DNA of 64,000 bases, taken from assembly GCA_024275955.1 (NCBI GenBank), contig JAJRYD010000024.1, positions 1 to 64,000 on the forward strand. The letters run 5' to 3'. A program made the translations under genes and the position numbers. This stretch comes from Nitrospirota bacterium (lineage in GTDB: Bacteria > Nitrospinota_A > UBA7883 > JACRGQ01). Below the pieces are notes generated by a model. The model had not been told where the DNA came from. It made no database searches and worked only from the letters and a program-made list of their open reading frames with translations. Positions 1 through 64,000 of this stretch are shown one piece after another (position 1 is the stretch's first letter; each line of letters opens with the position of its first letter).

Positions 1-190
1 ATAGAGACCAACAACATCAATTAACTTCTCCAGAAAGTGCGGATCGTTTGAAAGTTTGAATGTCTTAATCAGGTGTGGTTTAAGACCGTGTGCATGCCAG
101 ATGCGTTGCACCGATGCCTTGCTGATACCGCAAGCTTGCGCAGGAACTTCTTGGGACCGATGGGTTAGGTTCTGCCATGAGTCAATGCGC
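1..190 (-). pseudogene. IS630-family transposase fragment, runs off left edge
   Basis: Read on the minus strand in the frame ending at base 1, this translates to a stretch typical of the N-terminal helix-turn-helix part of IS630-family transposases: a [12 protein letters not shown] recognition-helix segment, then [19 protein letters not shown], then EKL-x-DVVGLY at the window edge. The family normally reads THWSTRSMAKE just before the helix; here that part is altered, and nothing similar continues upstream of about base 190, where an unrelated sequence begins. The catalytic DDE part lies outside the window or is lost. I read it as a decayed insertion sequence next to another IS scrap; whether the C-terminal half survives beyond the edge cannot be seen. 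Confidence 0.7.
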
Positions 191-392
191 CTGACGGAGA
201 AAAGACCCGCCCTAAAAAAGTGGCTTTTGAAAAACGTTGATGGAAGCCCTCACTCCCCCTGTAGAGGAGCAGGCGCAAAGTGCTGACTGCAGGGGCTATA
301 ATCCAACCGGTGCCTCACAACTGAATACTAACAGATTCAATCTAAGAGCGAGGGACGACCTCCACACCGGCTCCTGCCGGACTGGAACTTAC

Positions 393-829
393 CTTCAGTG
401 TTCCAAAATTGGCTTGAGGCGATATCGTTAAAAACTCCACCGAGGGGGTTGCTTGGCAAGGCTGTAAGTTACAGTTTGAATCAATGGGAAAAGTTGACGA
501 GGTATACGCAGGATGGACGGTTGCGTCTTGATAATAACCTTGCGGAAAACGCTATCAGACCTTTTGTTATTGGCAGAAAGAATTGGCTGTTCAGCGGTTC
601 GCCGAGGGGCGCTACTGCGAGTGCGGCTATCTACAGCCTCATCGAGACCGCTAAGGCGAATAAGTTGGAGCCATATAAATATCTGCGCTACCTTTTTGAG
701 CGTCTACCGTACGCCAACTCGGAAGAAGATTATAAAGCTCTTCTACCTCCATACATTGATAGTAAAAAGCTGGATAAGGGGTGGGGTTTAGACGCTTACG
801 CTGGTCGGCAAGGTGTATCGAGTTCCTAA
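393..829 (+). pseudogene. IS66-family transposase (TnpC), C-terminal fragment
   Basis: About 140 residues match the C-terminal end of IS66 TnpC transposases: an F-x-NWLEAI start, LLGKAVSYSLNQW, the DNNLAENAIRPFVIGRKNW block that holds the catalytic Glu of the DDE triad, and the YLRYLFERLPYA ending. Full-length TnpC is about 500 residues, so the zinc finger, coiled coil and both catalytic Asp residues are missing. The first in-frame ATG is at 398, but the similarity starts slightly before it, so this is a truncated remnant and not a gene with its own start. No tnpA or tnpB partner is visible. Between 190 and 392 I see no recognisable feature. Confidence 0.75.
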
Positions 830-1194
830 TGAAATATTAACGCTGAGGTATAGACACTCCCTGTGGCAAACCTGCGGGGAATTGTAAGTTACGCTTCCTT
901 CCGGCCTATTCAGCTCCTTTTGGGATGTTTTTCATCGGTTTTTGCCGCCCGTTAGCGTCAAATATATTTTTGAAAATAAAAATAAAAATTTAAAAACAAA
1001 CAACCCAATCAGATACGGATTATGCGTAAAAAAAACAAAAAAAGATGATGAATAAAAAATCTTTAGCTGTTAATATCTTTTCTCACGAGGGGTGTAGCAG
1101 TAGCGTTTTTTTATCTGCTTTCGAAGATTTTTATTTTAACTTTTTGCGGTTGTGGCGTGTCAAAACAGATTTTTAGTTTTCTCAAAGCCTGTCT
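830..1194. other. AT-rich spacer upstream of rrf2-dnaA
   Basis: There is no credible gene in these 365 bases. From about 958 to 1070 the sequence is strongly A/T-rich with A-runs, the kind of composition found in promoters and in DNA-unwinding elements next to dnaA. The promoter for the rrf2-dnaA pair should lie here, but I cannot place convincing -35/-10 boxes. I find no close match to the DnaA-box consensus in this part. A short motif at about 865-890 (CTGCGGGGAATT followed by AAGT) recurs at 59803-59822. Confidence 0.4.
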
Positions 1195-1653
1195 ATGAAA
1201 ATATCGACAAAGGGGCATTATGCGGTTCAGGCGATGGTAGATCTTGCCACTCAGCCGACCAACTTCCCTGTACCGCTTTCCAATATATCGCTGAGGCAGG
1301 ATATATCTCTCAACTACCTTGAACAGCTTTTCTTAAAACTTAGAAAGGCAAAACTGGTTAAATCGGTTCGTGGGCCTGGGGGCGGGTATCTTCTTGCGAG
1401 GAAACCTTTGGATATAAGTATCGGCGAAATATTTTCCGCTGTAGATGAGAATATAGTTCTTTCCGAGTGCGTTGATAACAGCTCTTTTTGTTCGAAAACA
1501 CAAAAGTGCATTACTCAGGTGCTTTGGTACAAGATTAGCGAATCATTGAGAAAAACCTTGTTTTCTATCTCTTTGAGAGAGGTGGTTGACGAGGCTGATA
1601 AAACGGACGATTTTAAATCAAATAACGAGCATAGGTTTATATATAACATATGA
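1195..1653 (+). CDS. Rrf2/IscR-family transcriptional regulator
   Basis: A 152-residue winged-helix regulator of the Rrf2 family, which senses Fe-S clusters, redox state or NO in other members. The N-terminus MKISTKGHYAVQAM and the wing motif VRGPGGGYLLA at about residues 59-69 are family hallmarks. Three cysteines near residues 91-104 in a C-x6-C-x5-C arrangement match the spacing of the [2Fe-2S] ligands in IscR (C-x5-C-x5-C) closely, so a cluster is likely. The gene overlaps the dnaA start by four bases (ATGA), which means translational coupling to the replication initiator. The usual isc/suf neighbours are absent. The regulated promoter is unknown; autoregulation of the rrf2-dnaA operon would be the simplest guess. 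Confidence 0.9.
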   Translation: MKISTKGHYAVQAMVDLATQPTNFPVPLSNISLRQDISLNYLEQLFLKLRKAKLVKSVRGPGGGYLLARKPLDISIGEIFSAVDENIVLSECVDNSSFCSKTQKCITQVLWYKISESLRKTLFSISLREVVDEADKTDDFKSNNEHRFIYNI

Positions 1654-2978
1654 AAATGGAAGAATTATGGGGTAGCTGTAAAAAGGAGCTTGAGCAAAGG
1701 ATTGGGTCGCCCAATTACAGCTCGTACATTGAGCCTACCTCCCCGCTAAAGTACGAAGACAATGTAATGTCTGTTCTTGTTCCATCGGCTTTTGTGGCAG
1801 ACTGGCTTGAAAAAAACCAGCTTTCCGCGATTCTCCTCTTTTTGAACGAGAAGACCAATTCTAAAAACATGGTGAAGTTCGTAGTCGATAAGGCCCAGCC
1901 GAAAAAGGTTCGGGCCGCTCCCATTATAATGCAAAAGCAAAAAAAGGCGGTGGTGCCGTCGCACCATTTTAAATCGCACTACAGCTTCGATAATTTCGTT
2001 GTAGGAAAATGTAACGAATTCGCATATGCATCGGCAGTACAGTGTGCCAAAAAGCCCGGCAACAAATACAACCCGCTGTTTCTTTACGGCGGGGTTGGGC
2101 TTGGCAAAACACACCTTATGCAGGCTATCGGAAAGTATGTGATGGGCAAAAATCCCAACGCCCGGGTTTCGTACCTTTCTTCCGAACAGTTTGTAAATCA
2201 GATGATATCGGCACTGCAAAAGGGACAGATGGACCGCTTCAGGCAAAAGTTTCGGACGCTCGACATTTTGCTTGTTGACGATATCCAGTTTTTTGCCGGG
2301 AAAAGCAGAACTCAAGAGGAGTTTTTCCACACTTTTAACACTCTTTTTGAAATGGGCAAGCAGATCGTTGTTTCTTCCGATCAGTTTCCAAAAGATATTA
2401 AAAGTCTTGAAGAAAGGCTTAAGTCACGTTTTGAGTGGGGCCTTATAGGAGATATACAACCGCCTGAGCTTGAAACCAAAATTGCTATCATCAAGAAAAA
2501 AGCGGCCGCCAATGGTTATAAGGTTCCAAACGATGTGGCAGAGTTTCTTTCCGGAACAATTAGATCGAACATCCGCGAACTTGAAGGTTGTCTGGCGCGG
2601 ATAGTTGCTTATAGCTCTCTTTCTGGCAAGCCGATTTCTCTTGAACTTGCAAAGGAGACAATGAAAGGCGTTTACGAAGATTCGAGAAAAAATATAACTG
2701 TTAAAATAATTCAAAAAACAGTTACTGAATATTTTCATCTTAAAATAACGGACTTAAAATCCAAAAACAGGTCGAGAAATATAGTCGTTCCGCGACAGAT
2801 TGCTATGTTTCTTTCCCGAGAATATACCGACGAATCGCTTCCCCAAATAGGGAAGATGTTCGGTGGACGCGACCACAGCACTGTTATCCATGCCTACAAA
2901 AAGATAAAGGCCGATATTGAGGTTAATACCCGTCTTTACAACGACTTAACATCTATAAAAAGATTACTTGGTCTGTGA
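1650..2978 (+). CDS. dnaA: Chromosomal replication initiator DnaA
   Basis: DnaA is the AAA+ ATPase that binds DnaA boxes and opens oriC. The 442-residue protein has domain I (about 1-75, starting with LWGSCKKELEQRI), a short linker domain II, and domain III with Walker A GGVGLGKTHL at about residue 147. Walker B is LLVDDIQFFAGK near 208. Domain IV has the signature GGRDHSTVIHAYKKI near residue 408. The length is normal for the family. The start overlaps the stop of the rrf2-type gene in ATGA; a second ATG two codons later (1656) is an alternative. No strong ribosome-binding site precedes it, consistent with coupling. The next gene is gyrB; dnaN and recF, common neighbours, are absent. Confidence 0.98.
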   Translation: MKMEELWGSCKKELEQRIGSPNYSSYIEPTSPLKYEDNVMSVLVPSAFVADWLEKNQLSAILLFLNEKTNSKNMVKFVVDKAQPKKVRAAPIIMQKQKKAVVPSHHFKSHYSFDNFVVGKCNEFAYASAVQCAKKPGNKYNPLFLYGGVGLGKTHLMQAIGKYVMGKNPNARVSYLSSEQFVNQMISALQKGQMDRFRQKFRTLDILLVDDIQFFAGKSRTQEEFFHTFNTLFEMGKQIVVSSDQFPKDIKSLEERLKSRFEWGLIGDIQPPELETKIAIIKKKAAANGYKVPNDVAEFLSGTIRSNIRELEGCLARIVAYSSLSGKPISLELAKETMKGVYEDSRKNITVKIIQKTVTEYFHLKITDLKSKNRSRNIVVPRQIAMFLSREYTDESLPQIGKMFGGRDHSTVIHAYKKIKADIEVNTRLYNDLTSIKRLLGL

Positions 2979-5550
<2,572 letters not shown>

Positions 5551-5551
<1 letters not shown>

Positions 5552-5678
5552 GGACTGTTTCCAAAAGAGTTTTTAAGTGTTTTAAAGAAAAGTTTATTTT
5601 CTAACTTCTTTAAAAGAGAGGTTTTAGCGATTGGCGATTTGTGGAAAAATCGAATTTATGCCATTCGGCAACAGCCCC
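5551..5678 (+). mobile_element. MITE family A, copy 1 (128 bp), abutting gyrB stop
   Basis: Starts GGGACTGTTTCC and ends GGCAACAGCCCC, an imperfect terminal inverted repeat of roughly 15-19 bases. It is flanked by a perfect 5-bp direct repeat GTTTA (5546-5550 and 5679-5683). It has no coding capacity. The same sequence recurs at seven other places in the window. The first base of the element provides the G of the gyrB TAG. Confidence 0.9.
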
Positions 5679-5895
5679 GTTTAGCTTTCGACAACTGCTT
5701 CGTCCAAACGCTCTGCCTGCTTGCGATATTCTTTTGCCTTGGCTAACCTACTTAAAAAGAAAGGACTATAGGTTTTTGGGCGGTTCGACAGCGGTTTTGT
5801 AATTTTTTTTTACTTTTGGTTCAATTTTTGCCCCGTATTGATGGATATTGGCGTAGTATCTTATCTGCAACTGAATAATTGTTAAGGAGAATTAT

Positions 5896-6651
5896 ATGAA
5901 GAAGTCCGTTTTTAGTTTTTTTCTTTTTTTTATAAGCGTACCTATTGTGCATGCGGCTGGACCGGTTGATATCTCAATAGGCGCCGCTATCGGTACTCAG
6001 AATATTTCCGGCAACGTAAAATATAAAGGTGACACCATATCGTTAAAAGATGATCTTGGGCTTGATAAAAAACAACAGACCAGTTTTAACCTGAGAATTG
6101 AACATTCATTACCGATATTGCCGAATATATACTTCCGGTATCTTCCGTCTAAATTTGCAGGCTCAAAAACAAACACCACTACGATAGCCTACGGCGACCA
6201 GACATTCGATATTAATACGAAAATCGACACAGAATTTGAAATTGTAAGAAACGACATAGGGTTTTTCTATAATCTTCCAACTGGTGATACGGTTGATATC
6301 GACCTTGGGTTGAATATTAGGCTTCTCAGCTTTAAAGGCAGTTTGAAAGGTACCGTTGCCGGCACGACAGGAATCAGCGAAGAGAAATCGCTTTCCACTC
6401 CTTTGCCCCAGCTGTACGGACGGGTTGCCTTTAACCCTATCGACAAACTTTCCATTCTTGGCGAGCTGAGGTATATAAGCTATAGTGGCAACTCTCTTAC
6501 CGACTACACTTTTGAGGCAAAATATAGGCCGGTAACACCGCTCTACATAGGTGTCGGGTATTACAGCGAGGCGCTGAAAATTGATACCAATGACGTGGTG
6601 GCCGATATTTCGATAACTGTTCCGTACTTTATGGCCGGTGCCGATTTTTAA
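5896..6651 (+). CDS. Predicted outer-membrane beta-barrel protein (TIGR04219-like)
   Basis: A 251-residue secreted protein preceded by AAGGAG. It opens with a signal peptide (MKKSVFSFFLFFISVPIVHA, cleavage after about residue 20) and then runs as alternating polar/apolar strands ending in a terminal Phe (MAGADF), the usual outer-membrane insertion signal. The strand pattern, the mature start GPVDISIGAA and the size resemble the TIGR04219 family of outer-membrane proteins, whose function is not established. It stands alone between gyrB and the ccm genes, with MITEs on both sides, so the neighbours do not hint at a role. Confidence 0.7.
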   Translation: MKKSVFSFFLFFISVPIVHAAGPVDISIGAAIGTQNISGNVKYKGDTISLKDDLGLDKKQQTSFNLRIEHSLPILPNIYFRYLPSKFAGSKTNTTTIAYGDQTFDINTKIDTEFEIVRNDIGFFYNLPTGDTVDIDLGLNIRLLSFKGSLKGTVAGTTGISEEKSLSTPLPQLYGRVAFNPIDKLSILGELRYISYSGNSLTDYTFEAKYRPVTPLYIGVGYYSEALKIDTNDVVADISITVPYFMAGADF

Positions 6652-6772
6652 TTTTATTAGCTCTTTGATGCCTCTGCCGGTTGCCTGAAAAGAACCGTTA
6701 GAAAATCAGCAGGCCTGAGCCGGCAATCGGGGCTGTGGTGTCTGCTGACCAAAAGAGCGCGTAGGTTTATTA

Positions 6773-6896
6773 CAGGCTGTTATCCAGTGAGATATTTAAT
6801 TTTTCTATAAACTGCCAATTTCCAGTCTCTGTTTTTAAAAAATCAGAAGATACTCCCCTTTTTAAACGCTCAAAAAACTCTTTTGGAAACAGCCCC
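6773..6896 (-). mobile_element. MITE family A, copy 2, diverged
   Basis: A decayed copy in the opposite orientation. The outer end CTCTTTTGGAAACAGCCCC is well kept, as are the middle (CTGTTTTTAA...) and the CTGCCAATTTCCAG segment, but the inner end reads CAGGCTGTTATCCAG. Flanks TATTA (6768-6772) and TCTTA (6897-6901) agree at four of five positions, as expected for an old target duplication. Confidence 0.7.
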
Positions 6897-6968
6897 TCTT
6901 ACACTGTTTTTCTACCGCTTATTAAAACCGCTCTTCCAAACTACCGAAAAACTGGGATAATAGACCGG

Positions 6969-7673
6969 ATGCAAAAAGACGGGATTCTCTGCAAAAAGGT
7001 TACCCGAAAGTATGGCGACCTTACAGCCCTTAGAGCGGTTGACCTAGAGATTAAGAGCGGTGATTTTTTCGTCCTTTACGGGCCGAACGGTGCCGGCAAA
7101 ACAACCTTAATGAAAATCCTCTGCGGCTTACTTCGCCCGACAACCGGCAACGCTACCGTGATGGGAGAGGAGCTACACGAAAGCGAAATAAGGCAAAAAG
7201 TGGGGGTCATTTCGCACAACTCATTTCTTTACAACCAATTAACCGCTCACGAGAACCTCTCTTTTTATGCCGAGCTTTACGGGGTAAAGAGCCCCGGGGC
7301 TGTGGCCGATATGCTTTTAAAATCTGTAGAACTTTATGAGAGGCGGGGCGATTTTGCCGGAACATTCTCGCGCGGCATGACCCAAAGGCTCTCTATCGCC
7401 AGAGCGTTGGTGGCAGACCCTGACTTTATTTTTCTCGATGAGCCTTTTTCCGGTCTTGATGTGCATTCGGCGACGATTTTTAGGGATCTTCTTCGTAGTC
7501 TTCACCAGCAAAAAAAAACAGTAATGATGATTACCCACGATATGGCGATAGGGCTTTCTGTCGCTTCGCATATAGGGATACTTAAAAGGGGAAAACTGGT
7601 TTTTAATGAAAAAAGTTCCGGCATGACGATTGATAAACTCAAAAAAGTGTATATAGAAAAGGTAGAGCAGTGA
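6969..7673 (+). CDS. ccmA: Haem exporter ATP-binding protein CcmA
   Basis: This is the ATPase of the CcmABCD complex, which releases holo-CcmE during system I cytochrome c maturation. The 234-residue ABC ATPase has Walker A GPNGAGKTTL at about residue 38. Its signature segment is FSRGMTQRLSIARAL, with a divergent SRGM. Walker B FIFLDEPFSGLD and the switch histidine in MMITHD follow. The assignment rests on the neighbours: the ORF overlaps ccmB by four bases (ATGA) and ccmD and ccmC follow. A generic ABC-2 ATPase would look similar in isolation. Confidence 0.88.
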   Translation: MQKDGILCKKVTRKYGDLTALRAVDLEIKSGDFFVLYGPNGAGKTTLMKILCGLLRPTTGNATVMGEELHESEIRQKVGVISHNSFLYNQLTAHENLSFYAELYGVKSPGAVADMLLKSVELYERRGDFAGTFSRGMTQRLSIARALVADPDFIFLDEPFSGLDVHSATIFRDLLRSLHQQKKTVMMITHDMAIGLSVASHIGILKRGKLVFNEKSSGMTIDKLKKVYIEKVEQ

Positions 7674-8353
7674 GAGAGCTGATAACTTCTACAAAAGCTA
7701 TTTTGTTCAAAGATATAAAAACCGAACTCCGTTCGCGGGAGTTTTTGGGCAACACCTTTATGTTTGCTCTGCTTGTAATAGTTATCTTCAATTTTGCGTT
7801 TAAGCTGACTCCTGAGAACAGTCCAGAGCTTGCGTCGGGAATACTTTGGATAGCGTTTCTTTTTTCCGGTACTCTCGGTATTAGCCGGTCGTTTCAGGTG
7901 GAAAAGGAAAACGAATGTATACAAGGCCTTACGCTTACTCCGGTTGACCGCACCGCTATCTACTGGGCAAAGTTTTTGGGCAACCTTCTGTTTCTCATCG
8001 TGATACAGGTTCTCATAATCCCGATTTTCATAGTTCTCTACAATCTAAACGTGATGGAGCATTTTGGGCTGATGACGATTATCCTGTTTTTGGGCGATTT
8101 TGGCTTTATGGCCCTCGGCACCCTTATAGCGGCTATATCGGTAAACCTTAAGGCGAAGGAGCTTTTACTGCCGGTGCTTTTACTGCCTTTGCTTGTACCG
8201 CTTATTATTTTCGCGGCTGGGGCTACCTCGGCTCTTATTGACAGCGGGAATATGGACGACTATTATTCTCGTCTTAAATTGATCATTGCGTTCGATGTTG
8301 TTTTTTTTACCGTGTCGTCTCTCCTTTTTGAATATATAGTGGACGAACCATGA
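7670..8353 (+). CDS. ccmB: Haem exporter permease CcmB
   Basis: The 227-residue membrane protein has six predicted hydrophobic segments and the CcmB-type N-terminus: a short cytosolic stretch with KDIKTELRSRE before the first membrane segment. The segment FSGTLGISRSFQVEKEN near residue 65 is also a family feature. It is the membrane partner of CcmA in the inner membrane. It overlaps ccmA upstream and ccmD downstream by ATGA, so the three genes are translated as a coupled unit. Confidence 0.92.
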   Translation: MRELITSTKAILFKDIKTELRSREFLGNTFMFALLVIVIFNFAFKLTPENSPELASGILWIAFLFSGTLGISRSFQVEKENECIQGLTLTPVDRTAIYWAKFLGNLLFLIVIQVLIIPIFIVLYNLNVMEHFGLMTIILFLGDFGFMALGTLIAAISVNLKAKELLLPVLLLPLLVPLIIFAAGATSALIDSGNMDDYYSRLKLIIAFDVVFFTVSSLLFEYIVDEP

Positions 8354-8472
8354 GTTATCTTATTTCCGCTTACGCTGTTGTCTGGTTTGTGCTTATCGGA
8401 TACTTTTTTCAGCTGACCCGCCGTTGCACAAGGGTAGAAAAGGAGATTAAAGATTTTAAACAGAATCAATAG
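8350..8472 (+). CDS. ccmD: CcmD-like haem exporter small subunit
   Basis: A 40-residue ORF starting in the ATGA overlap with the ccmB stop. It begins MSYLISAYAVVWFVLIGYFF, a single membrane helix, and ends in a charged tail (TRVEKEIKDFKQNQ). CcmD proteins are tiny single-pass proteins of exactly this form that hold CcmC and CcmAB together with CcmE. The position is ccmA-ccmB-ccmD-ccmC, not the more usual A-B-C-D. Identification is by size, topology and place. Confidence 0.75.
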   Translation: MSYLISAYAVVWFVLIGYFFQLTRRCTRVEKEIKDFKQNQ

Positions 8473-8503
8473 TCTTGTCGAGTCGCCCAAAGGGAGAAGC
8501 TTC

Positions 8504-9145
8504 ATGGTAGGCTCTGCGATAATCTTTTTGATTATCGCCTCCGTTTCCGGCTTAAAGATAGCGCCGAATGCCGTCGGCGAACCGCCGACATACCGGATAC
8601 TTTATTTCCATGTCCCAACGGCGATAATGGCCTACCTCGGGTTCTTCATGGTGTTTGTCGGCTCTATCGGCTACCTTTGGAAAAAGAATCCTATGTACGA
8701 CCGCTGGGCGGTGGCAGGGGCCGACCTCGGCGTTCATTTTTGCGCACTTATGCTTATAACCGGAATGATATGGGGAAAGCAGAGATGGGGTGCCTGGTGG
8801 ATATGGGAGCCTCGGCTTACCTCTGCGCTTATACTTCTTATAATTTTTTCTGGGTACCTTATCCTGCGCGGTGTGGTAGAGAATAAGGTTACGCAGGCTC
8901 GGTACGCGGCAGTTTACGGTATTATAGGTTTTCTCGATGTGCCGCTTGTCCACTTTGCGATAAAACTATGGGGAAGCATAATGCACCCGCCAAAGCCTGC
9001 GATGGACCCGATGATGAAAATTGCTTTATGGATTAGCATGTTTGCGTTCTTTTTCACTTTTGTTGTTATCTACCTTATGCGGCTCCGGTATGAAAAAGGC
9101 AAGGCAGAGCTTTCCCGTCTTAAAGCCGAACAGGATGACGGTTAG
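8504..9145 (+). CDS. ccmC: Haem-handling protein CcmC
   Basis: CcmC binds haem on the periplasmic face and loads it onto CcmE. The 213-residue polytopic protein has the tryptophan-rich haem-handling motif WGAWWIWEPRLTSALIL at about residue 88. Two conserved His ligands flank it, in YFHVPTA near 30 and VPLVHFAIKLWGS near 150. The chosen ATG has a well-spaced AGGGAG (8491-8496). A longer reading in the same frame (from about 8453) has a good Shine-Dalgarno but no standard start codon. ccmE, ccmF and ccmH are not adjacent. Confidence 0.93.
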   Translation: MVGSAIIFLIIASVSGLKIAPNAVGEPPTYRILYFHVPTAIMAYLGFFMVFVGSIGYLWKKNPMYDRWAVAGADLGVHFCALMLITGMIWGKQRWGAWWIWEPRLTSALILLIIFSGYLILRGVVENKVTQARYAAVYGIIGFLDVPLVHFAIKLWGSIMHPPKPAMDPMMKIALWISMFAFFFTFVVIYLMRLRYEKGKAELSRLKAEQDDG

Positions 9146-9148
9146 TTA

Positions 9149-9790
9149 ATGCGGTTTGAGCTGGTTGCTGTCGAAGCGCATCTGGCACTTAATCACCTTC
9201 CTTTTGCCGCTCTGTTTTTTGGGACAGCTTTACTGCTGTATGGCATGTTCCCCGGCAGACAAGAGCATATAAAACTCGGCTTTATCTTTTACGTTTTTGC
9301 TTTTGTTATCACTATTCCGGTTTTCATCGCCGGCGAAGCTGGGCATAACCTTGTAGCTAACATTGACGGGGTGAGACATTCTCATATTGAACTGCATGAA
9401 AAGGCGGCAAAGCTTGCTACTGTCGTGATGTTTGCTCTTGGCGTACTTTTAGCTATCGGCCATTTTCGGTTTAGGGGCAAGGAAATACCTGGCTGGTATA
9501 TTAAGGGAGTACTCGCGATGGCACTTGGCGGACTCTTTCTTCTTGTAAATACCCAAAAACTTGGCGGGGCAATTCGCCACCCAGAAACAAGGCCGGACTT
9601 TGTAATGCCGTCTTCTACCACTCACGATAAAGGCGATGGCGGGCATGACCACGACAGCATGCAGGCCGAAACAGTGCCGGCTGGTACGACTGGTCAGCCT
9701 TGCAATCCTGCTGTCAACGGGATCGATCACTCCGCTCACGATAGTATGAACCACGAACAGATGGGGCATGATGATGGGCATCAGCATTAG
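9149..9790 (+). CDS. Polytopic membrane protein with His-rich tail (DUF2231-like)
   Basis: A 213-residue protein starting three bases after ccmC. Residues 1-135 hold four predicted membrane segments with histidines in or near them (HLALNHLPF, AGEAGHNL, HSHIELHEKAAK), a layout like DUF2231-type proteins that are thought to bind haem or metal. The last 60 residues are hydrophilic and rich in His, Asp and Met, ending in a dense run of His/Asp (from HSAHDSMNHEQ to the final HQH), which looks like a metal-binding tail. Location right behind ccmABDC suggests a role in haem, copper or cytochrome assembly; this is inference. Family assignment is by appearance only. Confidence 0.6.
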   Translation: MRFELVAVEAHLALNHLPFAALFFGTALLLYGMFPGRQEHIKLGFIFYVFAFVITIPVFIAGEAGHNLVANIDGVRHSHIELHEKAAKLATVVMFALGVLLAIGHFRFRGKEIPGWYIKGVLAMALGGLFLLVNTQKLGGAIRHPETRPDFVMPSSTTHDKGDGGHDHDSMQAETVPAGTTGQPCNPAVNGIDHSAHDSMNHEQMGHDDGHQH

Positions 9791-10053
9791 TCACCCCACC
9801 GAACGCACGCACGGCGTGAAGCGAGTAGCCACAACGCAGTTGGTATAGTTTACGAAAACGGAACTTTTGCCGAACAGACCGCCTCACTGCAAATGGCAAC
9901 TGCAAGCGGTAGGCGGCTACTGCCCCCGCGCCGTTATGTGGGGTAAATCAGGGGAGGCTATACGGAATAGCACTCCCCATCTCCCGAAGCCTGTAATTGA
10001 AGGTTCGCTGAAGAACCTATATTCTTTTTCGTCATAACTGCCGAAAACTTTAA
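9791..10053. repeat. Intergenic region with REP-like palindromes
   Basis: No gene is supported. The stretch carries short GC-rich palindromes such as GTAGGCGGCTAC (9909-9920) and inverted GC-rich words of the kind found around 10964-11130, 20472-20726, 49640-51600 and 59766-59820. It then runs into the IS5-type left end at 10054. Confidence 0.4.
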
Positions 10054-10700
10054 GGGGCCTGTTGCCGAATGGCATAAGTTTGGTTTTGTTTAAAACTGCC
10101 AACCGCTAAAATAGACCTCCCTGAAAAACTCTATTGACCCTATAGGTATTGATTTAAAGTGTGAATTCTGCCTGCTATAATTGCAAGGAATGAGCGATTA
10201 ACCCTTAAAACATGGGGATTTTATGTAGGCAAAAAAGCGTGATAATCAAGGTCTCCTATCCAAAGTTCGTCTTAATCAACTCTCCTTTGTATCGCCTTTC
10301 TAATGCAATCGACTGGTCATCTTTCGATGAAACATTCGGCAAACTTTACAGCCAAGGTATCGGTCGCCCTGCCAAACCGACCCGCCTTATGGTTGGCTTG
10401 CATTACTTGAAGGATAGTTTGCGGAAGTGGCTAAAGCGCAGGTCGGCTATCGAGCCGGTGATCGGTCATATGAAAAACGATGGACGGCTTGGGCGGAACT
10501 ACCTGCTTGGCGAAGAGGGCGACAAGATAAACGCAGTCCTTTGCGGTGCTGGGCATAATATGAGAAAGCTACTACGGGCTTTCTTATTCTTTCTTTTTGG
10601 CTGGCGGTTTTACGAAGATTTATCGGCAGAAAACTGAACTGGAAGGCAGGTAGCAAAACCTTGCCACGCTAAAAACCTACTTTTTTAGGAGCGACTAATT
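10054..10700 (+). mobile_element. IS5-type element remnant with MITE-like left end
   Basis: The left end (GGGGCCTGTTGCCGAATGGC from 10054) matches one end of the MITE family A copies in inverted orientation for about 60 bases, including the ATAAGTTTGGTTTTG and CTGCCAACCGCTAAA stretches. The transposase ORF follows at 10212. A convincing right inverted repeat is not seen; a sequence around 10668-10699 is only vaguely similar, so the element end is an estimate. This is the only relative of the MITEs in the window that still has coding sequence. Confidence 0.65.
10212..10637 (+). pseudogene. IS5-family transposase with in-frame internal deletion
   Basis: The first 65 residues match the N-terminus of IS5-type transposases (FVLINSPLYRLSNAIDWSSF, then GRPAKPTRLMVGLHYLKDS). 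The text then jumps directly to the C-terminal block (KRRSAIEPVIGHMKNDGRLG, GRNYLLGEEGDKINAVL). A full-length enzyme is about 400-450 residues, so roughly 300 residues with the two catalytic Asp are missing, while the final Glu (in IEPVIGH) is kept. The join is in frame, giving a 141-residue ORF that cannot be catalytically active. It could still bind the ends if expressed. Confidence 0.8.
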
Positions 10701-11126
10701 ATGGGAAACCACATGACCATGGAAGTGGTTTTAGAGTTGGGAGAGATAGCCTACACTTACTATTCGAAGAGGTTTTTGATATTGATTAAAGTAACTGCGC
10801 TGTAGTCAAATCACAAAAAATTGCGGTGAAACCCAGAGATTAGAGATTCGATTCGCAAACGCCCCGCTCACGCTGTGCGTACAGGCGGCAGTGGCGCGCA
10901 TTCTAAAACTTTTTCAAACTTCCCTAAACCATCTCTGCCGCTTGGCGAAAACTGTTTCACCTGATGCAAGGTGCGCGTTGCGACTACCACCCCCACACCT
11001 CTTAGGTGGCTGGTTCCACGCCGTTGCGTGGCTAGCGCTCCACCTCTAGGTGGTAGCGGTGAACATGCAAACGGTTTAGTATATGTCTACCGCGAGCGGG
11101 AGCCGACTCACCTGCAAGGTGTGTGG
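10701..11126. repeat. Gene-free spacer with clustered GC-rich hairpins
   Basis: I see no gene here. From 11016 on there are consecutive perfect hairpins: CCACGC-CGTT-GCGTGG (11016-11031) and CCACCT-CT-AGGTGG (11040-11053). A GTGGTAGCGG word follows, then a GGTGTGTGGTTAGGTGGTGG stretch up to the redoxin stop. Similar hairpins recur near 51596-51640. They resemble REP/BIME material and may act as a transcription end for the minus-strand redoxin gene. Confidence 0.45.
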
Positions 11127-11657
11127 TTAGGTGGTGGGCCATTTGATGGTACAGCCTATCGGCGGTGTCGTTTTTACCGCCACATCTCTGCGCCCTAGAA
11201 TATCTTCTATCGCCTCTTTCAGGTCGTGTCTGCGCACTCTTGTTTCGCTCTGCCACGAATCGTCTATCCTGCCGTGATAGCGTAAGACCCTTTCCTTATC
11301 TAGCAGAAAAACTTCTGGTGTATATTTGGCTTCGTATGCGCGGGCGACTTTGGCTCCTTCGTCGCGCAGGTAGGGGAAGTTGAAGCTTTGTTCTTTCGCG
11401 CGGAGTTTCATATTCTCATACGAATCTTGCGGGTAGGTTTTGTCGTCGTTGGAATTTATCTCCAAGAGGGCGACCCCTTTATCGCCGTACTCTGCCGCTA
11501 TTTTTTTCATACGGTTTTCGTACGCCTTTACATAGGGGCAATGGTTGCACCCGAAGATAATTACCACGATATTTTTATCGCTGTAGCTCTCCAGCGATAC
11601 CTGCTCGCCGTTTATATCCGGCAGACTAAACTCTATAGCCTTATCGCCAATTCTCAT
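11127..11657 (-). CDS. Thioredoxin-fold (AhpC/TSA-like redoxin) protein
   Basis: A 176-residue cytosolic thiol-disulfide or peroxidase-type protein. It starts with the redoxin pattern MRIGDKAIEFSLPDINGEQV; the active-site motif is CNHCPYVKAYE at about residue 37, followed by the family segment with INSNDDKTYPQDS and the cis-Pro region YTPEVFLLDKE. The function among redoxins is not defined by sequence. The final 15-20 residues (after EDILGRR) are translated from repeat-like DNA at 11127-11180 and look foreign to the family, so the original stop may have been lost to a repeat. It lies apart from the flagellar operon on the same strand. Confidence 0.8.
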   Translation of the reverse strand: MRIGDKAIEFSLPDINGEQVSLESYSDKNIVVIIFGCNHCPYVKAYENRMKKIAAEYGDKGVALLEINSNDDKTYPQDSYENMKLRAKEQSFNFPYLRDEGAKVARAYEAKYTPEVFLLDKERVLRYHGRIDDSWQSETRVRRHDLKEAIEDILGRRDVAVKTTPPIGCTIKWPTT

Positions 11658-11767
11658 TGCTCTTCCCCCCCCAAATAACCTATTTTTCGTGTTTCACGAT
11701 AGATAAGATTTGCGGATATATTAGCAAATTTTGCGATGTGACGTATAGGGGCGGGTGGGGGGAGTGG

Positions 11768-12016
11768 CTATTTTTTTCCTTTGAGTTTGTCGCCGATATG
11801 TTTGTACTCTTCCGGTATTTCCGGCTCCGGCATATCTTTTTTGAAAAGTATGTAAACAAAAAGGTAGGCGAATGTATAGCCGATAACTCCGGCTATAGCT
11901 CCCCTGTAAAGGGCTGGAACGATTCCAGACCCGCTTTGAAGCGCGCTAAAAGCCGCTACGGAGAGAAATATCATGCCTGCCGATACAGGGATTTTTTTGA
12001 TGTAGCTTGTAATCAT
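11768..12016 (-). CDS. Small two-helix membrane protein after flhG
   Basis: An 82-residue protein with two predicted membrane helices (about residues 12-30 and 40-60) and a charged tail (KKDMPEPEIPEEYKHIGDKL). It overlaps the end of the flhG-like gene by four bases, so it is translated with it. In many bacteria this place holds a flagellar sigma factor (fliA) or a short hypothetical protein. I do not recognise its family; a link to flagellar assembly is inferred from the coupling alone. Confidence 0.6.
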   Translation of the reverse strand: MITSYIKKIPVSAGMIFLSVAAFSALQSGSGIVPALYRGAIAGVIGYTFAYLFVYILFKKDMPEPEIPEEYKHIGDKLKGKK

Positions 12017-12870
12017 TTGCCGGCATGCTCCATTACATTATCCCAGCTGAACTCGCCTTCGCCTACCAGCCTTTCCATATTGCCGGTAATGTTTCTTATG
12101 CACTTGCTTACTTCCGCGCCCGGATAAAGGTCGCTAAAGAGCCTTTGTTTTCGTACCGACTGTGTTACCGATTCGTCAAAAACCATATGCCCCAGCAGGT
12201 CGATTTTTATTTTGAGATTAAATCTATCGGCCACCATTACGAGCCGTTTAAATACCACTTGCGCCTCTCCCAAGTTTCTTACGGAGTTTACAAGAAGCTT
12301 GAAGTTTTTGACGAGATAGTCCCGCGAGAGTACCTTCATCATCGCGTACGCATCGGAGAATGAGGTAGGTTCCGGCGAGGCTACTACGACAACATCCTGA
12401 GCGGCGGAGCAGAAGAACATAACGTTTGCCGATATTCCAGCACCGATATCGAAAATGATATAGTCGAAATCGTTTTGCAGTATTTCCAGTTCGGTTTTAA
12501 GGGTCAGCTTTTCTTCCGTTGTTATTTCGCTGTATTTTTTGTTTCCTGTAGAAGCTGGCAGTATTTTCATTCCTCCGGGGCCGTCTACCAGTATTTCCTT
12601 TATTTTTTCGGAGCCGGTAAGCACATGGCCTACATTATATTTTGGAGCAAGACCAAGAAGTATATGTATATTGCCAAGGCCCATATCGGCATCGAAGACA
12701 AGTACACGCTTGCCCCGTTTTGAAAGGTCAAACGCCATATTTGCCACGATGTTCGTTTTGCCCACACCGCCTTTTCCGCTTGCTACCGCTATACCCTTTA
12801 GATGCTGTCTAAGCGTTCCGCCGTCAGCTCCGTTAGCTGTTAGCCTTCTTAATGTTCCTGCCTGATCCAT
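12013..12870 (-). CDS. flhG: FlhG/MinD-like ATPase controlling flagellar number
   Basis: FlhG (YlxH, FleN) is a MinD/ParA-type ATPase that limits flagellar number together with FlhF. The 285-residue protein has the deviant Walker A GKGGVGKTN at about residue 33, the switch segment FDADMGLGN near 60, and DYIIFDIGAGI as Walker B. A typical C-terminal amphipathic region follows. It sits directly downstream of flhF, the conserved order in polar flagellates. Confidence 0.92.
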   Translation of the reverse strand: MDQAGTLRRLTANGADGGTLRQHLKGIAVASGKGGVGKTNIVANMAFDLSKRGKRVLVFDADMGLGNIHILLGLAPKYNVGHVLTGSEKIKEILVDGPGGMKILPASTGNKKYSEITTEEKLTLKTELEILQNDFDYIIFDIGAGISANVMFFCSAAQDVVVVASPEPTSFSDAYAMMKVLSRDYLVKNFKLLVNSVRNLGEAQVVFKRLVMVADRFNLKIKIDLLGHMVFDESVTQSVRKQRLFSDLYPGAEVSKCIRNITGNMERLVGEGEFSWDNVMEHAGK

Positions 12871-12895
12871 TTTTATTCTCCCTTGTAGAGGTAAT

Positions 12896-14179
12896 TTACA
12901 CCGCTTTTTTAAATAGTCCTACAGCCAGTTTTTGTGCTGACGCTTTCTCGATATCTTCCGGCACTTTTTGACCGTTCGTTGTGTAAACGATCGGCAGTCC
13001 GGTTTTAAAATTTTGGGATATTACTACTCCAGGTTTTTTTGTTTCGTCCATTTTCGTAAAGATAAGCCCCGCTATAGGTATGGCGCCGAAATTTTTGACA
13101 GTTTCGTCTATCGTCTCCGTATCGGCGGCGGCATTTATGACGAGATGGTTTTCTATAAGATCATTCTGGCTAAGGAAGCTTGCCAGCTCGTCGAGCTTTT
13201 CGGTATCTCTCTGGCTCCTGCCTGCTGTGTCTATAAGGATAACATCTTTGGTGCAAAAGTTAGAAATCGCTGTTTTTAGTTCGTCCGGCGTAAGAACCAC
13301 TTCGAGCGGCAGGTTAAGTATTCCGGCATAGATTTTAAGCTGTTCCACTGCCGCTATCCGGTAGGTATCTATGGTGATAAGCCCTACAGATTTACCTTCG
13401 AGGGCCAGCTCGGCCGCGATTTTTGCTATGGTGGTGGTTTTGCCGACGCCTGTAGGGCCGATAAGCGAGACTATTCTAGGGCCTGCCGCGTATGGCTTTA
13501 TCGGGTCGCCTATCATCATAGAATCTTTAATGTCGTCTACCACTTCCGCTATTATCGTGCGGAGGTCTACATCCCTTCTTCCGGGAACGTTGTTCTTTAC
13601 CTTTTCGATAAGGCTTCTCGCGAAAGCAGGCTCCACTCCTCTTTCTACCATCCGGCGGTAGGCAAGCAGAAAGTTGGTGCCGAGGCTCATTCCTTTATGG
13701 AGGTCAGATTGCTCCACCATGAAGTTGAACATTGATTTCATGTTTTCCATCTCTTCCGAAAGCTTCGCCGCCTTTTTTAGCTCTATTCTTCCTATCGAGT
13801 TCGCTTCGGAATTTGATGTGATGATTTCTCTTAGCTCCGCTATTTCGTTTCTAAGCGGGTTGAGCGCGTTTACGACAGGTTCCAGTGCATTGAGTCTTTC
13901 CTCTGCGGGAGTTTTTTTCTCTCTTCTTTTGAGATTGCCGTGTCGTTTGCCATGTTGTCTTTCTTGGCTATTTTGTCTATTTCTTCCGGTATTGTTTTCC
14001 GCTACGTCTTCATCGAGCGCCGCTGTAACTTCGACAATCGGCCTTGCGAACATGCCGAACGACCCGTTAGACCGTCTGACCTTTCGGCTACTAAGAATTA
14101 CGGCGTTGGAACCCATCTCTCTTTTCACCTTGTCCAAAGCGGCCGCCATATCGACCGCCTGAAATGTCTTAAAGTTCAT
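12896..14179 (-). CDS. flhF: Flagellar SRP-like GTPase FlhF
   Basis: FlhF is an SRP-type GTPase that recruits the first flagellar parts to the pole. The 427-residue protein has the basic/variable N-terminal B domain (start MNFKTFQAVDMAAALDKVKR, then a charged linker around 75-105). The N domain follows, and then the G domain with G1 GPTGVGKTTTIAKIAA at about residue 240. Further motifs are TIDTYRIAAVEQL, the G3 motif DTAGRSQRD, and G4 FTKMDETKKPG. The partners flhA upstream and flhG downstream support the call. Confidence 0.96.
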   Translation of the reverse strand: MNFKTFQAVDMAAALDKVKREMGSNAVILSSRKVRRSNGSFGMFARPIVEVTAALDEDVAENNTGRNRQNSQERQHGKRHGNLKRREKKTPAEERLNALEPVVNALNPLRNEIAELREIITSNSEANSIGRIELKKAAKLSEEMENMKSMFNFMVEQSDLHKGMSLGTNFLLAYRRMVERGVEPAFARSLIEKVKNNVPGRRDVDLRTIIAEVVDDIKDSMMIGDPIKPYAAGPRIVSLIGPTGVGKTTTIAKIAAELALEGKSVGLITIDTYRIAAVEQLKIYAGILNLPLEVVLTPDELKTAISNFCTKDVILIDTAGRSQRDTEKLDELASFLSQNDLIENHLVINAAADTETIDETVKNFGAIPIAGLIFTKMDETKKPGVVISQNFKTGLPIVYTTNGQKVPEDIEKASAQKLAVGLFKKAV

Positions 14180-14193
14180 TCTTCACCCCTAAT

Positions 14194-16266
14194 CTAAAGA
14201 TTGACTATTGATAATGTTTCAACTTGGGCCGTTGGGAGTATCTCGTTGTGAGAGAGTACGACAAGGTTTGGTATAAATCTTTCCGTCAGCCGTTTTAGAT
14301 GCACTCTTATCGACGGAGATGTGAGAAGTATCGGCTGATAATTGAGCATCGAGAACTTATCTAGCTCGGACTTAAGTTCGTCTATCATCGACTGGGCCAT
14401 GATAGGCTCAAGTGCCATATACGCTCCGTGCGGTGTCTGTTTTACAGATTCTTCCATTTTATCTTCTATAGCCTTTGTAAAGGAGATGACCGGCACCTTG
14501 CCTTCATCGGTCATATACTGTTTTGTGATAGGGCGGGATAACGCCTGCCTTACATACTCGGATAGAACGTCGGTATCTTTCGTAACATTGCCCCAGTCGG
14601 AAAGTGTTTCGAGCACGCTCTCCAAGTCTCTTATAGATATCTCCTCTTTTAGCAGGTTTTGCAGTATTTTGTGTACTTGCCCCAAGGTTAGAACGTTTGG
14701 CACGAGATCTTCCACCAGCTTTGGCGACTGCTCCTTAAAGTTTTCCAAGAGGTTGTGTACTTCCTGTCTGCCGAGGAGTTCCGGCGCGTGCTTTCTTATA
14801 AGTTCTTTTACATGCGTCGTAAGTACTGTCGGCACATCGACAACTGTGTATCCTGCCGATTTTGCTCTTTCCTTGTTCGCTTCGGAAATCCAGAGCGCCG
14901 GCAGTCCGAAGGTTGGTTCGGTTGTTTTGGTTCCGGGTATCGGTTCTACGCCTGTGCCTGGGTCCATCGCCAGCGAATGGTTCATCCATATCTCTCCGCC
15001 GGCTATTTTAACCCCTTTTAGAAGCACTGAATATTCGTTCGGCTTTAGCTGGAGGTTGTCCCGTATATGGAGCGGCGGTACTATGAAGCCTAGTTCCAGC
15101 GCGAACTGGCGGCGAAGTGATTTGATTCTGTCGAGCAGTTCGCCGTTTTGCGCCGCGTCTACCAGCGGTATAAGCTCGTATCCTATTTCAAGCTCCATCG
15201 TGTCGAGCGGCAGGAGCGATTCTACTTTTTCCTGTATAGGTGTCTCTGCTTTTTTCTTTTCTTCTTCTTCCACTTCCATAGCTAGTAAATCTTCCGCCTG
15301 ATAGGTGAGGTAGGCTATTGCTCCGGCCATAAACGAGAGCATAAAAAAGGCGGTGTGGGGAAGGCCCGGAATCATTCCAAAAAACGCAAGTACAGCCGAT
15401 GAGATGGCAAACGCCCGAGGGTGTCCGAGAAACTGTCTGGCTATGTCGGTACCCATGTCCGATTCCGACGCGGCGCGGGTAACTATAAGGCCGGACGCGG
15501 TGGAGACAATTAGAGCCGGAATCTGTGTTACCAGACCGTCTCCTATCGTCAGTATCGTATATACGCTTATCGCGTCCATAATACTCATATCTTGCTGGGC
15601 CACGCCGATTGCGAACCCGCCAAGCACGTTTACGAGAGTGATAATAATGCCAGCTACAGCATCGCCGCGCACGAAGCGGATAGCGCCGTCCATACTTCCG
15701 TAGAACTCGGCTTCCTGCTCGAGATCTTTTCTTCTTTTGCGTGCCTGCTCTTCCGTAATCATGCCGGCGTTAAGGTCGGCATCTATCGACATCTGCTTGC
15801 CCGGTATCGCATCGAGAGTAAACCTTGCAGCTACCTCGGATGTTCTTACCGAACCTTTGGTAATAACTATAAAGTTTATAAGCACCAGTATGGTGAATAT
15901 AACAGCGCCGACGACATAGTTACCGCCGACAACGAAGCTTCCAAAGCTCTCTATCACCGCCCCTGCCGCGTGCGTGCCTTCGTTACCGTTGGTAAGTATC
16001 AGACGGGTAGAGGCGACATTTAGCGACAGCCGGAAAAGCGTGATGATAAGGAGTACCGATGGAAACGCGGCGAACTCCAGCGCTCTTTTCATGTAGATAG
16101 ATACCATAAGGATAATCATCGAGAATGTGATGGAAAACGCGAGGAACAGATCTAGCATAATAGGAGGGAGCGGAATTACCATTACGGTAATAATGACAAC
16201 CATGCCGAACGCAAGGCCGACATCGCTATGCTTGGCAAATCCTGGCATTGCTTCTTTATTCGCCAT
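14194..16266 (-). CDS. flhA: Flagellar export gate protein FlhA
   Basis: FlhA forms the nonameric export gate ring of the flagellar type III apparatus. The 690-residue protein has an N-terminal membrane domain with about eight segments. It carries the FHIPEP-family signature between segments (ARFTLDAIPGKQMSIDADLN near residue 148) and a linker rich in Glu/Lys near 330. The large cytosolic chaperone-docking domain follows. The length equals the family norm. Confidence 0.97.
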   Translation of the reverse strand: MANKEAMPGFAKHSDVGLAFGMVVIITVMVIPLPPIMLDLFLAFSITFSMIILMVSIYMKRALEFAAFPSVLLIITLFRLSLNVASTRLILTNGNEGTHAAGAVIESFGSFVVGGNYVVGAVIFTILVLINFIVITKGSVRTSEVAARFTLDAIPGKQMSIDADLNAGMITEEQARKRRKDLEQEAEFYGSMDGAIRFVRGDAVAGIIITLVNVLGGFAIGVAQQDMSIMDAISVYTILTIGDGLVTQIPALIVSTASGLIVTRAASESDMGTDIARQFLGHPRAFAISSAVLAFFGMIPGLPHTAFFMLSFMAGAIAYLTYQAEDLLAMEVEEEEKKKAETPIQEKVESLLPLDTMELEIGYELIPLVDAAQNGELLDRIKSLRRQFALELGFIVPPLHIRDNLQLKPNEYSVLLKGVKIAGGEIWMNHSLAMDPGTGVEPIPGTKTTEPTFGLPALWISEANKERAKSAGYTVVDVPTVLTTHVKELIRKHAPELLGRQEVHNLLENFKEQSPKLVEDLVPNVLTLGQVHKILQNLLKEEISIRDLESVLETLSDWGNVTKDTDVLSEYVRQALSRPITKQYMTDEGKVPVISFTKAIEDKMEESVKQTPHGAYMALEPIMAQSMIDELKSELDKFSMLNYQPILLTSPSIRVHLKRLTERFIPNLVVLSHNEILPTAQVETLSIVNL

Positions 16267-16347
16267 TATTTCCTCTCTTGTATGTCAAAAATATGGCGGT
16301 ATAAGAAAGCCTTTCCTTGCCACCGTTTTTTATTTCATTTTCCATAA

Positions 16348-17427
16348 CTATTTGTTTTGTAACTCTTTTCCTTTCAGTCTATATACATACGCCAATATTT
16401 CGGCAATCGCCTTGAACACTTCTTCCGGTATCGCGTCGCCTATACCTATTGTCTTAAACAAGATTCTTGCCAAAGGCTTATCTTCGACCACCGGAACGTC
16501 ATTTTCTTTTGCTATCGCTTTAATTCTTTCTGCCACATGGCCGGCGCCTTTGGCTACTACCTGCGGAGCGGCCATTGTCATCCGGTCGTAGCTTATAGCT
16601 ATCGCGAGGTGTGTAGGGTTGGTTATTACCACCTCTGCTTTGGGGACATCCGCCATCATTCTCCGCTTGATCAGAGCGAGCTGGGCCGACCTGATTCTCG
16701 CTTTTGTTTGCGGGTCGCCGTCGGTGCTTTTCCGTTCGTCTTTTACCTCCTGTTTGGTCATCTTGAGGCCTTCTTCAAACTGGTATTTCTCAAAGGCGAA
16801 ATCTACTATCGCTAAAAATACTGTTATAAGCAGGACATACATCATAAGCTTGAACGCAACCCATGCTATGAAGAGGACTACCTGTTCGACGTTTTGGTCA
16901 GACAGTTTCGGAATGTTGCCCCATTCACTGCTGACGACGAGCCAACAGACGGTAGCGACTATCGCTATCTTGAAAATAGATTTGAAAAGATCCATAAATG
17001 CCTGTTTAGAGACGAACTTTCCAAAGCCTTTTATCGGGTCTAGCTTATTTAGTTTTGGCTTCATAGGCTCCGCTGTCAGGATGAACCCGCCGTTTTGCGC
17101 GATATTTACCAAAATGCCGGATAGCAAAGTAGTTATCATTATCGGTGCCAGAATTATCGCTATCATTTTTAGATAGTAGGCAAGCATAGGGCTCATGCTG
17201 TCGACCGTCAGCTCGTTATCTGGAAAAGTGGTAAAGCTTGTGGTCAGCAGTTCGGAAAGGTTTTCCCTTATATGCCCGCCGAAGAAATAAAGCGACAGCA
17301 CCGCGGCAAAAAGAACTATGGTGGAGCTTACCTCTTTTGATTTAGCGGTGCGGCCTTTTTTGAAAGAGTCGCCCCGTTTTTTTTCTGTTGGGTCTTCTGT
17401 TCGTTGATCCTTATCCTCATCTGCCAT
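16348..17427 (-). CDS. flhB: Flagellar export switch protein FlhB
   Basis: FlhB sets the substrate-specificity switch of the flagellar exporter. The 359-residue protein starts with a typical cytosolic lead (DKDQRTEDPTEKKRGDSFKKG), then four membrane segments. The cytosolic domain contains the self-cleaving NPTH motif (ITNPTHLAIAISYD, near residue 273). Spacing to fliR is 16 bases, so they are co-transcribed. Confidence 0.97.
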   Translation of the reverse strand: MADEDKDQRTEDPTEKKRGDSFKKGRTAKSKEVSSTIVLFAAVLSLYFFGGHIRENLSELLTTSFTTFPDNELTVDSMSPMLAYYLKMIAIILAPIMITTLLSGILVNIAQNGGFILTAEPMKPKLNKLDPIKGFGKFVSKQAFMDLFKSIFKIAIVATVCWLVVSSEWGNIPKLSDQNVEQVVLFIAWVAFKLMMYVLLITVFLAIVDFAFEKYQFEEGLKMTKQEVKDERKSTDGDPQTKARIRSAQLALIKRRMMADVPKAEVVITNPTHLAIAISYDRMTMAAPQVVAKGAGHVAERIKAIAKENDVPVVEDKPLARILFKTIGIGDAIPEEVFKAIAEILAYVYRLKGKELQNK

Positions 17428-17443
17428 TATACTCTCTCCATCT

Positions 17444-18220
17444 CTACATCAGCCTCATCAACAGCGTAAGGTCGGCATATAGCGCGGTGAACGAATGTTG
17501 AAAAACAGCCATAAATATAGGAGCAGTAGCGCCGAGCATCAGCAGGCCGAGCGCTATCTGTAGTGGAAAGCCTACGATAAAAACATTCATCTGCGGCACC
17601 GTGCGGGCCACAAGGCCAAGGCCGACATTTAGAAAAAAGAGAGTTGCCATTATCGGCGCGCCTAGTTTTATCGCTGTTATAAATACATTTTTAGTTAGCT
17701 CTATAACCATCTCCACAATCGCCGGCGAAGGCGAGAAAGCTAAAATAGGTATAAGCTCAAAACTTTTGGCGCCGGCGGCAAAGAGAAAGTGGTGTCCGTT
17801 TATCGCGAGAAAAATCATAAGCGCCATTATGTTTTGGAACTGCGCCGTAATCGAAATCTGCGATTGCGTCGCTGGATCCATTACGTTTACGATTGCAAAG
17901 CCCATCTGAAAACCGATTATCTGTCCGGCAAGCTGTACGGCGGTGAATATCAGTTGCGTGGCAAAACCTAGTATCAGCCCGATGGCGACTTCGCCTGTAA
18001 GCATAAGCGAGAACTTCCATACCGACATCGAAAGATCTAGCGGCGGCAGTTCGACGGTGGAAGTTATTATCATAGAAGTAAGCGCGGAAAGCCCTACCTT
18101 GGCTGGGACAGGCACTGTCGTCGCGCCGATTATCGGCATAGTAAACACAAGCGCGCTCATTCTCACAAAGACCATAGTGAAGAGAAGGAAAGTGTTGATG
18201 TCGAAGTTAAATAGATTCAC
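17444..18220 (-). CDS. fliR: Flagellar export protein FliR
   Basis: FliR is a membrane part of the FliPQR export pore. The 258-residue sequence is almost entirely hydrophobic with about six segments and family features such as FVRMSALVFTMPIIG at the start and GLILGFATQLIFTAVQLAGQ near 85. It overlaps fliQ by four bases and lies between fliQ and flhB as in most operons. Confidence 0.95.
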   Translation of the reverse strand: MNLFNFDINTFLLFTMVFVRMSALVFTMPIIGATTVPVPAKVGLSALTSMIITSTVELPPLDLSMSVWKFSLMLTGEVAIGLILGFATQLIFTAVQLAGQIIGFQMGFAIVNVMDPATQSQISITAQFQNIMALMIFLAINGHHFLFAAGAKSFELIPILAFSPSPAIVEMVIELTKNVFITAIKLGAPIMATLFFLNVGLGLVARTVPQMNVFIVGFPLQIALGLLMLGATAPIFMAVFQHSFTALYADLTLLMRLM

Positions 18221-18486
18221 TTTGCATATAATGGTATATTAATCAATATATTAGCCGTAAAAGAAAGCATTATCTGCAACATCCACGGAAGGAAGACTAT
18301 CATGGCGACCATCACTCCTATTATTTTGGGAATGAACGTGAGGGTCATCTCCTGAATAGATGTTACCGCCTGAAAAATTGATACCGCCAATCCTATGATA
18401 AGCCCGAAACCGAGCATAGGGGCCGACACTAATATGGTTGTTTCCATCGCTCTTCTCGCAAAGTCGACTATAAATTCTGGTGTCAT
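18217..18486 (-). CDS. fliQ: Flagellar export protein FliQ
   Basis: An 89-residue two-helix protein matching FliQ: start MTPEFIVDFARRAMETTILV, then AVSIFQAVTSIQEMTLTFIPK between the helices, the conserved QEMTL loop. FliQ packs around FliP and FliR in the export pore. Its stop overlaps the fliR start. Confidence 0.96.
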   Translation of the reverse strand: MTPEFIVDFARRAMETTILVSAPMLGFGLIIGLAVSIFQAVTSIQEMTLTFIPKIIGVMVAMIVFLPWMLQIMLSFTANILINIPLYAK

Positions 18487-18501
18487 TCTATAACCCCTTT
18501 C

Positions 18502-19251
18502 TTACCCAAAGCTCTTAACAAGCGAGCCGACAATTAAGTACCAGCCGTCAACAAGCACGAAAAGCATAAGCTTAAACGGGAGCGATATCATAATAGGAGG
18601 AAGCATAAGCATACCCATGCTCATTAGAACCGATGCTATAACCATGTCTAGAACCAGAAAAGGAACGTAAATCATAAAGCCTATCTGGAACGCCGTTCTT
18701 AATTCGCTTATAATGAAGGCCGGTATTATGATGTGCGAGCCTACCTCTTCGATGGTCTTAGGCTTTTCTCCGCCAGCCATATTTACAAAAAGCGCTAGGT
18801 CTTTTTCTCTTGTCTGCTTTAGCATAAATTTTCTCAACGGCTGTAATGCTGTCGTAAACGCCTCTTCCTGTCCTATCTCATCGTTAAGGAAAGGCTGTAG
18901 CGATTCTTCGTTTATCTGCGTAAAGATAGGCGACATTATGAAGAACGTAAGGAATAGTGCTAGGCCTATCAAAAGCTGGTTGGGCGGCATCTGTTGGGTT
19001 CCCATAGCTTGCCTAAGGAACGAGAGAACTATTACTATCCTTCCAAAAGAGGTGAGCGTGATAAGTATCGCAGGTGCCAGCGAAAGTACAGTCAGTATAA
19101 AAAGTACTTTAAGCGATGTCGCTACCTTTTCGTTATCGGTGGAGTCCTCCACGCCGATGCTTATGGTCGGTATCCCCTCCGCAAAGAGCGGCGAGGCGTT
19201 AAGAAGCGTGAGCGCCGCTACGATAAGCAGAATTGCCGGCAGTTTTTTCAT
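18502..19251 (-). CDS. fliP: Flagellar export protein FliP
   Basis: A 249-residue core protein of the export pore with a cleavable signal peptide (MKKLPAILLIVAALTLLNAS...LFAEG). Family motifs are TSFGRIVIVLSFLRQAMGTQQMPPNQLLIGLALFLT in two blocks near 65-105, and the later PAFIISELRTAFQIGFMIYVPF. It overlaps the fliO stop by four bases. Confidence 0.97.
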   Translation of the reverse strand: MKKLPAILLIVAALTLLNASPLFAEGIPTISIGVEDSTDNEKVATSLKVLFILTVLSLAPAILITLTSFGRIVIVLSFLRQAMGTQQMPPNQLLIGLALFLTFFIMSPIFTQINEESLQPFLNDEIGQEEAFTTALQPLRKFMLKQTREKDLALFVNMAGGEKPKTIEEVGSHIIIPAFIISELRTAFQIGFMIYVPFLVLDMVIASVLMSMGMLMLPPIMISLPFKLMLFVLVDGWYLIVGSLVKSFG

Positions 19252-20447
19252 ACAGTCGCCTCCTGCATCGCCTTTATTCTGGTCATTATGTCGTTAGACA
19301 TCGTTTTGGCAAGCTGTTCTCTTGTAAGCTTTGCCTTTTCCTTTTTCTCTTTTTTTATAGCCTCTTTTTGGGAGAGAGATGCTTTTTCCATCTCTTTTTT
19401 ACGGCTCTTCATCTCGTTTGCGAACTTTTGGGATATCTTTTCTTTGGCACTCACTCCCCATTTTATTCCCGGAATCTTTTTAGCAAGCCCTATAGGCTTT
19501 TGCGGAAGCCGGTTGCCGAGCCTTATCTGCTCTATCTTTTCAGGGTCGTCGTATTTGGCCAGAAGGTTTATGTTGCTGTTTGTCACCCCAAGTACGAGGA
19601 TTTCGCCGGCAACCTCTATGATGGTTACGTTTTTCTTTACGCCTATAAAATGGTTGGAGAGTACTTTCACGTCGTCTTTGCTTCCAAGTCTGCCGTCAAC
19701 GGAACCTAGATATTTTCTAGCCGCCCATCCGGTAAGAAGCACAAGAGAGAGAACTATTGCCAGAGCGCTTACCACCTTGACGACGGAAGAACCGACGGAT
19801 GGTACGGCAGGTACGGTCGGCTCGGAATATTTTAAGAAACCGGGAATCTCATCGCTACCGGCAGTCGAAGCGGTAAGGTTTAGAGGCTCGGCATCGTCCA
19901 ATATCGTATCTTCAATATTTTTTTCTGCTTTTTTCATAAAAGGGGTCAAAGGCTTGGGCTCTACAGCTAAAGCTGTTGTCCTGTCTGTCGTGGTTTTTGA
20001 CGCTTTTGAGGCAGTTTCCGTCAGTTCCTTATCAGTCGCTTCGAGGGAACCAACGGCAAAAGAAAATCTGGCGACTAAACTGTTTTCGACAGTATCTAGT
20101 GAAAAATCTTTGGAGATATCGGACAGCTTACCTTGAGGGAAAATTCTTATCCGCAAAGTTCTGCTGTTGTACTGGTAAACCTGTATCTCCTTTACTCCTC
20201 CTTCGTTTACTTCTATAGTATTCTTAGAAGGTACTGAAAAAGCATCCTTTACCTCTATCTGTATAGATTTCTTCAGGAGAGTCATTTTTGCTTTTGGTGT
20301 TTTTTCAAAGTCGAAACGCAGGTTAAATCTGTCGCTTGAGTTCTCTGGAATTACTGTGTTGAACCTGTTGAGAGCATACGCGTCGCCGTACCCTGCAAGC
20401 ATAGCGAGCAATGCCGCCAGCGTCATTATTACCTTTATGTTTCTCAC
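19248..20447 (-). CDS. fliO: FliO-like protein with AMIN-type N-terminal region
   Basis: FliO helps assemble the FliPQR pore. I choose the GTG at 20447 because AGGAGGAG precedes it at good spacing and it gives a clean signal peptide (RNIKVIMTLAALLAMLAGYG, then DAYA). Residues about 30-130 look like a beta-rich AMIN-type domain. A Ser/Thr-rich linker follows, then one membrane helix (VVKVVSALAIVLSLVLLTGW), then the cytosolic FliO domain with VLSNHFIGVKKNVTIIEVAG. A long charged Lys/Glu coiled tail ends the protein. FliO is usually 100-200 residues, so this 399-residue form is unusually long. It is the first gene of the operon; fliM and fliN are not upstream. Confidence 0.85.
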   Translation of the reverse strand: MRNIKVIMTLAALLAMLAGYGDAYALNRFNTVIPENSSDRFNLRFDFEKTPKAKMTLLKKSIQIEVKDAFSVPSKNTIEVNEGGVKEIQVYQYNSRTLRIRIFPQGKLSDISKDFSLDTVENSLVARFSFAVGSLEATDKELTETASKASKTTTDRTTALAVEPKPLTPFMKKAEKNIEDTILDDAEPLNLTASTAGSDEIPGFLKYSEPTVPAVPSVGSSVVKVVSALAIVLSLVLLTGWAARKYLGSVDGRLGSKDDVKVLSNHFIGVKKNVTIIEVAGEILVLGVTNSNINLLAKYDDPEKIEQIRLGNRLPQKPIGLAKKIPGIKWGVSAKEKISQKFANEMKSRKKEMEKASLSQKEAIKKEKKEKAKLTREQLAKTMSNDIMTRIKAMQEATV

Positions 20448-20471
20448 GATCTCCTCCTGCGAAAACGTCAA

Positions 20472-20726
20472 TTATTCATACACACCACCTTGTAAGGCAA
20501 GATAGATGCCACCCGCACTGCGGGCTTACTTTTCGGATCTGATAGGCAGACTTTTTGGGGGATTTTGGGAGGTGTGGCATTGCCACCTGACGGCCACCTT
20601 GCTACCGGCGGGCCACGACAACGGAGTAGAGCGAGCAGTCGCCATGCGCGGTATGTGCAGTTTTTGAGGAATGTCTACTAGAGGTACAGTTAGAGGGGGA
20701 TGGCGAGGCGTTAGCCGAGAGCGAAT
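20472..20726. repeat. REP-like GC-rich spacer upstream of fliO
   Basis: No gene is seen. Short palindromes occur, for example CCCGCACTGCGGG (20513-20525) and GGTGTGGCATTGCCACC (20570-20585). A run with GAGTAGAGCGAGCAGTCGCC resembles words at 9800-9835. The promoter of the flagellar operon is presumably between here and 20448 but I cannot place it. Confidence 0.4.
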
Positions 20727-20975
20727 GGGACTGTTTCCAAAAGAGTTTTTAAGCGTTTTAAAGGAAAGTTCATTTTCTAACTTCGTAAAAACAGAGGCTT
20801 TAGGGTTCCTCTAAAAATAAGTGATTTTCTTCATCGGTTTCGACAATAGCACTAAATCCCCATCTATAATTCGACCAACCAAAAGCCAGAACTTCAAAAA
20901 TAGATTTTTAGAGGCTCCCTTTAGAGGTTGGCGATTTACGGCAAAATCAAATTTATGCCATTCGGCAACAGCCCC
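20727..20975 (+). mobile_element. MITE family A, copy 3, interrupted by a second MITE
   Basis: The outer element has the usual ends (GGGACTGTTTCC at 20727, GGCAACAGCCCC ending at 20975). Flanks CGAAT (20722-20726) and TGAAT (20976-20980) agree at four of five positions. Its body is split at 20802/20920 by a 117-bp insert. Without the insert and one TTTA it would be about 128 bp like the other copies. Confidence 0.9.
20803..20919. mobile_element. MITE family B nested in MITE A (117 bp)
   Basis: The insert begins GGGTTCCTCTAAAAATAA and ends, read from the other strand, GGGAGCCTCTAAAAATCTA: a ~15-bp imperfect terminal inverted repeat. It is flanked by a TTTA direct repeat (20799-20802 and 20920-20923) that occurs once at the same position in undisturbed family A copies. 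It has no coding capacity. I see no second copy of this family in the window. Confidence 0.8.
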
Positions 20976-21087
20976 TGAATGCCTATATCTCCAGCTTTCA
21001 CTCCTAATTTCTGCTTAAGCCTACAGCCGGTTCGGGGAAGATGGCGGCAACAGTGTTTCGCCTATTTTGAAAAGATGCGAAACAGAA

Positions 21088-21795
21088 TCAGTCTCCTTCC
21101 AGAACTCCTTTGAGAATGGCAAGTTTCTCTTTGAACGGTTCGGCTTCCTCTGGTTTATTGGTGCTTTCAATTATTTCAATAACCATTTTATAAGATGGCA
21201 TATCTCTTGGGTTTATCTCAAGCGCTTTTTCAAGTGCCTTGACAGCGCTCTTTTTTATATTGTTCACCATGCTTCCTTTAGCTATGCAGATGTATCCATC
21301 CGCGAAATCTTCTTTAATCTTTACCGCTTTTTTACAAGCACTAACCGCTTCACTGCCATACTCTTTTTTATTTGTGGCGATATATGTCTGTCCTATAAGA
21401 AGGAAAGCGTCGTAGTTTTCTTTGTCCAGTTCGGTTATCTTTTTAAAAGCTTCAATAGCCTTCTTAAAGCTTTTGGAATCACGGTACGCTAGGCCAAGAA
21501 AGTAATAGTTCTCTTTGTTATCCCAAAATTCATCTTTGAACATCGCGGCAAATTTACTGCTTGTGCCTTTAGTTTTATTAGATGAAACCCTCTCCGCCTC
21601 AAGGAAATAGGCGATTGCTGTTTCGTATAATTTTGCTTCGTACAGCTCTTTGCCCAATTCAAAAAGGCTTAAGGCATAATTTTCGGAAATAGCTTTAGGG
21701 TCTTCTTCAACTTTAAGAGATATGTTTTCGGCGCTGACAGGCACAGCAAAAAAGAGTAAAAGAAAAACTGCCGGTATCGTTTTAAAATCGTTCAT
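21088..21795 (-). CDS. Secreted TPR-repeat protein
   Basis: A 235-residue protein with a signal peptide (FKTIPAVFLLLFFAVPVSAEN) followed by TPR-like helical repeats: YALSLFELGKELYEAKLYETAIAYF, NYYFLGLAYRDSKSFKKAIEAFKK, YDAFLLIGQTY and AVKALEKALEINPRD. TPR proteins act as scaffolds; no catalytic motif is visible. It is alone on its strand between repeats and rpsU, so the context does not specify a role. It lacks a lipobox, so a periplasmic location is likely. Confidence 0.75.
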   Translation of the reverse strand: MNDFKTIPAVFLLLFFAVPVSAENISLKVEEDPKAISENYALSLFELGKELYEAKLYETAIAYFLEAERVSSNKTKGTSSKFAAMFKDEFWDNKENYYFLGLAYRDSKSFKKAIEAFKKITELDKENYDAFLLIGQTYIATNKKEYGSEAVSACKKAVKIKEDFADGYICIAKGSMVNNIKKSAVKALEKALEINPRDMPSYKMVIEIIESTNKPEEAEPFKEKLAILKGVLEGD

Positions 21796-22327
21796 ATACT
21801 TTCTGTTCTGAATAACCTTAATCTAGTTCGAATTGAAATTAAACACTTAAAGACCATACTTCCACTCTTACCGAGTCGCACCCGATATCCGGCTCTATGC
21901 TACCATAGACCTATCACTCTAAGCATCGCTATAGCTGGTAGAGACAGGATAATCTAGGCGGTAGGCGAATACCGTTTCATTGATATAACAGGCAGTATAG
22001 CCGGAGTACTAAAGCAAGGACACTGTGTTAGTTTGAACCATAGGCATTGTTTTTATCTCATCACGAGGAGCCAACGTAGTTGGCGACGCGCTAGTCCGCC
22101 TTGTTACAATAGATTGCCATGAGAATGCTAACGCATTCTTCGCAATGACAACCTCGTGAGCGCAAACGGCTTTTTAAAGCTGAGACACTGTCAAAAGCAG
22201 GAAACTAGTTGACCGATTCATATTCTGATGGTACAATCCCCCCCTTATTGTCTGGGGAATCTGTAACTTTAGTCCGGCCGTTTTGGCTGGAATTTGAAAT
22301 AAAAAGTGCCGAAGGGAGTGATATTTT
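21796..22327. repeat. Spacer upstream of rpsU with dispersed-repeat remnants
   Basis: No gene is supported in these 530 bases. Between about 22063 and 22165 there is a segment of the type common in scattered intergenic repeats: CGAGGAGCCAACGTAGTTGGCGACG, then an ATTGCC-hairpin-GCAATGACAACCTCG unit. The hairpin is GAATGC-TAAC-GCATTC (22114-22129), and the flanking words read as an interrupted palindrome. The rpsU operon promoter should be near 22200-22300. Confidence 0.35.
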
Positions 22328-22507
22328 TTGCCCGGTGTAAAGGTAAGAGCAGAGGAGCCTTTTGAACACGCGCTAAAACGCTTTAAAAAGCAGTGCGAGA
22401 AGATAGGTATTCTTTCTGAAATTAGAAGACGCGAGCATTACGAAAAACCGTCTGTTCGCAAAAAGAAAAAGCAGATAGCCGCCAAGAAAAAATACGGCAG
22501 ATACTAG
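22328..22507 (+). CDS. rpsU: Ribosomal protein S21
   Basis: A 59-residue ORF starting at a TTG with AAGGGAG upstream. The translation [18 protein letters not shown], then a KKQCEK motif, REHYEKPS and a Lys-rich tail ending KKYGRY, is the classic S21 sequence. S21 is the last protein to join the 30S subunit and helps mRNA binding. It is the first gene of the rpsU-yqeY-dnaG-rpoD macromolecular synthesis cluster, which supports the call; its shortness and TTG start make it easy to miss. Confidence 0.95.
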
Positions 22508-22647
22508 TAAATTGGGAAGCTCTCCGCAATAAGCTACGGGGAAGCTTCTAATCTGTATGGAACTGTTTTTATTATAAATTCGCTAGCGAACCACCAGCGA
22601 TAAGCGGCGGTGGGTTGAGCTTGCGGTTGCATTTTCGAGGGCTTACA

Positions 22648-23103
22648 TTGTCTATACGGGAAATAATAAATGACGATCTCAAAACTGCCATGAAAGGCGG
22701 GGATGAGATCGGCAAGTCCGTTTTGCGGATGATAAAGTCGGAAGTCAAAAACCGCGAAGTGGAAAAGGGTGCCAGCGGTGAGCTGGATGATGCCGCTATA
22801 ATCTCTGTCATCGCTTCCGGGGTGAAAAAAAGGAAAGAGTCTATCCGCCTTTTTGAAGATGCCGGCCGGCAGGAGCTGGCCGACAAGGAAAAATCCGAAA
22901 TTGAATTTCTATCAAAATATCTCCCAAAACAGCTTACCGAAGAAGAAATTGCTGGGAAAGTAGAAACGGCGATAGAAAAGCTTGGCGCCACAGGTATGAA
23001 ACAGATGGGAGAGGTTATGAAATCGCTTAAAAGTGAACTGGGGCAGAGTGCCGATGGTTCGCTGATGAGTAAAATCGTAAAGAAAAAGCTAGCCGCTTTG
23101 TAA
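22648..23103 (+). CDS. yqeY: YqeY/GatB-like tRNA amidotransferase-related protein
   Basis: A 151-residue protein of the YqeY family: NDDLKTAMKGGDEIGKSVLRMIKSEVKNREVEKG at the N-terminus and MKQMGEVMKSLKSELG near the C-terminus, both characteristic. I choose the TTG at 22648 with GAGGG six bases before it; an upstream TTG at 22615 would add 11 residues outside the family pattern. YqeY resembles the tail domain of GatB and is commonly encoded between rpsU and dnaG. The molecular role is not established. Confidence 0.9.
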   Translation: MSIREIINDDLKTAMKGGDEIGKSVLRMIKSEVKNREVEKGASGELDDAAIISVIASGVKKRKESIRLFEDAGRQELADKEKSEIEFLSKYLPKQLTEEEIAGKVETAIEKLGATGMKQMGEVMKSLKSELGQSADGSLMSKIVKKKLAAL

Positions 23104-23223
23104 GAACTGCCGAAAACCTATTCAAGCCTTATTCGTAAAAAATTAACAACCCTCCCAGCCCTTCTCTGTACTACACTTGTGGTCTTGAAATATCCTATTA
23201 CTTGTTAATAAATGGGGAAATTT

Positions 23224-24942
23224 ATGTCTGGCCGTTACCCGCAGGATTTAATCGACAGGGTAAGAGAAAGTGTTGATATCGTTGAGCTTATATCTTCTCA
23301 TATAGAGCTGAAAAGAGGCGGCCAAAACTATGTAGGCCTTTGCCCTTTTCACAAGGAGAAGACTCCCTCTTTTAGCGTAAACCGTTCTAAGCAGATTTTT
23401 CACTGCTTCGGGTGTGGCGAGGGCGGTAATGTTTTCGGCTTTCTTATGAAGTATGAGAACCTATCTTTCCCGGAATCTATCTCTAGTATCGCACAGAGAG
23501 GCGGGGTACAGCTTCCAAAGTTTTCTAACGAGCCGGCGGAAGATATATCGGGGCTTTACAAAATAGACGGCGACGCGGCAGATTTTTTTTGTAGCCATCT
23601 TAGGCGGGCGCCTAAAGAGAGCTACGTTAAAAAATATATCGAAAAAAGAGGGTTAAAACCGGAAACGGTAAACGCCTTTCGCCTCGGCTTTGCCCCGGAT
23701 AGCTGGGATGCCTGCTTAAAGTCATTAAAAGGCGATATCAAAGATATCGAGAAAACAGGCATTGTCAAACGGGCCTCTAATGGGAACCTTATTGACACTT
23801 TCCGCAACCGGCTTATTTTCCCTGTGATTGATGAAAAGAACAGGGTACTTGCTTTTGGCGGCAGGTCGCTTGATGATAGCGATAAGAAATCCCCAAAATA
23901 TCTTAATAGCCAAGAAAGCACTCTCTACCGCAAAGGGCGCATTTTTTACGGGCTAAACCTTTCTGCTGGCGAGATAAGGAAGAAGGGTGAGGCACTGCTT
24001 GTCGAAGGTTATATGGACCTTATTATGCTTTACCAAGCTGGGGTAAGGAATGTAGTAGCTACCTCCGGTACAGCTTTTACGGAGTACCAATGCCGCAACC
24101 TTAGGCGATACACATCCAACTTTGTTATGGTGTTCGATGGCGATAACGCCGGCAGAAAAGCGGCCGAAAGGGCGACCAAGATTGCTCTAGGGCAAGGTAT
24201 CCGTCCAAAGATAGTGATGCTTCCTTCCGGCGAAGACCCTGACGATATTATAAGGAACGGCGGGGTATCTGCGTTTTTAGAGCTGGTTGCCGAGGCGAGG
24301 CCGTATATAAGCTATCTTATTGAAATTACATGCAAAAACTTCGATATCTCAACAGCCGAGGGGAAGGCCGATGCGGCCAAATCTATTTTGCCCGACATTG
24401 CCAAAATCGTTGACCCTATCGAGCGTTCCGGCGCGGTGGAGATTCTCTCCGGGAAAATAGCGATTCCTGTAGGGAGGCTGGAAAGCCGTTTACCCCGTCT
24501 AAAGGGAGAAACCTTTCGCCCCCCTGCAACAGTGAGAAGCGATACCGATGCCCACCCAACCGAGAAGGTTCTTGTAAGAATTATTTTAGACCGCCCCGTA
24601 AAGGTAGCCGACAAGCTTGGTAGGATAAAACCGGAAGATTTTATTTCGCCGCTTTACAGAAAGCTCTTTACCGCCCTTATGGAGGAGGTAGGCAAAGGTG
24701 CAGATGACCCACTGCGGTTGCTGGCAAAATTCGAGAAAACCGAATACGAAGAGCCGTTGCGAAAGCTGGCGATAGCGCCGAACCTGTACGATGAGGAATG
24801 CTGGGAGCAGTGTGTGGCCGATTTTGTGAAGAATGTCAACGCGCGTGGGCGGGCGGAGAAAGTAAGCAAGATGAAAAAGGCGGCCGAAAGCTCTAGCAGA
24901 GAAGAGTATCTGAGCCAACAAAAAAACTTTAAAGAGAGATAG
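23224..24942 (+). CDS. dnaG: DNA primase DnaG
   Basis: DnaG makes RNA primers at the replication fork. I choose the ATG at 23224, which has GGGGA seven bases upstream; an ATG at 23212 adds four residues. The zinc-binding domain has CPFHKEKTPSF and CFGCGEGG (about residues 40-70). The RNA polymerase domain begins near residue 120 and carries the TOPRIM motifs EGYMDLIMLYQAG and FDGDNAGRKAA. The C-terminal helicase-binding part is short and weakly conserved. The protein is 572 residues, near the family norm. Confidence 0.97.
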   Translation: MSGRYPQDLIDRVRESVDIVELISSHIELKRGGQNYVGLCPFHKEKTPSFSVNRSKQIFHCFGCGEGGNVFGFLMKYENLSFPESISSIAQRGGVQLPKFSNEPAEDISGLYKIDGDAADFFCSHLRRAPKESYVKKYIEKRGLKPETVNAFRLGFAPDSWDACLKSLKGDIKDIEKTGIVKRASNGNLIDTFRNRLIFPVIDEKNRVLAFGGRSLDDSDKKSPKYLNSQESTLYRKGRIFYGLNLSAGEIRKKGEALLVEGYMDLIMLYQAGVRNVVATSGTAFTEYQCRNLRRYTSNFVMVFDGDNAGRKAAERATKIALGQGIRPKIVMLPSGEDPDDIIRNGGVSAFLELVAEARPYISYLIEITCKNFDISTAEGKADAAKSILPDIAKIVDPIERSGAVEILSGKIAIPVGRLESRLPRLKGETFRPPATVRSDTDAHPTEKVLVRIILDRPVKVADKLGRIKPEDFISPLYRKLFTALMEEVGKGADDPLRLLAKFEKTEYEEPLRKLAIAPNLYDEECWEQCVADFVKNVNARGRAEKVSKMKKAAESSSREEYLSQQKNFKER

Positions 24943-25016
24943 TAATTGTGATAGACTCACGGTTTGCGTTTATATTCAAGAGGAATCGGATTTTTGTTTG
25001 AAGGAGCCTGTTTTCA

Positions 25017-26696
25017 ATGAAATACAAGCGGACTAGGTCGTTGCCGGAAGTGATAGAGCTTATAGAATTAGGTAAGAAAAATGGAGAAGTGACGAATGAG
25101 GAATTCTCCGGTATATTGAAAGACAATAAAAAATTCCCCAAAAAGAAGAGGGAAAAAATAGCCGAGATACTGGAAGAGGAAAAGATAAAATTCACTCTCG
25201 AAGTAAAAAAGAAAGCCAAGAAAGCTAAAACCGTAGCCAAGCCTCGGGATGAAGTCTCTCTCTCATCTGAAGACCCTGTAAGAATGTACCTCAAGGAGAT
25301 GGGAAGCATACCTTTGCTTACACGCGAGGGAGAGGTTGATATCGCCAAAAGGATAGAGGCGGCCCAGCTTGAGGTTATCGACGCGATGCTGGAGATACCG
25401 CTTACCGTCGAAGAGGTGGTTAGAAAGGTTGACGAGCTCAAAGCGGGAGAAATCACAATCCAGTCGCTTGTTACATGGAGCGATGTCGAAGATGCCGCCG
25501 AGAACAGCTCTTCCACCAAGGCGCAAAAGGAGATTGTGCGCATTAAAAAGTCGATAACCAAACTGACTTCCGCTATGCAGCTCTGGCGCGAGACAAGCAA
25601 AAAGATGAAACTTAAAAAAATCAAGGTGGCGGAAAAGGCGAAGCTCGAAAAGAAGGCGGTAAAGCAGGCTGGATCGTTGAGGGATAAGTTTCTTGATATG
25701 AACCTGAACCAGAACCAGATTGAAGATATTGTCGAGAAGATAGGCATCTGCAACAAAGAGTGTATCAAGGTCAAAAAAGAGATGAAGAAGATTGATAAAA
25801 AGCTTGAGAGTGCCGCAAAAAGAAAAGAGACAGCGGCATCTAAAGCGAAGCTCAAAAAGCGGCAGGACGAACTAAAGTCGGCACTAAAAGCTGTAGAAAA
25901 AGTTGTTATAGTCAGCAGTGACGACCTTGCTTCAATCAAGAAAAAAGTAGATATAGGCCGTATAAAGGATAGAAAGGCTAAAAAAGAGCTGGCAGAAGCG
26001 AACCTTAGGCTGGTAGTTTCTATAGCCAAAAAGTACACCAACAGGGGGCTTCAGTTTCTCGACCTTATACAAGAGGGGAACATCGGCCTTATGAAGGCGG
26101 TAGAAAAGTTTGAATACCGGCGTGGGTACAAATTCTCGACATACGCCACATGGTGGATACGACAGGCTATTACAAGGGCGATTGCCGATCAGGCACGCAC
26201 CATCCGCATACCTGTGCATATGATAGAGACGATAAACAAGCTGATACGGACATCAAGACAGCTGGTGCAGGAGCTTGGACGTGAGCCAAAGCCGGATGAA
26301 ATAGCCGAAAAGATGGGGATGCGTGTAAGTAAGGTCAGAAACGTGCTGAAAATCGCCAAAGAGCCGATATCGCTCGAAACACCTATAGGCGAAGACGAAG
26401 ATTCGCATCTGGGTGATTTTATAGAAGACAAAAAAATGATTTCGCCGGTGGAGGCGATAGTGAAAATGGGACTAAAAGAGCAGACCGCGAAAGTTCTCAT
26501 GAGCCTTGCTCCGCGTGAAGAGATGGTTTTAAGAAAAAGATTTGGCATAGGGATGAACTCGGAGTGTACTCTTGAGGAGGTCGGACAGGATTTTGAGGTT
26601 ACGCGCGAGAGAATAAGGCAGATAGAGGCAAAAGCATTAAGAAAACTGCGCCACCCAAGCCGGAGTAAACGGCTTAAAAGCTTTCTCGAAAGCTAG
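25017..26696 (+). CDS. rpoD: Primary sigma factor RpoD (sigma-70)
   Basis: RpoD directs RNA polymerase to housekeeping promoters. Region 1.1 starts the 559-residue protein; region 1.2 begins at [21 protein letters not shown] near residue 85. A non-conserved Lys-rich coiled insert runs from 150 to 310. Region 2 has [26 protein letters not shown] and [20 protein letters not shown]. Region 4.2 has the helix-turn-helix [21 protein letters not shown]. All core motifs are intact. The gene ends the macromolecular synthesis cluster and is followed by a tRNA. Confidence 0.98.
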
Positions 26697-26728
26697 CCTT
26701 GTCTCCCCGAATATAGTCTTTATAAGGG

Positions 26729-26805
26729 GGGCCCATAGCTCAGTTGGTTAGAGCCCTCGGCTCATAACCGAGTTGTCTCAGGTTCGAATCCTGATGGGCC
26801 CACCA
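26729..26805 (+). tRNA. tRNA with CAT anticodon (Met or lysidine-type Ile2)
   Basis: A 77-base cloverleaf: acceptor GGGCCCA pairs with TGGGCCC, the D arm contains AGCTCAGTTGGTTAGAGC, the anticodon stem CTCGG/CCGAG holds the loop CTCATAA, and the T arm has GGTTCGAATCC. The CCA end is encoded. With a CAT anticodon it could be elongator Met or Ile2 (lysidine at position 34). The GGGCCCA acceptor leans slightly to Ile2, but I cannot decide from the sequence; no initiator-type C1-A72 mismatch is present. Confidence 0.92.
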
Positions 26806-26933
26806 TTTAACGGAAACTCCGCAAAGCCAGACAAGGAAGTAGAGCTTTTTGCGAAGGAGCGTATGTATAAGTAGATGACTGAGTTTAAAAGTAATAACTG
26901 ATGAAGTCTGGCGAAGCGGAGTTTCCGTTAAAT
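26805..26933. repeat. Large inverted repeat touching the tRNA 3' end
   Basis: A perfect 18-bp inverted repeat (ATTTAACGGAAACTCCGC at 26805-26822 against 26916-26933) continues, after 3-base bulges, with a 7-bp GCCAGAC/GTCTGGC (26826-26832 and 26906-26912). The loop is about 73 bases. The first base is the final A of the tRNA CCA. It could be a fold-back element, an integration scar or an unusual terminator; it has no T-tract. Confidence 0.75.
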
Positions 26934-27080
26934 CTAAAGCACCTCTTTTAAAGAAGTTGTAGAATTCGGTTCCCCAGTTTTATGCTAGACTCTTTTGGAG
27001 GTAGCCCCCTTGTAGGCCAGCTATCGGCTGTTAAGCAGAGTCTCCAGCCGTTTGACTGCTGTTCTATCGGCATTTCCTCT

Positions 27081-27872
27081 TTATTTTAGGCGTAGCTGAA
27101 TGTTTAGATGAAGTGCCCTGTTGTAGTGGTAGAGCGCGTTTTTATAGTCGGCTTTCTGTTCGTACACTTTTCCGATAAGGTGCAGGTTTTGTCCTGTGAG
27201 AAGAGGCATCTCAAGCTTTTTATCTATAGCGAGAGCTTTTTTTAGGTACAAAAGCGCCTTGTCTGGTTCGCCGGTCTTAAGGTATAGCGAGCCGAGGTTT
27301 GAATAGGCTGTCGATTTCAGCTGTTCCGTCTTGCCGTTCTTTACAGCGTCAAAGAATTTTTTTTCCGCTTCTTCGTTTTTGTCGTCTTGCATAAGTATTA
27401 GGGCGGTAATGTTATCTAGCTCCGATCTTTCGTTTTCGTCTTTCGGGTTTGTCATGCTGTCGGCAATATTTTTTGCATCTTCCAGCCTTCTTTTTACTAG
27501 AAGCAGTGATATTTTGTTAAGCTTTGAGCGGAAGAGAATATCGTCGTAACCTTCTATTTCCGCTGTCAGCTTGGCATTGTCGATGTATGAGCTAGCTTTC
27601 GGCAGGTCGTTTTGGAGTAGTGCTATTGTTCCAAGCCGGTTGTATGTTTTTGCAATCGCTTTTCTTCCGTCAAGTTTTTGGTAGATGGCAAGAACAGTTT
27701 TAAATCTTCTTGTCGCTCTTTCTAGGTTTCCTTTTCTAAGTTCGCTCTCCGCCCTTTCAAACGCCTTCTCTCCTGCCGTTGGGTATGAGCTGGTAAATTC
27801 CTTAGTTTTAGATGTAGCGCATCCGGTTATGAACAGCAACATAACAACGGCAGGCAGGACAAATATCTTCAT
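27081..27872 (-). CDS. TPR lipoprotein of the MCE operon
   Basis: A 263-residue lipoprotein: signal peptide with lipobox LFITGCATS (Cys at about residue 18) and then TPR-like repeats from residue 30 to the end (KAIAKTYNRLGTIALLQNDLPKASSY, STAYSNLGSLYLKTGEPDKALLYLKKAL and others). It starts inside the mlaD stop (four-base overlap), so it is part of the mlaE-mlaF-mlaD unit. Other MCE operons have an outer-membrane lipoprotein such as MlaA or PqiC here; this TPR protein may take the place of that partner, which is inference. Confidence 0.75.
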   Translation of the reverse strand: MKIFVLPAVVMLLFITGCATSKTKEFTSSYPTAGEKAFERAESELRKGNLERATRRFKTVLAIYQKLDGRKAIAKTYNRLGTIALLQNDLPKASSYIDNAKLTAEIEGYDDILFRSKLNKISLLLVKRRLEDAKNIADSMTNPKDENERSELDNITALILMQDDKNEEAEKKFFDAVKNGKTEQLKSTAYSNLGSLYLKTGEPDKALLYLKKALAIDKKLEMPLLTGQNLHLIGKVYEQKADYKNALYHYNRALHLNIQLRLK

Positions 27873-28975
27873 CGGCCGTTACCGCTGTTATAGGGTGATG
27901 CCCTACCGGGAGAACCTAACAGAGGATGTTGCTCCTCGGCTGGAACAAGGTTTTTTACAGGCCACGCGGTTTTCATAGATTGTATAATCATCAGCGTTTC
28001 GCTTAACAGCAGTTCCACGTCTTCCAGTATCATAGGTATTTGGGGGGCGACAGCCTTTATCTCTTTAGCCGTCTCTCCCACCGTTTCCACTGTTTTCTCT
28101 ATGGTCGGCCCGATGTTTGACAGCATCTTCATCGTTTTATTCATATTTTCCAATAGGGTCAAAAGCAGTTTTTGCATTTTGTTAATGTCTAGTTCTTTCG
28201 AGGTGGCGTTCACGCGGCCGGAAATTTCGGCAATATTCCCAAAAAGTTCCTTCGTGCTTTCGACCGTGGCAGGTATATGCTCCGCCGCCTTTTCTACTTC
28301 CATTGATATTCTGTTGGCGCGTTCCACAATTTCCTGAAGTCTTTTATACAGCTCCGCCTTATCGCTGGATAGAAACATTCCGGCAGAAGAATCGCCTTTT
28401 TTTATGGCAGTGATGATGGAAGAGAGATCGTTTATGGAAGCGTTAAGTTTTTTATGGGGGAAGCTGTTGACTATCTCGGTAAGCTTTATGAACGCCTTCT
28501 CCGCGGAGTTGATGAGCGGGGATATTCTGTCCATAAGGGTATCTACCTCGAGCTGTGAAGATTCGAGCGGAATGGTACTTCCGCTTTCTATTATCGGCTG
28601 ATTTTTGGAACCGCCGATTATGGAGAACTCTTTTTTACCAAATACCGCCAGCGCGCCCATCGCCATCGACGCGTCTTTGTGTATGCGTGGGTGGTAGGCT
28701 TCTTCTATCTTCATGGTCAGTTCTATATTGTCATCTTCGTTAAGCTTTATATCGGTTATCATTCCTACTTTTATTCCAGAAAAATACACGTTCGCGCTTC
28801 TTTCTATTCCATCTGCCGAAGATACGATGGTTTTAAGATAGAAATAGTCTGCGAAAATCCTTTCTTTCTGGGCCCACACCGCAAACATGGCGGAAAGAAG
28901 CAGTATAGGGACAAGTACAAACATCCAGATAAGCAGTTTCTTCTGCGGCGGCGTTAGCTTATGTACATAGTGCAT
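27869..28975 (-). CDS. mlaD: MCE-domain lipid-transfer protein (MlaD-like)
   Basis: A 368-residue protein with one N-terminal membrane helix (KLLIWMFVLVPILLLSAMF, about 14-32). It has one MCE domain (about 38-120; GIERSANVYFSGIKVGMITDIKL is typical) and a long helical tail to residue 330, as in MCE proteins whose helices form a tunnel or needle. MCE proteins form hexamers that carry phospholipids between inner and outer membranes. The helical part is much longer than in E. coli MlaD (183 residues), more like the YrbD/Mce type with an extended alpha-helical region. Confidence 0.88.
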   Translation of the reverse strand: MHYVHKLTPPQKKLLIWMFVLVPILLLSAMFAVWAQKERIFADYFYLKTIVSSADGIERSANVYFSGIKVGMITDIKLNEDDNIELTMKIEEAYHPRIHKDASMAMGALAVFGKKEFSIIGGSKNQPIIESGSTIPLESSQLEVDTLMDRISPLINSAEKAFIKLTEIVNSFPHKKLNASINDLSSIITAIKKGDSSAGMFLSSDKAELYKRLQEIVERANRISMEVEKAAEHIPATVESTKELFGNIAEISGRVNATSKELDINKMQKLLLTLLENMNKTMKMLSNIGPTIEKTVETVGETAKEIKAVAPQIPMILEDVELLLSETLMIIQSMKTAWPVKNLVPAEEQHPLLGSPGRASPYNSGNGR

Positions 28976-28978
28976 TAT

Positions 28979-29755
28979 TTATTCCGCGGTCCTTTCTCGG
29001 CTGAAAAACTTGGTCAGGCCAGCATCTTGTTCGTTTGAGTAGTCTCTAAGTGATTTTAGGTATTGTATGATTATAGGAGATTGAGACTCCAGAGCATCGG
29101 CGAATTTGACAAGCTTGCTATCGAGAAAAATATAAAGACTGTTAGCGCAGGCGGCGGCAAGAGCCGGAGAGCTTGTAGTGATTAGAATGGTGGTCTTTTC
29201 TTTTTGGAGATCTCTTATATAGCCTGCTACTTTAACGAAACCATCGGGGTCTAGGTCGCCGGCGGTCGGCTCGTGAATAAAGAGCAGTTTTGGTTTTTGA
29301 ATAATCGCTCGCGCCATCTGCACAAGGCGGGTATCGTTCCGCGAGAGATCGCTCGGAAATTTTTCCGATATTTTTTCCAGCCCGAACCTTATGAGGGTGG
29401 GGCGTATTTTTTCGACCATTTCGCCGTAAGCGGTGCCGCTATGGTACATGAGAGGTAGGCCTATATTTCCGGCAACGGTAAGGTTGTCGAGCAAAGATGG
29501 GCCTTTGGGTACATAGCCTATTTTCCGCAGTATCTTTGCCTGTCCCTGTTTTTTTACCGCGAGGATATTCTCGCCTTCAATAATTACTTCTCCGCTTGTA
29601 ACCGGAATTAGGCCGAGGCATATTTTGATTATTACCGATTTCCCGGAGTTGTGAGGGCCTAGTATGACAGCGGTATCGCCGGCAGGCAGATGAAAGTTTA
29701 TTCCGCCTGCCTTAACCGAGAAAAGATCGAAAGAAACTGATTTTAGCTTTATCAT
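28979..29755 (-). CDS. mlaF: MlaF-like ABC ATPase with degenerate motifs
   Basis: A 258-residue ABC-type ATPase between mlaE and mlaD. Walker A GPHNSGKSVIIK (about residue 33) is intact, but the other motifs are altered. The Q-loop position reads YVPKGPSLLDNL (Lys where Gln is usual). The signature is LSRND instead of LSGGx. Walker B is LLFIHEPT (His where Asp is usual, with the Glu kept). The switch segment is ILITTSSPAL, without His. It therefore may bind ATP but hydrolyse poorly. It overlaps mlaE by four bases, so it is clearly part of the lipid transporter. Confidence 0.85.
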   Translation of the reverse strand: MIKLKSVSFDLFSVKAGGINFHLPAGDTAVILGPHNSGKSVIIKICLGLIPVTSGEVIIEGENILAVKKQGQAKILRKIGYVPKGPSLLDNLTVAGNIGLPLMYHSGTAYGEMVEKIRPTLIRFGLEKISEKFPSDLSRNDTRLVQMARAIIQKPKLLFIHEPTAGDLDPDGFVKVAGYIRDLQKEKTTILITTSSPALAAACANSLYIFLDSKLVKFADALESQSPIIIQYLKSLRDYSNEQDAGLTKFFSRERTAE

Positions 29756-30618
29756 GCCAGCAGGTAATAGGTTATCGACATTATCATGTTGAACTTGTAA
29801 CAGAGCAGGTAGGAGTTTACCAGCGCCGCCGATGTCTGCTGAGGCAGTTCCGTAGATGATTTCTCTACGCTAAGCCCGTGGTAAATGCAGACAAGCGCTA
29901 TGGTAAGCCCTAGTAACGCGCTTTTGATGCCGCAGAGGAGCAGGTCGGTAAGAGTGAGCGAAGCTACGAAATCTATAAGTAATGATTCAATACTTACATT
30001 TTCACGAAAAATAGAAATCGCCATCGCCGAGGCTAGGGTGACAAGCACGAAGTAGAAGCTTAATGCGACGTTGGAAATGGTAAGGCCCAGTATTCTCGGC
30101 ATATGGAAATACTTTACGATGCTTATCCCCATCGAGTCGAGAATCTCGTCGTGGTGTTTGAGCCTCATAGTTCCAAGCTCTATGGTTATGGCAGATGCCG
30201 ACCGCGCTATAAGTATAAGTGTTGTCAGTAGCGGAGCCAGCTCTCTTATGATGACCGAAACCAGAAGCTCCATCATCATCTTGTCGGTTGCGAACGCGCT
30301 GGAAAAGGAGATGAGCTGTATCATCAGCACGCCGCCCACCATAGCGGAAATACTTCCGACAACGAAAAAGGCATCAACCCCGGAAAAAATTATCTGGTGC
30401 GTGAGTATGTTTTTTACAAACTTCCATTGACTGCCTTTTATCTGTATAGCGGCGGCGGCAAAACCTATAAAAATACTGAGTAGCTGAAGATAAAACCGCC
30501 CCACGGCAATCAGACCAGCGGCAACTTGTTCTAGCAGTCCGTCGGTACCTTCACTGGGAAAATCTTTCCTTGCCGTCGGCAGTTGTTCTATATGTTCGCC
30601 GCTAATGTTAAGTGGCAC
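29752..30618 (-). CDS. mlaE: MlaE-like lipid transporter permease
   Basis: A 288-residue permease with a cytosolic lead of about 35 residues and then five or six membrane segments. The family core RELAPLLTTLILIARSASAI followed by ELGTM (near residue 140) contacts the ATPase. The ORF is the first gene of the mlaE-mlaF-mlaD-lipoprotein unit and lies about 110 bases downstream of the nusA stop on the same strand. Confidence 0.9.
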   Translation of the reverse strand: MPLNISGEHIEQLPTARKDFPSEGTDGLLEQVAAGLIAVGRFYLQLLSIFIGFAAAAIQIKGSQWKFVKNILTHQIIFSGVDAFFVVGSISAMVGGVLMIQLISFSSAFATDKMMMELLVSVIIRELAPLLTTLILIARSASAITIELGTMRLKHHDEILDSMGISIVKYFHMPRILGLTISNVALSFYFVLVTLASAMAISIFRENVSIESLLIDFVASLTLTDLLLCGIKSALLGLTIALVCIYHGLSVEKSSTELPQQTSAALVNSYLLCYKFNMIMSITYYLLA

Positions 30619-30726
30619 CTAAAGCCCCTCTTTTTTTCTAACGCCAGAATTATACTTCAATTACCTGACTGCAGGTAAGCTAAAACCGCACAATATCTAT
30701 CTAGAAGTTTAGGCGGGGCTGTCTTG

Positions 30727-31746
30727 CTATTTTATATTAATTTCCCAGCGTGTGAGCCGGCTCGCGAGCCTAATGTTAAGCCCTTTCTTACCGACAGCTA
30801 TCGGGTGCTGGTCTTTCTCTACCTCTACCACGGCATCTTTTCTATCGTGATTGCACCATATCTTTTTTACTTTCGCAGGGGTTAGAGCGGCGGAGATATA
30901 TTTTTGCGGGTCTTCAGACCACTCGATGATGTCTATCTTTTCTCCGTCCAGCTCGTCCATTATTCGTCTTACTCTCTCGCCGGCCGGGCCGATGCAGGAA
31001 CCTTTTGCGTCGATTTTTTCATTTTTGCTTACAACCGCTATTTTGGACTGGCCGGCAGTATCTCTGGCAATTCCTCTAATAACTACATGCCCATCGTTTA
31101 TTTCCGGTATCTCCCTTACAAAAAGCGCGCCAAGCAGTAACGGGTGCGTACGCGAAAGTATATAGATAGGCTCTTTGCCATGCCTCGTGACATCAATTAC
31201 CACAGCCTGAACCACCGAATCCATTTCCAGCTTTTCCCTGAACAGCTGTTCCTTTCGCGGAAGAACCGCCCGTTTTAATCCTGCTTTACAGAGGATATCT
31301 CCGTAGCTGTTTTCTCCCTTTACCTCCACTGCTACCATTTTCCACTTCTGTAGTTCCATCTTGTCTTTGATATGGTCTGCCGCTATTTCGTCCATGCTTT
31401 TTTTCATCGTTCGGCGTACAACCATCGCCGCCAGACGGCCGATGTTAGGATAGTCAAAAGGTATAGCAACTTCGTCGCCGGTTTTTATCTCGCGGTTTTT
31501 CTCTCTCGCTTCGTCGATGGCAATTTCGGTTGAAGGGTCGTTCACCTCTTCCTGCGCCCTTTTCATCTGAAAAAGTAAAAAACTTTTTGCCTCTATGTCA
31601 AAAACTGCCTTAAGGTTTTTCTCTCCCGTTTTTAAGCGGGCGGCAATGCTAATGCCGGATTCAAGCGCGTTTACTATCTGAGAGCTTTCTACGCCTCTAG
31701 CGGAAGCTATTTCATTAAACAGTTCTTCTATATTTTCTTGGCTCAC
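30727..31746 (-). CDS. nusA: Transcription termination/antitermination factor NusA
   Basis: NusA binds RNA polymerase and nascent RNA. The 339-residue protein has the N-terminal polymerase-binding domain (1-115), an S1 domain near 130-195 (ENSYGDILCKAGLKRAVLPRKEQL), KH1 (about 200-275, including KGSCIGPAGERVRRIMDEL) and KH2 to the end (PIAVGKKGLNIRLASRLTRW). It stops right after KH2 and lacks the acidic repeats seen in enterobacterial NusA, a form common in other phyla. Its start overlaps rimP by four bases; infB is elsewhere. Confidence 0.95.
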   Translation of the reverse strand: MSQENIEELFNEIASARGVESSQIVNALESGISIAARLKTGEKNLKAVFDIEAKSFLLFQMKRAQEEVNDPSTEIAIDEAREKNREIKTGDEVAIPFDYPNIGRLAAMVVRRTMKKSMDEIAADHIKDKMELQKWKMVAVEVKGENSYGDILCKAGLKRAVLPRKEQLFREKLEMDSVVQAVVIDVTRHGKEPIYILSRTHPLLLGALFVREIPEINDGHVVIRGIARDTAGQSKIAVVSKNEKIDAKGSCIGPAGERVRRIMDELDGEKIDIIEWSEDPQKYISAALTPAKVKKIWCNHDRKDAVVEVEKDQHPIAVGKKGLNIRLASRLTRWEINIK

Positions 31747-32210
31747 TCTTCAAACTCCAGTTTTGCTTTTGCGACATCATCAAATAAGAAGCGGTAGCTT
31801 ATACCATTTTCGGCTTCGGTAATGACAAAATTTTCCGGTCCATCCCCTTTTTTCAGCCTCCCTATAACCTGTCTAGGGCCGTCGAACGCTTTGCGAAACG
31901 TTATTTTTACCAGCCGGCCACAGCTTTTTTGGAAATGGAGAGGTTTTTTTAAGGTTCTCGTAAGCCCCGGCGACGATACTTCCAGCGAATAGGCTCCATG
32001 AATTATATCTTCCATCTCAAGGATATCTCCAAGATACCGGCTGACGGTTGCGCATTCTTCGTGCCTTATTCCGCCGTCTTTGTCTAGATATACCTTAAGC
32101 ATATTTTTGCCGCCCCCTTTAAAAAACTCGATATCGTAAATAGAAATCGACTCTTTTTTTAAAAGAGGCTCAAGCAGTGCCGCTATCCTTTTTGCCGTGC
32201 TGTCATTCAT
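31743..32210 (-). CDS. rimP: Ribosome maturation factor RimP
   Basis: RimP is needed for 30S maturation. The 155-residue protein has the two usual domains: the N-terminal part with LKVYLDKDGGIRHEECATVSR and the motif YSLEVSSPGLTRTLKKPLHF near residue 78-98, and an SH3-like C-terminal part. It overlaps nusA by four bases, the conserved rimP-nusA order. Confidence 0.95.
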   Translation of the reverse strand: MNDSTAKRIAALLEPLLKKESISIYDIEFFKGGGKNMLKVYLDKDGGIRHEECATVSRYLGDILEMEDIIHGAYSLEVSSPGLTRTLKKPLHFQKSCGRLVKITFRKAFDGPRQVIGRLKKGDGPENFVITEAENGISYRFLFDDVAKAKLEFEE

Positions 32211-32240
32211 CGTAAGTTTTAGATTTAATTTTAAGTAGGT

Positions 32241-32861
32241 TTATGGCAGGTACCGAAGACCAGAAAGAAGGAGCCTCACTGAAAGGGTTTCCGGCTTGTC
32301 GTCGGGATAGCTTTCCTTTAGCGAATTTATTTTGGCCTCGCGGATTATTACCGCTTTTTCATTGTTTTCAATGTTCCGCATAAATACTGTCAGCTGTGAA
32401 AGAGTGCCGCCAAACGACACCTTTATATTTACTCTCTCGAAGCCTTTTAGCCTGTCAACTTTTTCGACCTTTGTTGATGTAATGGTAAGGCCGGCAGTGG
32501 TCGCTATGTTTCTTGTAAGCGCTATCAGCTTACCGGCCGCTATGTCGGAAGTCTGGCCGTCAAAACATCTAGCGACCATCATGTTGAACTTGGACGAGAG
32601 TAACGTATTCCTCATGCTACTCTCGCTAGAGCTGTCGACCACCGATTTATAGCGCTGAACCCGCTTTGCCACGCTTGCGATTTCCTTTTTCAGTTCCGTG
32701 TTGTGAATGTAAGCTGGCTCTATAATAAAAAAGTAGGCGAGAATCGCTCCGGCAATCACGCTTCCATAGATGAGGAACTTTCTGTCCCTCTCAGACGCAG
32801 AGGCGAAACTTTTGGAGAGTATCTGAGAAATTCCAGAGATATACTTGCTCTCTTCGCTCAT
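32241..32861 (-). CDS. GspM/PilO-like assembly protein
   Basis: A 206-residue bitopic protein: a short cytosolic N-terminus, one membrane helix (KFLIYGSVIAGAILAYFFII, about 29-48), a coiled-coil stretch with HNTELKKEIASVAKRV, and a ferredoxin-like periplasmic domain of about 100 residues (LTITSTKVEKVDRLKGFERVNIKVSF). This plan is shared by GspM (type II secretion) and PilO (type IV pili). It overlaps the upstream GspL-like gene by four bases, which suggests that the two form the L-M pair of a secretion or pilus assembly platform. The rest of such a system is not in the window. Confidence 0.7.
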   Translation of the reverse strand: MSEESKYISGISQILSKSFASASERDRKFLIYGSVIAGAILAYFFIIEPAYIHNTELKKEIASVAKRVQRYKSVVDSSSESSMRNTLLSSKFNMMVARCFDGQTSDIAAGKLIALTRNIATTAGLTITSTKVEKVDRLKGFERVNIKVSFGGTLSQLTVFMRNIENNEKAVIIREAKINSLKESYPDDKPETLSVRLLLSGLRYLP

Positions 32862-34270
32862 TCCCTGAACATTCCTATTTTAAATTTTTCCTTGCTTCCG
32901 GCAGCTTTAACAGGCCCGATCATTTTTACATCTTTGAACATAGCGGTACTCTCAAGGGTATTGAGCAGAGATGTAGCTTTGCTGGAAATCCCAGACAGCG
33001 CTATCTCTTTACCCCTTATGTCGATTTCGACAAGGTGCGTATTGCGTGGCAGTGCCGATGTAAGGGTGGAAAGCAGAGATAGGTTCAACGCCGAAGATTC
33101 AAAAAAACCGGAAAAAGAGCTTGAGTACCGCTGAAGCTCCTCCACTTTTATCAGTACCTTTTCCGTCTCCGATGCTTCAGATTTTAACGCGGCAAGCTCG
33201 TCGCCAAGACGGTTAAGCATATTTTGCTTTACTCCTACCACGGTGCCGGCCCAGATTGCCAGAAGCAGAATAAAAACAGCCGTAGCGAGAGCGACGTTTC
33301 TTTTAACTCCGCTAACGGAAGAACTTCTTAAATGCCGCGGGATGAAGTTGAAGCCGGTTCTTTTACCGCTATAGCTCTCTATGCCGGTAAGCTTAGAGAC
33401 GAAACTAAAGCTGTTGTCGGTTTGGCTTTTTGGCAGTTTTTCGATATTCGAAGATTCAAAGATGGAACTTGCGGATAGCTGTTTTGCCGTTCGGCTTGCT
33501 AAAAGCCCTCCGCCGGCGATGTAAACCGCTTTGAGAAAATCGGAAAGCGAGTTGATGCCGGCTACGAGCCGTATCTGTCCTATCTCGGACAAAAGCTGTT
33601 CCGTAATTATATTGGCGGAAGATTCCGCCATATGATGCGGCCCTGAAAACACTTCTTCGGCTATAGGTATGGTGAACCTCTTAAAACGGGAATAAAGAAG
33701 GCAGGTTCCATCTACGATGCTCATTTCAAAACCGTCGGGGGTTATTTCGATGAAAGTTCTTTTGGCGGCGCATCCGGCTGTCGGAAAAAGCGATGCCGCG
33801 GAGGAGATAGAGATAATTTCCGGCGACAATCCGGCATTGATAGCGCTCTCATAATATTTGTCAAAATCTTCCGCCCTCAGGCCGGCTATATTCAGCCTAT
33901 AGTTAGCTTCGTCGCTGTCTGTAACGCAGTAGTCGTAACAAAGTTTCTCGGCAGGTATCGGGAAAATCCGCATCACCTCAAACTCCATCATCTTTTTAAG
34001 AGTTTCGGTGTTAGTAGCCGGAATTTCCAATGAAGTGATCTGGGCAACTATACGGGGAAGGAGAATTACGACAGAAGTTTCGCCCCCCGAAACATTTTCT
34101 ATCTCTTGTCTTACTCTTTGGGCTGTTTCCGGCTGTAGAAAACTGCCGGTTACGGTAACCGTTTTTATATGGTTGTTGTTGCTCCATCTTTCAGAGAAAA
34201 TGGAGACAGAGCAGAGCTGTTCCTTAAGGTCTACAATGGCCAGATTGTGCATACCGCCCAAGTCTAACAT
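32858..34270 (-). CDS. GspL-like protein (PilM-PilN fusion layout)
   Basis: A 470-residue protein. Residues 1-290 look like the actin-like cytosolic domain of GspL/PilM (ILLPRIVAQITSLEIPATN, MMEFEVMRIFPIPAEKLCYDY). One membrane helix follows (NVALATAVFILLLAIWAGTVV, about 323-343), then a coiled coil (LGDELAALKSEASETEKVLIK) and a PilN-like periplasmic domain. Fused cytosolic and membrane parts are the GspL arrangement. The partner in the next gene is GspM-like. The start is uncertain: there are two ATGs (34270 and 34252) and neither has a clear ribosome-binding site. Confidence 0.7.
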   Translation of the reverse strand: MLDLGGMHNLAIVDLKEQLCSVSIFSERWSNNNHIKTVTVTGSFLQPETAQRVRQEIENVSGGETSVVILLPRIVAQITSLEIPATNTETLKKMMEFEVMRIFPIPAEKLCYDYCVTDSDEANYRLNIAGLRAEDFDKYYESAINAGLSPEIISISSAASLFPTAGCAAKRTFIEITPDGFEMSIVDGTCLLYSRFKRFTIPIAEEVFSGPHHMAESSANIITEQLLSEIGQIRLVAGINSLSDFLKAVYIAGGGLLASRTAKQLSASSIFESSNIEKLPKSQTDNSFSFVSKLTGIESYSGKRTGFNFIPRHLRSSSVSGVKRNVALATAVFILLLAIWAGTVVGVKQNMLNRLGDELAALKSEASETEKVLIKVEELQRYSSSFSGFFESSALNLSLLSTLTSALPRNTHLVEIDIRGKEIALSGISSKATSLLNTLESTAMFKDVKMIGPVKAAGSKEKFKIGMFRE

Positions 34271-34463
34271 GTCTACAGGGCGGTGTGAGAGTGCTTCTTG
34301 CTTCTACTTTGCTGAGGCTCTGGAATATTGGGCATAGTTGATGGCGGTGAGGTGGAACAGGTTATCTTGTACCGGCTCTGGAAGATTTTTTGCCCATAAG
34401 CACTGGTTTTGCAGAATACAGTAAAAAAGCACTAATGAATGGTGGAGAAATGCCGATTAACTG
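34271..34463. promoter_or_regulatory. Divergent promoter region between gspL-like and Sel1 genes
   Basis: Two genes leave this 193-base spacer in opposite directions, so both promoters are expected here. I cannot place clear -35/-10 pairs and see no repeats. Confidence 0.35.
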
Positions 34464-37400
34464 TTGATCCGTCATACACTTAATGAGAGGAGTAGAAACC
34501 TGTTTTTTAAAGCTTTAGCAACGCTATTTTTAAGCTTTTGCCTTTTGCCCCATCTTTCCTATGCTGGCCAGCCGGTAGCTGTAGATAAGATATCTATAGC
34601 TATTCTCCACGAGCTGGCCAGAGAAGGCGATATGGAGGCTAGATTTCAGCTTGGGGAGCTTTATAGCAGTGATGAATATGAAGGCAGAGATATCTGGCAG
34701 GCGGCGCAATGGTATGAAATGGCCGCCAAGCAGAACCACAGGAGAGCGCAATATCTGTTGGGGCTGATGTATGAAACCGGAAACGGAGTAATGGAAAGCC
34801 AAGAATCTGCCGCCAAATGGTATAAGAAAACCGCGCGGTGGGGGCATCCCGAAGCTCAGCTTAGAATTGGTATTATGTGTAACGAGGGACGCGGAGTTCC
34901 ACAGAGCTATTCTCAGGCGGTTATCTGGTTCAAAAGGGCGGCAAGGCAAAACATTGCCGAAGCCCAGTATCTGTTTGCTCTTAAGCTTTTTTCTGGAGAG
35001 GGAACTATAGCGAGCCGTGAGATGGCGGCCAAATGGTTTCGAAAGGCGGCTCTACAGGGGCATTCCGGTGCGCAGGCCCGTTTGGGAGATATGTTCCAAA
35101 AAGGATATGTAGAGACAGATTATTCCCTCGCGGAGAAATGGTACCTGAAATCTGCCGAGCAGGGAGACCCCGAAGGACAGTACCACCTTGCGAAAATGCA
35201 CAACGATAAAAAATCGGAAAACCCAAGCGAAGAGATAGCTATGAGGTGGTACGAAGAAGCCGGAAGGCAAGGCTATGTTAAAGCCCAGTTTGAGCTTGCG
35301 GAGTTGCTCCGCAAGAATGGCGAGAAGGCTGAGGCGGCCAAATGGTATCACAAAGCGGCCGAACTTGGCCACATGGATGCACAGTTTGCCATTGCTCAAT
35401 ATTTAGATAAATCGGGTGATGGCGAAGATGAGGCGGCTGTATGGTACAAAAGAGCGGCCGAACAGGGGCATATGGAAGCCCAATTTCAAATTGCGAATCA
35501 TTATGCCAAAGGGCTTGGAGTGGAAGAAGATATCTCTATCGCAGCGGAGTGGTACATAAAGTCCGCCGTGCAGGGGCATCCAGAGGCTATTTTCATAATT
35601 GGCGACTACTATGAAAACGGCAAAGGGGTCGAACGCGACTATCTCACAGCAAGAGAGTGGTTCGAAAAATCGTCTAGGAACGGCAACAAGGTTGCCAGCT
35701 ATAGGTTGGCAAGGTTTGCCGATCTTGGTCTTGGCGAGCCGGTTGACCCCCAAAAGGCGGTAGAGCTATATACAAAGTCGGCCCAAAAAGGCTACGACAA
35801 GGCGGAATACAGCCTTGGCAAAAAACTTTTTGACGGCGACGGCATCGAGAGAGATCTTTCCAGCGCGGCTGAATGGTTTGGCAAAGCCTCTTCAAAAAAA
35901 CATAGAGAAGCTTCCTACGCGCTTGGGCGTATGTACGAAAATGGTTTTGGGGTTCAGCGAAATATGGAAAAAGCTATAAAGTTATATAAAACCGCCGGAG
36001 AAAAAGGAGACGCAAAAGCGCTTTACGCGCTTGGGGTTATTTACTTTAGCGGCAACGGTACAAAAAGGGATTTTCGCCAAGCCGCCATCCGGTTCCGGCA
36101 AGCGGCCGAACATGGCGATAAAAGAGGCAATGTCTCTCTTGGAAAGATGTATCAAGCTGGCCGAGGAGTTCCCAAAGATTATATAGAAGCGGTTGTATGG
36201 TACCGCGGAGCGGCAGGAGCCGGCTACCCGGAGTCTGGCATTCCAGGCACTGATTATAACGGCAAAGAAGACGGTTTTGCCGAGGCGCAGTATCATATCG
36301 CGGAGATATGGTCGGCCGGTCTTTTGCCGGAAGGAATAGATACAACAAGAGCCGCATGGTGGTATAGAAGAGCGGCAAAGCAAGACTACCTTAAGGCGCA
36401 GTTGAAACTGGCAGAATATTATTACAACGGAACAGGGGTGATGCCCGACTACGGCGAAGCCTTTAGGTGGTACGCGAAAGCGGCTCGTAACGGGGATGGA
36501 AAAGCCGGTTTCCTGCTTGCCGAAATGTATGAGGAAGGGAAGGGAACCTCCCCGAATATTAAGCAGGCGGTAAGATGGTATGAAATCGTTGCGGATAATG
36601 GAAATCTTTCCGCCCAGCTAAGGCTCGCGTCGCTTTTTGAAAATGGCAAAGAAGGAATAAAGCCGGATTACTCTAAATCTGCCGATTGGTACGAGATGGC
36701 CGCCGAACAAGGCGATGTCGGTTCCCAGTTAAAAATCGCGGAGATATACGAGACGATGAAAGGAAGGGATCTTAACCTTCTCAAAGCATCGAAGTGGTAC
36801 ATGATAGCCGCCGATAGCGGAAACATGGAAGCCCAGTTTAAGGTAGCCGAGATGTATGAAATCGGCGAAGGTCTGCCGGTTGACTCTGCTAAAGCTATAG
36901 AGTGGTACACAAGAGTCGCGGAGCAGGGAGACAGGGAAGCGGCGTTAAAGCTTGGACAACTCTACGAAGACGGTGAACTGGTTATGCTAAACCTTGAAAA
37001 GGCGGCTAGATGGTACCGTATGGCGGCAAATCATGGGGATAACATAGCTTCGATGAAGCTTGCCAAAATGTACGAAATCGGCAGAGGGGTGGAAAAGGAC
37101 TTCGCGCAGGCGGCAATCTATTATCGCCCTGTTGCGGATGGCGGCAACAAGGAAGCGCAGTTCCGGCTGGCCGAAATAATAATGAATGTTCCCAGAGTTG
37201 GCGGCACCGCAAGAGAAGCTTTGCGGTACTACCTTAAAGCGGCGGAAAATGGGCATATGGAGGCGGCCTATAATATGGGCGAAATGTTTATGAACGGTAA
37301 CGGAGTCGCTAAAGATATTCCGCTCGCTATCGAATGGTTCGAGAGGATAGCTGACGAGGGCCACGCCGACGCTATGTATAGGGTTGCGAAGATATATTAC

Positions 37401-37850
37401 AACGGTGAAGCGGAAGTAGAAAAAAACTTTCAAAAGGCGGCAAGCTGGTATGCCAAAGCTGCCGAAGCCGGCAGCAAAAAGGCGCAGTATTTCATGGCGG
37501 TTATCTATTCAAACGGCAGAGGTGTCGAGCAGGATTACAGGCAGGCGGCAGGCTGGTATAAAAAACTGGCGGCGCAAGGCGACGCAAACGCGCAGTATAT
37601 GATAGGGCTTATGTATCAGTACGGAGTGGGGGTGCTTACCGATAGATCGAAAGGGGCCAAATGGCTCTATATGGCAGGCGAGAGATATGTCAAAGAAGGC
37701 AAATGGCGTAAAACGCTTGAGATTATAGACGCGATAAAAGTTTTCGACGATTATCATCCGCTGGCAAAAAAACTTTACGGTGCGGTTTATCCAAGCGGCA
37801 ACAAAAAATCTTTCGAGAACCAGACAGCCACGCAAGGTGTGGGCCGGTAG
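34464..37850 (+). CDS. Secreted giant Sel1-repeat protein (28 repeats)
   Basis: A 1128-residue protein made almost wholly of Sel1-like repeats: I count 28 units, each with a (A)xWYxxAA-type helix followed by A-x-LG-x-MY-x-G-x-GV in varied form. Units are about 36 residues. A signal peptide comes first (KALATLFLSFCLLPHLSYAG). Sel1 proteins act as protein-protein scaffolds, often in cell-envelope or host-contact functions. The listed start is a TTG without a nearby ribosome-binding site; an in-frame CTG at 34500 has AGAGGAG seven bases upstream and would give an equally good signal peptide. Unit 15-16 contains an insertion (GIPGTDYNGKEDGF). A MITE begins 23 bases after the stop. Confidence 0.85.
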   Translation: MIRHTLNERSRNLFFKALATLFLSFCLLPHLSYAGQPVAVDKISIAILHELAREGDMEARFQLGELYSSDEYEGRDIWQAAQWYEMAAKQNHRRAQYLLGLMYETGNGVMESQESAAKWYKKTARWGHPEAQLRIGIMCNEGRGVPQSYSQAVIWFKRAARQNIAEAQYLFALKLFSGEGTIASREMAAKWFRKAALQGHSGAQARLGDMFQKGYVETDYSLAEKWYLKSAEQGDPEGQYHLAKMHNDKKSENPSEEIAMRWYEEAGRQGYVKAQFELAELLRKNGEKAEAAKWYHKAAELGHMDAQFAIAQYLDKSGDGEDEAAVWYKRAAEQGHMEAQFQIANHYAKGLGVEEDISIAAEWYIKSAVQGHPEAIFIIGDYYENGKGVERDYLTAREWFEKSSRNGNKVASYRLARFADLGLGEPVDPQKAVELYTKSAQKGYDKAEYSLGKKLFDGDGIERDLSSAAEWFGKASSKKHREASYALGRMYENGFGVQRNMEKAIKLYKTAGEKGDAKALYALGVIYFSGNGTKRDFRQAAIRFRQAAEHGDKRGNVSLGKMYQAGRGVPKDYIEAVVWYRGAAGAGYPESGIPGTDYNGKEDGFAEAQYHIAEIWSAGLLPEGIDTTRAAWWYRRAAKQDYLKAQLKLAEYYYNGTGVMPDYGEAFRWYAKAARNGDGKAGFLLAEMYEEGKGTSPNIKQAVRWYEIVADNGNLSAQLRLASLFENGKEGIKPDYSKSADWYEMAAEQGDVGSQLKIAEIYETMKGRDLNLLKASKWYMIAADSGNMEAQFKVAEMYEIGEGLPVDSAKAIEWYTRVAEQGDREAALKLGQLYEDGELVMLNLEKAARWYRMAANHGDNIASMKLAKMYEIGRGVEKDFAQAAIYYRPVADGGNKEAQFRLAEIIMNVPRVGGTAREALRYYLKAAENGHMEAAYNMGEMFMNGNGVAKDIPLAIEWFERIADEGHADAMYRVAKIYYNGEAEVEKNFQKAASWYAKAAEAGSKKAQYFMAVIYSNGRGVEQDYRQAAGWYKKLAAQGDANAQYMIGLMYQYGVGVLTDRSKGAKWLYMAGERYVKEGKWRKTLEIIDAIKVFDDYHPLAKKLYGAVYPSGNKKSFENQTATQGVGR

Positions 37851-37872
37851 TCGCTACGCTAGCACCTCTTAA

Positions 37873-38003
37873 GGGACTGTTTCCAAAAGAGTTTTTTTTG
37901 AGCATTTTAAGGGGAAGTTCATTTTCTAACTTTTTAAAAATAGAGTCTTTAGAGATTGGTAATTTATAAAAAAATCAAATTTATCTCATTCGGCAACAGC
38001 CCC
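37873..38003 (+). mobile_element. MITE family A, copy 4 (131 bp)
   Basis: Standard ends GGGACTGTTTCC and GGCAACAGCCCC, flanked by a perfect CTTAA duplication (37868-37872 and 38004-38008). It lies just after the Sel1 gene. The rest of the spacer to 38229 contains a short GC-rich hairpin (CCGCCCCGCAGGCGG near 38039-38053) and no gene. Confidence 0.9.
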
Positions 38004-38229
38004 CTTAAAACTTCTAGAAAATCTTCCGGTGTACCGCTACCGCCCCGCAGGCGGAGCGTTTACGGTTTACGGTTTTAACCAGATGCTCGACGCTTTTAAT
38101 AAAAAAACGAAGGCTTGGGGTGCCGCACATATCCTTTGCTTATTGTGTCGAGCGTAGCTTTTACTTTTTGTTTTAATTTTTTTCGTTCATTTAGACATTC
38201 TACCTTGCTTCCAATAACCGCACAGCAGA

Positions 38230-39591
38230 TTACCCAAGCTCGACTATCGACGCTCCGTCGCCGCCTTGCGCCGGCATTGCGGAGCGGAACGATTTTGCAT
38301 AGCTGGAATCTTTTAGATAACCTTCCAGTTTTGATTTTAATATTCCCTTACCATGAACCACTCTAACCTCAGGCGTGCCGAGCAGAAGATGTCTGTCCAT
38401 AAACGGTTCCAGCTTTGCTACAGCCTCTTCAAAGGTAAAGCCTAGTAGTGCTATCTCTGTTTCTATATCTTCGTCTAAGGTTTTTATGGAAACAGTTTTT
38501 GGCGGTTTTTTCCTTTTCAAAGGTTCGCCGCCCCGTATGCCGACGAGATTTGATTTTGGGAGCGTCATCCTCACGCCGCCGGTCATTACCTCCGCTTTAT
38601 TATCGCCGCCTACCTTTACAAGCGTTGCCTTTTTATCAAAAGGGATTATCCATACAGGCCCGCCCAGCTCGACATCTTCAAGCGGTATAGAGTCCGGCCT
38701 TCGTATATCGCGCGTAAGCTCGTTTTCCTTTTTCTTTAGTTCGCTGGCCTTTTTTGCCATCTCTTTTTTATCGGCCTTTCTTGTTTCATCTAGCATCGAA
38801 GATATTTCTTTTCTCGCTTTTATTATCTCTTCCCTTAGCGCTTTTTTCTTTTCACGCTCCAGCTTTTCCAGCTCCGCGTTAGTTTTGTCCAGCTTCTCCT
38901 TTAGGTCCTTTGCGAGCAGGGCCGACTTTGCGCTAAGTTTTTCCTGTTCGATGGTCGCCTCATCCATTTTGTCGGCCTTTTGCTGTAGCTCCATCAACGC
39001 GTCATGGTAAAGGTCGTTAGACGAGGTAAGCCTCTCTTTAGCTTTCTTTATTATCTCCAAAGGTATCCCTACCGATTCCGCCACAGCAAGCGGATAGCTG
39101 ACACCGGGATGTCCTTTTTCCAGCTTAAAGCTCGGCTTACCGTCTTTGCCAAAACCCATAGCGCCGTTTACCATATCGCCGTTTTCCTGCGCGGAAACTT
39201 TCAGGTCGGGCAGGTGGGTAGATACAAGCACCCTGCACCCTTTTTCTATTAACTTTTCGATAACGGTAAAGGCGAGTGCCGAAGCTTGCTGCGGGTCTGT
39301 TCCATTAAGTATTTCGTCAATAATTATCAAATCTTCTTTTTCCGCTAAGGTAAGCGCGTCCTTAATTCCTGTAAGTTGAGCGGAGAAAGTAGACTGACCA
39401 TCCTCTATCGACTGTTCGTCGCCTATTATAGCGAAAATATTTTTTGCGAAAGGCAAAGCACTCTCTGCCGAAAGCGGAGGAAAAATCCCACACGACGGGA
39501 GGACAAACGCAAGGCCAAGCGACTTGAGTAAAACCGTTTTACCGCCGGCGTTGGGACCGGAAATTAGAAGGGAGCGTTCTTTGCTTTCCAT
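38230..39591 (-). pseudogene. mutS2: MutS2, C-terminal part (ATPase and Smr domains)
   Basis: This half, 453 residues, starts just before the MutS2 Walker A (SLLISGPNAGGKTVLLKSLGL). It then carries the Walker B IIIDEILNGTDPQQASALA and the switch STHLPDLK. A long coiled coil follows from about 180 to 290, and the Smr nuclease domain with VRVVHGKGILKSKLEGYL sits at the C-terminus. It is in a different frame from the preceding half. The start codon shares a base with the stop of the N-terminal half (TAATG). MutS2 suppresses homologous recombination and rescues collided ribosomes in other bacteria. Intact MutS2 is one protein of about 780 residues; the two halves sum to 779, so only the reading frame is interrupted. 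Confidence 0.85.
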
Positions 39592-40571
39592 TATAAGTTC
39601 ATTTGGGCGGGGCTTTCGTCCATAATAAGCATAAGCGGGTTTTTTAAGCCAAAAATAGACAGCGGGCCGTCTGTTGAAAAGCTTGGCCGGTTGCCATTGA
39701 TGTTTATAGAAAACAGGGCTTTAGCGTTGATAGAATCCAGCTTCCCTATAATTATGTAGTTTTGCTCTATCTGTTTTCTGTTTTCGCGTAGCTTTGTCGC
39801 TGTTTCCCGCAAGAGTCTTCGTACCTCCTCTTCACGTTCGCTTATCGCCTCTCTTAAACTGTTGTTCGGTTTTATAAGCTCTTGCGGCTCCATAAACGCC
39901 GTATGTTCTGAGCCGGATATATTGTGGATTATTCCGGGAAAAATATTTTTGTATTCCGCCTTTACAGGTATTACTATTCTGTCATTCCTTACCGATATGT
40001 ACGATTCCTGTAAAATATCTTTCACGTCGTCCCGCAAAAGAAGTGCTTCGGCCTTTTCGGCTATCTTTTTTTTAAGGGAGTTTATCCTCTCTTCAATCTG
40101 CATAAGGTTTGCCGTCGCGGTCGGCTTTACATTTCCATCGCCGTCAAACGTTGCCTCTAGAAAACCGACAAGCTCCTCAAGCGGTTCGAAACTATCTGTT
40201 ATTTCCAGAAGGTTTTTGATGTTAGGCAGGCTGGAGGTTTTAAAATTGTTAATTCTCTCAAGCTGACGGCCAAAAGATATTATAGATTTTATATCTTCAG
40301 GTTCGGGCAGGGTTCCTGTTTCTATTTTTTCTGTTACCTTGCGCGGGTCGTCTACTTGAGATGGAAAAAGATTCTCTCCAAGCTTTGCGATAGATACCAT
40401 CTCTTCGGTAAGGTCTAGCTCTTTATCGGCTTCGTGAATAGTTTTAGCGGGGCGAACCGTTTCGCAGGTTACTGTACCAGCATCGGTTTTGCAGTGAGAT
40501 GCAAGTTTTTGTCTAATATCATTAAAATCGAGAGACTTAGAGGTACGCTCAAAAATTTTAGAACTGCTCAT
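39591..40571 (-). pseudogene. mutS2: MutS2, N-terminal part (core and lever)
   Basis: 326 residues with the MutS2 N-terminal pattern: FERTSKSLDFNDIRQKLASHCKT at the start, YISVRNDRIVIPVKAEYKN and HNISGSEHTAFMEPQELIKPNN near 190-225. It ends at a stop just before the ATP-binding domain. A one-base shift would continue the reading smoothly (NPLMLIMDESPAQMN then IMESKERSLL...), which argues for a frameshift, not for a natural split. The gene start overlaps the small ORF upstream by ATGA. Confidence 0.85.
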
Positions 40572-40729
40572 TCTTTTTCAGCTTTCGTTTTATCCTTGAT
40601 ATTCTTTTCGGCTTTCATCCGTTCGCTGTTTTCGCCGAAGGTATAGCGGTTCGCGAATTTTGTAATCTTCGCGGCTATATAGAAGCCGAGAATCAGCGCG
40701 GCGATTATCCAGAAACCTTCAGTGGAGAT
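40568..40729 (-). CDS. Small single-pass membrane ORF coupled to mutS2
   Basis: Between infB and mutS2 a frame of about 53 codons encodes a likely membrane helix (GFWIIAALILGFYIAAKI) and a charged tail (KAEKNIKDKTKAEKE). Its TGA overlaps the mutS2 ATG in the pattern ATGA. A good ribosome-binding site (AGGAG, at the infB stop) is followed at 5-base spacing by ATC, and no ATG, GTG or TTG precedes the helix in frame, so the start is unclear. I recognise no family. The overlap and spacing suggest a real gene; the lack of a normal start is a reason for doubt. Confidence 0.4.
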   Translation of the reverse strand: MSTEGFWIIAALILGFYIAAKITKFANRYTFGENSERMKAEKNIKDKTKAEKE

Positions 40730-40731
40730 TG

Positions 40732-43014
40732 CTACTCCTCTCTGGCGACTTCCTCTTGAGCGAAGTATTCGACGATGTCGCCGAGCTTGAGGTCGTTATA
40801 TTTTTCAAGCGTGATACCGCACTCAAACCCGCTTTTTACCTCTTTCGCGTCGTCTTTAAACCTTTTGAGCGATGAGATGGAACCTGTGTAGATAACCACA
40901 TTGTCGCGTATCAGCCTCGCCTCGACTCCTCTGTGCATCTTCCCTTCGGAAACTATACAGCCGGCGATGGTGCCGATTCTTGAGATTTTGAAGGTATTCC
41001 TTACTTCGGCTCTGCCGATTATCTTTTCTTCGAATTTAGGTTTGAGCAGTCCTTTTACGGATGCTGTTATCTCGTCAGTGATTTCATAGATTATGTTGTA
41101 AAGCCTCATATCTATTTTGGTTTTTTCCGCAAGCTGTTTAGCCTTTGTAGTTGGTCTTACGCTAAATCCTACGACAATGGCATCCGACGCGTCGGCTAGA
41201 GATACATCCGATTCGGTGATACCGCCCACGCCGCAGTGGATAACACGCACACGCACCTCTTCAAGCTCCTGCTTGGAAAGAAGCTCCCTTACCGCGTCAA
41301 CAGAGCCTTGAGTATCGGCTTTTATTACTATCTTAAGCTCCGCCATCTGACCGTCAGAGATCTTTTCGACAACATTTTCAAGGCGTGTATGCTGGTTGGT
41401 CAGTCTCTTTTCACGGCTTGAGCCTTCTCGGCTTTGGCTTATCTGCCTTGCTTTTCTATCGCTCTCCACGACGGTTACTACTTCGCCGGGGTCGGCAACG
41501 TCGCTCGCGCCTAATAGTTCCAGAGGGATAGAAGGGCCGGCGCTTGCTACCTTTTCACCTTTTTCGTTTATTATCGCCCGTACTCTTCCGTGGGTGGTGC
41601 CGACGACAAAAGGATCGCCAACTTTTAGGGTGCCTTTGTTTACTATGATGGAATGTACCGGCCCGCGGTTTTTATCTAGTTTGGATTCGATTACGGTTGC
41701 CGTGGCTTTAAGGTTTGGGTCTGCGTGCAGTTCGAGAACCTCGGCCTGTAGCTGTACCATTTCCAGCAAGGTATCTATCCCTTCGCCTGATTTCGCGGAA
41801 ACATTGCAGAAAATCGTATCGCCGCCCCATTCTTCCGGCGCGAGACCATACTTAGAGAGTTCCTGTTTTATTTTTTCCGGATCGGCTCCAGGCTTGTCAA
41901 TCTTGTTGACGGCAACAACTATCATAACGTCCGCCGCTTTGGCATGGTTTATCGCCTCTACTGTTTGCGGCATAACGCCGTCATCTGCCGCTACTACGAG
42001 TATAACAAGGTCGGTACTTTGCGCTCCGCGCGCGCGAAGCGCGGTAAAAGCTTCGTGGCCCGGCGTATCGAGAAAAGTTATGGTGCCGGTTGATGTATGC
42101 ACGGAGTAAGCGCCGATATGCTGTGTAATGCCGCCAGCTTCGGTCGCCGCTACTTCGGTTTTCCGAATGCGGTCGAGTAGGGAGGTCTTGCCGTGATCGA
42201 CATGTCCCATTACCGTTACTATAGGTGGACGGACAGGCAGATGGGAAAGGTCTTCTGTACTTTTCTCTTCCTCGGTTTCTGCCTCCTCCTTCATTTGAAC
42301 CATATAGCCAAGCTCTTCGGCAACCTGCTTGGCAAGGTCTATGCCGATATTCTGGTTTACTGTAACTGGCACGCCTTTAACAAAAAGGTTTCTTATAATT
42401 TCGTTTACCGGAAGGTTAAGGCCTTCCGAAAGTTCCTTTACGGTTATCACTTCGTCAATGGTAATAACCTTGGAGTCGGCTTCTTTTTTCAGCCTTTCTT
42501 CTTCCTCTATCTCTCTTTCAATATCTTTTAGTTCTCCAGCCTCTTTTCTTTCAGACTTTTCCTTAGCCTTTCTTTCCGTTCTTTCCGTTCTCTTTTTGGC
42601 TAGCGCTTTGGTCTTTTGTTTATCTCCTTCCACCTTCTTTTCGGCCCGTTTTTTTCTATCTGTTTCGACATGTTTTTCGGCCTCTTCGGTTTTATCTGGA
42701 GCAGGCTTTGGCTTTGCATCCGCTGTTCCTGCTTCTACAGCCTTTGCCGGCCCCGGCTTCTTTTCGGCTTTTTTGGGCACAGCTTTCTTGGCTGTTGTTT
42801 TTTTAGCTACCGGCTTTTTGGGCGCAGTTTTTTTTGTTTTGGCACTATCTTCATGCTTGACAGCTTTGCCGGAAAACTTGGCTTTTATCGCAGGAATATG
42901 CTCGTCCTCAACCCGGGAAGAGGCTGTCTTGCCGGTAACTTTAAGTTTTTTTAGTTCAGCAATAATTTCGGTGCTTTTTACGCCCATCTTTTTGGCCAGT
43001 TCGCTAATTCTCAT
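40732..43014 (-). CDS. infB: Translation initiation factor IF-2
   Basis: IF-2 is the GTPase that loads initiator tRNA. The 760-residue protein begins with an IF2N domain (MRISELAKKMGVKSTEIIAEL), then a Lys/Glu-rich linker to about 180. A second IF2N segment (TVKELSEGLNLPVNEIIRNLF) precedes the G domain. G1 is GHVDHGKTSLLDRI near 272, G3 is DTPGHEAF and G4 is NKIDKPGADPEK. Domains II-IV with KADTQGSVDAV follow. All GTPase motifs are intact. Separation from nusA-rimP breaks the usual operon. Confidence 0.98.
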   Translation of the reverse strand: MRISELAKKMGVKSTEIIAELKKLKVTGKTASSRVEDEHIPAIKAKFSGKAVKHEDSAKTKKTAPKKPVAKKTTAKKAVPKKAEKKPGPAKAVEAGTADAKPKPAPDKTEEAEKHVETDRKKRAEKKVEGDKQKTKALAKKRTERTERKAKEKSERKEAGELKDIEREIEEEERLKKEADSKVITIDEVITVKELSEGLNLPVNEIIRNLFVKGVPVTVNQNIGIDLAKQVAEELGYMVQMKEEAETEEEKSTEDLSHLPVRPPIVTVMGHVDHGKTSLLDRIRKTEVAATEAGGITQHIGAYSVHTSTGTITFLDTPGHEAFTALRARGAQSTDLVILVVAADDGVMPQTVEAINHAKAADVMIVVAVNKIDKPGADPEKIKQELSKYGLAPEEWGGDTIFCNVSAKSGEGIDTLLEMVQLQAEVLELHADPNLKATATVIESKLDKNRGPVHSIIVNKGTLKVGDPFVVGTTHGRVRAIINEKGEKVASAGPSIPLELLGASDVADPGEVVTVVESDRKARQISQSREGSSREKRLTNQHTRLENVVEKISDGQMAELKIVIKADTQGSVDAVRELLSKQELEEVRVRVIHCGVGGITESDVSLADASDAIVVGFSVRPTTKAKQLAEKTKIDMRLYNIIYEITDEITASVKGLLKPKFEEKIIGRAEVRNTFKISRIGTIAGCIVSEGKMHRGVEARLIRDNVVIYTGSISSLKRFKDDAKEVKSGFECGITLEKYNDLKLGDIVEYFAQEEVAREE

Positions 43015-43136
43015 TTAATGTTCCTTTTCTTTAAGCGGTAAACTATAACACAGTGCAGGCTCCTTTAAAGCATTTTGCGTCTGCTATTTGATATTGTCCG
43101 GTTTGCGCCGGCAGGCGAACCGCTTTTGAAGCCACC

Positions 43137-43589
43137 TCAAAGGGTGGTATCTGTCTTAAAGCGGTAAGCTTTCTCTACCGCCATCTGGTCGCATAGCTCG
43201 TTTTCTGCGTGGCCTGCATGCCCCCGAACCCATTTCCACTCGACCTTATGAGGCGCGGAGAATTTTTTTAGATCTTCCCAAAGCTCCCTATTTTTAACAG
43301 GTTTTTTAGCCGAGTTTCTCCAGCCTTTGCGTATCCACCCGTCTATCCACTCTGTCATCCCTTTTACAAGGTATTGAGAATCGGTGGTTATGGTTATATG
43401 CGAAAGTTTTTTTATCTTTTTCAATCCCTCAATCGCCGCCATAAGCTCCATCATGTTGTTTGTGGTCAGCTTTGCCCCCCCAGAGATTCTAATTTCGGGC
43501 ATGTTTTCCGGCCTTATAATTGTTCCCCATCCGCCGGGGCCGGGATTGCCAAGACAGGAGCCGTCGCAGAAGATATCTACTTTGTTCAT
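43137..43589 (-). CDS. rnhA: Ribonuclease HI
   Basis: RNase HI cleaves RNA in RNA:DNA hybrids. The 150-residue protein has the four catalytic acidic residues: Asp in IFCDGSCLGNPGPGGW, Glu in NNMMELMAAIEGL, Asp in TTDSQYLVKGM, and Asp in HAENELCDQMA. The His in the flexible loop (RGHAGHAEN) is also present. The size is normal. It stands alone upstream of infB on the same strand. Confidence 0.96.
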   Translation of the reverse strand: MNKVDIFCDGSCLGNPGPGGWGTIIRPENMPEIRISGGAKLTTNNMMELMAAIEGLKKIKKLSHITITTDSQYLVKGMTEWIDGWIRKGWRNSAKKPVKNRELWEDLKKFSAPHKVEWKWVRGHAGHAENELCDQMAVEKAYRFKTDTTL

Positions 43590-43622
43590 CAGTTCTATAT
43601 TGTAGAGAAAAACAGGCGTAAT

Positions 43623-44375
43623 TTAAAAGTCGAAATCTACCTGCCAGCTCACTAGGTTTTCCCTTATAGCGGTGCCTTCAAAGCCGGCTGGTGTGACGGT
43701 TGAATCGTTATATCGTATGTAGGCTATGGTAAGCGCGGCATTTTCCGTGAACGACCACGAAAAGCCGACGCTTGTCGCGCCGTACAGGCTTTCTGTAGCC
43801 ATGTAATCTATTCCGACCCATAGTTTTTCGTTTATTTTTGGAAGTCTGGTATCGAACCCGAGCATTATTCCATTGTTATCTCTGTTGCCATTCTTGTCCT
43901 TAAGGATATTGCCGTTGCCGAAAAAGTAGCCAAAGGTAGCTCGGCCTATGAATGAGAAGGTTTTGGCAACCCCAAGGTAGACTATGTTGAAGTTGGTAAC
44001 ATTAACTTCGGAGCCAAAGTCGTAGCCCCCAAAGAAAAACGCAGGCATCGCTTCGTTGATGGAGCCTTCTGGTATGACAATCTTTCCGTTAAAAGATAGA
44101 GGCTCGTTCATCGGTTCTCTTACATCAATACCTGCTTCTACCTGCAGTACCCCAGCGTCAAGAAAACCGGCACTTAAGCCGTATGTGGTAGGTGCCGCAT
44201 TGCCGCCCTTGCTTTTCGGTAGGAACATTGTGGTGTTGTTGTCGATGTCGAGGTGGAAAGTTCCAAACGGCTGTGCGTCGGAAGCTGGTATTCTTATTAT
44301 ATTGGAAGGGGTAGCTATAGCAGTGCCGGCAAAAACGAAAACTCCTATAAAAACAAGCGAAAAAAACTTTTTCAT
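43623..44375 (-). CDS. Predicted outer-membrane protein
   Basis: A 250-residue secreted protein with a signal peptide (KKFFSLVFIGVFVFAGTAIA) and a beta-rich body of alternating strands ending in WQVDFDF with a terminal Phe, so a beta-barrel is likely. I see no family motif that gives a function. Between it and phoR lie about 236 bases without a gene. Confidence 0.65.
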   Translation of the reverse strand: MKKFFSLVFIGVFVFAGTAIATPSNIIRIPASDAQPFGTFHLDIDNNTTMFLPKSKGGNAAPTTYGLSAGFLDAGVLQVEAGIDVREPMNEPLSFNGKIVIPEGSINEAMPAFFFGGYDFGSEVNVTNFNIVYLGVAKTFSFIGRATFGYFFGNGNILKDKNGNRDNNGIMLGFDTRLPKINEKLWVGIDYMATESLYGATSVGFSWSFTENAALTIAYIRYNDSTVTPAGFEGTAIRENLVSWQVDFDF

Positions 44376-44611
44376 TATCTTTACCCCTTTAAATCGGTTT
44401 CAGCGTACTCCCAAGCCAAATAATCCTTAAGCACTGAACATCGGATAGCTAATCAAATTGATTGAAATAACTGTTCAGTATTCTAATATGTTTTATTCTG
44501 TTTTATTCGAGCATAAATGTCAAACGAAATCAATAACCAAGCAGAAGTGATACAGCCTCAAAACTCTAATTGATAAGGCACCTAATAGGTTTGTATTCAA
44601 AGAGTTCAAGG

Positions 44612-45727
44612 CTAGATAGGGATAATAAAGCTTATCGCGGTGCCTTTGCCGAGTTTGCTTTTTATATTGATTGAGCCGTTATGGGCCATAACGATATGTT
44701 TTACTATCGAGAGACCGAGGCCGGTTCCGCCAAGTTCTCTCGATCTGGCCCTGTCGACCCTGTAAAACCGTTCCATCAGGCGAGGCACCGATTTCTCTGG
44801 TATCCCTTCTCCGGTATCTTGCACTACAAATTCGGCAAAAACGGTGCCTTCTCTGGCATCTTCCGGCAACAGCGGTTTATTGCTGAGCGGTTTATAATCG
44901 GAGTTGTCTATATTCTCTAGTGACAGCTCCAGCGGTCGGTATAATATCTCCACGCTTTTGCCTTGCGGGGTATGCTTTATCGAGTTGTCCACGAGGTTTA
45001 CCATCACCTGCGTCAGCCTGTCTCTGTCGCCTTTTAGTATTATGGTGTTTGCTTCTACTTTTGCGCTTAGAGTTACTCCTTTTACCTTGGCTGAGTGCGA
45101 AAAGGTTTCTACCACGCTTTTCATAAGCTCTTGCGGGTCGATTTCTGTTATTTTTAGTTTTTCATCTCCCAATTCTATATTTGAGAGTGCCAGCAGGTCT
45201 TCAATAAGGCGGTTTAGTCTTCCTGAATGCTTATGTATAGTTTTGAGAAATTTTTCTGCTACTTTAGGTTCATTTATCGCGCCGTCTATAAGAGTTTCTA
45301 CAAAACCGTTGATGGCGGTAAGCGGTGTCTTGAGTTCGTGAGAAACATTGGCTACAAAATCGACCCTCATTCTTTCTATCTTTTTTTGCATCGAAATATC
45401 GTGGATGATAATCAGATATTTTTCGTCTCGGCCGGTCTCGTTTAGAGATGTTATAGTCGCTGTTACCGACATATGCCTCACCTCCATGCCGCCGCCTATT
45501 TCTATTTCGCCGTTAGCGGCTTTTCCGGTTTTAACTATACGTTCAAAAATATCTAGAAAGCCGGGGTGCCGTATCAGTTCTGCCGCAGGTTTTTTCTTTA
45601 TTTTTGTCTCGGCAGAAATCTGGAAAATATTTTTAAAAGAAGTGTTGCACAAAAGAAACCGTTTTTCCGTGTCAAGTATAGCTACTCCGTCGGTCAGCTC
45701 GTCGAGAAACGATTTGCCAAGATTCAT
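44612..45727 (-). CDS. phoR: PhoR-like histidine kinase without membrane anchor
   Basis: Sensor kinase of phosphate control. The 371-residue protein starts directly with a PAS domain (LDELTDGVAILDTEKRFLLCN). A dimerisation box follows, VANVSHELKTPLTAINGF, with the phospho-accepting His near residue 130. The ATPase part has the N box LTQVMVNLVDNSIKHTPQG, DTGEGIPEKSVPRLMERFY and GGTGLGLSIVKHIV. Classical PhoR has one or two membrane helices before PAS; none is present here. The ORF overlaps phoB by four bases, so upstream extension is limited. It is therefore probably soluble and may rely on PhoU or the transporter for input. Confidence 0.88.
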   Translation of the reverse strand: MNLGKSFLDELTDGVAILDTEKRFLLCNTSFKNIFQISAETKIKKKPAAELIRHPGFLDIFERIVKTGKAANGEIEIGGGMEVRHMSVTATITSLNETGRDEKYLIIIHDISMQKKIERMRVDFVANVSHELKTPLTAINGFVETLIDGAINEPKVAEKFLKTIHKHSGRLNRLIEDLLALSNIELGDEKLKITEIDPQELMKSVVETFSHSAKVKGVTLSAKVEANTIILKGDRDRLTQVMVNLVDNSIKHTPQGKSVEILYRPLELSLENIDNSDYKPLSNKPLLPEDAREGTVFAEFVVQDTGEGIPEKSVPRLMERFYRVDRARSRELGGTGLGLSIVKHIVMAHNGSINIKSKLGKGTAISFIIPI

Positions 45728-46425
45728 CTTTCAGGCTCGAATATGTAGCCAAAGCCTCTTACCGTTTTTATATATTCCGGCTGTTTGGCATCTTTTTCTA
45801 TCAACGCCCTTAACCTTCTTATATGCACATCTACAGTTCTTGGCTGTACAAAAGCTTCGCCTTCCCATACATGGTCGAGCAGTTCGTCACGCGAATACGC
45901 CTTGCCGGGGTGCTGTACGAGAAAAGATAGAATTTTAAACTCGTACGGCGAGAGATGTACCTTCCTGCCTTTCACCTTAACCGTAACGGAGTTAAAATCT
46001 ATAAAAAGCTCTTTGTATCTAAAACTCCTATCGGCCTTCGGCTCGCTTTTCCCCGTTCTCCTCAGCACAGCTTTAACGCGCGATACCATCTCTTTCACGC
46101 TAAAAGGTTTCGAGACATAGTCATCAGCCCCCAGTTCAAGGCCCAGCACCCTGTCTGTTTCGGATGTTTTGGCAGAGAGGATTATTACAGGTATGTCGCT
46201 CATATTCGGGTCGGCTTTTATCTGTTTTAAAAATTCCATTCCCTGAATGCCGGGCAACATCAGGTCGAGTATCACAAGGATAGGCTTTTTAGATTTTATC
46301 CGCGCGAAAGCATCTTCACCGCTGTTTACCGCTTTTGTAGAATAACCGTCTTTTTTAAGATTGTACTCCAGCAGTTCGCAGATGTCGGATTCGTCCTCCA
46401 CTATGAGGATATAGCCCATCGTCAC
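45724..46425 (-). CDS. phoB: PhoB-like response regulator
   Basis: OmpR/PhoB-class regulator of 233 residues. The receiver domain has the acidic pair VEDESDICELLEYNLKKDGY, phospho-accepting Asp in LVILDLMLPG (near 54) and Lys in ADDYVSKPFSVKEM. The winged helix at the C-terminus contains LSPYEFKILSFLVQHPGKAYSRDELLDHVW and RTVDVHIRRLRALIE. The listed start is a GTG in GTGA overlap with phoU; an ATG two codons later (46419) is close to AAGGGG and may be used. Confidence 0.95.
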   Translation of the reverse strand: MTMGYILIVEDESDICELLEYNLKKDGYSTKAVNSGEDAFARIKSKKPILVILDLMLPGIQGMEFLKQIKADPNMSDIPVIILSAKTSETDRVLGLELGADDYVSKPFSVKEMVSRVKAVLRRTGKSEPKADRSFRYKELFIDFNSVTVKVKGRKVHLSPYEFKILSFLVQHPGKAYSRDELLDHVWEGEAFVQPRTVDVHIRRLRALIEKDAKQPEYIKTVRGFGYIFEPER

Positions 46426-47087
46426 CCCTTATAAATATCAACTTCGGTATGCCGGACTATTTTACCATCTACCATATATAACACCATCTCGGCGATACCT
46501 TCGGAGTGGTCCGCTATCCTTTCGATATATTTGGAGACTGACATTATACCTGTAGCGGCGGGGATTTTTTCCGGGCTGTTTTTCATAAGCGACAGCAGTT
46601 CGTTTACAATCTGATTGCAAAGGGAATCGACAATATCGTCCTCGGCCCTTACCTCTTGGGCAAGGCCCGCATCTCTTTCGACAAACGCATCGAGACTTTT
46701 CTTTAGCATCATTATTGCTGTCTCCGCCATTTTGGAAATATCTATATGAACTTCCAGTTTCTTCTCGGTAGATATTTCCAAAACCCTCTCCGAGATATTT
46801 ACGGCGGTATCGCCCACTGTCTCAAGAGTGTCGATTATCTTTATGGCGGTTGTAACGAATCTAAGGTCTCTCCCTCGCGGTTTCCTTTGGGCAAGGTAGG
46901 TAAGGCAAGCCTCTTCTATCTCTACTTCCATTTTGTTTACCTTGTGGTCATCTTCTATCACGCTTCGGGCTATGTCGATATCGTAACTGCTTAAAGCTGA
47001 AATAGATTTTGCGACCTGTTCCTCCACAAGGCCTCCAAGCCTAAGGACAGATTCCTTAAGCCTTTGAAGTTCGTTTCCGTTTTTCAT
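46422..47087 (-). CDS. phoU: Phosphate signalling protein PhoU
   Basis: PhoU (221 residues) is made of two three-helix bundles, recognised by the repeated metal-binding motif type E/D-x-x-x-D: RSVIEDDHKVNKMEVEIEEACLTYLAQRKP in bundle one and EVRAEDDIVDSLCNQIVNELLSLM in bundle two. It links the phosphate transporter to the PhoR kinase. It lies between nptA-like and phoB and overlaps phoB by four bases. Confidence 0.93.
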   Translation of the reverse strand: MKNGNELQRLKESVLRLGGLVEEQVAKSISALSSYDIDIARSVIEDDHKVNKMEVEIEEACLTYLAQRKPRGRDLRFVTTAIKIIDTLETVGDTAVNISERVLEISTEKKLEVHIDISKMAETAIMMLKKSLDAFVERDAGLAQEVRAEDDIVDSLCNQIVNELLSLMKNSPEKIPAATGIMSVSKYIERIADHSEGIAEMVLYMVDGKIVRHTEVDIYKG

Positions 47088-47095
47088 TCTTTCCT

Positions 47096-48787
47096 TTACG
47101 CTTTTTCTTCGGCTACCGCTTCGGCTATGTTTAGGGCATGGTCTTTTACACGTCTGTAGTCATTAAGCATATCTGTGAAAATCATCGTAATAAGAGGCTC
47201 TTTACGCAGGTCGGAAATCCTCGCGATATGCTGTTCACGCAGTTGTCTTACTTTGTGAGTAAGTGTCTGGGAATGCGTATCGGCTTTTACAAGAATATCT
47301 CTGTTTCTTTTGCCGCACCCATCGTTTATCAGCTTGATGTAGGCAAGAATATCTGCGTGAAGCTTTTCGATGTCGTTCCTTTCCTCTTCGGGTAGCTGGA
47401 GGTTGGAGTTTTCAAGCCTTAGGTGCAGTTTTAATATTTTTTCGATGTAGTCGCTTATAGATTCGTACTCATCGGCCATCCGCAACTGCCGTCTGCCAAA
47501 GGAGGTAACATCGTGAGAGTGGGCCGAAGCTAACAGCTCTGTGAGGAATATTGAAATCTCGTTTTGCATTATGTCGAGAGATTTTTCGCCTTCAAAAACC
47601 TTCTCGGCGGCACCCCTCTCTACTTTTTTCGCTCCTACGGCGCTACTAAGGTTATCCATCATTGCTTCCGTTGTCTTTCCCATTTTTTGAATTTCGGCAT
47701 AAGAGTTATTAAGGGCGACGGATGGTGTCTCCAGCATTGCTGTATTGAGGTGGGTGAGATGGCGGTCTTCCGTAGCCTTTGCCGGTACCAGCTTTAGCAA
47801 AAGCTTTTCCATCTGCTTTATGAACGGTATAAAGAGAATGGTATTGGTAACGTTGAACCCTGTGTGGACAGTCGCTATTCCAAGTATTACATAAGGAAAA
47901 CTCTCGACCCCGTCTTTAAGCGCCATCATCCCGGGGTCGAGACCTAGAAAGCTTTTTACAATAGATATGTAAACAGGGAAAAGAGCGGTAATCCATAATA
48001 CGCCGAGAAGATTGAAAATTATATGGCCATATGCCGCGCGTTTCGCGTTTGTAGAAGCGCCTATAGATGCCAGCCAGGCGGTGATGGTGGTGCCGATATT
48101 TTCGCCAAGCACCAGCGCGGCGGCCGACTCGAACTCTATCACGCCGGTAGAGGCAAGCCCCATCGTTATGGCAAGCGTGGCGGAGGAGGACTGAACTATA
48201 AAGGTAAGCATACAGCCGATAAACGCAAGCTTTAGAACCCCAAAGTAGGTACCGGCCTCAAACATATGGAACCATGTCACAAATTCCGGCAGACTGCGCA
48301 TAGGCTTGAATCCGTTTTTCATAAGCTCAAGACCAAAAAAGACCATGCCGACTCCCATTACCGTCATCGCGAGAAACTTCACTTTTTCGTTTTTCGAGAA
48401 AAGATAGAAAAAGGAGGCGATACCAAGCATCGGCAAGCCGTATTTCCCGATTTTTAAAACAAGAATCCAGCCGGTAATGGTGGTGCCTATATTCGCTCCA
48501 AATATTACCCCGATAGCTTGTAAAAGTGTCATCACCCCGCTGTTTACAAGGCCTACCACCATTACAGTGGTGATGGAGCTGGACTGGACTATACATGTGA
48601 ACAAAACGCCGACAGTAAGCGCCACAAACCTGTTGTTGGTAACGGCGCCTATAAGGCTTCGTAAACGCTCCCCCGCGATGGTCTGCATTCCGTCGGAAAG
48701 AAACCTCATCCCAAGCAAAAATATGCCGAGACCGCCTACCGCCTTGAAAGCCATCTTGGAAACCAATTCCATATCCATCAAAAACAA
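47096..48787 (-). CDS. Na/phosphate cotransporter with PhoU-like tail (NptA/YjbB family)
   Basis: A 563-residue phosphate importer/exporter of the Na/Pi-II type. It has two inverted membrane halves, each with the QSSS motif (TCIVQSSSITTVMVVGLVNSG, FIVQSSSATLAITMGLASTGV) and GANIGTTITGWI / GENIGTTITAWL. After residue 340 a cytosolic helical PhoU-like domain follows. It heads the nptA-phoU-phoB-phoR operon, where the regulatory genes may respond to this transporter instead of PstSCAB. Confidence 0.95.
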   Translation of the reverse strand: MFLMDMELVSKMAFKAVGGLGIFLLGMRFLSDGMQTIAGERLRSLIGAVTNNRFVALTVGVLFTCIVQSSSITTVMVVGLVNSGVMTLLQAIGVIFGANIGTTITGWILVLKIGKYGLPMLGIASFFYLFSKNEKVKFLAMTVMGVGMVFFGLELMKNGFKPMRSLPEFVTWFHMFEAGTYFGVLKLAFIGCMLTFIVQSSSATLAITMGLASTGVIEFESAAALVLGENIGTTITAWLASIGASTNAKRAAYGHIIFNLLGVLWITALFPVYISIVKSFLGLDPGMMALKDGVESFPYVILGIATVHTGFNVTNTILFIPFIKQMEKLLLKLVPAKATEDRHLTHLNTAMLETPSVALNNSYAEIQKMGKTTEAMMDNLSSAVGAKKVERGAAEKVFEGEKSLDIMQNEISIFLTELLASAHSHDVTSFGRRQLRMADEYESISDYIEKILKLHLRLENSNLQLPEEERNDIEKLHADILAYIKLINDGCGKRNRDILVKADTHSQTLTHKVRQLREQHIARISDLRKEPLITMIFTDMLNDYRRVKDHALNIAEAVAEEKA

Positions 48788-49302
48788 TCCTCTAAAAAAG
48801 TATGTTAAATCTCTTTGCTTCAGCCAATCAGGAGAAAGCCTACAGAAACGATGTTAACCGTTTGTGAACCGAATATTAAGATTATGTTAAGACTACACTA
48901 ACGGCGTGGGGTTGGGCAGTAGCTGGGTTGCCTTTAGCTTCGCTGACGCTTGCAGAAACTCATTTTATCTGAAAAACTGATGTAACTTGTTTTGACATAC
49001 CCGCACCCGCTCTGCATACTTTTTGTTTTAATCAAAGATGGTAGAAGCTTTGGATTGATTAAAATAGTCGAACCTGAAAAAGCTGTTTATTGTTTAAACG
49101 ATTATAAAAACCTTTCCCTTTTTAAGAAGGGAAGGCGGCGTGAGCCTGTCGAACTCCGGAAGGATTACCAATAAGAACCACCCCCGCCCTTCGGGCGACC
49201 CCCTCCTTCCGCTTCGCTAAGGAGGAGTTTTTTGCAAAGAACCCTTGAGTTCAATAACCATCTTTTCGATTGCTTCTTCATTTTTCTTGCGATTTCCAAA
49301 GA
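48788..49302. repeat. Repeat-rich spacer; repeat family R1 copy 1 at 48920-49023
   Basis: No gene is supported. Bases 48920-49023 are a repeat that recurs inverted at 59904-60141, about 92 percent identical over its 91-base core by my count (7 differences). The second copy has a MITE inside it; this one is empty (TTTAG read as CTAAA in the other orientation). Downstream a short palindromic GC-rich string CCGCCCTTCGGGCG (49186-49199) and an inverted CTCCTTCCGCTTCGCTAAGGAG follow. Confidence 0.75.
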
Positions 49303-49431
49303 GGGACTGTTTCCAAAAGAGTTTTTTGAGCAGTTTAAGGAAAAGTTTATTTTCTAACTTCTTTAAAATAGAACCGTTAGAGAGTGGCAAGTTGTAGCAA
49401 AATCAAGATTGTCTTATTCGGCAACAGCCCC
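49303..49431 (+). mobile_element. MITE family A, copy 5 (129 bp)
   Basis: Standard ends and a perfect AAAGA duplication (49298-49302 and 49432-49436). A short minus-strand frame of the preceding sequence is cut here (a Lys/Glu-rich string ending LKGSLQKTPP), so the MITE may have inserted into an already broken gene tail; the gene is not recognisable. Confidence 0.9.
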
Positions 49432-49563
49432 AAAGAGTAAAAACCGATATTAAGCTTTATTCGCAGTATGAAGCAACTTTATCAGGGACGACTAAAATAG
49501 GTTGGTACCTCGTTTTCGCACGTTCAATTAAGATCGCTCGCAATGGGAGGTTGCCGGGGAGTT

Positions 49564-49679
49564 TTATTTTCCGCTTGCGGTGGAACAGGTGGTTATCGCC
49601 TGCGGGTCATTCGTAGCATAGCTTTTCCCAGCTACCCCTGCAATCCACAGGCAAGAGGTGCCTGTGCCACTAAAGCTAT
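49564..49679 (+). repeat. Repeat family R2, copy 1 (116 bp) with REP hairpin
   Basis: Matches 61634-61749 over 116 bases without gaps at about 95 percent by my count (6 differences). It contains a REP hairpin (49646-49670, minus orientation GTGGCACAGGC, loop ACCTCTT, GCCTGTG). The rest has smaller GC-rich palindromes (CCGCTTGCGG). A further element from 49683 to about 49767 (CGCCTCGCCG-GTAGGCGATAGC... ending in the GTGTGGCGACTACC word) recurs at 51511-51590. Confidence 0.85.
49646..49670 (-). repeat. REP hairpin 1 (GTGG-headed)
   Basis: On the minus strand: GTGG, stem CACAGGC, loop ACCTCTT, stem GCCTGTG. Identical design to the hairpins at 50723, 51292 and 61716. Confidence 0.8.
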
Positions 49680-49682
49680 GAG

Positions 49683-49767
49683 CGCCTCGCCGGTAGGCGA
49701 TAGCGGTGTGTGCTTGGCAAAAGGGCGTGAGTTTTTTAGATATTTATCTACCGTGTGGCGACTACCG
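49683..49767 (+). repeat. Repeat family R3, copy 1, overlapping queC 3' end
   Basis: About 85 bases similar to 51511-51590, including GCTTGGCAAAAGGG and the ATTTATCTACCG segment. The end of the copy runs into the queC stop codon (TAG within the CGACTACCGCC word). Confidence 0.75.
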
Positions 49768-50448
49768 CCTCCCGTGCAACGGGTCGTCTAGGCCGGCTTC
49801 TTCAAACCCCTTTTTCCTAAGCAGGCAAGAATCGCAAAGACCGCACGGCGTATCGTTTGCCGGCGAGTAACAGCTATGCGTAAAAGAAAAATCGACCCCA
49901 AGCTTTGTGCCGAGCTTAAAAATCTGCCCTTTGGTCTTATCTATAAGCGGGGTGCGGATTTTTATCTTACCTTTGCCTTCCACGCCGATTTTTGTGGCGA
50001 GGTTTGCCATTTTCTCGAAAGAGTCTATATACTCCGGCCTACAATCTGGGTATCCGCTAAAATCGACGGCGTTCACCCCTATAAAAATATCTCCGGTACC
50101 TATACTCTCCGCCCAGCCAAGCGCCAACGAAAGAAAAATGGTATTGCGGGCCGGAACGTAAGTAACAGGTATGCCGTTAAAAATCTCGTCCATCGAGCGT
50201 CCATGGGGAACCGGCACGCCGCCAGTAAGAGCCGACTGCGATATAGAGCCAAGATTTATCTTAAGCAGTTTATGCTCCGCCACCTTAAAGTTACCTGCCT
50301 GCCTTGCCGATGTTATCAGCTCTGTGTCGTTGCGTTGTCCGTAGTCGATAGTAAGGGCATAAATCTCGTAACCTTCCTTTACCGCTATCGCAAGCGTGGT
50401 GGCGCTATCTGCCCCGCCGGATAAAAGAACTACAGCTTTTTTACTCAT
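49762..50448 (-). CDS. queC: 7-cyano-7-deazaguanine synthase QueC
   Basis: QueC makes preQ0, the precursor of queuosine, using ATP and ammonia. The 228-residue protein has the PP-loop SGGADSATTLAIA at residue 10. The zinc-binding cysteines are near the C-terminus: HSCYSPANDTPCGLCDSCLLRKKGF. All four Cys of the CX8CX2CX2C pattern are present. The last residues (DPLHGRR) and stop are encoded inside a repeat unit. No other queuosine genes are adjacent. Confidence 0.94.
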   Translation of the reverse strand: MSKKAVVLLSGGADSATTLAIAVKEGYEIYALTIDYGQRNDTELITSARQAGNFKVAEHKLLKINLGSISQSALTGGVPVPHGRSMDEIFNGIPVTYVPARNTIFLSLALGWAESIGTGDIFIGVNAVDFSGYPDCRPEYIDSFEKMANLATKIGVEGKGKIKIRTPLIDKTKGQIFKLGTKLGVDFSFTHSCYSPANDTPCGLCDSCLLRKKGFEEAGLDDPLHGRR

Positions 50449-50722
50449 CGTGTGGCGATTTTACATTGTTTTGGGAGGAAGGGGAGAGGGAAAAGAGGGA
50501 GTCCCCAGAGGCAAGCCTGTGGAATTATCTCTTTCGGGCTATTAGAAATGGAAACCTAAAGGTTCTCACGCCTACCATGCTATCAAATTTTTCCACTTCA
50601 CTGGAAATTAGAAACTAAAACCTGTGCATAGAGATTTCCCGTTTCACGGGAACCACAGGCGGTAGCCGCCTGCGTCACCAAGGATATAATATATCACCAA
50701 AGAATCTATTTACCGCCATGCG
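50449..50722. repeat. Palindrome-rich spacer between queC and RAYT
   Basis: No gene is present. An imperfect hairpin CCACAGGCGGTAGCCGCCTGCGTCAC (50653-50678; minus orientation starts GTGA) and ACCGC-CAT-GCGGT (50712-50724) are seen, all close to the REP hairpin at 50723 and in front of the RAYT gene's 3' side. Confidence 0.6.
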
Positions 50723-50747
50723 GTGGCACAGGCATCTTTTGCCTGTG
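50723..50747 (+). repeat. REP hairpin 2, 3' side of RAYT
   Basis: GTGG, stem CACAGGC, loop ATCTTTT, stem GCCTGTG; opposite orientation to the copy at 51292, so the RAYT gene is bracketed by an inverted pair. Confidence 0.85.
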
Positions 50748-50770
50748 TACTGTCCACAAGGGACAGTACA
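50746..50770 (-). terminator. Perfect 10-bp hairpin after RAYT
   Basis: TGTACTGTCC, loop ACAAG, GGACAGTACA. It begins three bases beyond the RAYT stop in the direction of transcription. No clear T-tract follows, so a terminator role is likely but not certain; alternatively it is a transposase recognition structure. Confidence 0.5.
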
Positions 50771-50772
50771 AA

Positions 50773-51264
50773 CTAATATCTAGCTTCCATAATTACCAGC
50801 CAGTTGTAATCTTCCGGCCTTTCAACCAGAGCAGACTTTACCGGATTATTTTGAATATATTCACACTTTTCTCGCCACTCATCCTCATCCATGATGATGC
50901 GATCAAACGATTCATCCTGCCAAAAAGCTCCTCTTCTGTTTAACAAAAGATTTACCTTTCTTGCCGATACCCCTTTCAGAACCCTCAAGATTTCTCCAAG
51001 AGAAAAGTAATCGCCGTTATCTTTCGGAAGAGGACTGGAAATAAGATGGACATGATCCGGCATTACTACTGCGACGGAGAGTTCGTACTTCCTTCCATGA
51101 TCATATTTTATGGTTTTTAGAACTTCATCCCTTCCCTTAGCTGGCAAACTTACCTTCCCTTTTGTTCTAAAGGTAACGAAATACGATGAACCACCCATTT
51201 GCCAGTGAGGCAGGTTTCTTTTTGTTATCTGTAGATTTCTGGAATTGATTTCAGGTTTCCCCAC
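50773..51264 (-). CDS. REP-associated tyrosine transposase (RAYT, TnpA_REP)
   Basis: A 163-residue Y1-transposase of the IS200/IS605-related RAYT group. Features are WQMGGSSYFVTFRTKG at about 21-36, the HUH metal motif PDHVHLI near residue 72, and the catalytic Tyr in KCEYIQNNPVKSALV near 137. RAYTs process single-stranded REP hairpins headed by GTAG/GTGG. The ORF looks intact. It sits between inverted GTGG-type REP hairpins (50723 and 51292), and further copies occur elsewhere. Such genes are normally single copy and vertically kept, so it may be domesticated rather than selfish. Confidence 0.93.
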   Translation of the reverse strand: MGKPEINSRNLQITKRNLPHWQMGGSSYFVTFRTKGKVSLPAKGRDEVLKTIKYDHGRKYELSVAVVMPDHVHLISSPLPKDNGDYFSLGEILRVLKGVSARKVNLLLNRRGAFWQDESFDRIIMDEDEWREKCEYIQNNPVKSALVERPEDYNWLVIMEARY

Positions 51265-51291
51265 GATTGGATAATAGCATGCTTGTTAACC

Positions 51292-51316
51292 CACAGGCGA
51301 GAGGCGCCTGTGCCAC
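51292..51316 (-). repeat. REP hairpin 3, 5' side of RAYT
   Basis: On the minus strand GTGG, CACAGGC, loop GCCTCTC, GCCTGTG. Same as copies at 49646, 50723 and 61716 apart from the loop. Confidence 0.85.
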
Positions 51317-51346
51317 CAAGAGAGATTGTTTTGCTACGCTCATAAT

Positions 51347-51475
51347 GGGGCTGTTGCCCAATGAGATAAATTTGATTTTCCTACAAATTACCAATTCCTA
51401 AAGGCTCCATTTTTAAGAAGTTAGAAAATGAACTTCTCCTTAAAATGCTCAAAAAACTCTTTTGGAAACAGCCCC
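51347..51475 (-). mobile_element. MITE family A, copy 6 (129 bp, inverted)
   Basis: Begins GGGGCTGTTGCCCAATG and ends CTCTTTTGGAAACAGCCCC, with a perfect ATAAT duplication (51342-51346, 51476-51480). It is the reverse of copies 1, 3-5, 7 and 8. Confidence 0.9.
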
Positions 51476-51510
51476 ATAATGAGAAACAGTGGGCTACATC
51501 GCGCAACTAA

Positions 51511-51590
51511 CGCCTCGCCGATAGGCGACAGCAGTGCGCTTGGCAAAAGGGTGTGAGCTTTTTAATTTATCTACCGCGTGGCGACTGCCG
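51511..51590 (+). repeat. Repeat family R3, copy 2
   Basis: Similar to 49683-49767. It ends in GCGTGGCGACTGCC. The spacer that follows, to the DUF2064 gene stop at 51623, holds a small hairpin (GTTCCACACCATGTGG). Confidence 0.7.
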
Positions 51591-51622
51591 GTTCCACACC
51601 ATGTGGTGGCCAGCTCCATGCC

Positions 51623-52372
51623 CTAGCGTGGGTGAACGACTACTACCTTGCTTCTTGTGCCTTTGGTTCGTTCTACTTTTAGTTTCAGTTTTTTAATCGT
51701 ATCAAAAGTATGTTGGGGGAAGCTGTCAGCCTTACCGGCATGTTCCATCGCTTCTAGTAGCGAGACGATGGTAACAAGGTCGCACCCTACATCTACATCG
51801 GTAACTTCTTCCAGTATTTTAAGGCTCTCACCGGCCTCTTTTGCTTCTCTTGCAAAGTTCGAAAGCTCCGCCCCTTGGCTAAAAATTTTTGTGTAATTGA
51901 ATTTAAGGCCGGATTTCAGGCCGATAAGGTATATCCCCCCCTCTCCCGAAGGGCCGAGAACAACCCCGCCGTTAGCGGAGAGAGCAGAAAAAGCGGAATC
52001 TATATGCCTTGCCGTAAGTGCAGGCGAGTCACTGCCTATCATCACGCTAGCGGTAGCGCCGTTGCCCAAGTCGTAGTGAAAGGAGGCGTTTATCCTCTCT
52101 ACAAAATCGCCCGGATGCTGTGGGACAGCTACAACTTTCTTACCAGCAAGATGCTCATTGGCAAAACTTAGCATCTCTGCCTTTTGCTCGAACGGTGTGT
52201 AGTTTAGTATCACCCTATCGGCGGCAGTTTTACCTGCGGCGGTAAGAGTATCTTTTAAAAAAGCGCCGTAGAGCAGGCAGATGTCGTCTTCGTTCAGCGG
52301 GGAGCTTTCCAAAAGCCGTTTCTTTACCATCCCCTTAACCGGAGCTTTGGCAAAAACTATAAGGGAGTTCAT
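51623..52372 (-). CDS. TIGR04282/DUF2064 family glycosyltransferase-like protein
   Basis: A 249-residue protein. The N-terminus MNSLIVFAKAPVKGMVKKRL and the region MIGSDSPALTARHIDSAF and GGVVLGPSGEGGIYLIGL match the family once called DUF2064, which has a GT-A-like nucleotide-sugar fold; function is mostly unknown. The start directly follows the alaS stop with no gap, so they are co-transcribed. The tail after LKLKVER (KGTRSKVVVVHPR) is encoded up to a hairpin-bearing repeat and may not be original. Confidence 0.85.
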   Translation of the reverse strand: MNSLIVFAKAPVKGMVKKRLLESSPLNEDDICLLYGAFLKDTLTAAGKTAADRVILNYTPFEQKAEMLSFANEHLAGKKVVAVPQHPGDFVERINASFHYDLGNGATASVMIGSDSPALTARHIDSAFSALSANGGVVLGPSGEGGIYLIGLKSGLKFNYTKIFSQGAELSNFAREAKEAGESLKILEEVTDVDVGCDLVTIVSLLEAMEHAGKADSFPQHTFDTIKKLKLKVERTKGTRSKVVVVHPR

Positions 52373-55027
52373 CTAACCAGAGTTTACCCCCAGCTGATTT
52401 TTAACGCTTTTAAAAACCGACTTTAAAGCCTCGCCGACTTTAGACGGATCGGAACCGCCGGCCTGCGCCATATCCGGCCTTCCGCCGCCGCCGCCGCCAA
52501 CTATTACTGCCGCCGACTTAGCTATTTTGCCGGCATGCAGTTTTTTAGTGAGGTCTTTGGTAACGCCTGCTATAAGGATAACTTTTCCATCGTCTGCTGT
52601 GGCGGCCAGCACGACACCAGAACCGATTTTAACTTTTGTTTCGTCTACCACAGCGCGGAGCGTGTCGGCATCGGCGCCATCCAGCTTTAGCGCTATCACC
52701 TTTATGCCGTCAACCTCCTCTTCCTCTATAGAAGAGCGGTCGCCGCCGCGCGCTTTTTCGCTTTTAAGTTTTTTTACGCTCTTTTCAAGCTCCTTGCTAT
52801 GCGAAAGAAGCTTTTCGACTTTTTGCGGAGCTGTCTCTATACCGCATTTTAAAAGCGATGCTATAAGCTTAAGTTCGGCTTCCTGCTTTTGCACATATTC
52901 AAAAGCACCCTCGCCGGTAACAGCCTCCAGCCTGCGGATACCTGCCGCTACGCCGGTTTCGGAGAGTATTTTTAAAAGCCCTATCTCCCCTGTACTGCCG
53001 GCGTGCGTTCCTCCGCAAAGCTCTTTAGAAAACCCGGGGATATTTACCACCCGAACCTTCGCTCCGTACTTCTCGCCAAAAAGGGCGGTGGCGCCACCGT
53101 CCATCGCGCTCTCCGTATCCATCTCTTTTGTGCCGACCGTTATATTCTCCCGTACTTTTTCGTTTACGATACGCTCAAGTTCAAGCAGTTCCTCGTGCGT
53201 GGTAGCTGTGTAATGAGAAAAATCGAAACGAAGCTTATCCGGCCCGACAGCAGAGCCAGACTGCTTTACATGCTCTCCCAGCACCATTCGTAAAGCAGAC
53301 TGTAGGAGGTGGGTGGCGGTATGGTTTCTTCTGGTAGCTTCTCTTTTCTCTGCATCGACTTTCGCCGCTACTTTCTGTGCTTTGCTTATCTCCCCTTCGA
53401 TAACTTTGACATGATGGGAGATAAGGTTTGGGAGCGGTTTTTGGCTATCAGTTACCACGGCTCTGCCTGTCTCGGAAGCGATGGAGCCTTTGTCGCCAGC
53501 CTGCCCGCCAGACTCGCCGTAAAACGGGGTTTTGGTCAAAACTATTTCGCCGCTCTCTCCTTTGGAGATTTTGTCTGCACTTTTGCCATCAACGATTATC
53601 GAGACGATTTGCGAATCGGCAAAAAGCGTTTCATATCCTAAAAACTCCGTTTTTTCGTTTTCGAGCGATTTATATACTTCCGGCAGTTCCAGCTTGCCTA
53701 TTTTGCTTGAACTGCGGGCGAGCTTTCTCTGTTTTTCAAGAGCAGTGTCGTAGTCTACCCAGCTTATCGAAAGAGATGCGTCGGCGGCTATATCGCCTGC
53801 CAAATCTTTTGGGAACCCGTATCGGTCTTGAAGAATAAATATCTTTTCGCCGTTTATCTCCGTAGAGCGGTCTGCTTTAACGTTTTCTATCTCATCGTTT
53901 AAAATCTTAAGGCCGGCGGAAAGAGTCCTACTGAACCGTTTTTCCTCTACCTCTATTATGCGGGCCATACTGCCCTCCGCTTCGGTAAGCTCCGGGTACG
54001 ACTCGCGGAAAATATCTATAACCGAACCGACCACCTTGTAAAGGAACGGCTCTTTGGCGCCCAGCATATTGCCGTGGCGCATCGCCCTTCGCATTATCCG
54101 GCGCAGTACATAGCCTCTATCGTCGTTCGACGGGAGTATCCCCTCTGTAATAAGAAACGCCGCTGTCCGTATATGGTCGCCTATTACTCTTAAAGAAATA
54201 TCGTCCCCGGCTGTAATGCCGTAACCTTTGCCCAGCACATCTTCGGCCCTCGCTATTACCGGGCGTATAAGGTCTGTATCAAAGTTAGACGGCACGCCCT
54301 GAATTACCGACGCAAGCCTTTCAAGCCCCATGCCGGTATCTATAGACGGGTTCGGGAGCGGTTCCAGTTTGCCGGTTTCGTCGCGGTTGTACTGCATGAA
54401 AACTAGGTTCCATATCTCTTCGTATCGGCCGCAGTCGCACGCCGGCGAGCAGGCCGGCTTGCCGCACCCGATAGCTTCGCCGTGGTCTACAAATATCTCG
54501 GAGCACGGCCCGCACGGGCCTACAGCCCCCATAGACCAAAAATTTTCAGCCTCCCCAAGCGGTATCACGCGCTCTGCCTGAATGCCGGTAAGCTGTGGCC
54601 ATAGCTTACCGGCTTCGTCATCTTTTTCAAAAACGGTTACCCAAAGCTTTTCTTTAGGTATTTTCATGGTATGGGTAAGAAACTCCCAGCCGTACTCTAT
54701 GGCGTTTTCCTTAAAATAATCGCCGAACGAAAAGTTGCCTAGCATTTCGAAAAAGGTGTTGTGGCGGTTTGTACGGCCGACCGCTTCTAGGTCGTTATGC
54801 TTACCGGAAACTCTTAGACATTTCTGACAGGAAACAGCGCGATTGTAATCACGGCTCTCTTTTCCCAGAAAAGTATCTTTAAACGGCACCATTCCGGCGT
54901 TGGTGAAAAGGAGCGTTGGGTCGGCTGACGGCACAAGATTGGAGCTACGCACCTTACGGTGGTCTTTCCCCGCGAAGTATTCCATAAACGCTTCGCGAAT
55001 TTCTCTTCCACTCATCCCCTTAGACAT
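52373..55027 (-). CDS. alaS: Alanyl-tRNA synthetase
   Basis: AlaRS charges tRNA-Ala and edits mischarged Ser/Gly. The 884-residue protein has the class II core near the N-terminus (REAFMEYFAGKDHRKV, VSCQKCLRVSGKHNDLEAVG). The editing domain has HxxxH (RRNHTATHLLQSAL) and the second zinc motif (KELCGGTHAGSTGEIG). The C-Ala domain ends in GGGGGGRPDMAQAGG. The length equals the norm. Two nearby ATGs (55027, 55015) are possible starts. Confidence 0.98.
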   Translation of the reverse strand: MSKGMSGREIREAFMEYFAGKDHRKVRSSNLVPSADPTLLFTNAGMVPFKDTFLGKESRDYNRAVSCQKCLRVSGKHNDLEAVGRTNRHNTFFEMLGNFSFGDYFKENAIEYGWEFLTHTMKIPKEKLWVTVFEKDDEAGKLWPQLTGIQAERVIPLGEAENFWSMGAVGPCGPCSEIFVDHGEAIGCGKPACSPACDCGRYEEIWNLVFMQYNRDETGKLEPLPNPSIDTGMGLERLASVIQGVPSNFDTDLIRPVIARAEDVLGKGYGITAGDDISLRVIGDHIRTAAFLITEGILPSNDDRGYVLRRIMRRAMRHGNMLGAKEPFLYKVVGSVIDIFRESYPELTEAEGSMARIIEVEEKRFSRTLSAGLKILNDEIENVKADRSTEINGEKIFILQDRYGFPKDLAGDIAADASLSISWVDYDTALEKQRKLARSSSKIGKLELPEVYKSLENEKTEFLGYETLFADSQIVSIIVDGKSADKISKGESGEIVLTKTPFYGESGGQAGDKGSIASETGRAVVTDSQKPLPNLISHHVKVIEGEISKAQKVAAKVDAEKREATRRNHTATHLLQSALRMVLGEHVKQSGSAVGPDKLRFDFSHYTATTHEELLELERIVNEKVRENITVGTKEMDTESAMDGGATALFGEKYGAKVRVVNIPGFSKELCGGTHAGSTGEIGLLKILSETGVAAGIRRLEAVTGEGAFEYVQKQEAELKLIASLLKCGIETAPQKVEKLLSHSKELEKSVKKLKSEKARGGDRSSIEEEEVDGIKVIALKLDGADADTLRAVVDETKVKIGSGVVLAATADDGKVILIAGVTKDLTKKLHAGKIAKSAAVIVGGGGGGRPDMAQAGGSDPSKVGEALKSVFKSVKNQLGVNSG

Positions 55028-55089
55028 GCCAGACAGACTACCAAAAAACTAAAAAAACGTGAAGAAATTAAGCTAACGCTAACTTTTTA

Positions 55090-55491
55090 CTATCCTAACC
55101 ACAATTTAAAAACCTTCACCATGACCAAGACATTCAGTAGGTTGATAATGACTATAGTGGCGCGCATAAGAACATATCCTCTCAGAAACTTTGATGTTGC
55201 CCTTGATTTTAATTTTAAAAACTTTTCCTCAAAAATTTTAACTCTGTCCATATAGGATAAGGCATCTGCTTCATCTTTATAGCTAACTACCGAAGTAATC
55301 AGAACCAGCAATGCTCCAAAAACAGACCACACCAAAGCTTCACTTGGGCTAAGTTCTACTTTAAAAATAGCATACAAAAAAGCACCTTCTATCATTGCTA
55401 TGGTCTGGAACCTGCTCCACTTTAGGCGGTCCTGATAACGGTAGAACTCGCAATCTTGCTTGTAAATTTCCCTTAAATTATCATCAGACAT
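55090..55491 (-). CDS. Small membrane protein of unknown function
   Basis: A 133-residue protein: a cytosolic lead with YKQDCEFYRYQDRLKWSRFQTIAMIEGAFLYA, then two membrane segments (residues about 30-80), a charged loop with YKDEADALSYMDRVKIFEEKFLKLK and a third hydrophobic segment near the C-terminus. The layout is found in many small proteins with no assigned role. I do not name a family. It lies upstream of alaS on the same strand and is divergent from murI. Confidence 0.55.
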   Translation of the reverse strand: MSDDNLREIYKQDCEFYRYQDRLKWSRFQTIAMIEGAFLYAIFKVELSPSEALVWSVFGALLVLITSVVSYKDEADALSYMDRVKIFEEKFLKLKSRATSKFLRGYVLMRATIVIINLLNVLVMVKVFKLWLG

Positions 55492-55546
55492 CTTCCCTCC
55501 AACGTAAAGCTGATTTATTGTTTTTCAGATTGAATGAAAAAACCTA

Positions 55547-56386
55547 ATGCCTAATAATAGTCGAATGCGCGATAATGCCGGTAAAGAAAAAGAAAAGCCG
55601 ATAGGTATATTCGATTCCGGCATCGGCGGGCTTACCGTTCTGCACGCCATCGGTCAGCTTTTACCAAAAGAAGAGCTTGTTTACCTCGGCGATACGGCGC
55701 GCGTACCATACGGCACAAAATCGGCCGAAACGGTAATAAGGTACTCGATGGAAAACAGCCGGTTCCTTCTATCCAAAGGGGTGAAGGCTATTGTAGTAGC
55801 CTGCAACTCTGCATCTGCAACCAGCATACTAGAGCTTAGAAAGCGGTTCCCCGACATACCTTTTATCGGCGTAATAGAAGCTGGGGTGGAAGAGGCTATG
55901 CAGGTAACGAAGTCCGGCAATGTCGGCGTTATAGGCACTAGTGCCACGATAGAGTCTGGCCGATACAAAAAGCTACTGCTTGAAAAAGGCGCTAAAAGCG
56001 TGGTCGGCTCTGCCTGTCCGCTTTTTGTGCCTCTTGCCGAAGAAGGCTGGATAGACAACAGCATCGCCGAAGATACGGCAAAGATATATCTAAAACCTTT
56101 CGGCGGTGGGGTAGTCGACACTCTCATACTTGGATGCACGCACTACCCACTTTTGCAAAAGACGATAGCAAAAGTATGCGGCGATAGGGTATCGCTTGTG
56201 AACTCTGCCGAGGCGGTAGCCAAAAAGCTAAAAAACCTGCTGGAGTCTGAAAACCTGCTGAATGAAAAGGGAAACGGCAGACGAAAGTATTTCGTTACCG
56301 ACTCGCCGATAAGAGCCGAAAAGGTAGGGAGTAGGTTTTTGGGCGAGAACATAGCCCCAAGCCTTGAACTGGCAGAGCTGGATTAA
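55547..56386 (+). CDS. murI: Glutamate racemase
   Basis: MurI supplies D-Glu for peptidoglycan. The 279-residue protein has DSGIGGLTVLHAIG at residue 22, the catalytic Cys in VVACNSASATS and the second Cys in LILGCTHYPLLQ. The start is uncertain: ATG 55547 or the in-frame ATG six codons later; neither has a strong ribosome-binding site. Confidence 0.96.
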   Translation: MPNNSRMRDNAGKEKEKPIGIFDSGIGGLTVLHAIGQLLPKEELVYLGDTARVPYGTKSAETVIRYSMENSRFLLSKGVKAIVVACNSASATSILELRKRFPDIPFIGVIEAGVEEAMQVTKSGNVGVIGTSATIESGRYKKLLLEKGAKSVVGSACPLFVPLAEEGWIDNSIAEDTAKIYLKPFGGGVVDTLILGCTHYPLLQKTIAKVCGDRVSLVNSAEAVAKKLKNLLESENLLNEKGNGRRKYFVTDSPIRAEKVGSRFLGENIAPSLELAELD

Positions 56387-56637
56387 TGCAAAAGCATGTC
56401 CGAAACAGCTAAAACTTTATCAGCAATGCCGATTTTCAGTTAAAATATTCTTCATGGACTGCGCCTATTTATGTAATGTTTCGATGCATATAAAGGTAAA
56501 ATGTTGCAATTCCTGAGATTTTTAGTAGTCATTTGCTTAAATAGATTGGTAGAATGCCTCCTATCGTGCTTTAAGAATAATGCTGCCGGATGGTAGCAGT
56601 ACCACTACCGGCACTGTATCTTGTGGGACTATATAGG

Positions 56638-56653
56638 CAGGTTCGACCTGCTT
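56638..56653 (+). other. Short hairpin before the secreted-protein gene
   Basis: GCAGGT-TCGA-CCTGC style inverted repeat about 28 bases before the ATG at 56681, between any promoter and the ribosome-binding site AGGGAGG. It could influence translation; no more can be said. Confidence 0.35.
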
Positions 56654-56680
56654 TTGTGGAATTAACTTAAAGGGAGGCTT

Positions 56681-57526
56681 ATGTTAAAACAATTTTCAAT
56701 AGCGGTAGTTCTTTCACTATTTTTCTTTGCACCAGCTTCTTACGCAAAAAGCAAAAGCATTTTGGCCGGCAAGAAGCCTGTCAAGGTTGCGATACTCGCT
56801 ATCGCTACCTATAACGCGGTTACCAGTGGCGAGGGGATTGGCGAGCTGGAATCGATAGGACAGGTTGCAGAAGCCGGTTCGGACGATAAATCGCTTGCGG
56901 AGGCGATTGATTTCCCCGCTTTTAGCGATTTTGTGATGAAAAGGTACAAGGAAGAGCTTTCCAAGGTCAAGAAATGGGAAGTCGTCTCCGCTTCGGAAAT
57001 AGGCAATCAGGAGGCTATAGATTCATTCAGGAAAAACCTTGCTGAAGCAATAAAGAAGATTCCCGGTTCGGATTCGAAAGTATTCGGACTGAACCCGGAC
57101 AGGTGGTCTTCCGCCGCCAACCTTCCGGTTGTTCCATTAGGGTCGGCTTTGTGCAAGTTGTGCGGCAACTATCAAAAGGCTCTGGTGGAGGCGGTCGCCA
57201 AGTACTGTAACGATGCTGGCGTGGACGGGGCATGGGTGATGACAATCTTCGCAGGTTACGGCACAAAGGGGATAAGCAAATTCTTCAGCAAGGTAACAAT
57301 GGGTTCTGGAAGTGGAACCGCGATTGTACACCCTCTCTACCTGCTGGTAGACAAAGACGGCAACCTTGCCTTCAAATCCAAGAACAACGAGAAGTACCGC
57401 TCGGAGGAATCTTTTGGAATGATCGGCGGCAAGAAAAAACTGGACAAGGAAATGGAAAAATATATTCTGGACGCCATCAATGTCAGCGCGGAAGATGTTG
57501 CCAAGAGGGTGAAGAAAAAAATCTAA
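56681..57526 (+). CDS. Secreted protein of unknown function
   Basis: A 281-residue protein with a good ribosome-binding site (AAAGGGAGG), a signal peptide (KQFSIAVVLSLFFFAPASYA) and a soluble mature part. It contains KVAILAIATYNAVTSGEGIG, a pair of cysteines in ALCKLCGNYQKAL, a glycine-rich MTIFAGYGTKGISKF segment and LLVDKDGNLAFKS. I do not recognise a family; the pattern around VAILAIATYNAV and VDKDGNLAFKSKN resembles periplasmic proteins measuring envelope states only in a general sense. A hairpin terminator follows. Confidence 0.7.
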   Translation: MLKQFSIAVVLSLFFFAPASYAKSKSILAGKKPVKVAILAIATYNAVTSGEGIGELESIGQVAEAGSDDKSLAEAIDFPAFSDFVMKRYKEELSKVKKWEVVSASEIGNQEAIDSFRKNLAEAIKKIPGSDSKVFGLNPDRWSSAANLPVVPLGSALCKLCGNYQKALVEAVAKYCNDAGVDGAWVMTIFAGYGTKGISKFFSKVTMGSGSGTAIVHPLYLLVDKDGNLAFKSKNNEKYRSEESFGMIGGKKKLDKEMEKYILDAINVSAEDVAKRVKKKI

Positions 57527-57540
57527 TCACCTTGCCTCTG

Positions 57541-57561
57541 CCCGGAGCTGATTGCTCCGGG
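57541..57561 (+). terminator. Hairpin terminator after the secreted-protein gene
   Basis: CCCGGAGC, loop TGATT, GCTCCGGG is a perfect 8-bp stem followed by TGGGCTTTCCC, with a weak T-tract. It begins 15 bases after the stop codon of the gene at 56681. Confidence 0.55.
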
Positions 57562-57652
57562 TGGGCTTTCCCATGTTAGAATCAACAATGTAGAAACCTT
57601 TTGCTCCCTTTTAATCTTAAAATGGTTATAATCACCAGCTTGGAAAAGATAA

Positions 57653-58936
57653 ATGACTGAACCGAGATTTAAGCACACCCTTACCGAACTTAGCGGAAAG
57701 CTCCGTTGTCTTACCGTTCCTATTCCGGCTTCCCGTTCCGTCACCCTGCTTGTGCTTGTAAAGGTTGGCAGTAGATACGAAACTAAAAAGCATAACGGCA
57801 TATCGCACTTTATGGAGCATATGTTCTTTAAAGGGGCCAAAAGGTATCCCGACACTATGGCTGTAGCTGGCGCTATCGACGGCGCGGGGGGAAGTTTTAA
57901 CGCTTTTACCGGAGAAGAGTCTGTCGGCTACTACGTCAAAATTTCCTCTGCAAGAAAAGAGATAGCTTACGACGTGCTTTCCGACATGCTCCTTAACTCG
58001 AAGTTTGACACAGAGGAGATAGGACGCGAGCGGGGCGTGATAATAGAAGAGATAAGAATGTACCACGACGATCCTATGAGCCAAGTACATCTCGATTTTA
58101 ACAGCCTCTTCTTTGGCGACCAGCCTCTCGGGTGGGATATAGCAGGGCCAGAAAAAAATATTACAGCTATAACCCGCGACGATTTTCTCGAGCATCACTC
58201 AGCCTACTATCACGGCGCCAACTGCGTCGTTACCTGCGCTGGCGATATAACCCAAAAGGAACATGAGGAACTTTCGGCAAAATACTTCACCTTTAGCGGA
58301 AATAAGGAGGAGGCAAAGCCGGAGCCTCATAAAAAAATAGAAACCAAAAAGGTATACCTGCGGAACAAAAATACCGAGCAGGCGCACTTCATATTCGGAT
58401 TCCCGTCCTGCGAGGCGGAACACGAAGACCTGCCGGCGCTTAAAGTTTTAAACAACGTGCTGGGCGGGGCTATGAGTTCCCGTCTTTTTTACCAGATACG
58501 GGAGAGAAGAGGCCTTGCCTACTACATAAGCTCCGGTATCTCTACATACGGCGATACCGGCATCATACAGGTAAGCGCCGGAGTAAACCTTAGCAAGGTA
58601 GAAGAAGCACTGACATGCGCTCTTGCCGAAATAGAAAAAATAAGAAACGAACCGATTACAAAAGAGGAAATTACAAGAACAAAGCAGAACATACTGGGCC
58701 ATACCGACCTCGCGCTGGAAGATTCGCGAAGGGTCGCCACCTTTTACGGCATGAGAGAAACGCTCTACGGCAAAATTAAAACACCGGAAGATATAGAGAC
58801 AGAGGTAAATAGCGTAACAATAGAACAGACATTTGAGGTGGCAAAATAATACTTCAAGCCGGAGGGGATGAAACTGTCATTGATAGGGCCCTTTGACGAC
58901 CAAAAAATATTTGAAAAAGCCTTTAATCTAAGCTAG
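57653..58936 (+). pseudogene. M16 zinc metallopeptidase, in-frame TAA near the C-terminus
   Basis: A processing-protease-like M16 peptidase. The first 398 codons (57653-58849) have the inverted zinc motif HFMEHMFFKG (near residue 58) and the third ligand Glu downstream in VIIEEIRMYHDDP. The C-terminal half carries IRERRGLAYYISSGIS. The frame stops at TAA (58847-58849) after FEVAK, but the same frame continues for 28 more codons with the family's usual ending (YFKPEGMKLSLIGPF, QKIFEKAFNLS) before TAG at 58934. So one base change removes about 29 residues. The lost part is a beta-strand of the last domain; the zinc site is intact, and a truncated product may still form. Confidence 0.85.
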
Positions 58937-59028
58937 TTCCGTACCAAAGGCTGTAAACGCTACCGAAGTTTCGTATAATTACGGCAAGAAAATTACCTAC
59001 ACCGTTTAAGGACTAAGGAGAAACCGAC

Positions 59029-59766
59029 ATGCAAAACTTTAGAACCGCCGCAATCGTTCTTACAACCGTTCTTTCCTCCATGTTGATATATGGGTGCTCC
59101 ACAAAAGGGGCTATCGAATCGCGGGAGCTTACAACCTCCGTAAAGATGTCGGAAACTATATTTCTAGAGCCTGTAGAGCCGGAGCAGAAGGTTATATGGG
59201 TACATGTTCGCAATACTTCCGACAAGCAGGACTTCGACCCCGTAAAAATGGAAGAGGCTATGACCAAAGAGTTTGAGCGGCGGGGCTACAGAGTAACCGA
59301 CTCGCCAAAGGCGGCCCATTACCGCTTGCAGGCGAACCTCCTTTACGCCGACCACGAGAAACAAGGGCTTACCGAGGAAGGGATAATGCTTGGCGGTTTT
59401 GGCGGAGCGATACTTGGCGGAGAGGTAGGCGGTGATAGTCTCTCTAAAACCGGCGCGCAGGTGATAGGCGCGGTAGTCGGTGCGGCTGTCGGCGGAATTG
59501 CTGGAGCGGCGATACATGTTGATAAATATATGCTGGTTGTAGATGTACAGATTGCCGAAAGAAAAAAAGAAGGAGTGAGCAACTATCAGTCGGGAGAGTC
59601 AACCTCGGGAAAAGTCACCAAAGAACAGTCGACATCATCAAGCGGAGAGTTTATCAACTACCGGACAAGGGTGGTTGGGATAGCAAAAAAAACCAATCTT
59701 AAGTGGGAAGAGGCACAGCCGATACTGCTGGAGAAGTTTACTTACTCGCTTGCCGGAATCTTCTAG
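59029..59766 (+). CDS. TraT-like complement-resistance lipoprotein
   Basis: A 245-residue lipoprotein: signal peptide with lipobox LIYGCSTKGA (Cys at residue 23). The body matches TraT: VHVRNTSDKQDF, a segment of Gly-rich hydrophobic text (GGFGGAILGGEVGG and IGAVVGAAVGGIAGAAIHVDKYMLVVDVQI), and a C-terminal FINYRTRVVGIAKKTNLKWEEA. In F plasmids TraT is an outer-membrane surface-exclusion and serum-resistance protein; here it is chromosomal and far from any conjugation genes. AAGGAG precedes the ATG. Confidence 0.88.
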   Translation: MQNFRTAAIVLTTVLSSMLIYGCSTKGAIESRELTTSVKMSETIFLEPVEPEQKVIWVHVRNTSDKQDFDPVKMEEAMTKEFERRGYRVTDSPKAAHYRLQANLLYADHEKQGLTEEGIMLGGFGGAILGGEVGGDSLSKTGAQVIGAVVGAAVGGIAGAAIHVDKYMLVVDVQIAERKKEGVSNYQSGESTSGKVTKEQSTSSSGEFINYRTRVVGIAKKTNLKWEEAQPILLEKFTYSLAGIF

Positions 59767-59903
59767 CCACGCAGTGAGTGGAGGCGGCTCCCCGCAGGTA
59801 AATCTGCGGGGAATTACAAGTGTCATCGCAAAAGAGCCGTTAGCCTACTGTCGCAATCTATTCCACTGCCAGAGGTTAGCTCTGCCGCCTTTGGGCAAAG
59901 TTT
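59766..59903. repeat. Palindromic spacer after the TraT-like gene
   Basis: The piece CTCCCCGCAGGTAAATCTGCGGGGA (59791-59815) is a strong hairpin, repeated in part at 865-890. No gene is present. Confidence 0.6.
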
Positions 59904-60141
59904 AAAAGTATGCGGAGCGGGTGCTGGTATATCAAAACGAGTTACATCAGTTTTTCAAATAAAATGAGTTTCTGCGAGTGTCAGCGAAGCTAAAGGGACT
60001 GTTTCCAAAAGAGTTTTTAAGCGTTTTAAAGGAGAAGTTCATTTTCTAACTTCGTAAAAACAGAGGCTTTAGAGATTGGCGATTTACAGCAAAATCAAAT
60101 TTATGCCATTCGGCAACAGCCCCCTAAAGGCAACGGAGCTA
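59904..60141 (-). repeat. Repeat family R1, copy 2, interrupted by MITE A copy 7
   Basis: Inverted match to 48920-49023. The continuity of the repeat is broken at CTAAA, where the MITE at 59995-60123 is inserted; the remaining piece CTAAAGGCAAC-x-x-AGCTA continues directly after it. It supplies a filled/empty pair for the MITE. Confidence 0.85.
59995..60123 (+). mobile_element. MITE family A, copy 7 (129 bp)
   Basis: Standard ends with perfect CTAAA duplication (59990-59994, 60124-60128). It sits inside repeat R1. It is about the same as copies 3 and 8 in its body, so insertion or spread is recent. Confidence 0.92.
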
Positions 60142-60239
60142 ATCGCGATAAGCATGCTGTGCCAACCTGCTTTTTGTTATGATATCAAAATGAAATTTAC
60201 TTTCTCCAAGGAGCGCTTCCATGCGCTGTATGGCGTGTA

Positions 60240-60893
60240 ATGGCGCTTGCTGAATGTCGGGTATGCGGAGCGATGTCGCCCGTTTTTTTTGAAGACAAAA
60301 GAAAATTCTACAAATGCCGTAACTGCTTTCTTATATTTACCGATGAGTTCGCGGGCGAAGCGGAGGCAGAGGCGCACTATAAAAAACAGCAGGCGGAAAC
60401 CGACGCGTCGTTCTGGAAGGAACAGGTTGATGCATTGCTTACCATTTCTGCCAAGTATGTTCCACGCCCAAAAAAGATTCTTGATTTTGGCGCAGGTTCC
60501 GGCGAAATAACAAAAGAGATTAGGAGCCGTGGGCTAGACTGCACTTCGCTCGAACCTATGGAAGACGGTTTTTTAAAAGACCAAAGCTTCGGGGAAAAGT
60601 TCGACATTATTTTTGCGGTAGAGGTTATAGAGCATATCCAGAACCTTTGGGAAGAGCTAAGGGAGATGGAAGAGGTTCTCTCCCCCGGCGGGGTGATGGT
60701 TTTTAGCACCATACTTACCGATAAATTTGTATACGAGGCGAATAGTGTCGATGTTTTTAGAGAATGGTTTTACAAGGACGACCAGACGCATGTCTCGTTT
60801 TTTTGCAACGAGACGATGTCTTATATCGCCAATATGCTGGGGTACGAAGCGTATACTTTCGGCCAGAACGTCATAGTGCTTAAAAGCCGATAG
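60240..60893 (+). CDS. SAM-dependent methyltransferase with N-terminal zinc ribbon
   Basis: A 217-residue class I methyltransferase: N-terminal C-x2-C ... C-x2-C (CRVCGAMSPVFF and YKCRNCFLIF), then the SAM-binding motif ILDFGAGSGEITKEI near residue 80. FDIIFAVEVIEHIQNLWEEL and LSPGGVMVFSTI follow. Such proteins methylate small molecules or sugars; the substrate is unknown. The ATG at 60240 has no clear ribosome-binding site. AAGGAG at 60208 leads to an ATG at 60221 in another frame that stops after 10 codons, which may be a leader peptide or a sign of a shifted start. Confidence 0.8.
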   Translation: MALAECRVCGAMSPVFFEDKRKFYKCRNCFLIFTDEFAGEAEAEAHYKKQQAETDASFWKEQVDALLTISAKYVPRPKKILDFGAGSGEITKEIRSRGLDCTSLEPMEDGFLKDQSFGEKFDIIFAVEVIEHIQNLWEELREMEEVLSPGGVMVFSTILTDKFVYEANSVDVFREWFYKDDQTHVSFFCNETMSYIANMLGYEAYTFGQNVIVLKSR

Positions 60894-60969
60894 CGGCTAC
60901 CTGCAAGCACCGCCTACCGCCAATGCCGTTGACCTGATTGATTATGCACCGTCTCTTACAGTATCTTCT
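60894..60969. other. Short spacer
   Basis: About 75 bases between the methyltransferase stop and the stop of the broken barrel gene; nothing recognisable. Confidence 0.3.
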
Positions 60970-61478
60970 TTACCTCTCTTTCTGATTTACTCCTGCTCCG
61001 AACCAGATTCCGATTCCGATCTCGATGCTACTGAGGAAAATTGTTTCGGTATCGTAAATGATGTCATTGCGCAGAAGAGCGAAGCCCGACAGGATTGCTT
61101 TTGTTGTCCCCCTCGCCGAAATAACCTATCGTGCCGATCTGGTTGACCCAAAATCCAAAAAGCATAGCCTCAAGTACGATACCGATCGTTTGGTATTCGT
61201 AGTTAGCTTGGTCACTTGTAAAGACACTGTGTTTGCCGAATTCTATCCCCGCCGCTTTTGTATCGGATACATAGGCGAGAATCTGGACAGACTGGTGGCT
61301 GTTAGAATTTTTCATTCCGGAAAAATCGTAGCTCGATTTGGTGAAGCCGCCGCCCGCCATAACGCGGGTGACGATTGTCATCTCATCTTTTTCAGGTTCC
61401 GCGCCAGCTGTGCCGATTAGCGGGTAGAGAATAACAGCAATTATAACGGCCGCACAGATGGTAAAATATGGCTCGCAT
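60970..61478 (-). pseudogene. Outer-membrane beta-barrel gene broken by two frameshifts
   Basis: Three minus-strand frames join into one sensible protein. ATG at 61476-61478 reads MRAIF; dropping one T of a TTTT run continues as TICAAVIIAVILYPLIGTAGAEP (signal peptide). The middle frame (ending at 61064) has barrel-like strands (ASP/Gly/aromatic mix, TRVMAGGGFTKSSYDFSGM). Dropping one G of GGG near the end continues as FALLRNDIIYDTETIFLSSIEIG and IGIWFGAGVNQKER to a stop at 60970. Both shifts need removal of one base in a homopolymer, so sequencing or assembly error is possible. If genuine, the gene is dead. No function is assignable. Confidence 0.65.
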
Positions 61479-61633
61479 CGGAGGTTTTGAAAAGGTCGCT
61501 CGAATATTTTTACTGATATTTCGCCGCGCCCATATTGACGCAATCCTATCGCTATAGCCTCGTTTCTGCAAAGCGGCCCGTTGCACGGGGTCTGCCGGTT
61601 GTCATGCACCCAGCACTGCAGGTTTGCCGGAGG

Positions 61634-61749
61634 TTATTTTCCACTTGCGGTGGAACAGGCGGCTATCACCTGCGGGTCATTCGTAGCATAGCTTTTCCCT
61701 GCTACCCCTGTAATCCACAGGCAAGAGGTGCCTGTGCCACTAAAGCTAT
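61634..61749 (+). repeat. Repeat family R2, copy 2 (116 bp)
   Basis: Matches 49564-49679; contains the REP hairpin on the minus strand at 61716-61740. Confidence 0.85.
61716..61740 (-). repeat. REP hairpin 4 (GTGG-headed)
   Basis: On the minus strand GTGG, CACAGGC, loop ACCTCTT, GCCTGTG, the same as at 49646. Confidence 0.8.
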
Positions 61750-61783
61750 CAGAGCCTCGGCGGTAGTCGCCACATGTTAGCAA

Positions 61784-61912
61784 AGGACTGTTTCCAAAAG
61801 AGTTTTTAAGCGTTTTAAAGGAGAAGTTCATTTTCTAACTTCGTAAAAACAGAGGCTTTAGAGATTGGCGATTTACAGCAAAACCAAATTTATGCCATTC
61901 GGCAACAGCCCC
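61784..61912 (+). mobile_element. MITE family A, copy 8 (129 bp)
   Basis: The start is AGGACTGTTTCC (first base differs) and the end GGCAACAGCCCC; AGCAA duplication is perfect (61779-61783, 61913-61917). It is nearly identical to copy 7. Confidence 0.92.
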
Positions 61913-61978
61913 AGCAAAGGTTTTGGATGTTCTAGAAGTTTTCTTTTACGTCTGCGAGAGGCAAACCCGCAATGCCGG

Positions 61979-63232
61979 CTATTCGTACCTTAGAGCTTCC
62001 GCAGGGTCGAGGCGGGAGGCGTTCCATGCCGGGTAGATGGCGGATAGAAGCGTTATTAAAACCGAACATACCGAAACAAGGACAAAGTCCGAAATGTTCA
62101 TCTCTACCGCCAGCGTGGCGGCTGGGTAGATATCGGCAGGGAGTCTTATGAACTGGTATCTATCTAGAAGCAGGCAGAAGATGTAGCCGAATATGTTGCC
62201 GGCCAGAGTGCCGACCAATCCGATTATCGCCCCTTCCATAAAAAATATCCGTAGTATGTTGTTTTTTGTCGCTCCCATCGTTCTTAATATCGCTATGTCC
62301 CGCCCCTTTTCCATCACCACCATTATCATCGTGCTTACTATGTTGAAGGCGGCTACAAGTATGATGAGCGCCAGTATGACGAATATTCCTATCTTCTCCA
62401 GCTTTAGCGCGACGAAAAGCGATTCGTTCATCTCCATCCAGTCTCTCGCGTAGTATGGCGGGCCTAATGTTTCGGTTAGTTCTTTCGCGGTAATGTTCGC
62501 GGTATATAGGTCGTTCACCTTTACCTCTACGCCGGTTATTTTTCCCTCCATCTCAAAGAAATCTTGCGCCGCTTTTATAGATATAATCGCCATCCCTGAG
62601 TCGTACTCGTACATGCCGGAATGAAAAAGCCCGACTATACGAAATTTTTTTAGCTTTGGAATACTTCCCATCGCCGTCTGCCGCCCCTGCGGCGAGAGCA
62701 GGTTTACATTTTCTCCAACGTTTATTCCGAGGTGAGCGGCAAGCTCGTCCCCCAGTATTATCCCATCTCTTTCAAACTCGCCGTCCTTGAAGGTTCTCAA
62801 GAGGTCGTCTATGGAGCCGGAGGTAATGTACTGCCCCACTTTGGTAACAGCCCCCTCTTTTGCGGGGTCGACCCCCCTTATTATAGCCCCTGTAGACCGG
62901 ATGCTGGACGATACCAGCACCTCTTTGTAAATGTAGTTTGCCGCCGCCAGCACGTCTGGGTGCTGTTTTACCTTGTCGACGATATTTTCCGACTCCAGCG
63001 CCCTGCCGCCGACCTTTAGGATAACAATATGCGAGTAGGTGCCGAGTATCTTGTCGCGCAGTTCGTTTTGCATGCCGGTCATTACCGAAAGAACAACGAT
63101 GAGAGCCATCACGCCTAGCGCGACCCCGCCGATAGATATCCATGTTATAAGAGAGATGAAAGTTTGCTTGCGTTTTGCCATCAAGTAACGCAGGCCGATG
63201 AAAATCTCGAACTTCAAATTATACGCTCCCAA
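61979..63232 (-). CDS. LolC/LolE-type lipoprotein-releasing permease
   Basis: The inner-membrane permease of the Lol system, which hands lipoproteins to LolA. The 417-residue protein has the N-terminal start FEIFIGLRYLMAKRKQTFISLITWISIGGVALGVMALIVVLSVMTGMQ in two blocks, a periplasmic domain from 50 to 270, and three C-terminal membrane segments with IVSTMIMVVMEKGRDIAILRTMGAT (MacB-like signature, near 305). LolD is not seen in the window. The C/E distinction is not made by sequence; many non-enteric bacteria have one combined protein (LolF). Confidence 0.92.
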   Translation of the reverse strand: MGAYNLKFEIFIGLRYLMAKRKQTFISLITWISIGGVALGVMALIVVLSVMTGMQNELRDKILGTYSHIVILKVGGRALESENIVDKVKQHPDVLAAANYIYKEVLVSSSIRSTGAIIRGVDPAKEGAVTKVGQYITSGSIDDLLRTFKDGEFERDGIILGDELAAHLGINVGENVNLLSPQGRQTAMGSIPKLKKFRIVGLFHSGMYEYDSGMAIISIKAAQDFFEMEGKITGVEVKVNDLYTANITAKELTETLGPPYYARDWMEMNESLFVALKLEKIGIFVILALIILVAAFNIVSTMIMVVMEKGRDIAILRTMGATKNNILRIFFMEGAIIGLVGTLAGNIFGYIFCLLLDRYQFIRLPADIYPAATLAVEMNISDFVLVSVCSVLITLLSAIYPAWNASRLDPAEALRYE

Positions 63233-63315
63233 ATTCTATTGCAATCACAGCCATACATAATACCTTCAATAAGGCTTTTTGGGGCAATGATGTGGGAGAA
63301 GCTGTTTTTTCGTGC

Positions 63316-63432
63316 CTAGCTGTTGTGCGACCCGTCGCAAAAAGGCTGGTTTTTCGTTTTGAAGCATCTGCATATCTGATATGTTTTCTTTTTGTCGAGC
63401 GTAATCTCTTCGGGGCCTTTTCTAGGTTCCAT
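63316..63432 (-). CDS. CDGSH iron-sulfur protein (38 residues)
   Basis: A minus-strand ORF from ATG 63432 to TAG 63316 encodes MEPRKGPEEITLDKKKTYQI followed by CRCFKTKNQPFCDGSHNS. The [2Fe-2S]-binding CDGSH motif C-x-C-x2-(S/T)-x3-P-x-C-D-G-(S/A/T)-H is intact: Cys, Cys, Cys and His at the right spacing. Such proteins bind a redox-active, pH-labile cluster. At 38 residues it is very short for the family, so an alternative start upstream is possible but no suitable codon is seen. It has no clear operon partner. Confidence 0.8.
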   Translation of the reverse strand: MEPRKGPEEITLDKKKTYQICRCFKTKNQPFCDGSHNS

Positions 63433-63633
63433 AACTCGGCATTGTAAATGATTTGGGGCTTTTCGGCGAACGCAAGGCGGTCTGGGGGAGCGGGGGGATT
63501 ATTCTGCTGTATCCGTATTTGGTAATTTTGGTTTGCCGGTTTGGCTGGCGGTTGGTGCCGATTAGTACGGGGTAGAGCCTGAGAGCCTGCCCCCTATTTC
63601 AGCTGATAGGGGGCAGACAAAAATCTTTGGGGG
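63433..63633. other. Spacer between CDGSH gene and tpx
   Basis: About 200 bases with no gene. The part 63575-63625 holds a GC-rich palindrome GCCCCCTATT-TCAGCTG-ATAGGGGGC, a perfect 9-bp inverted repeat close to the tpx stop on the minus strand and likely a terminator. Confidence 0.45.
63588..63614 (-). terminator. Terminator-like hairpin after tpx
   Basis: GCCCCCTAT (63588-63596), central TTCAGCTG, ATAGGGGGC (63606-63614) is a 9-bp perfect stem located about 20 bases after the tpx stop in transcription direction. No T-run is seen immediately beyond on the minus strand. Confidence 0.5.
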
Positions 63634-64000
63634 TTAATTGAGCGCCGCTAACGCCTTGCCGTAATCTGGTTCCTGCGTTATTTCCGGCACCTGCTCCGTG
63701 TAGATAACCTTACCTTCCTCATCCAGAACAACCACTGCCCGTGAGCATAGCCCTGCCAAAACTGAATCGGTAATCTCAACACCGTAGTCCTGAGCGAAAG
63801 AGCCTCTGAATGTCGAGGCCGCTTCGGCATTTTCTATTCCTTCGGAGCCGCAGAAGCGTTTAAGAGCGAAAGGAAGGTCTGCCGAGACATTAACGATAAC
63901 GGCATTGCCGGCCTTGCCCGCTTCTTCGTTAAATTTTCTTACGGAACTCGCGCAGACAGGTGTATCAAGGCTTGGGAAGATATTTAAAATGATCTTTTTC
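63634..64000 (-). CDS. tpx: Thiol peroxidase Tpx, partial (N-terminus off window)
   Basis: The last 121 residues of a Tpx-type peroxiredoxin. The peroxidatic Cys is in [19 protein letters not shown]. The resolving Cys is in [10 protein letters not shown], 34 residues later. The conserved [19 protein letters not shown] and ending [10 protein letters not shown] follow. The gene begins to the right of the window (minus strand). Tpx reduces peroxides with thioredoxin in the cytoplasm or periplasm. Confidence 0.93.

Follow-up and report, generated by a model that had tools for sequence, protein, structure and literature searches.

An older repeat, R1, is present in two copies, one of which has received a gene-less mini-transposon of 129 bp; the sites before and after this event lie 11 kb apart within the single 64,000-nucleotide stretch of DNA analysed here (the window). 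The event is real and well supported. We put at about 95% the probability that the 129-bp unit is a copy of a high-copy family of non-autonomous DNA transposons (a MITE) of this Nitrospinota genome and that it was mobilised in trans into R1.

The stretch was read on both strands. The filled site lies between a TraT-like gene (59029-59766) and a methyltransferase gene (60240-60893), and its sequence runs ...GCGAAGCTAAA, then the element GGGACTGTTTCC...GGCAACAGCCCC, then CTAAAGGCAACGGAGCTAA; the corresponding empty sequence, on the minus strand of 48920-49023, reads ...GCGAAGCTAAAGGCAACCCAGCTAC (Table 1). Promoter and terminator scans at the filled site returned nothing notable. The preliminary description had recognised a filled and an empty R1 site within one window, had explained them by insertion of a gene-less inverted-repeat element into a pre-existing repeat with a target duplication, and had expected the R1 parts to join once the element was taken out, and our analysis bears it out on each of these points. 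The filled copy aligns without gaps to the minus strand of 48931-49023 (93 bp, 92.5% identity, E 1.7e-34), and once the element and a single CTAAA are deleted the two copies are collinear and gapless across the junction, agreeing at 84 of 91 positions to its left and at 11 of 13 to its right. Among 200,000 random 13-mers drawn from the same genome, four reached the agreement seen on the right side. A short way past the junction on the right, the window's empty copy and the filled one cease to agree, and beyond that point the filled copy's GGCAACGGAGCTAA resembles two other relatives of R1, GGCGGCGAAGCTAAC (L011 = C29) and GGCAGAGCTAA (L013 = C1), both of which are without the element at the insertion point. 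A small correction concerns the extent of 48920-49023 given for the empty copy: R1 is longer, with an nhmmer envelope of 48930-49062 for that copy, and it adjoins a second repeat, R2, which bears a MITE copy of its own.

Table 1. Positions of the repeats, MITE copies and target-site duplications (TSDs) in the window.
Feature	Position	Strand	Details
MITE copy	5551..5678	+	TSD GTTTA
Degenerate MITE copy	6794..6896	-	right end damaged
MITE right-end fragment	10050..10110	-	
MITE copy, enlarged	20727..20975	+	249 bp, with nested short inverted-repeat insert; flanks CGAAT/TGAAT, 4/5
MITE copy	37873..38003	+	TSD CTTAA
Empty R1 copy	48920..49062	-	without element at CTAAA
R2 repeat	49062..49494	+	about 300 bp without insert; terminal inverted repeat TAGTCGTCCCTGAWAAAG; adjoins R1; second, independent filled site
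MITE copy in R2	49303..49431	+	TSD AAAGA; 15 empty R2 paralogues span the junction
MITE copy	51347..51475	-	TSD ATTAT
Filled R1 copy, left part	59904..59994	+	weaker profile match from about 59881
Left target-site duplication	59990..59994	+	CTAAA
MITE copy in R1	59995..60123	+	129 bp
Right target-site duplication	60124..60128	+	CTAAA
Filled R1 copy, right part	60129..60142	+	11/13 against the empty copy; resembles two other R1 relatives
MITE copy	61784..61912	+	TSD AGCAA; 99% identical to the 59995 copy

The element belongs to a family of more than 110 copies in this draft genome of 56 contigs, of which 1.70 of 2.45 Mb (about 70%) was read base by base. The host is most likely an uncultivated Nitrospinota: named relatives of its LolC/E protein, at 60-69% identity, come from Nitrospinota and Nitrospinales assemblies, besides one labelled Nitrospirae and one unnamed bacterium. 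The members of the family carry the terminal repeat GGGRCTGTTKCCRAA and no gene; their typical length of 129-130 bp is too short for a transposase, their ends have the form GGG...CCC, and the two consensus ends agree at 15 of the 19 outermost positions and less beyond. With up to two mismatches allowed, the genome contains the left end at 113 places, the right end at 131 and the reversed control patterns at none. A profile search of the 1.70 Mb gave 156 matches; for 116 copies, both ends could be located. A sister group, with about 43 profile matches, shares the outer end and has a different interior (GGGGCTGTTGCCGAAATAG...). The element was absent from the 59 other genomes searched, ten of them from the same family, apart from one marginal 31-base match in G045; the viral contigs searched held one exact end match, which MITE sequence did not follow, and our search of the literature on MITEs with Nitrospina found no description of the MITE family.

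The preliminary description also held that the R1 pair shows a 5-bp CTAAA duplication directly, which is slightly too strong a reading of the pair, although the length itself is correct. Because the host sequence after CTAAA and the element both begin with GG, the pair alone is fitted by a duplication of 5, 6 or 7 bp: it can equally be read as a 7-bp CTAAAGG duplication around a 127-bp element, and what it fixes is the sum of 134 inserted bases. The genome-wide count settles the target duplication at 5 bp. For this count the copy ends were anchored on the terminal inverted repeats (profile-defined ends blur 5 versus 6 bp), and an exact 5-bp duplication was found at 61 of the 116 full-length copies so anchored in the 1.70 Mb, against a mean of 1.55 and a maximum of 7 when the right flanks were shuffled. 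A 6-bp duplication was found at one copy, 7-bp and 8-bp duplications at none, and a match at four or more of the five positions at 77. The duplicated 5-mers vary between copies; they are 81% AT, where the flanks are 55% AT, and they favour T as the second base and A as the fourth.

R1 was described at the outset as an older repeat, and the sequence comparisons support this order. There are about 15-19 degraded, often partial copies of R1 in the 1.70 Mb, with no clear terminal repeats. Divergence is 7.5% between the two copies in the window and about 25% for other R1 relatives, whereas the inserted element is 100% identical over its 129 bp to a copy on another contig (G000:C4:13689-13817) and nearly so to the copy at 61784. 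Together with the two relatives that are without the element, this divergence argues that R1 predates the MITE insertion.

To find further empty sites, we built for each copy a sequence of its two flanks joined by a single duplication and searched these sequences against the 1.70 Mb. Four further insertions had clean empty paralogues across the junction (as throughout, these empty sites are paralogous, not orthologous): the 49303 copy, whose 15 empty paralogues reach 93% identity over the junction; L085:17859 (TTTAA), which lies inside a sister-group MITE and has 48; L188:18104 (ATAAA), with 3; and L078:7113 (AATAA), with 2. The empty-site candidates for L183:9675 did not align cleanly across the junction and were left out of the count. 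Three of the five insertions with empty sites lie in R2 copies, at different points of R2, and the 49303 copy, which is a neighbour of the empty R1 copy, demonstrates insertion more strongly than does the 59995 copy. R2 is non-coding and has no fewer than 15 additional copies, which are 82-93% identical. In its ends it agrees with the 3′ end of a resident IS5-type element (TTTATCAAGGGCGACTA), and so it seems to be the MITE that belongs to this element. R2 resembles the 129-bp MITE in having no coding sequence, in its terminal repeats and in its many copies in the same genome, and differs in its ends, which are unrelated to those of the 129-bp element.

Two other copies in the window have features of their own. 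The insert that enlarges the 20727 copy (window 20800-20920) has ends GGGTTCCTCTAAAAAT / GGGAGCCTCTAAAAAT and TTTA flanks, and seems to represent a third family of miniature elements, here nested within the 129-bp MITE. Next to the 5551 copy, the TAG stop codon of a 795-aa ORF (window 3164-5551) straddles the junction between the GTTTA duplication and the MITE, whose first base completes it, and the protein may therefore have been shortened at its end by the insertion. Elsewhere in the genome we noted two tandem repeats, one in L188 (C23) at 15846-16484 that repeats about every 81 bp, in copies 93-95% identical, the other a long array in L205 (C42) at 15280-19280 with a period of about 61 bp and about 69% likeness over 4 kb, which is probably a gene for a repetitive protein.

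Precise excision is known for some transposons, and the R1 pair could in principle have arisen from an element ancestral to both copies that was precisely lost, with one CTAAA, from the 48920 copy. We consider this history very unlikely, since the two other R1 relatives that reach the insertion point are also without the element, and since its identity to the C4 copy, set against the divergence of the R1 copies, indicates that the element is younger than the R1 split. It is hardly credible that the 129-bp unit is instead a motif with a structural or regulatory role, in RNA or DNA, that recombination or duplication rather than transposition has spread: although its folding as a single strand is somewhat better than that of shuffles (z about -2.0 and -2.6), this is largely owed to the terminal repeats, and such a motif would account poorly for a 5-bp target duplication at more than half of the anchored copies and for insertions at different R2 points and into related MITE copies. 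Rfam, searched over the window, matched no family except a tRNA.

A third alternative is that the element is a TIME of the Tn3 group. Tn3 ends begin with GGGG, and the element here begins with GGG. TIMEs have short, AT-rich duplications of 5 or 6 bp (PMC4133298); they also lack genes and have been shown to move in trans, as this element probably does. Their inverted repeats, however, are 38-bp repeats of Tn3 type (PMC4133298), compared with a consensus end match of about 19 bp here. Moreover, the Tn3 transposase (PF01526) is absent from the genome at E <= 0.01, and we regard membership in this group as very unlikely.

The reading that we favour is that a transposase acting in trans inserted the MITE. 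Given what is established about MITEs, a fixed-length duplication, inverted ends and no coding capacity together point to integration in this way, and we infer a DDE-type enzyme working by cut-and-paste or a related mechanism. Such a transposase would bind the imperfect terminal repeats (GGGACTGTTTCCAAAAGAG / GGGGCTGTTGCCGAATG..), cut an existing R1 copy at CTAAA with a 5-bp stagger and join the element there, and gap repair would then duplicate CTAAA; the R1 copy at 48920-49062 is the paralogous empty site. No transposase-bearing element with MITE ends was recognised in the 1.70 Mb, where a screen for paired ends 300-4000 bp apart with a near-duplication returned three places; in each of them, we judged that a MITE end had been paired with a chance match. 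Transposases of the IS6 (DDE_Tnp_IS240), IS1595 and IS1380 families are absent from the whole genome. The resident IS5-type element, among the genome's only DDE_Tnp_1 genes, has ends (TAGTCG...) that differ from those of the MITE. One MITE copy, at L080:9886-10013 (C27:17885-18012; duplication AGTAG/CTACT), lies beside an IS5-type transposase gene that is truncated. Tentatively, the mover could be a transposase of an undescribed group, or one no longer present in the lineage, so that more than 110 copies, some of them identical, would now be orphans, but we would not think this probable.

The R1 site proves cleanly, from within one genome, that this MITE family transposes, and does so in a phylum that has been little studied. 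The site establishes the ends of the element and, with the genome survey, the target duplication, which is what a search for the transposase needs. The finding is of an ordinary kind and leaves the general picture unchanged. The family has the features by which MITEs are recognised: short length without a transposase gene, terminal inverted repeats, a target duplication of fixed length and collinear empty sites. Among bacterial MITEs, Correia/NEMIS, RUP and ERIC have been reviewed, most with 5′-TA-3′ termini (PMC2229807). Like the element described here, they are shorter than 200 bp, encode no protein, carry terminal inverted repeats, are flanked by a target duplication and occur in many copies, and their units, too, are defined by comparison of filled and empty sites; the present element differs in having no TA termini, its ends being GGGRCTGTTKCC and its 5-bp duplication AT-rich. 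IS6-family elements have ends GGNNCTGTTGCAAA and make duplications of 8 bp. Their outer motif, GG..CTGTTGC, resembles the MITE end, whereas neither their duplication length (0 of 116 copies) nor a DDE_Tnp_IS240 gene is found in this genome. By these comparisons, the family is new but its kind is well known: its members are bacterial MITEs, probably mobilised in trans by a DDE transposase.
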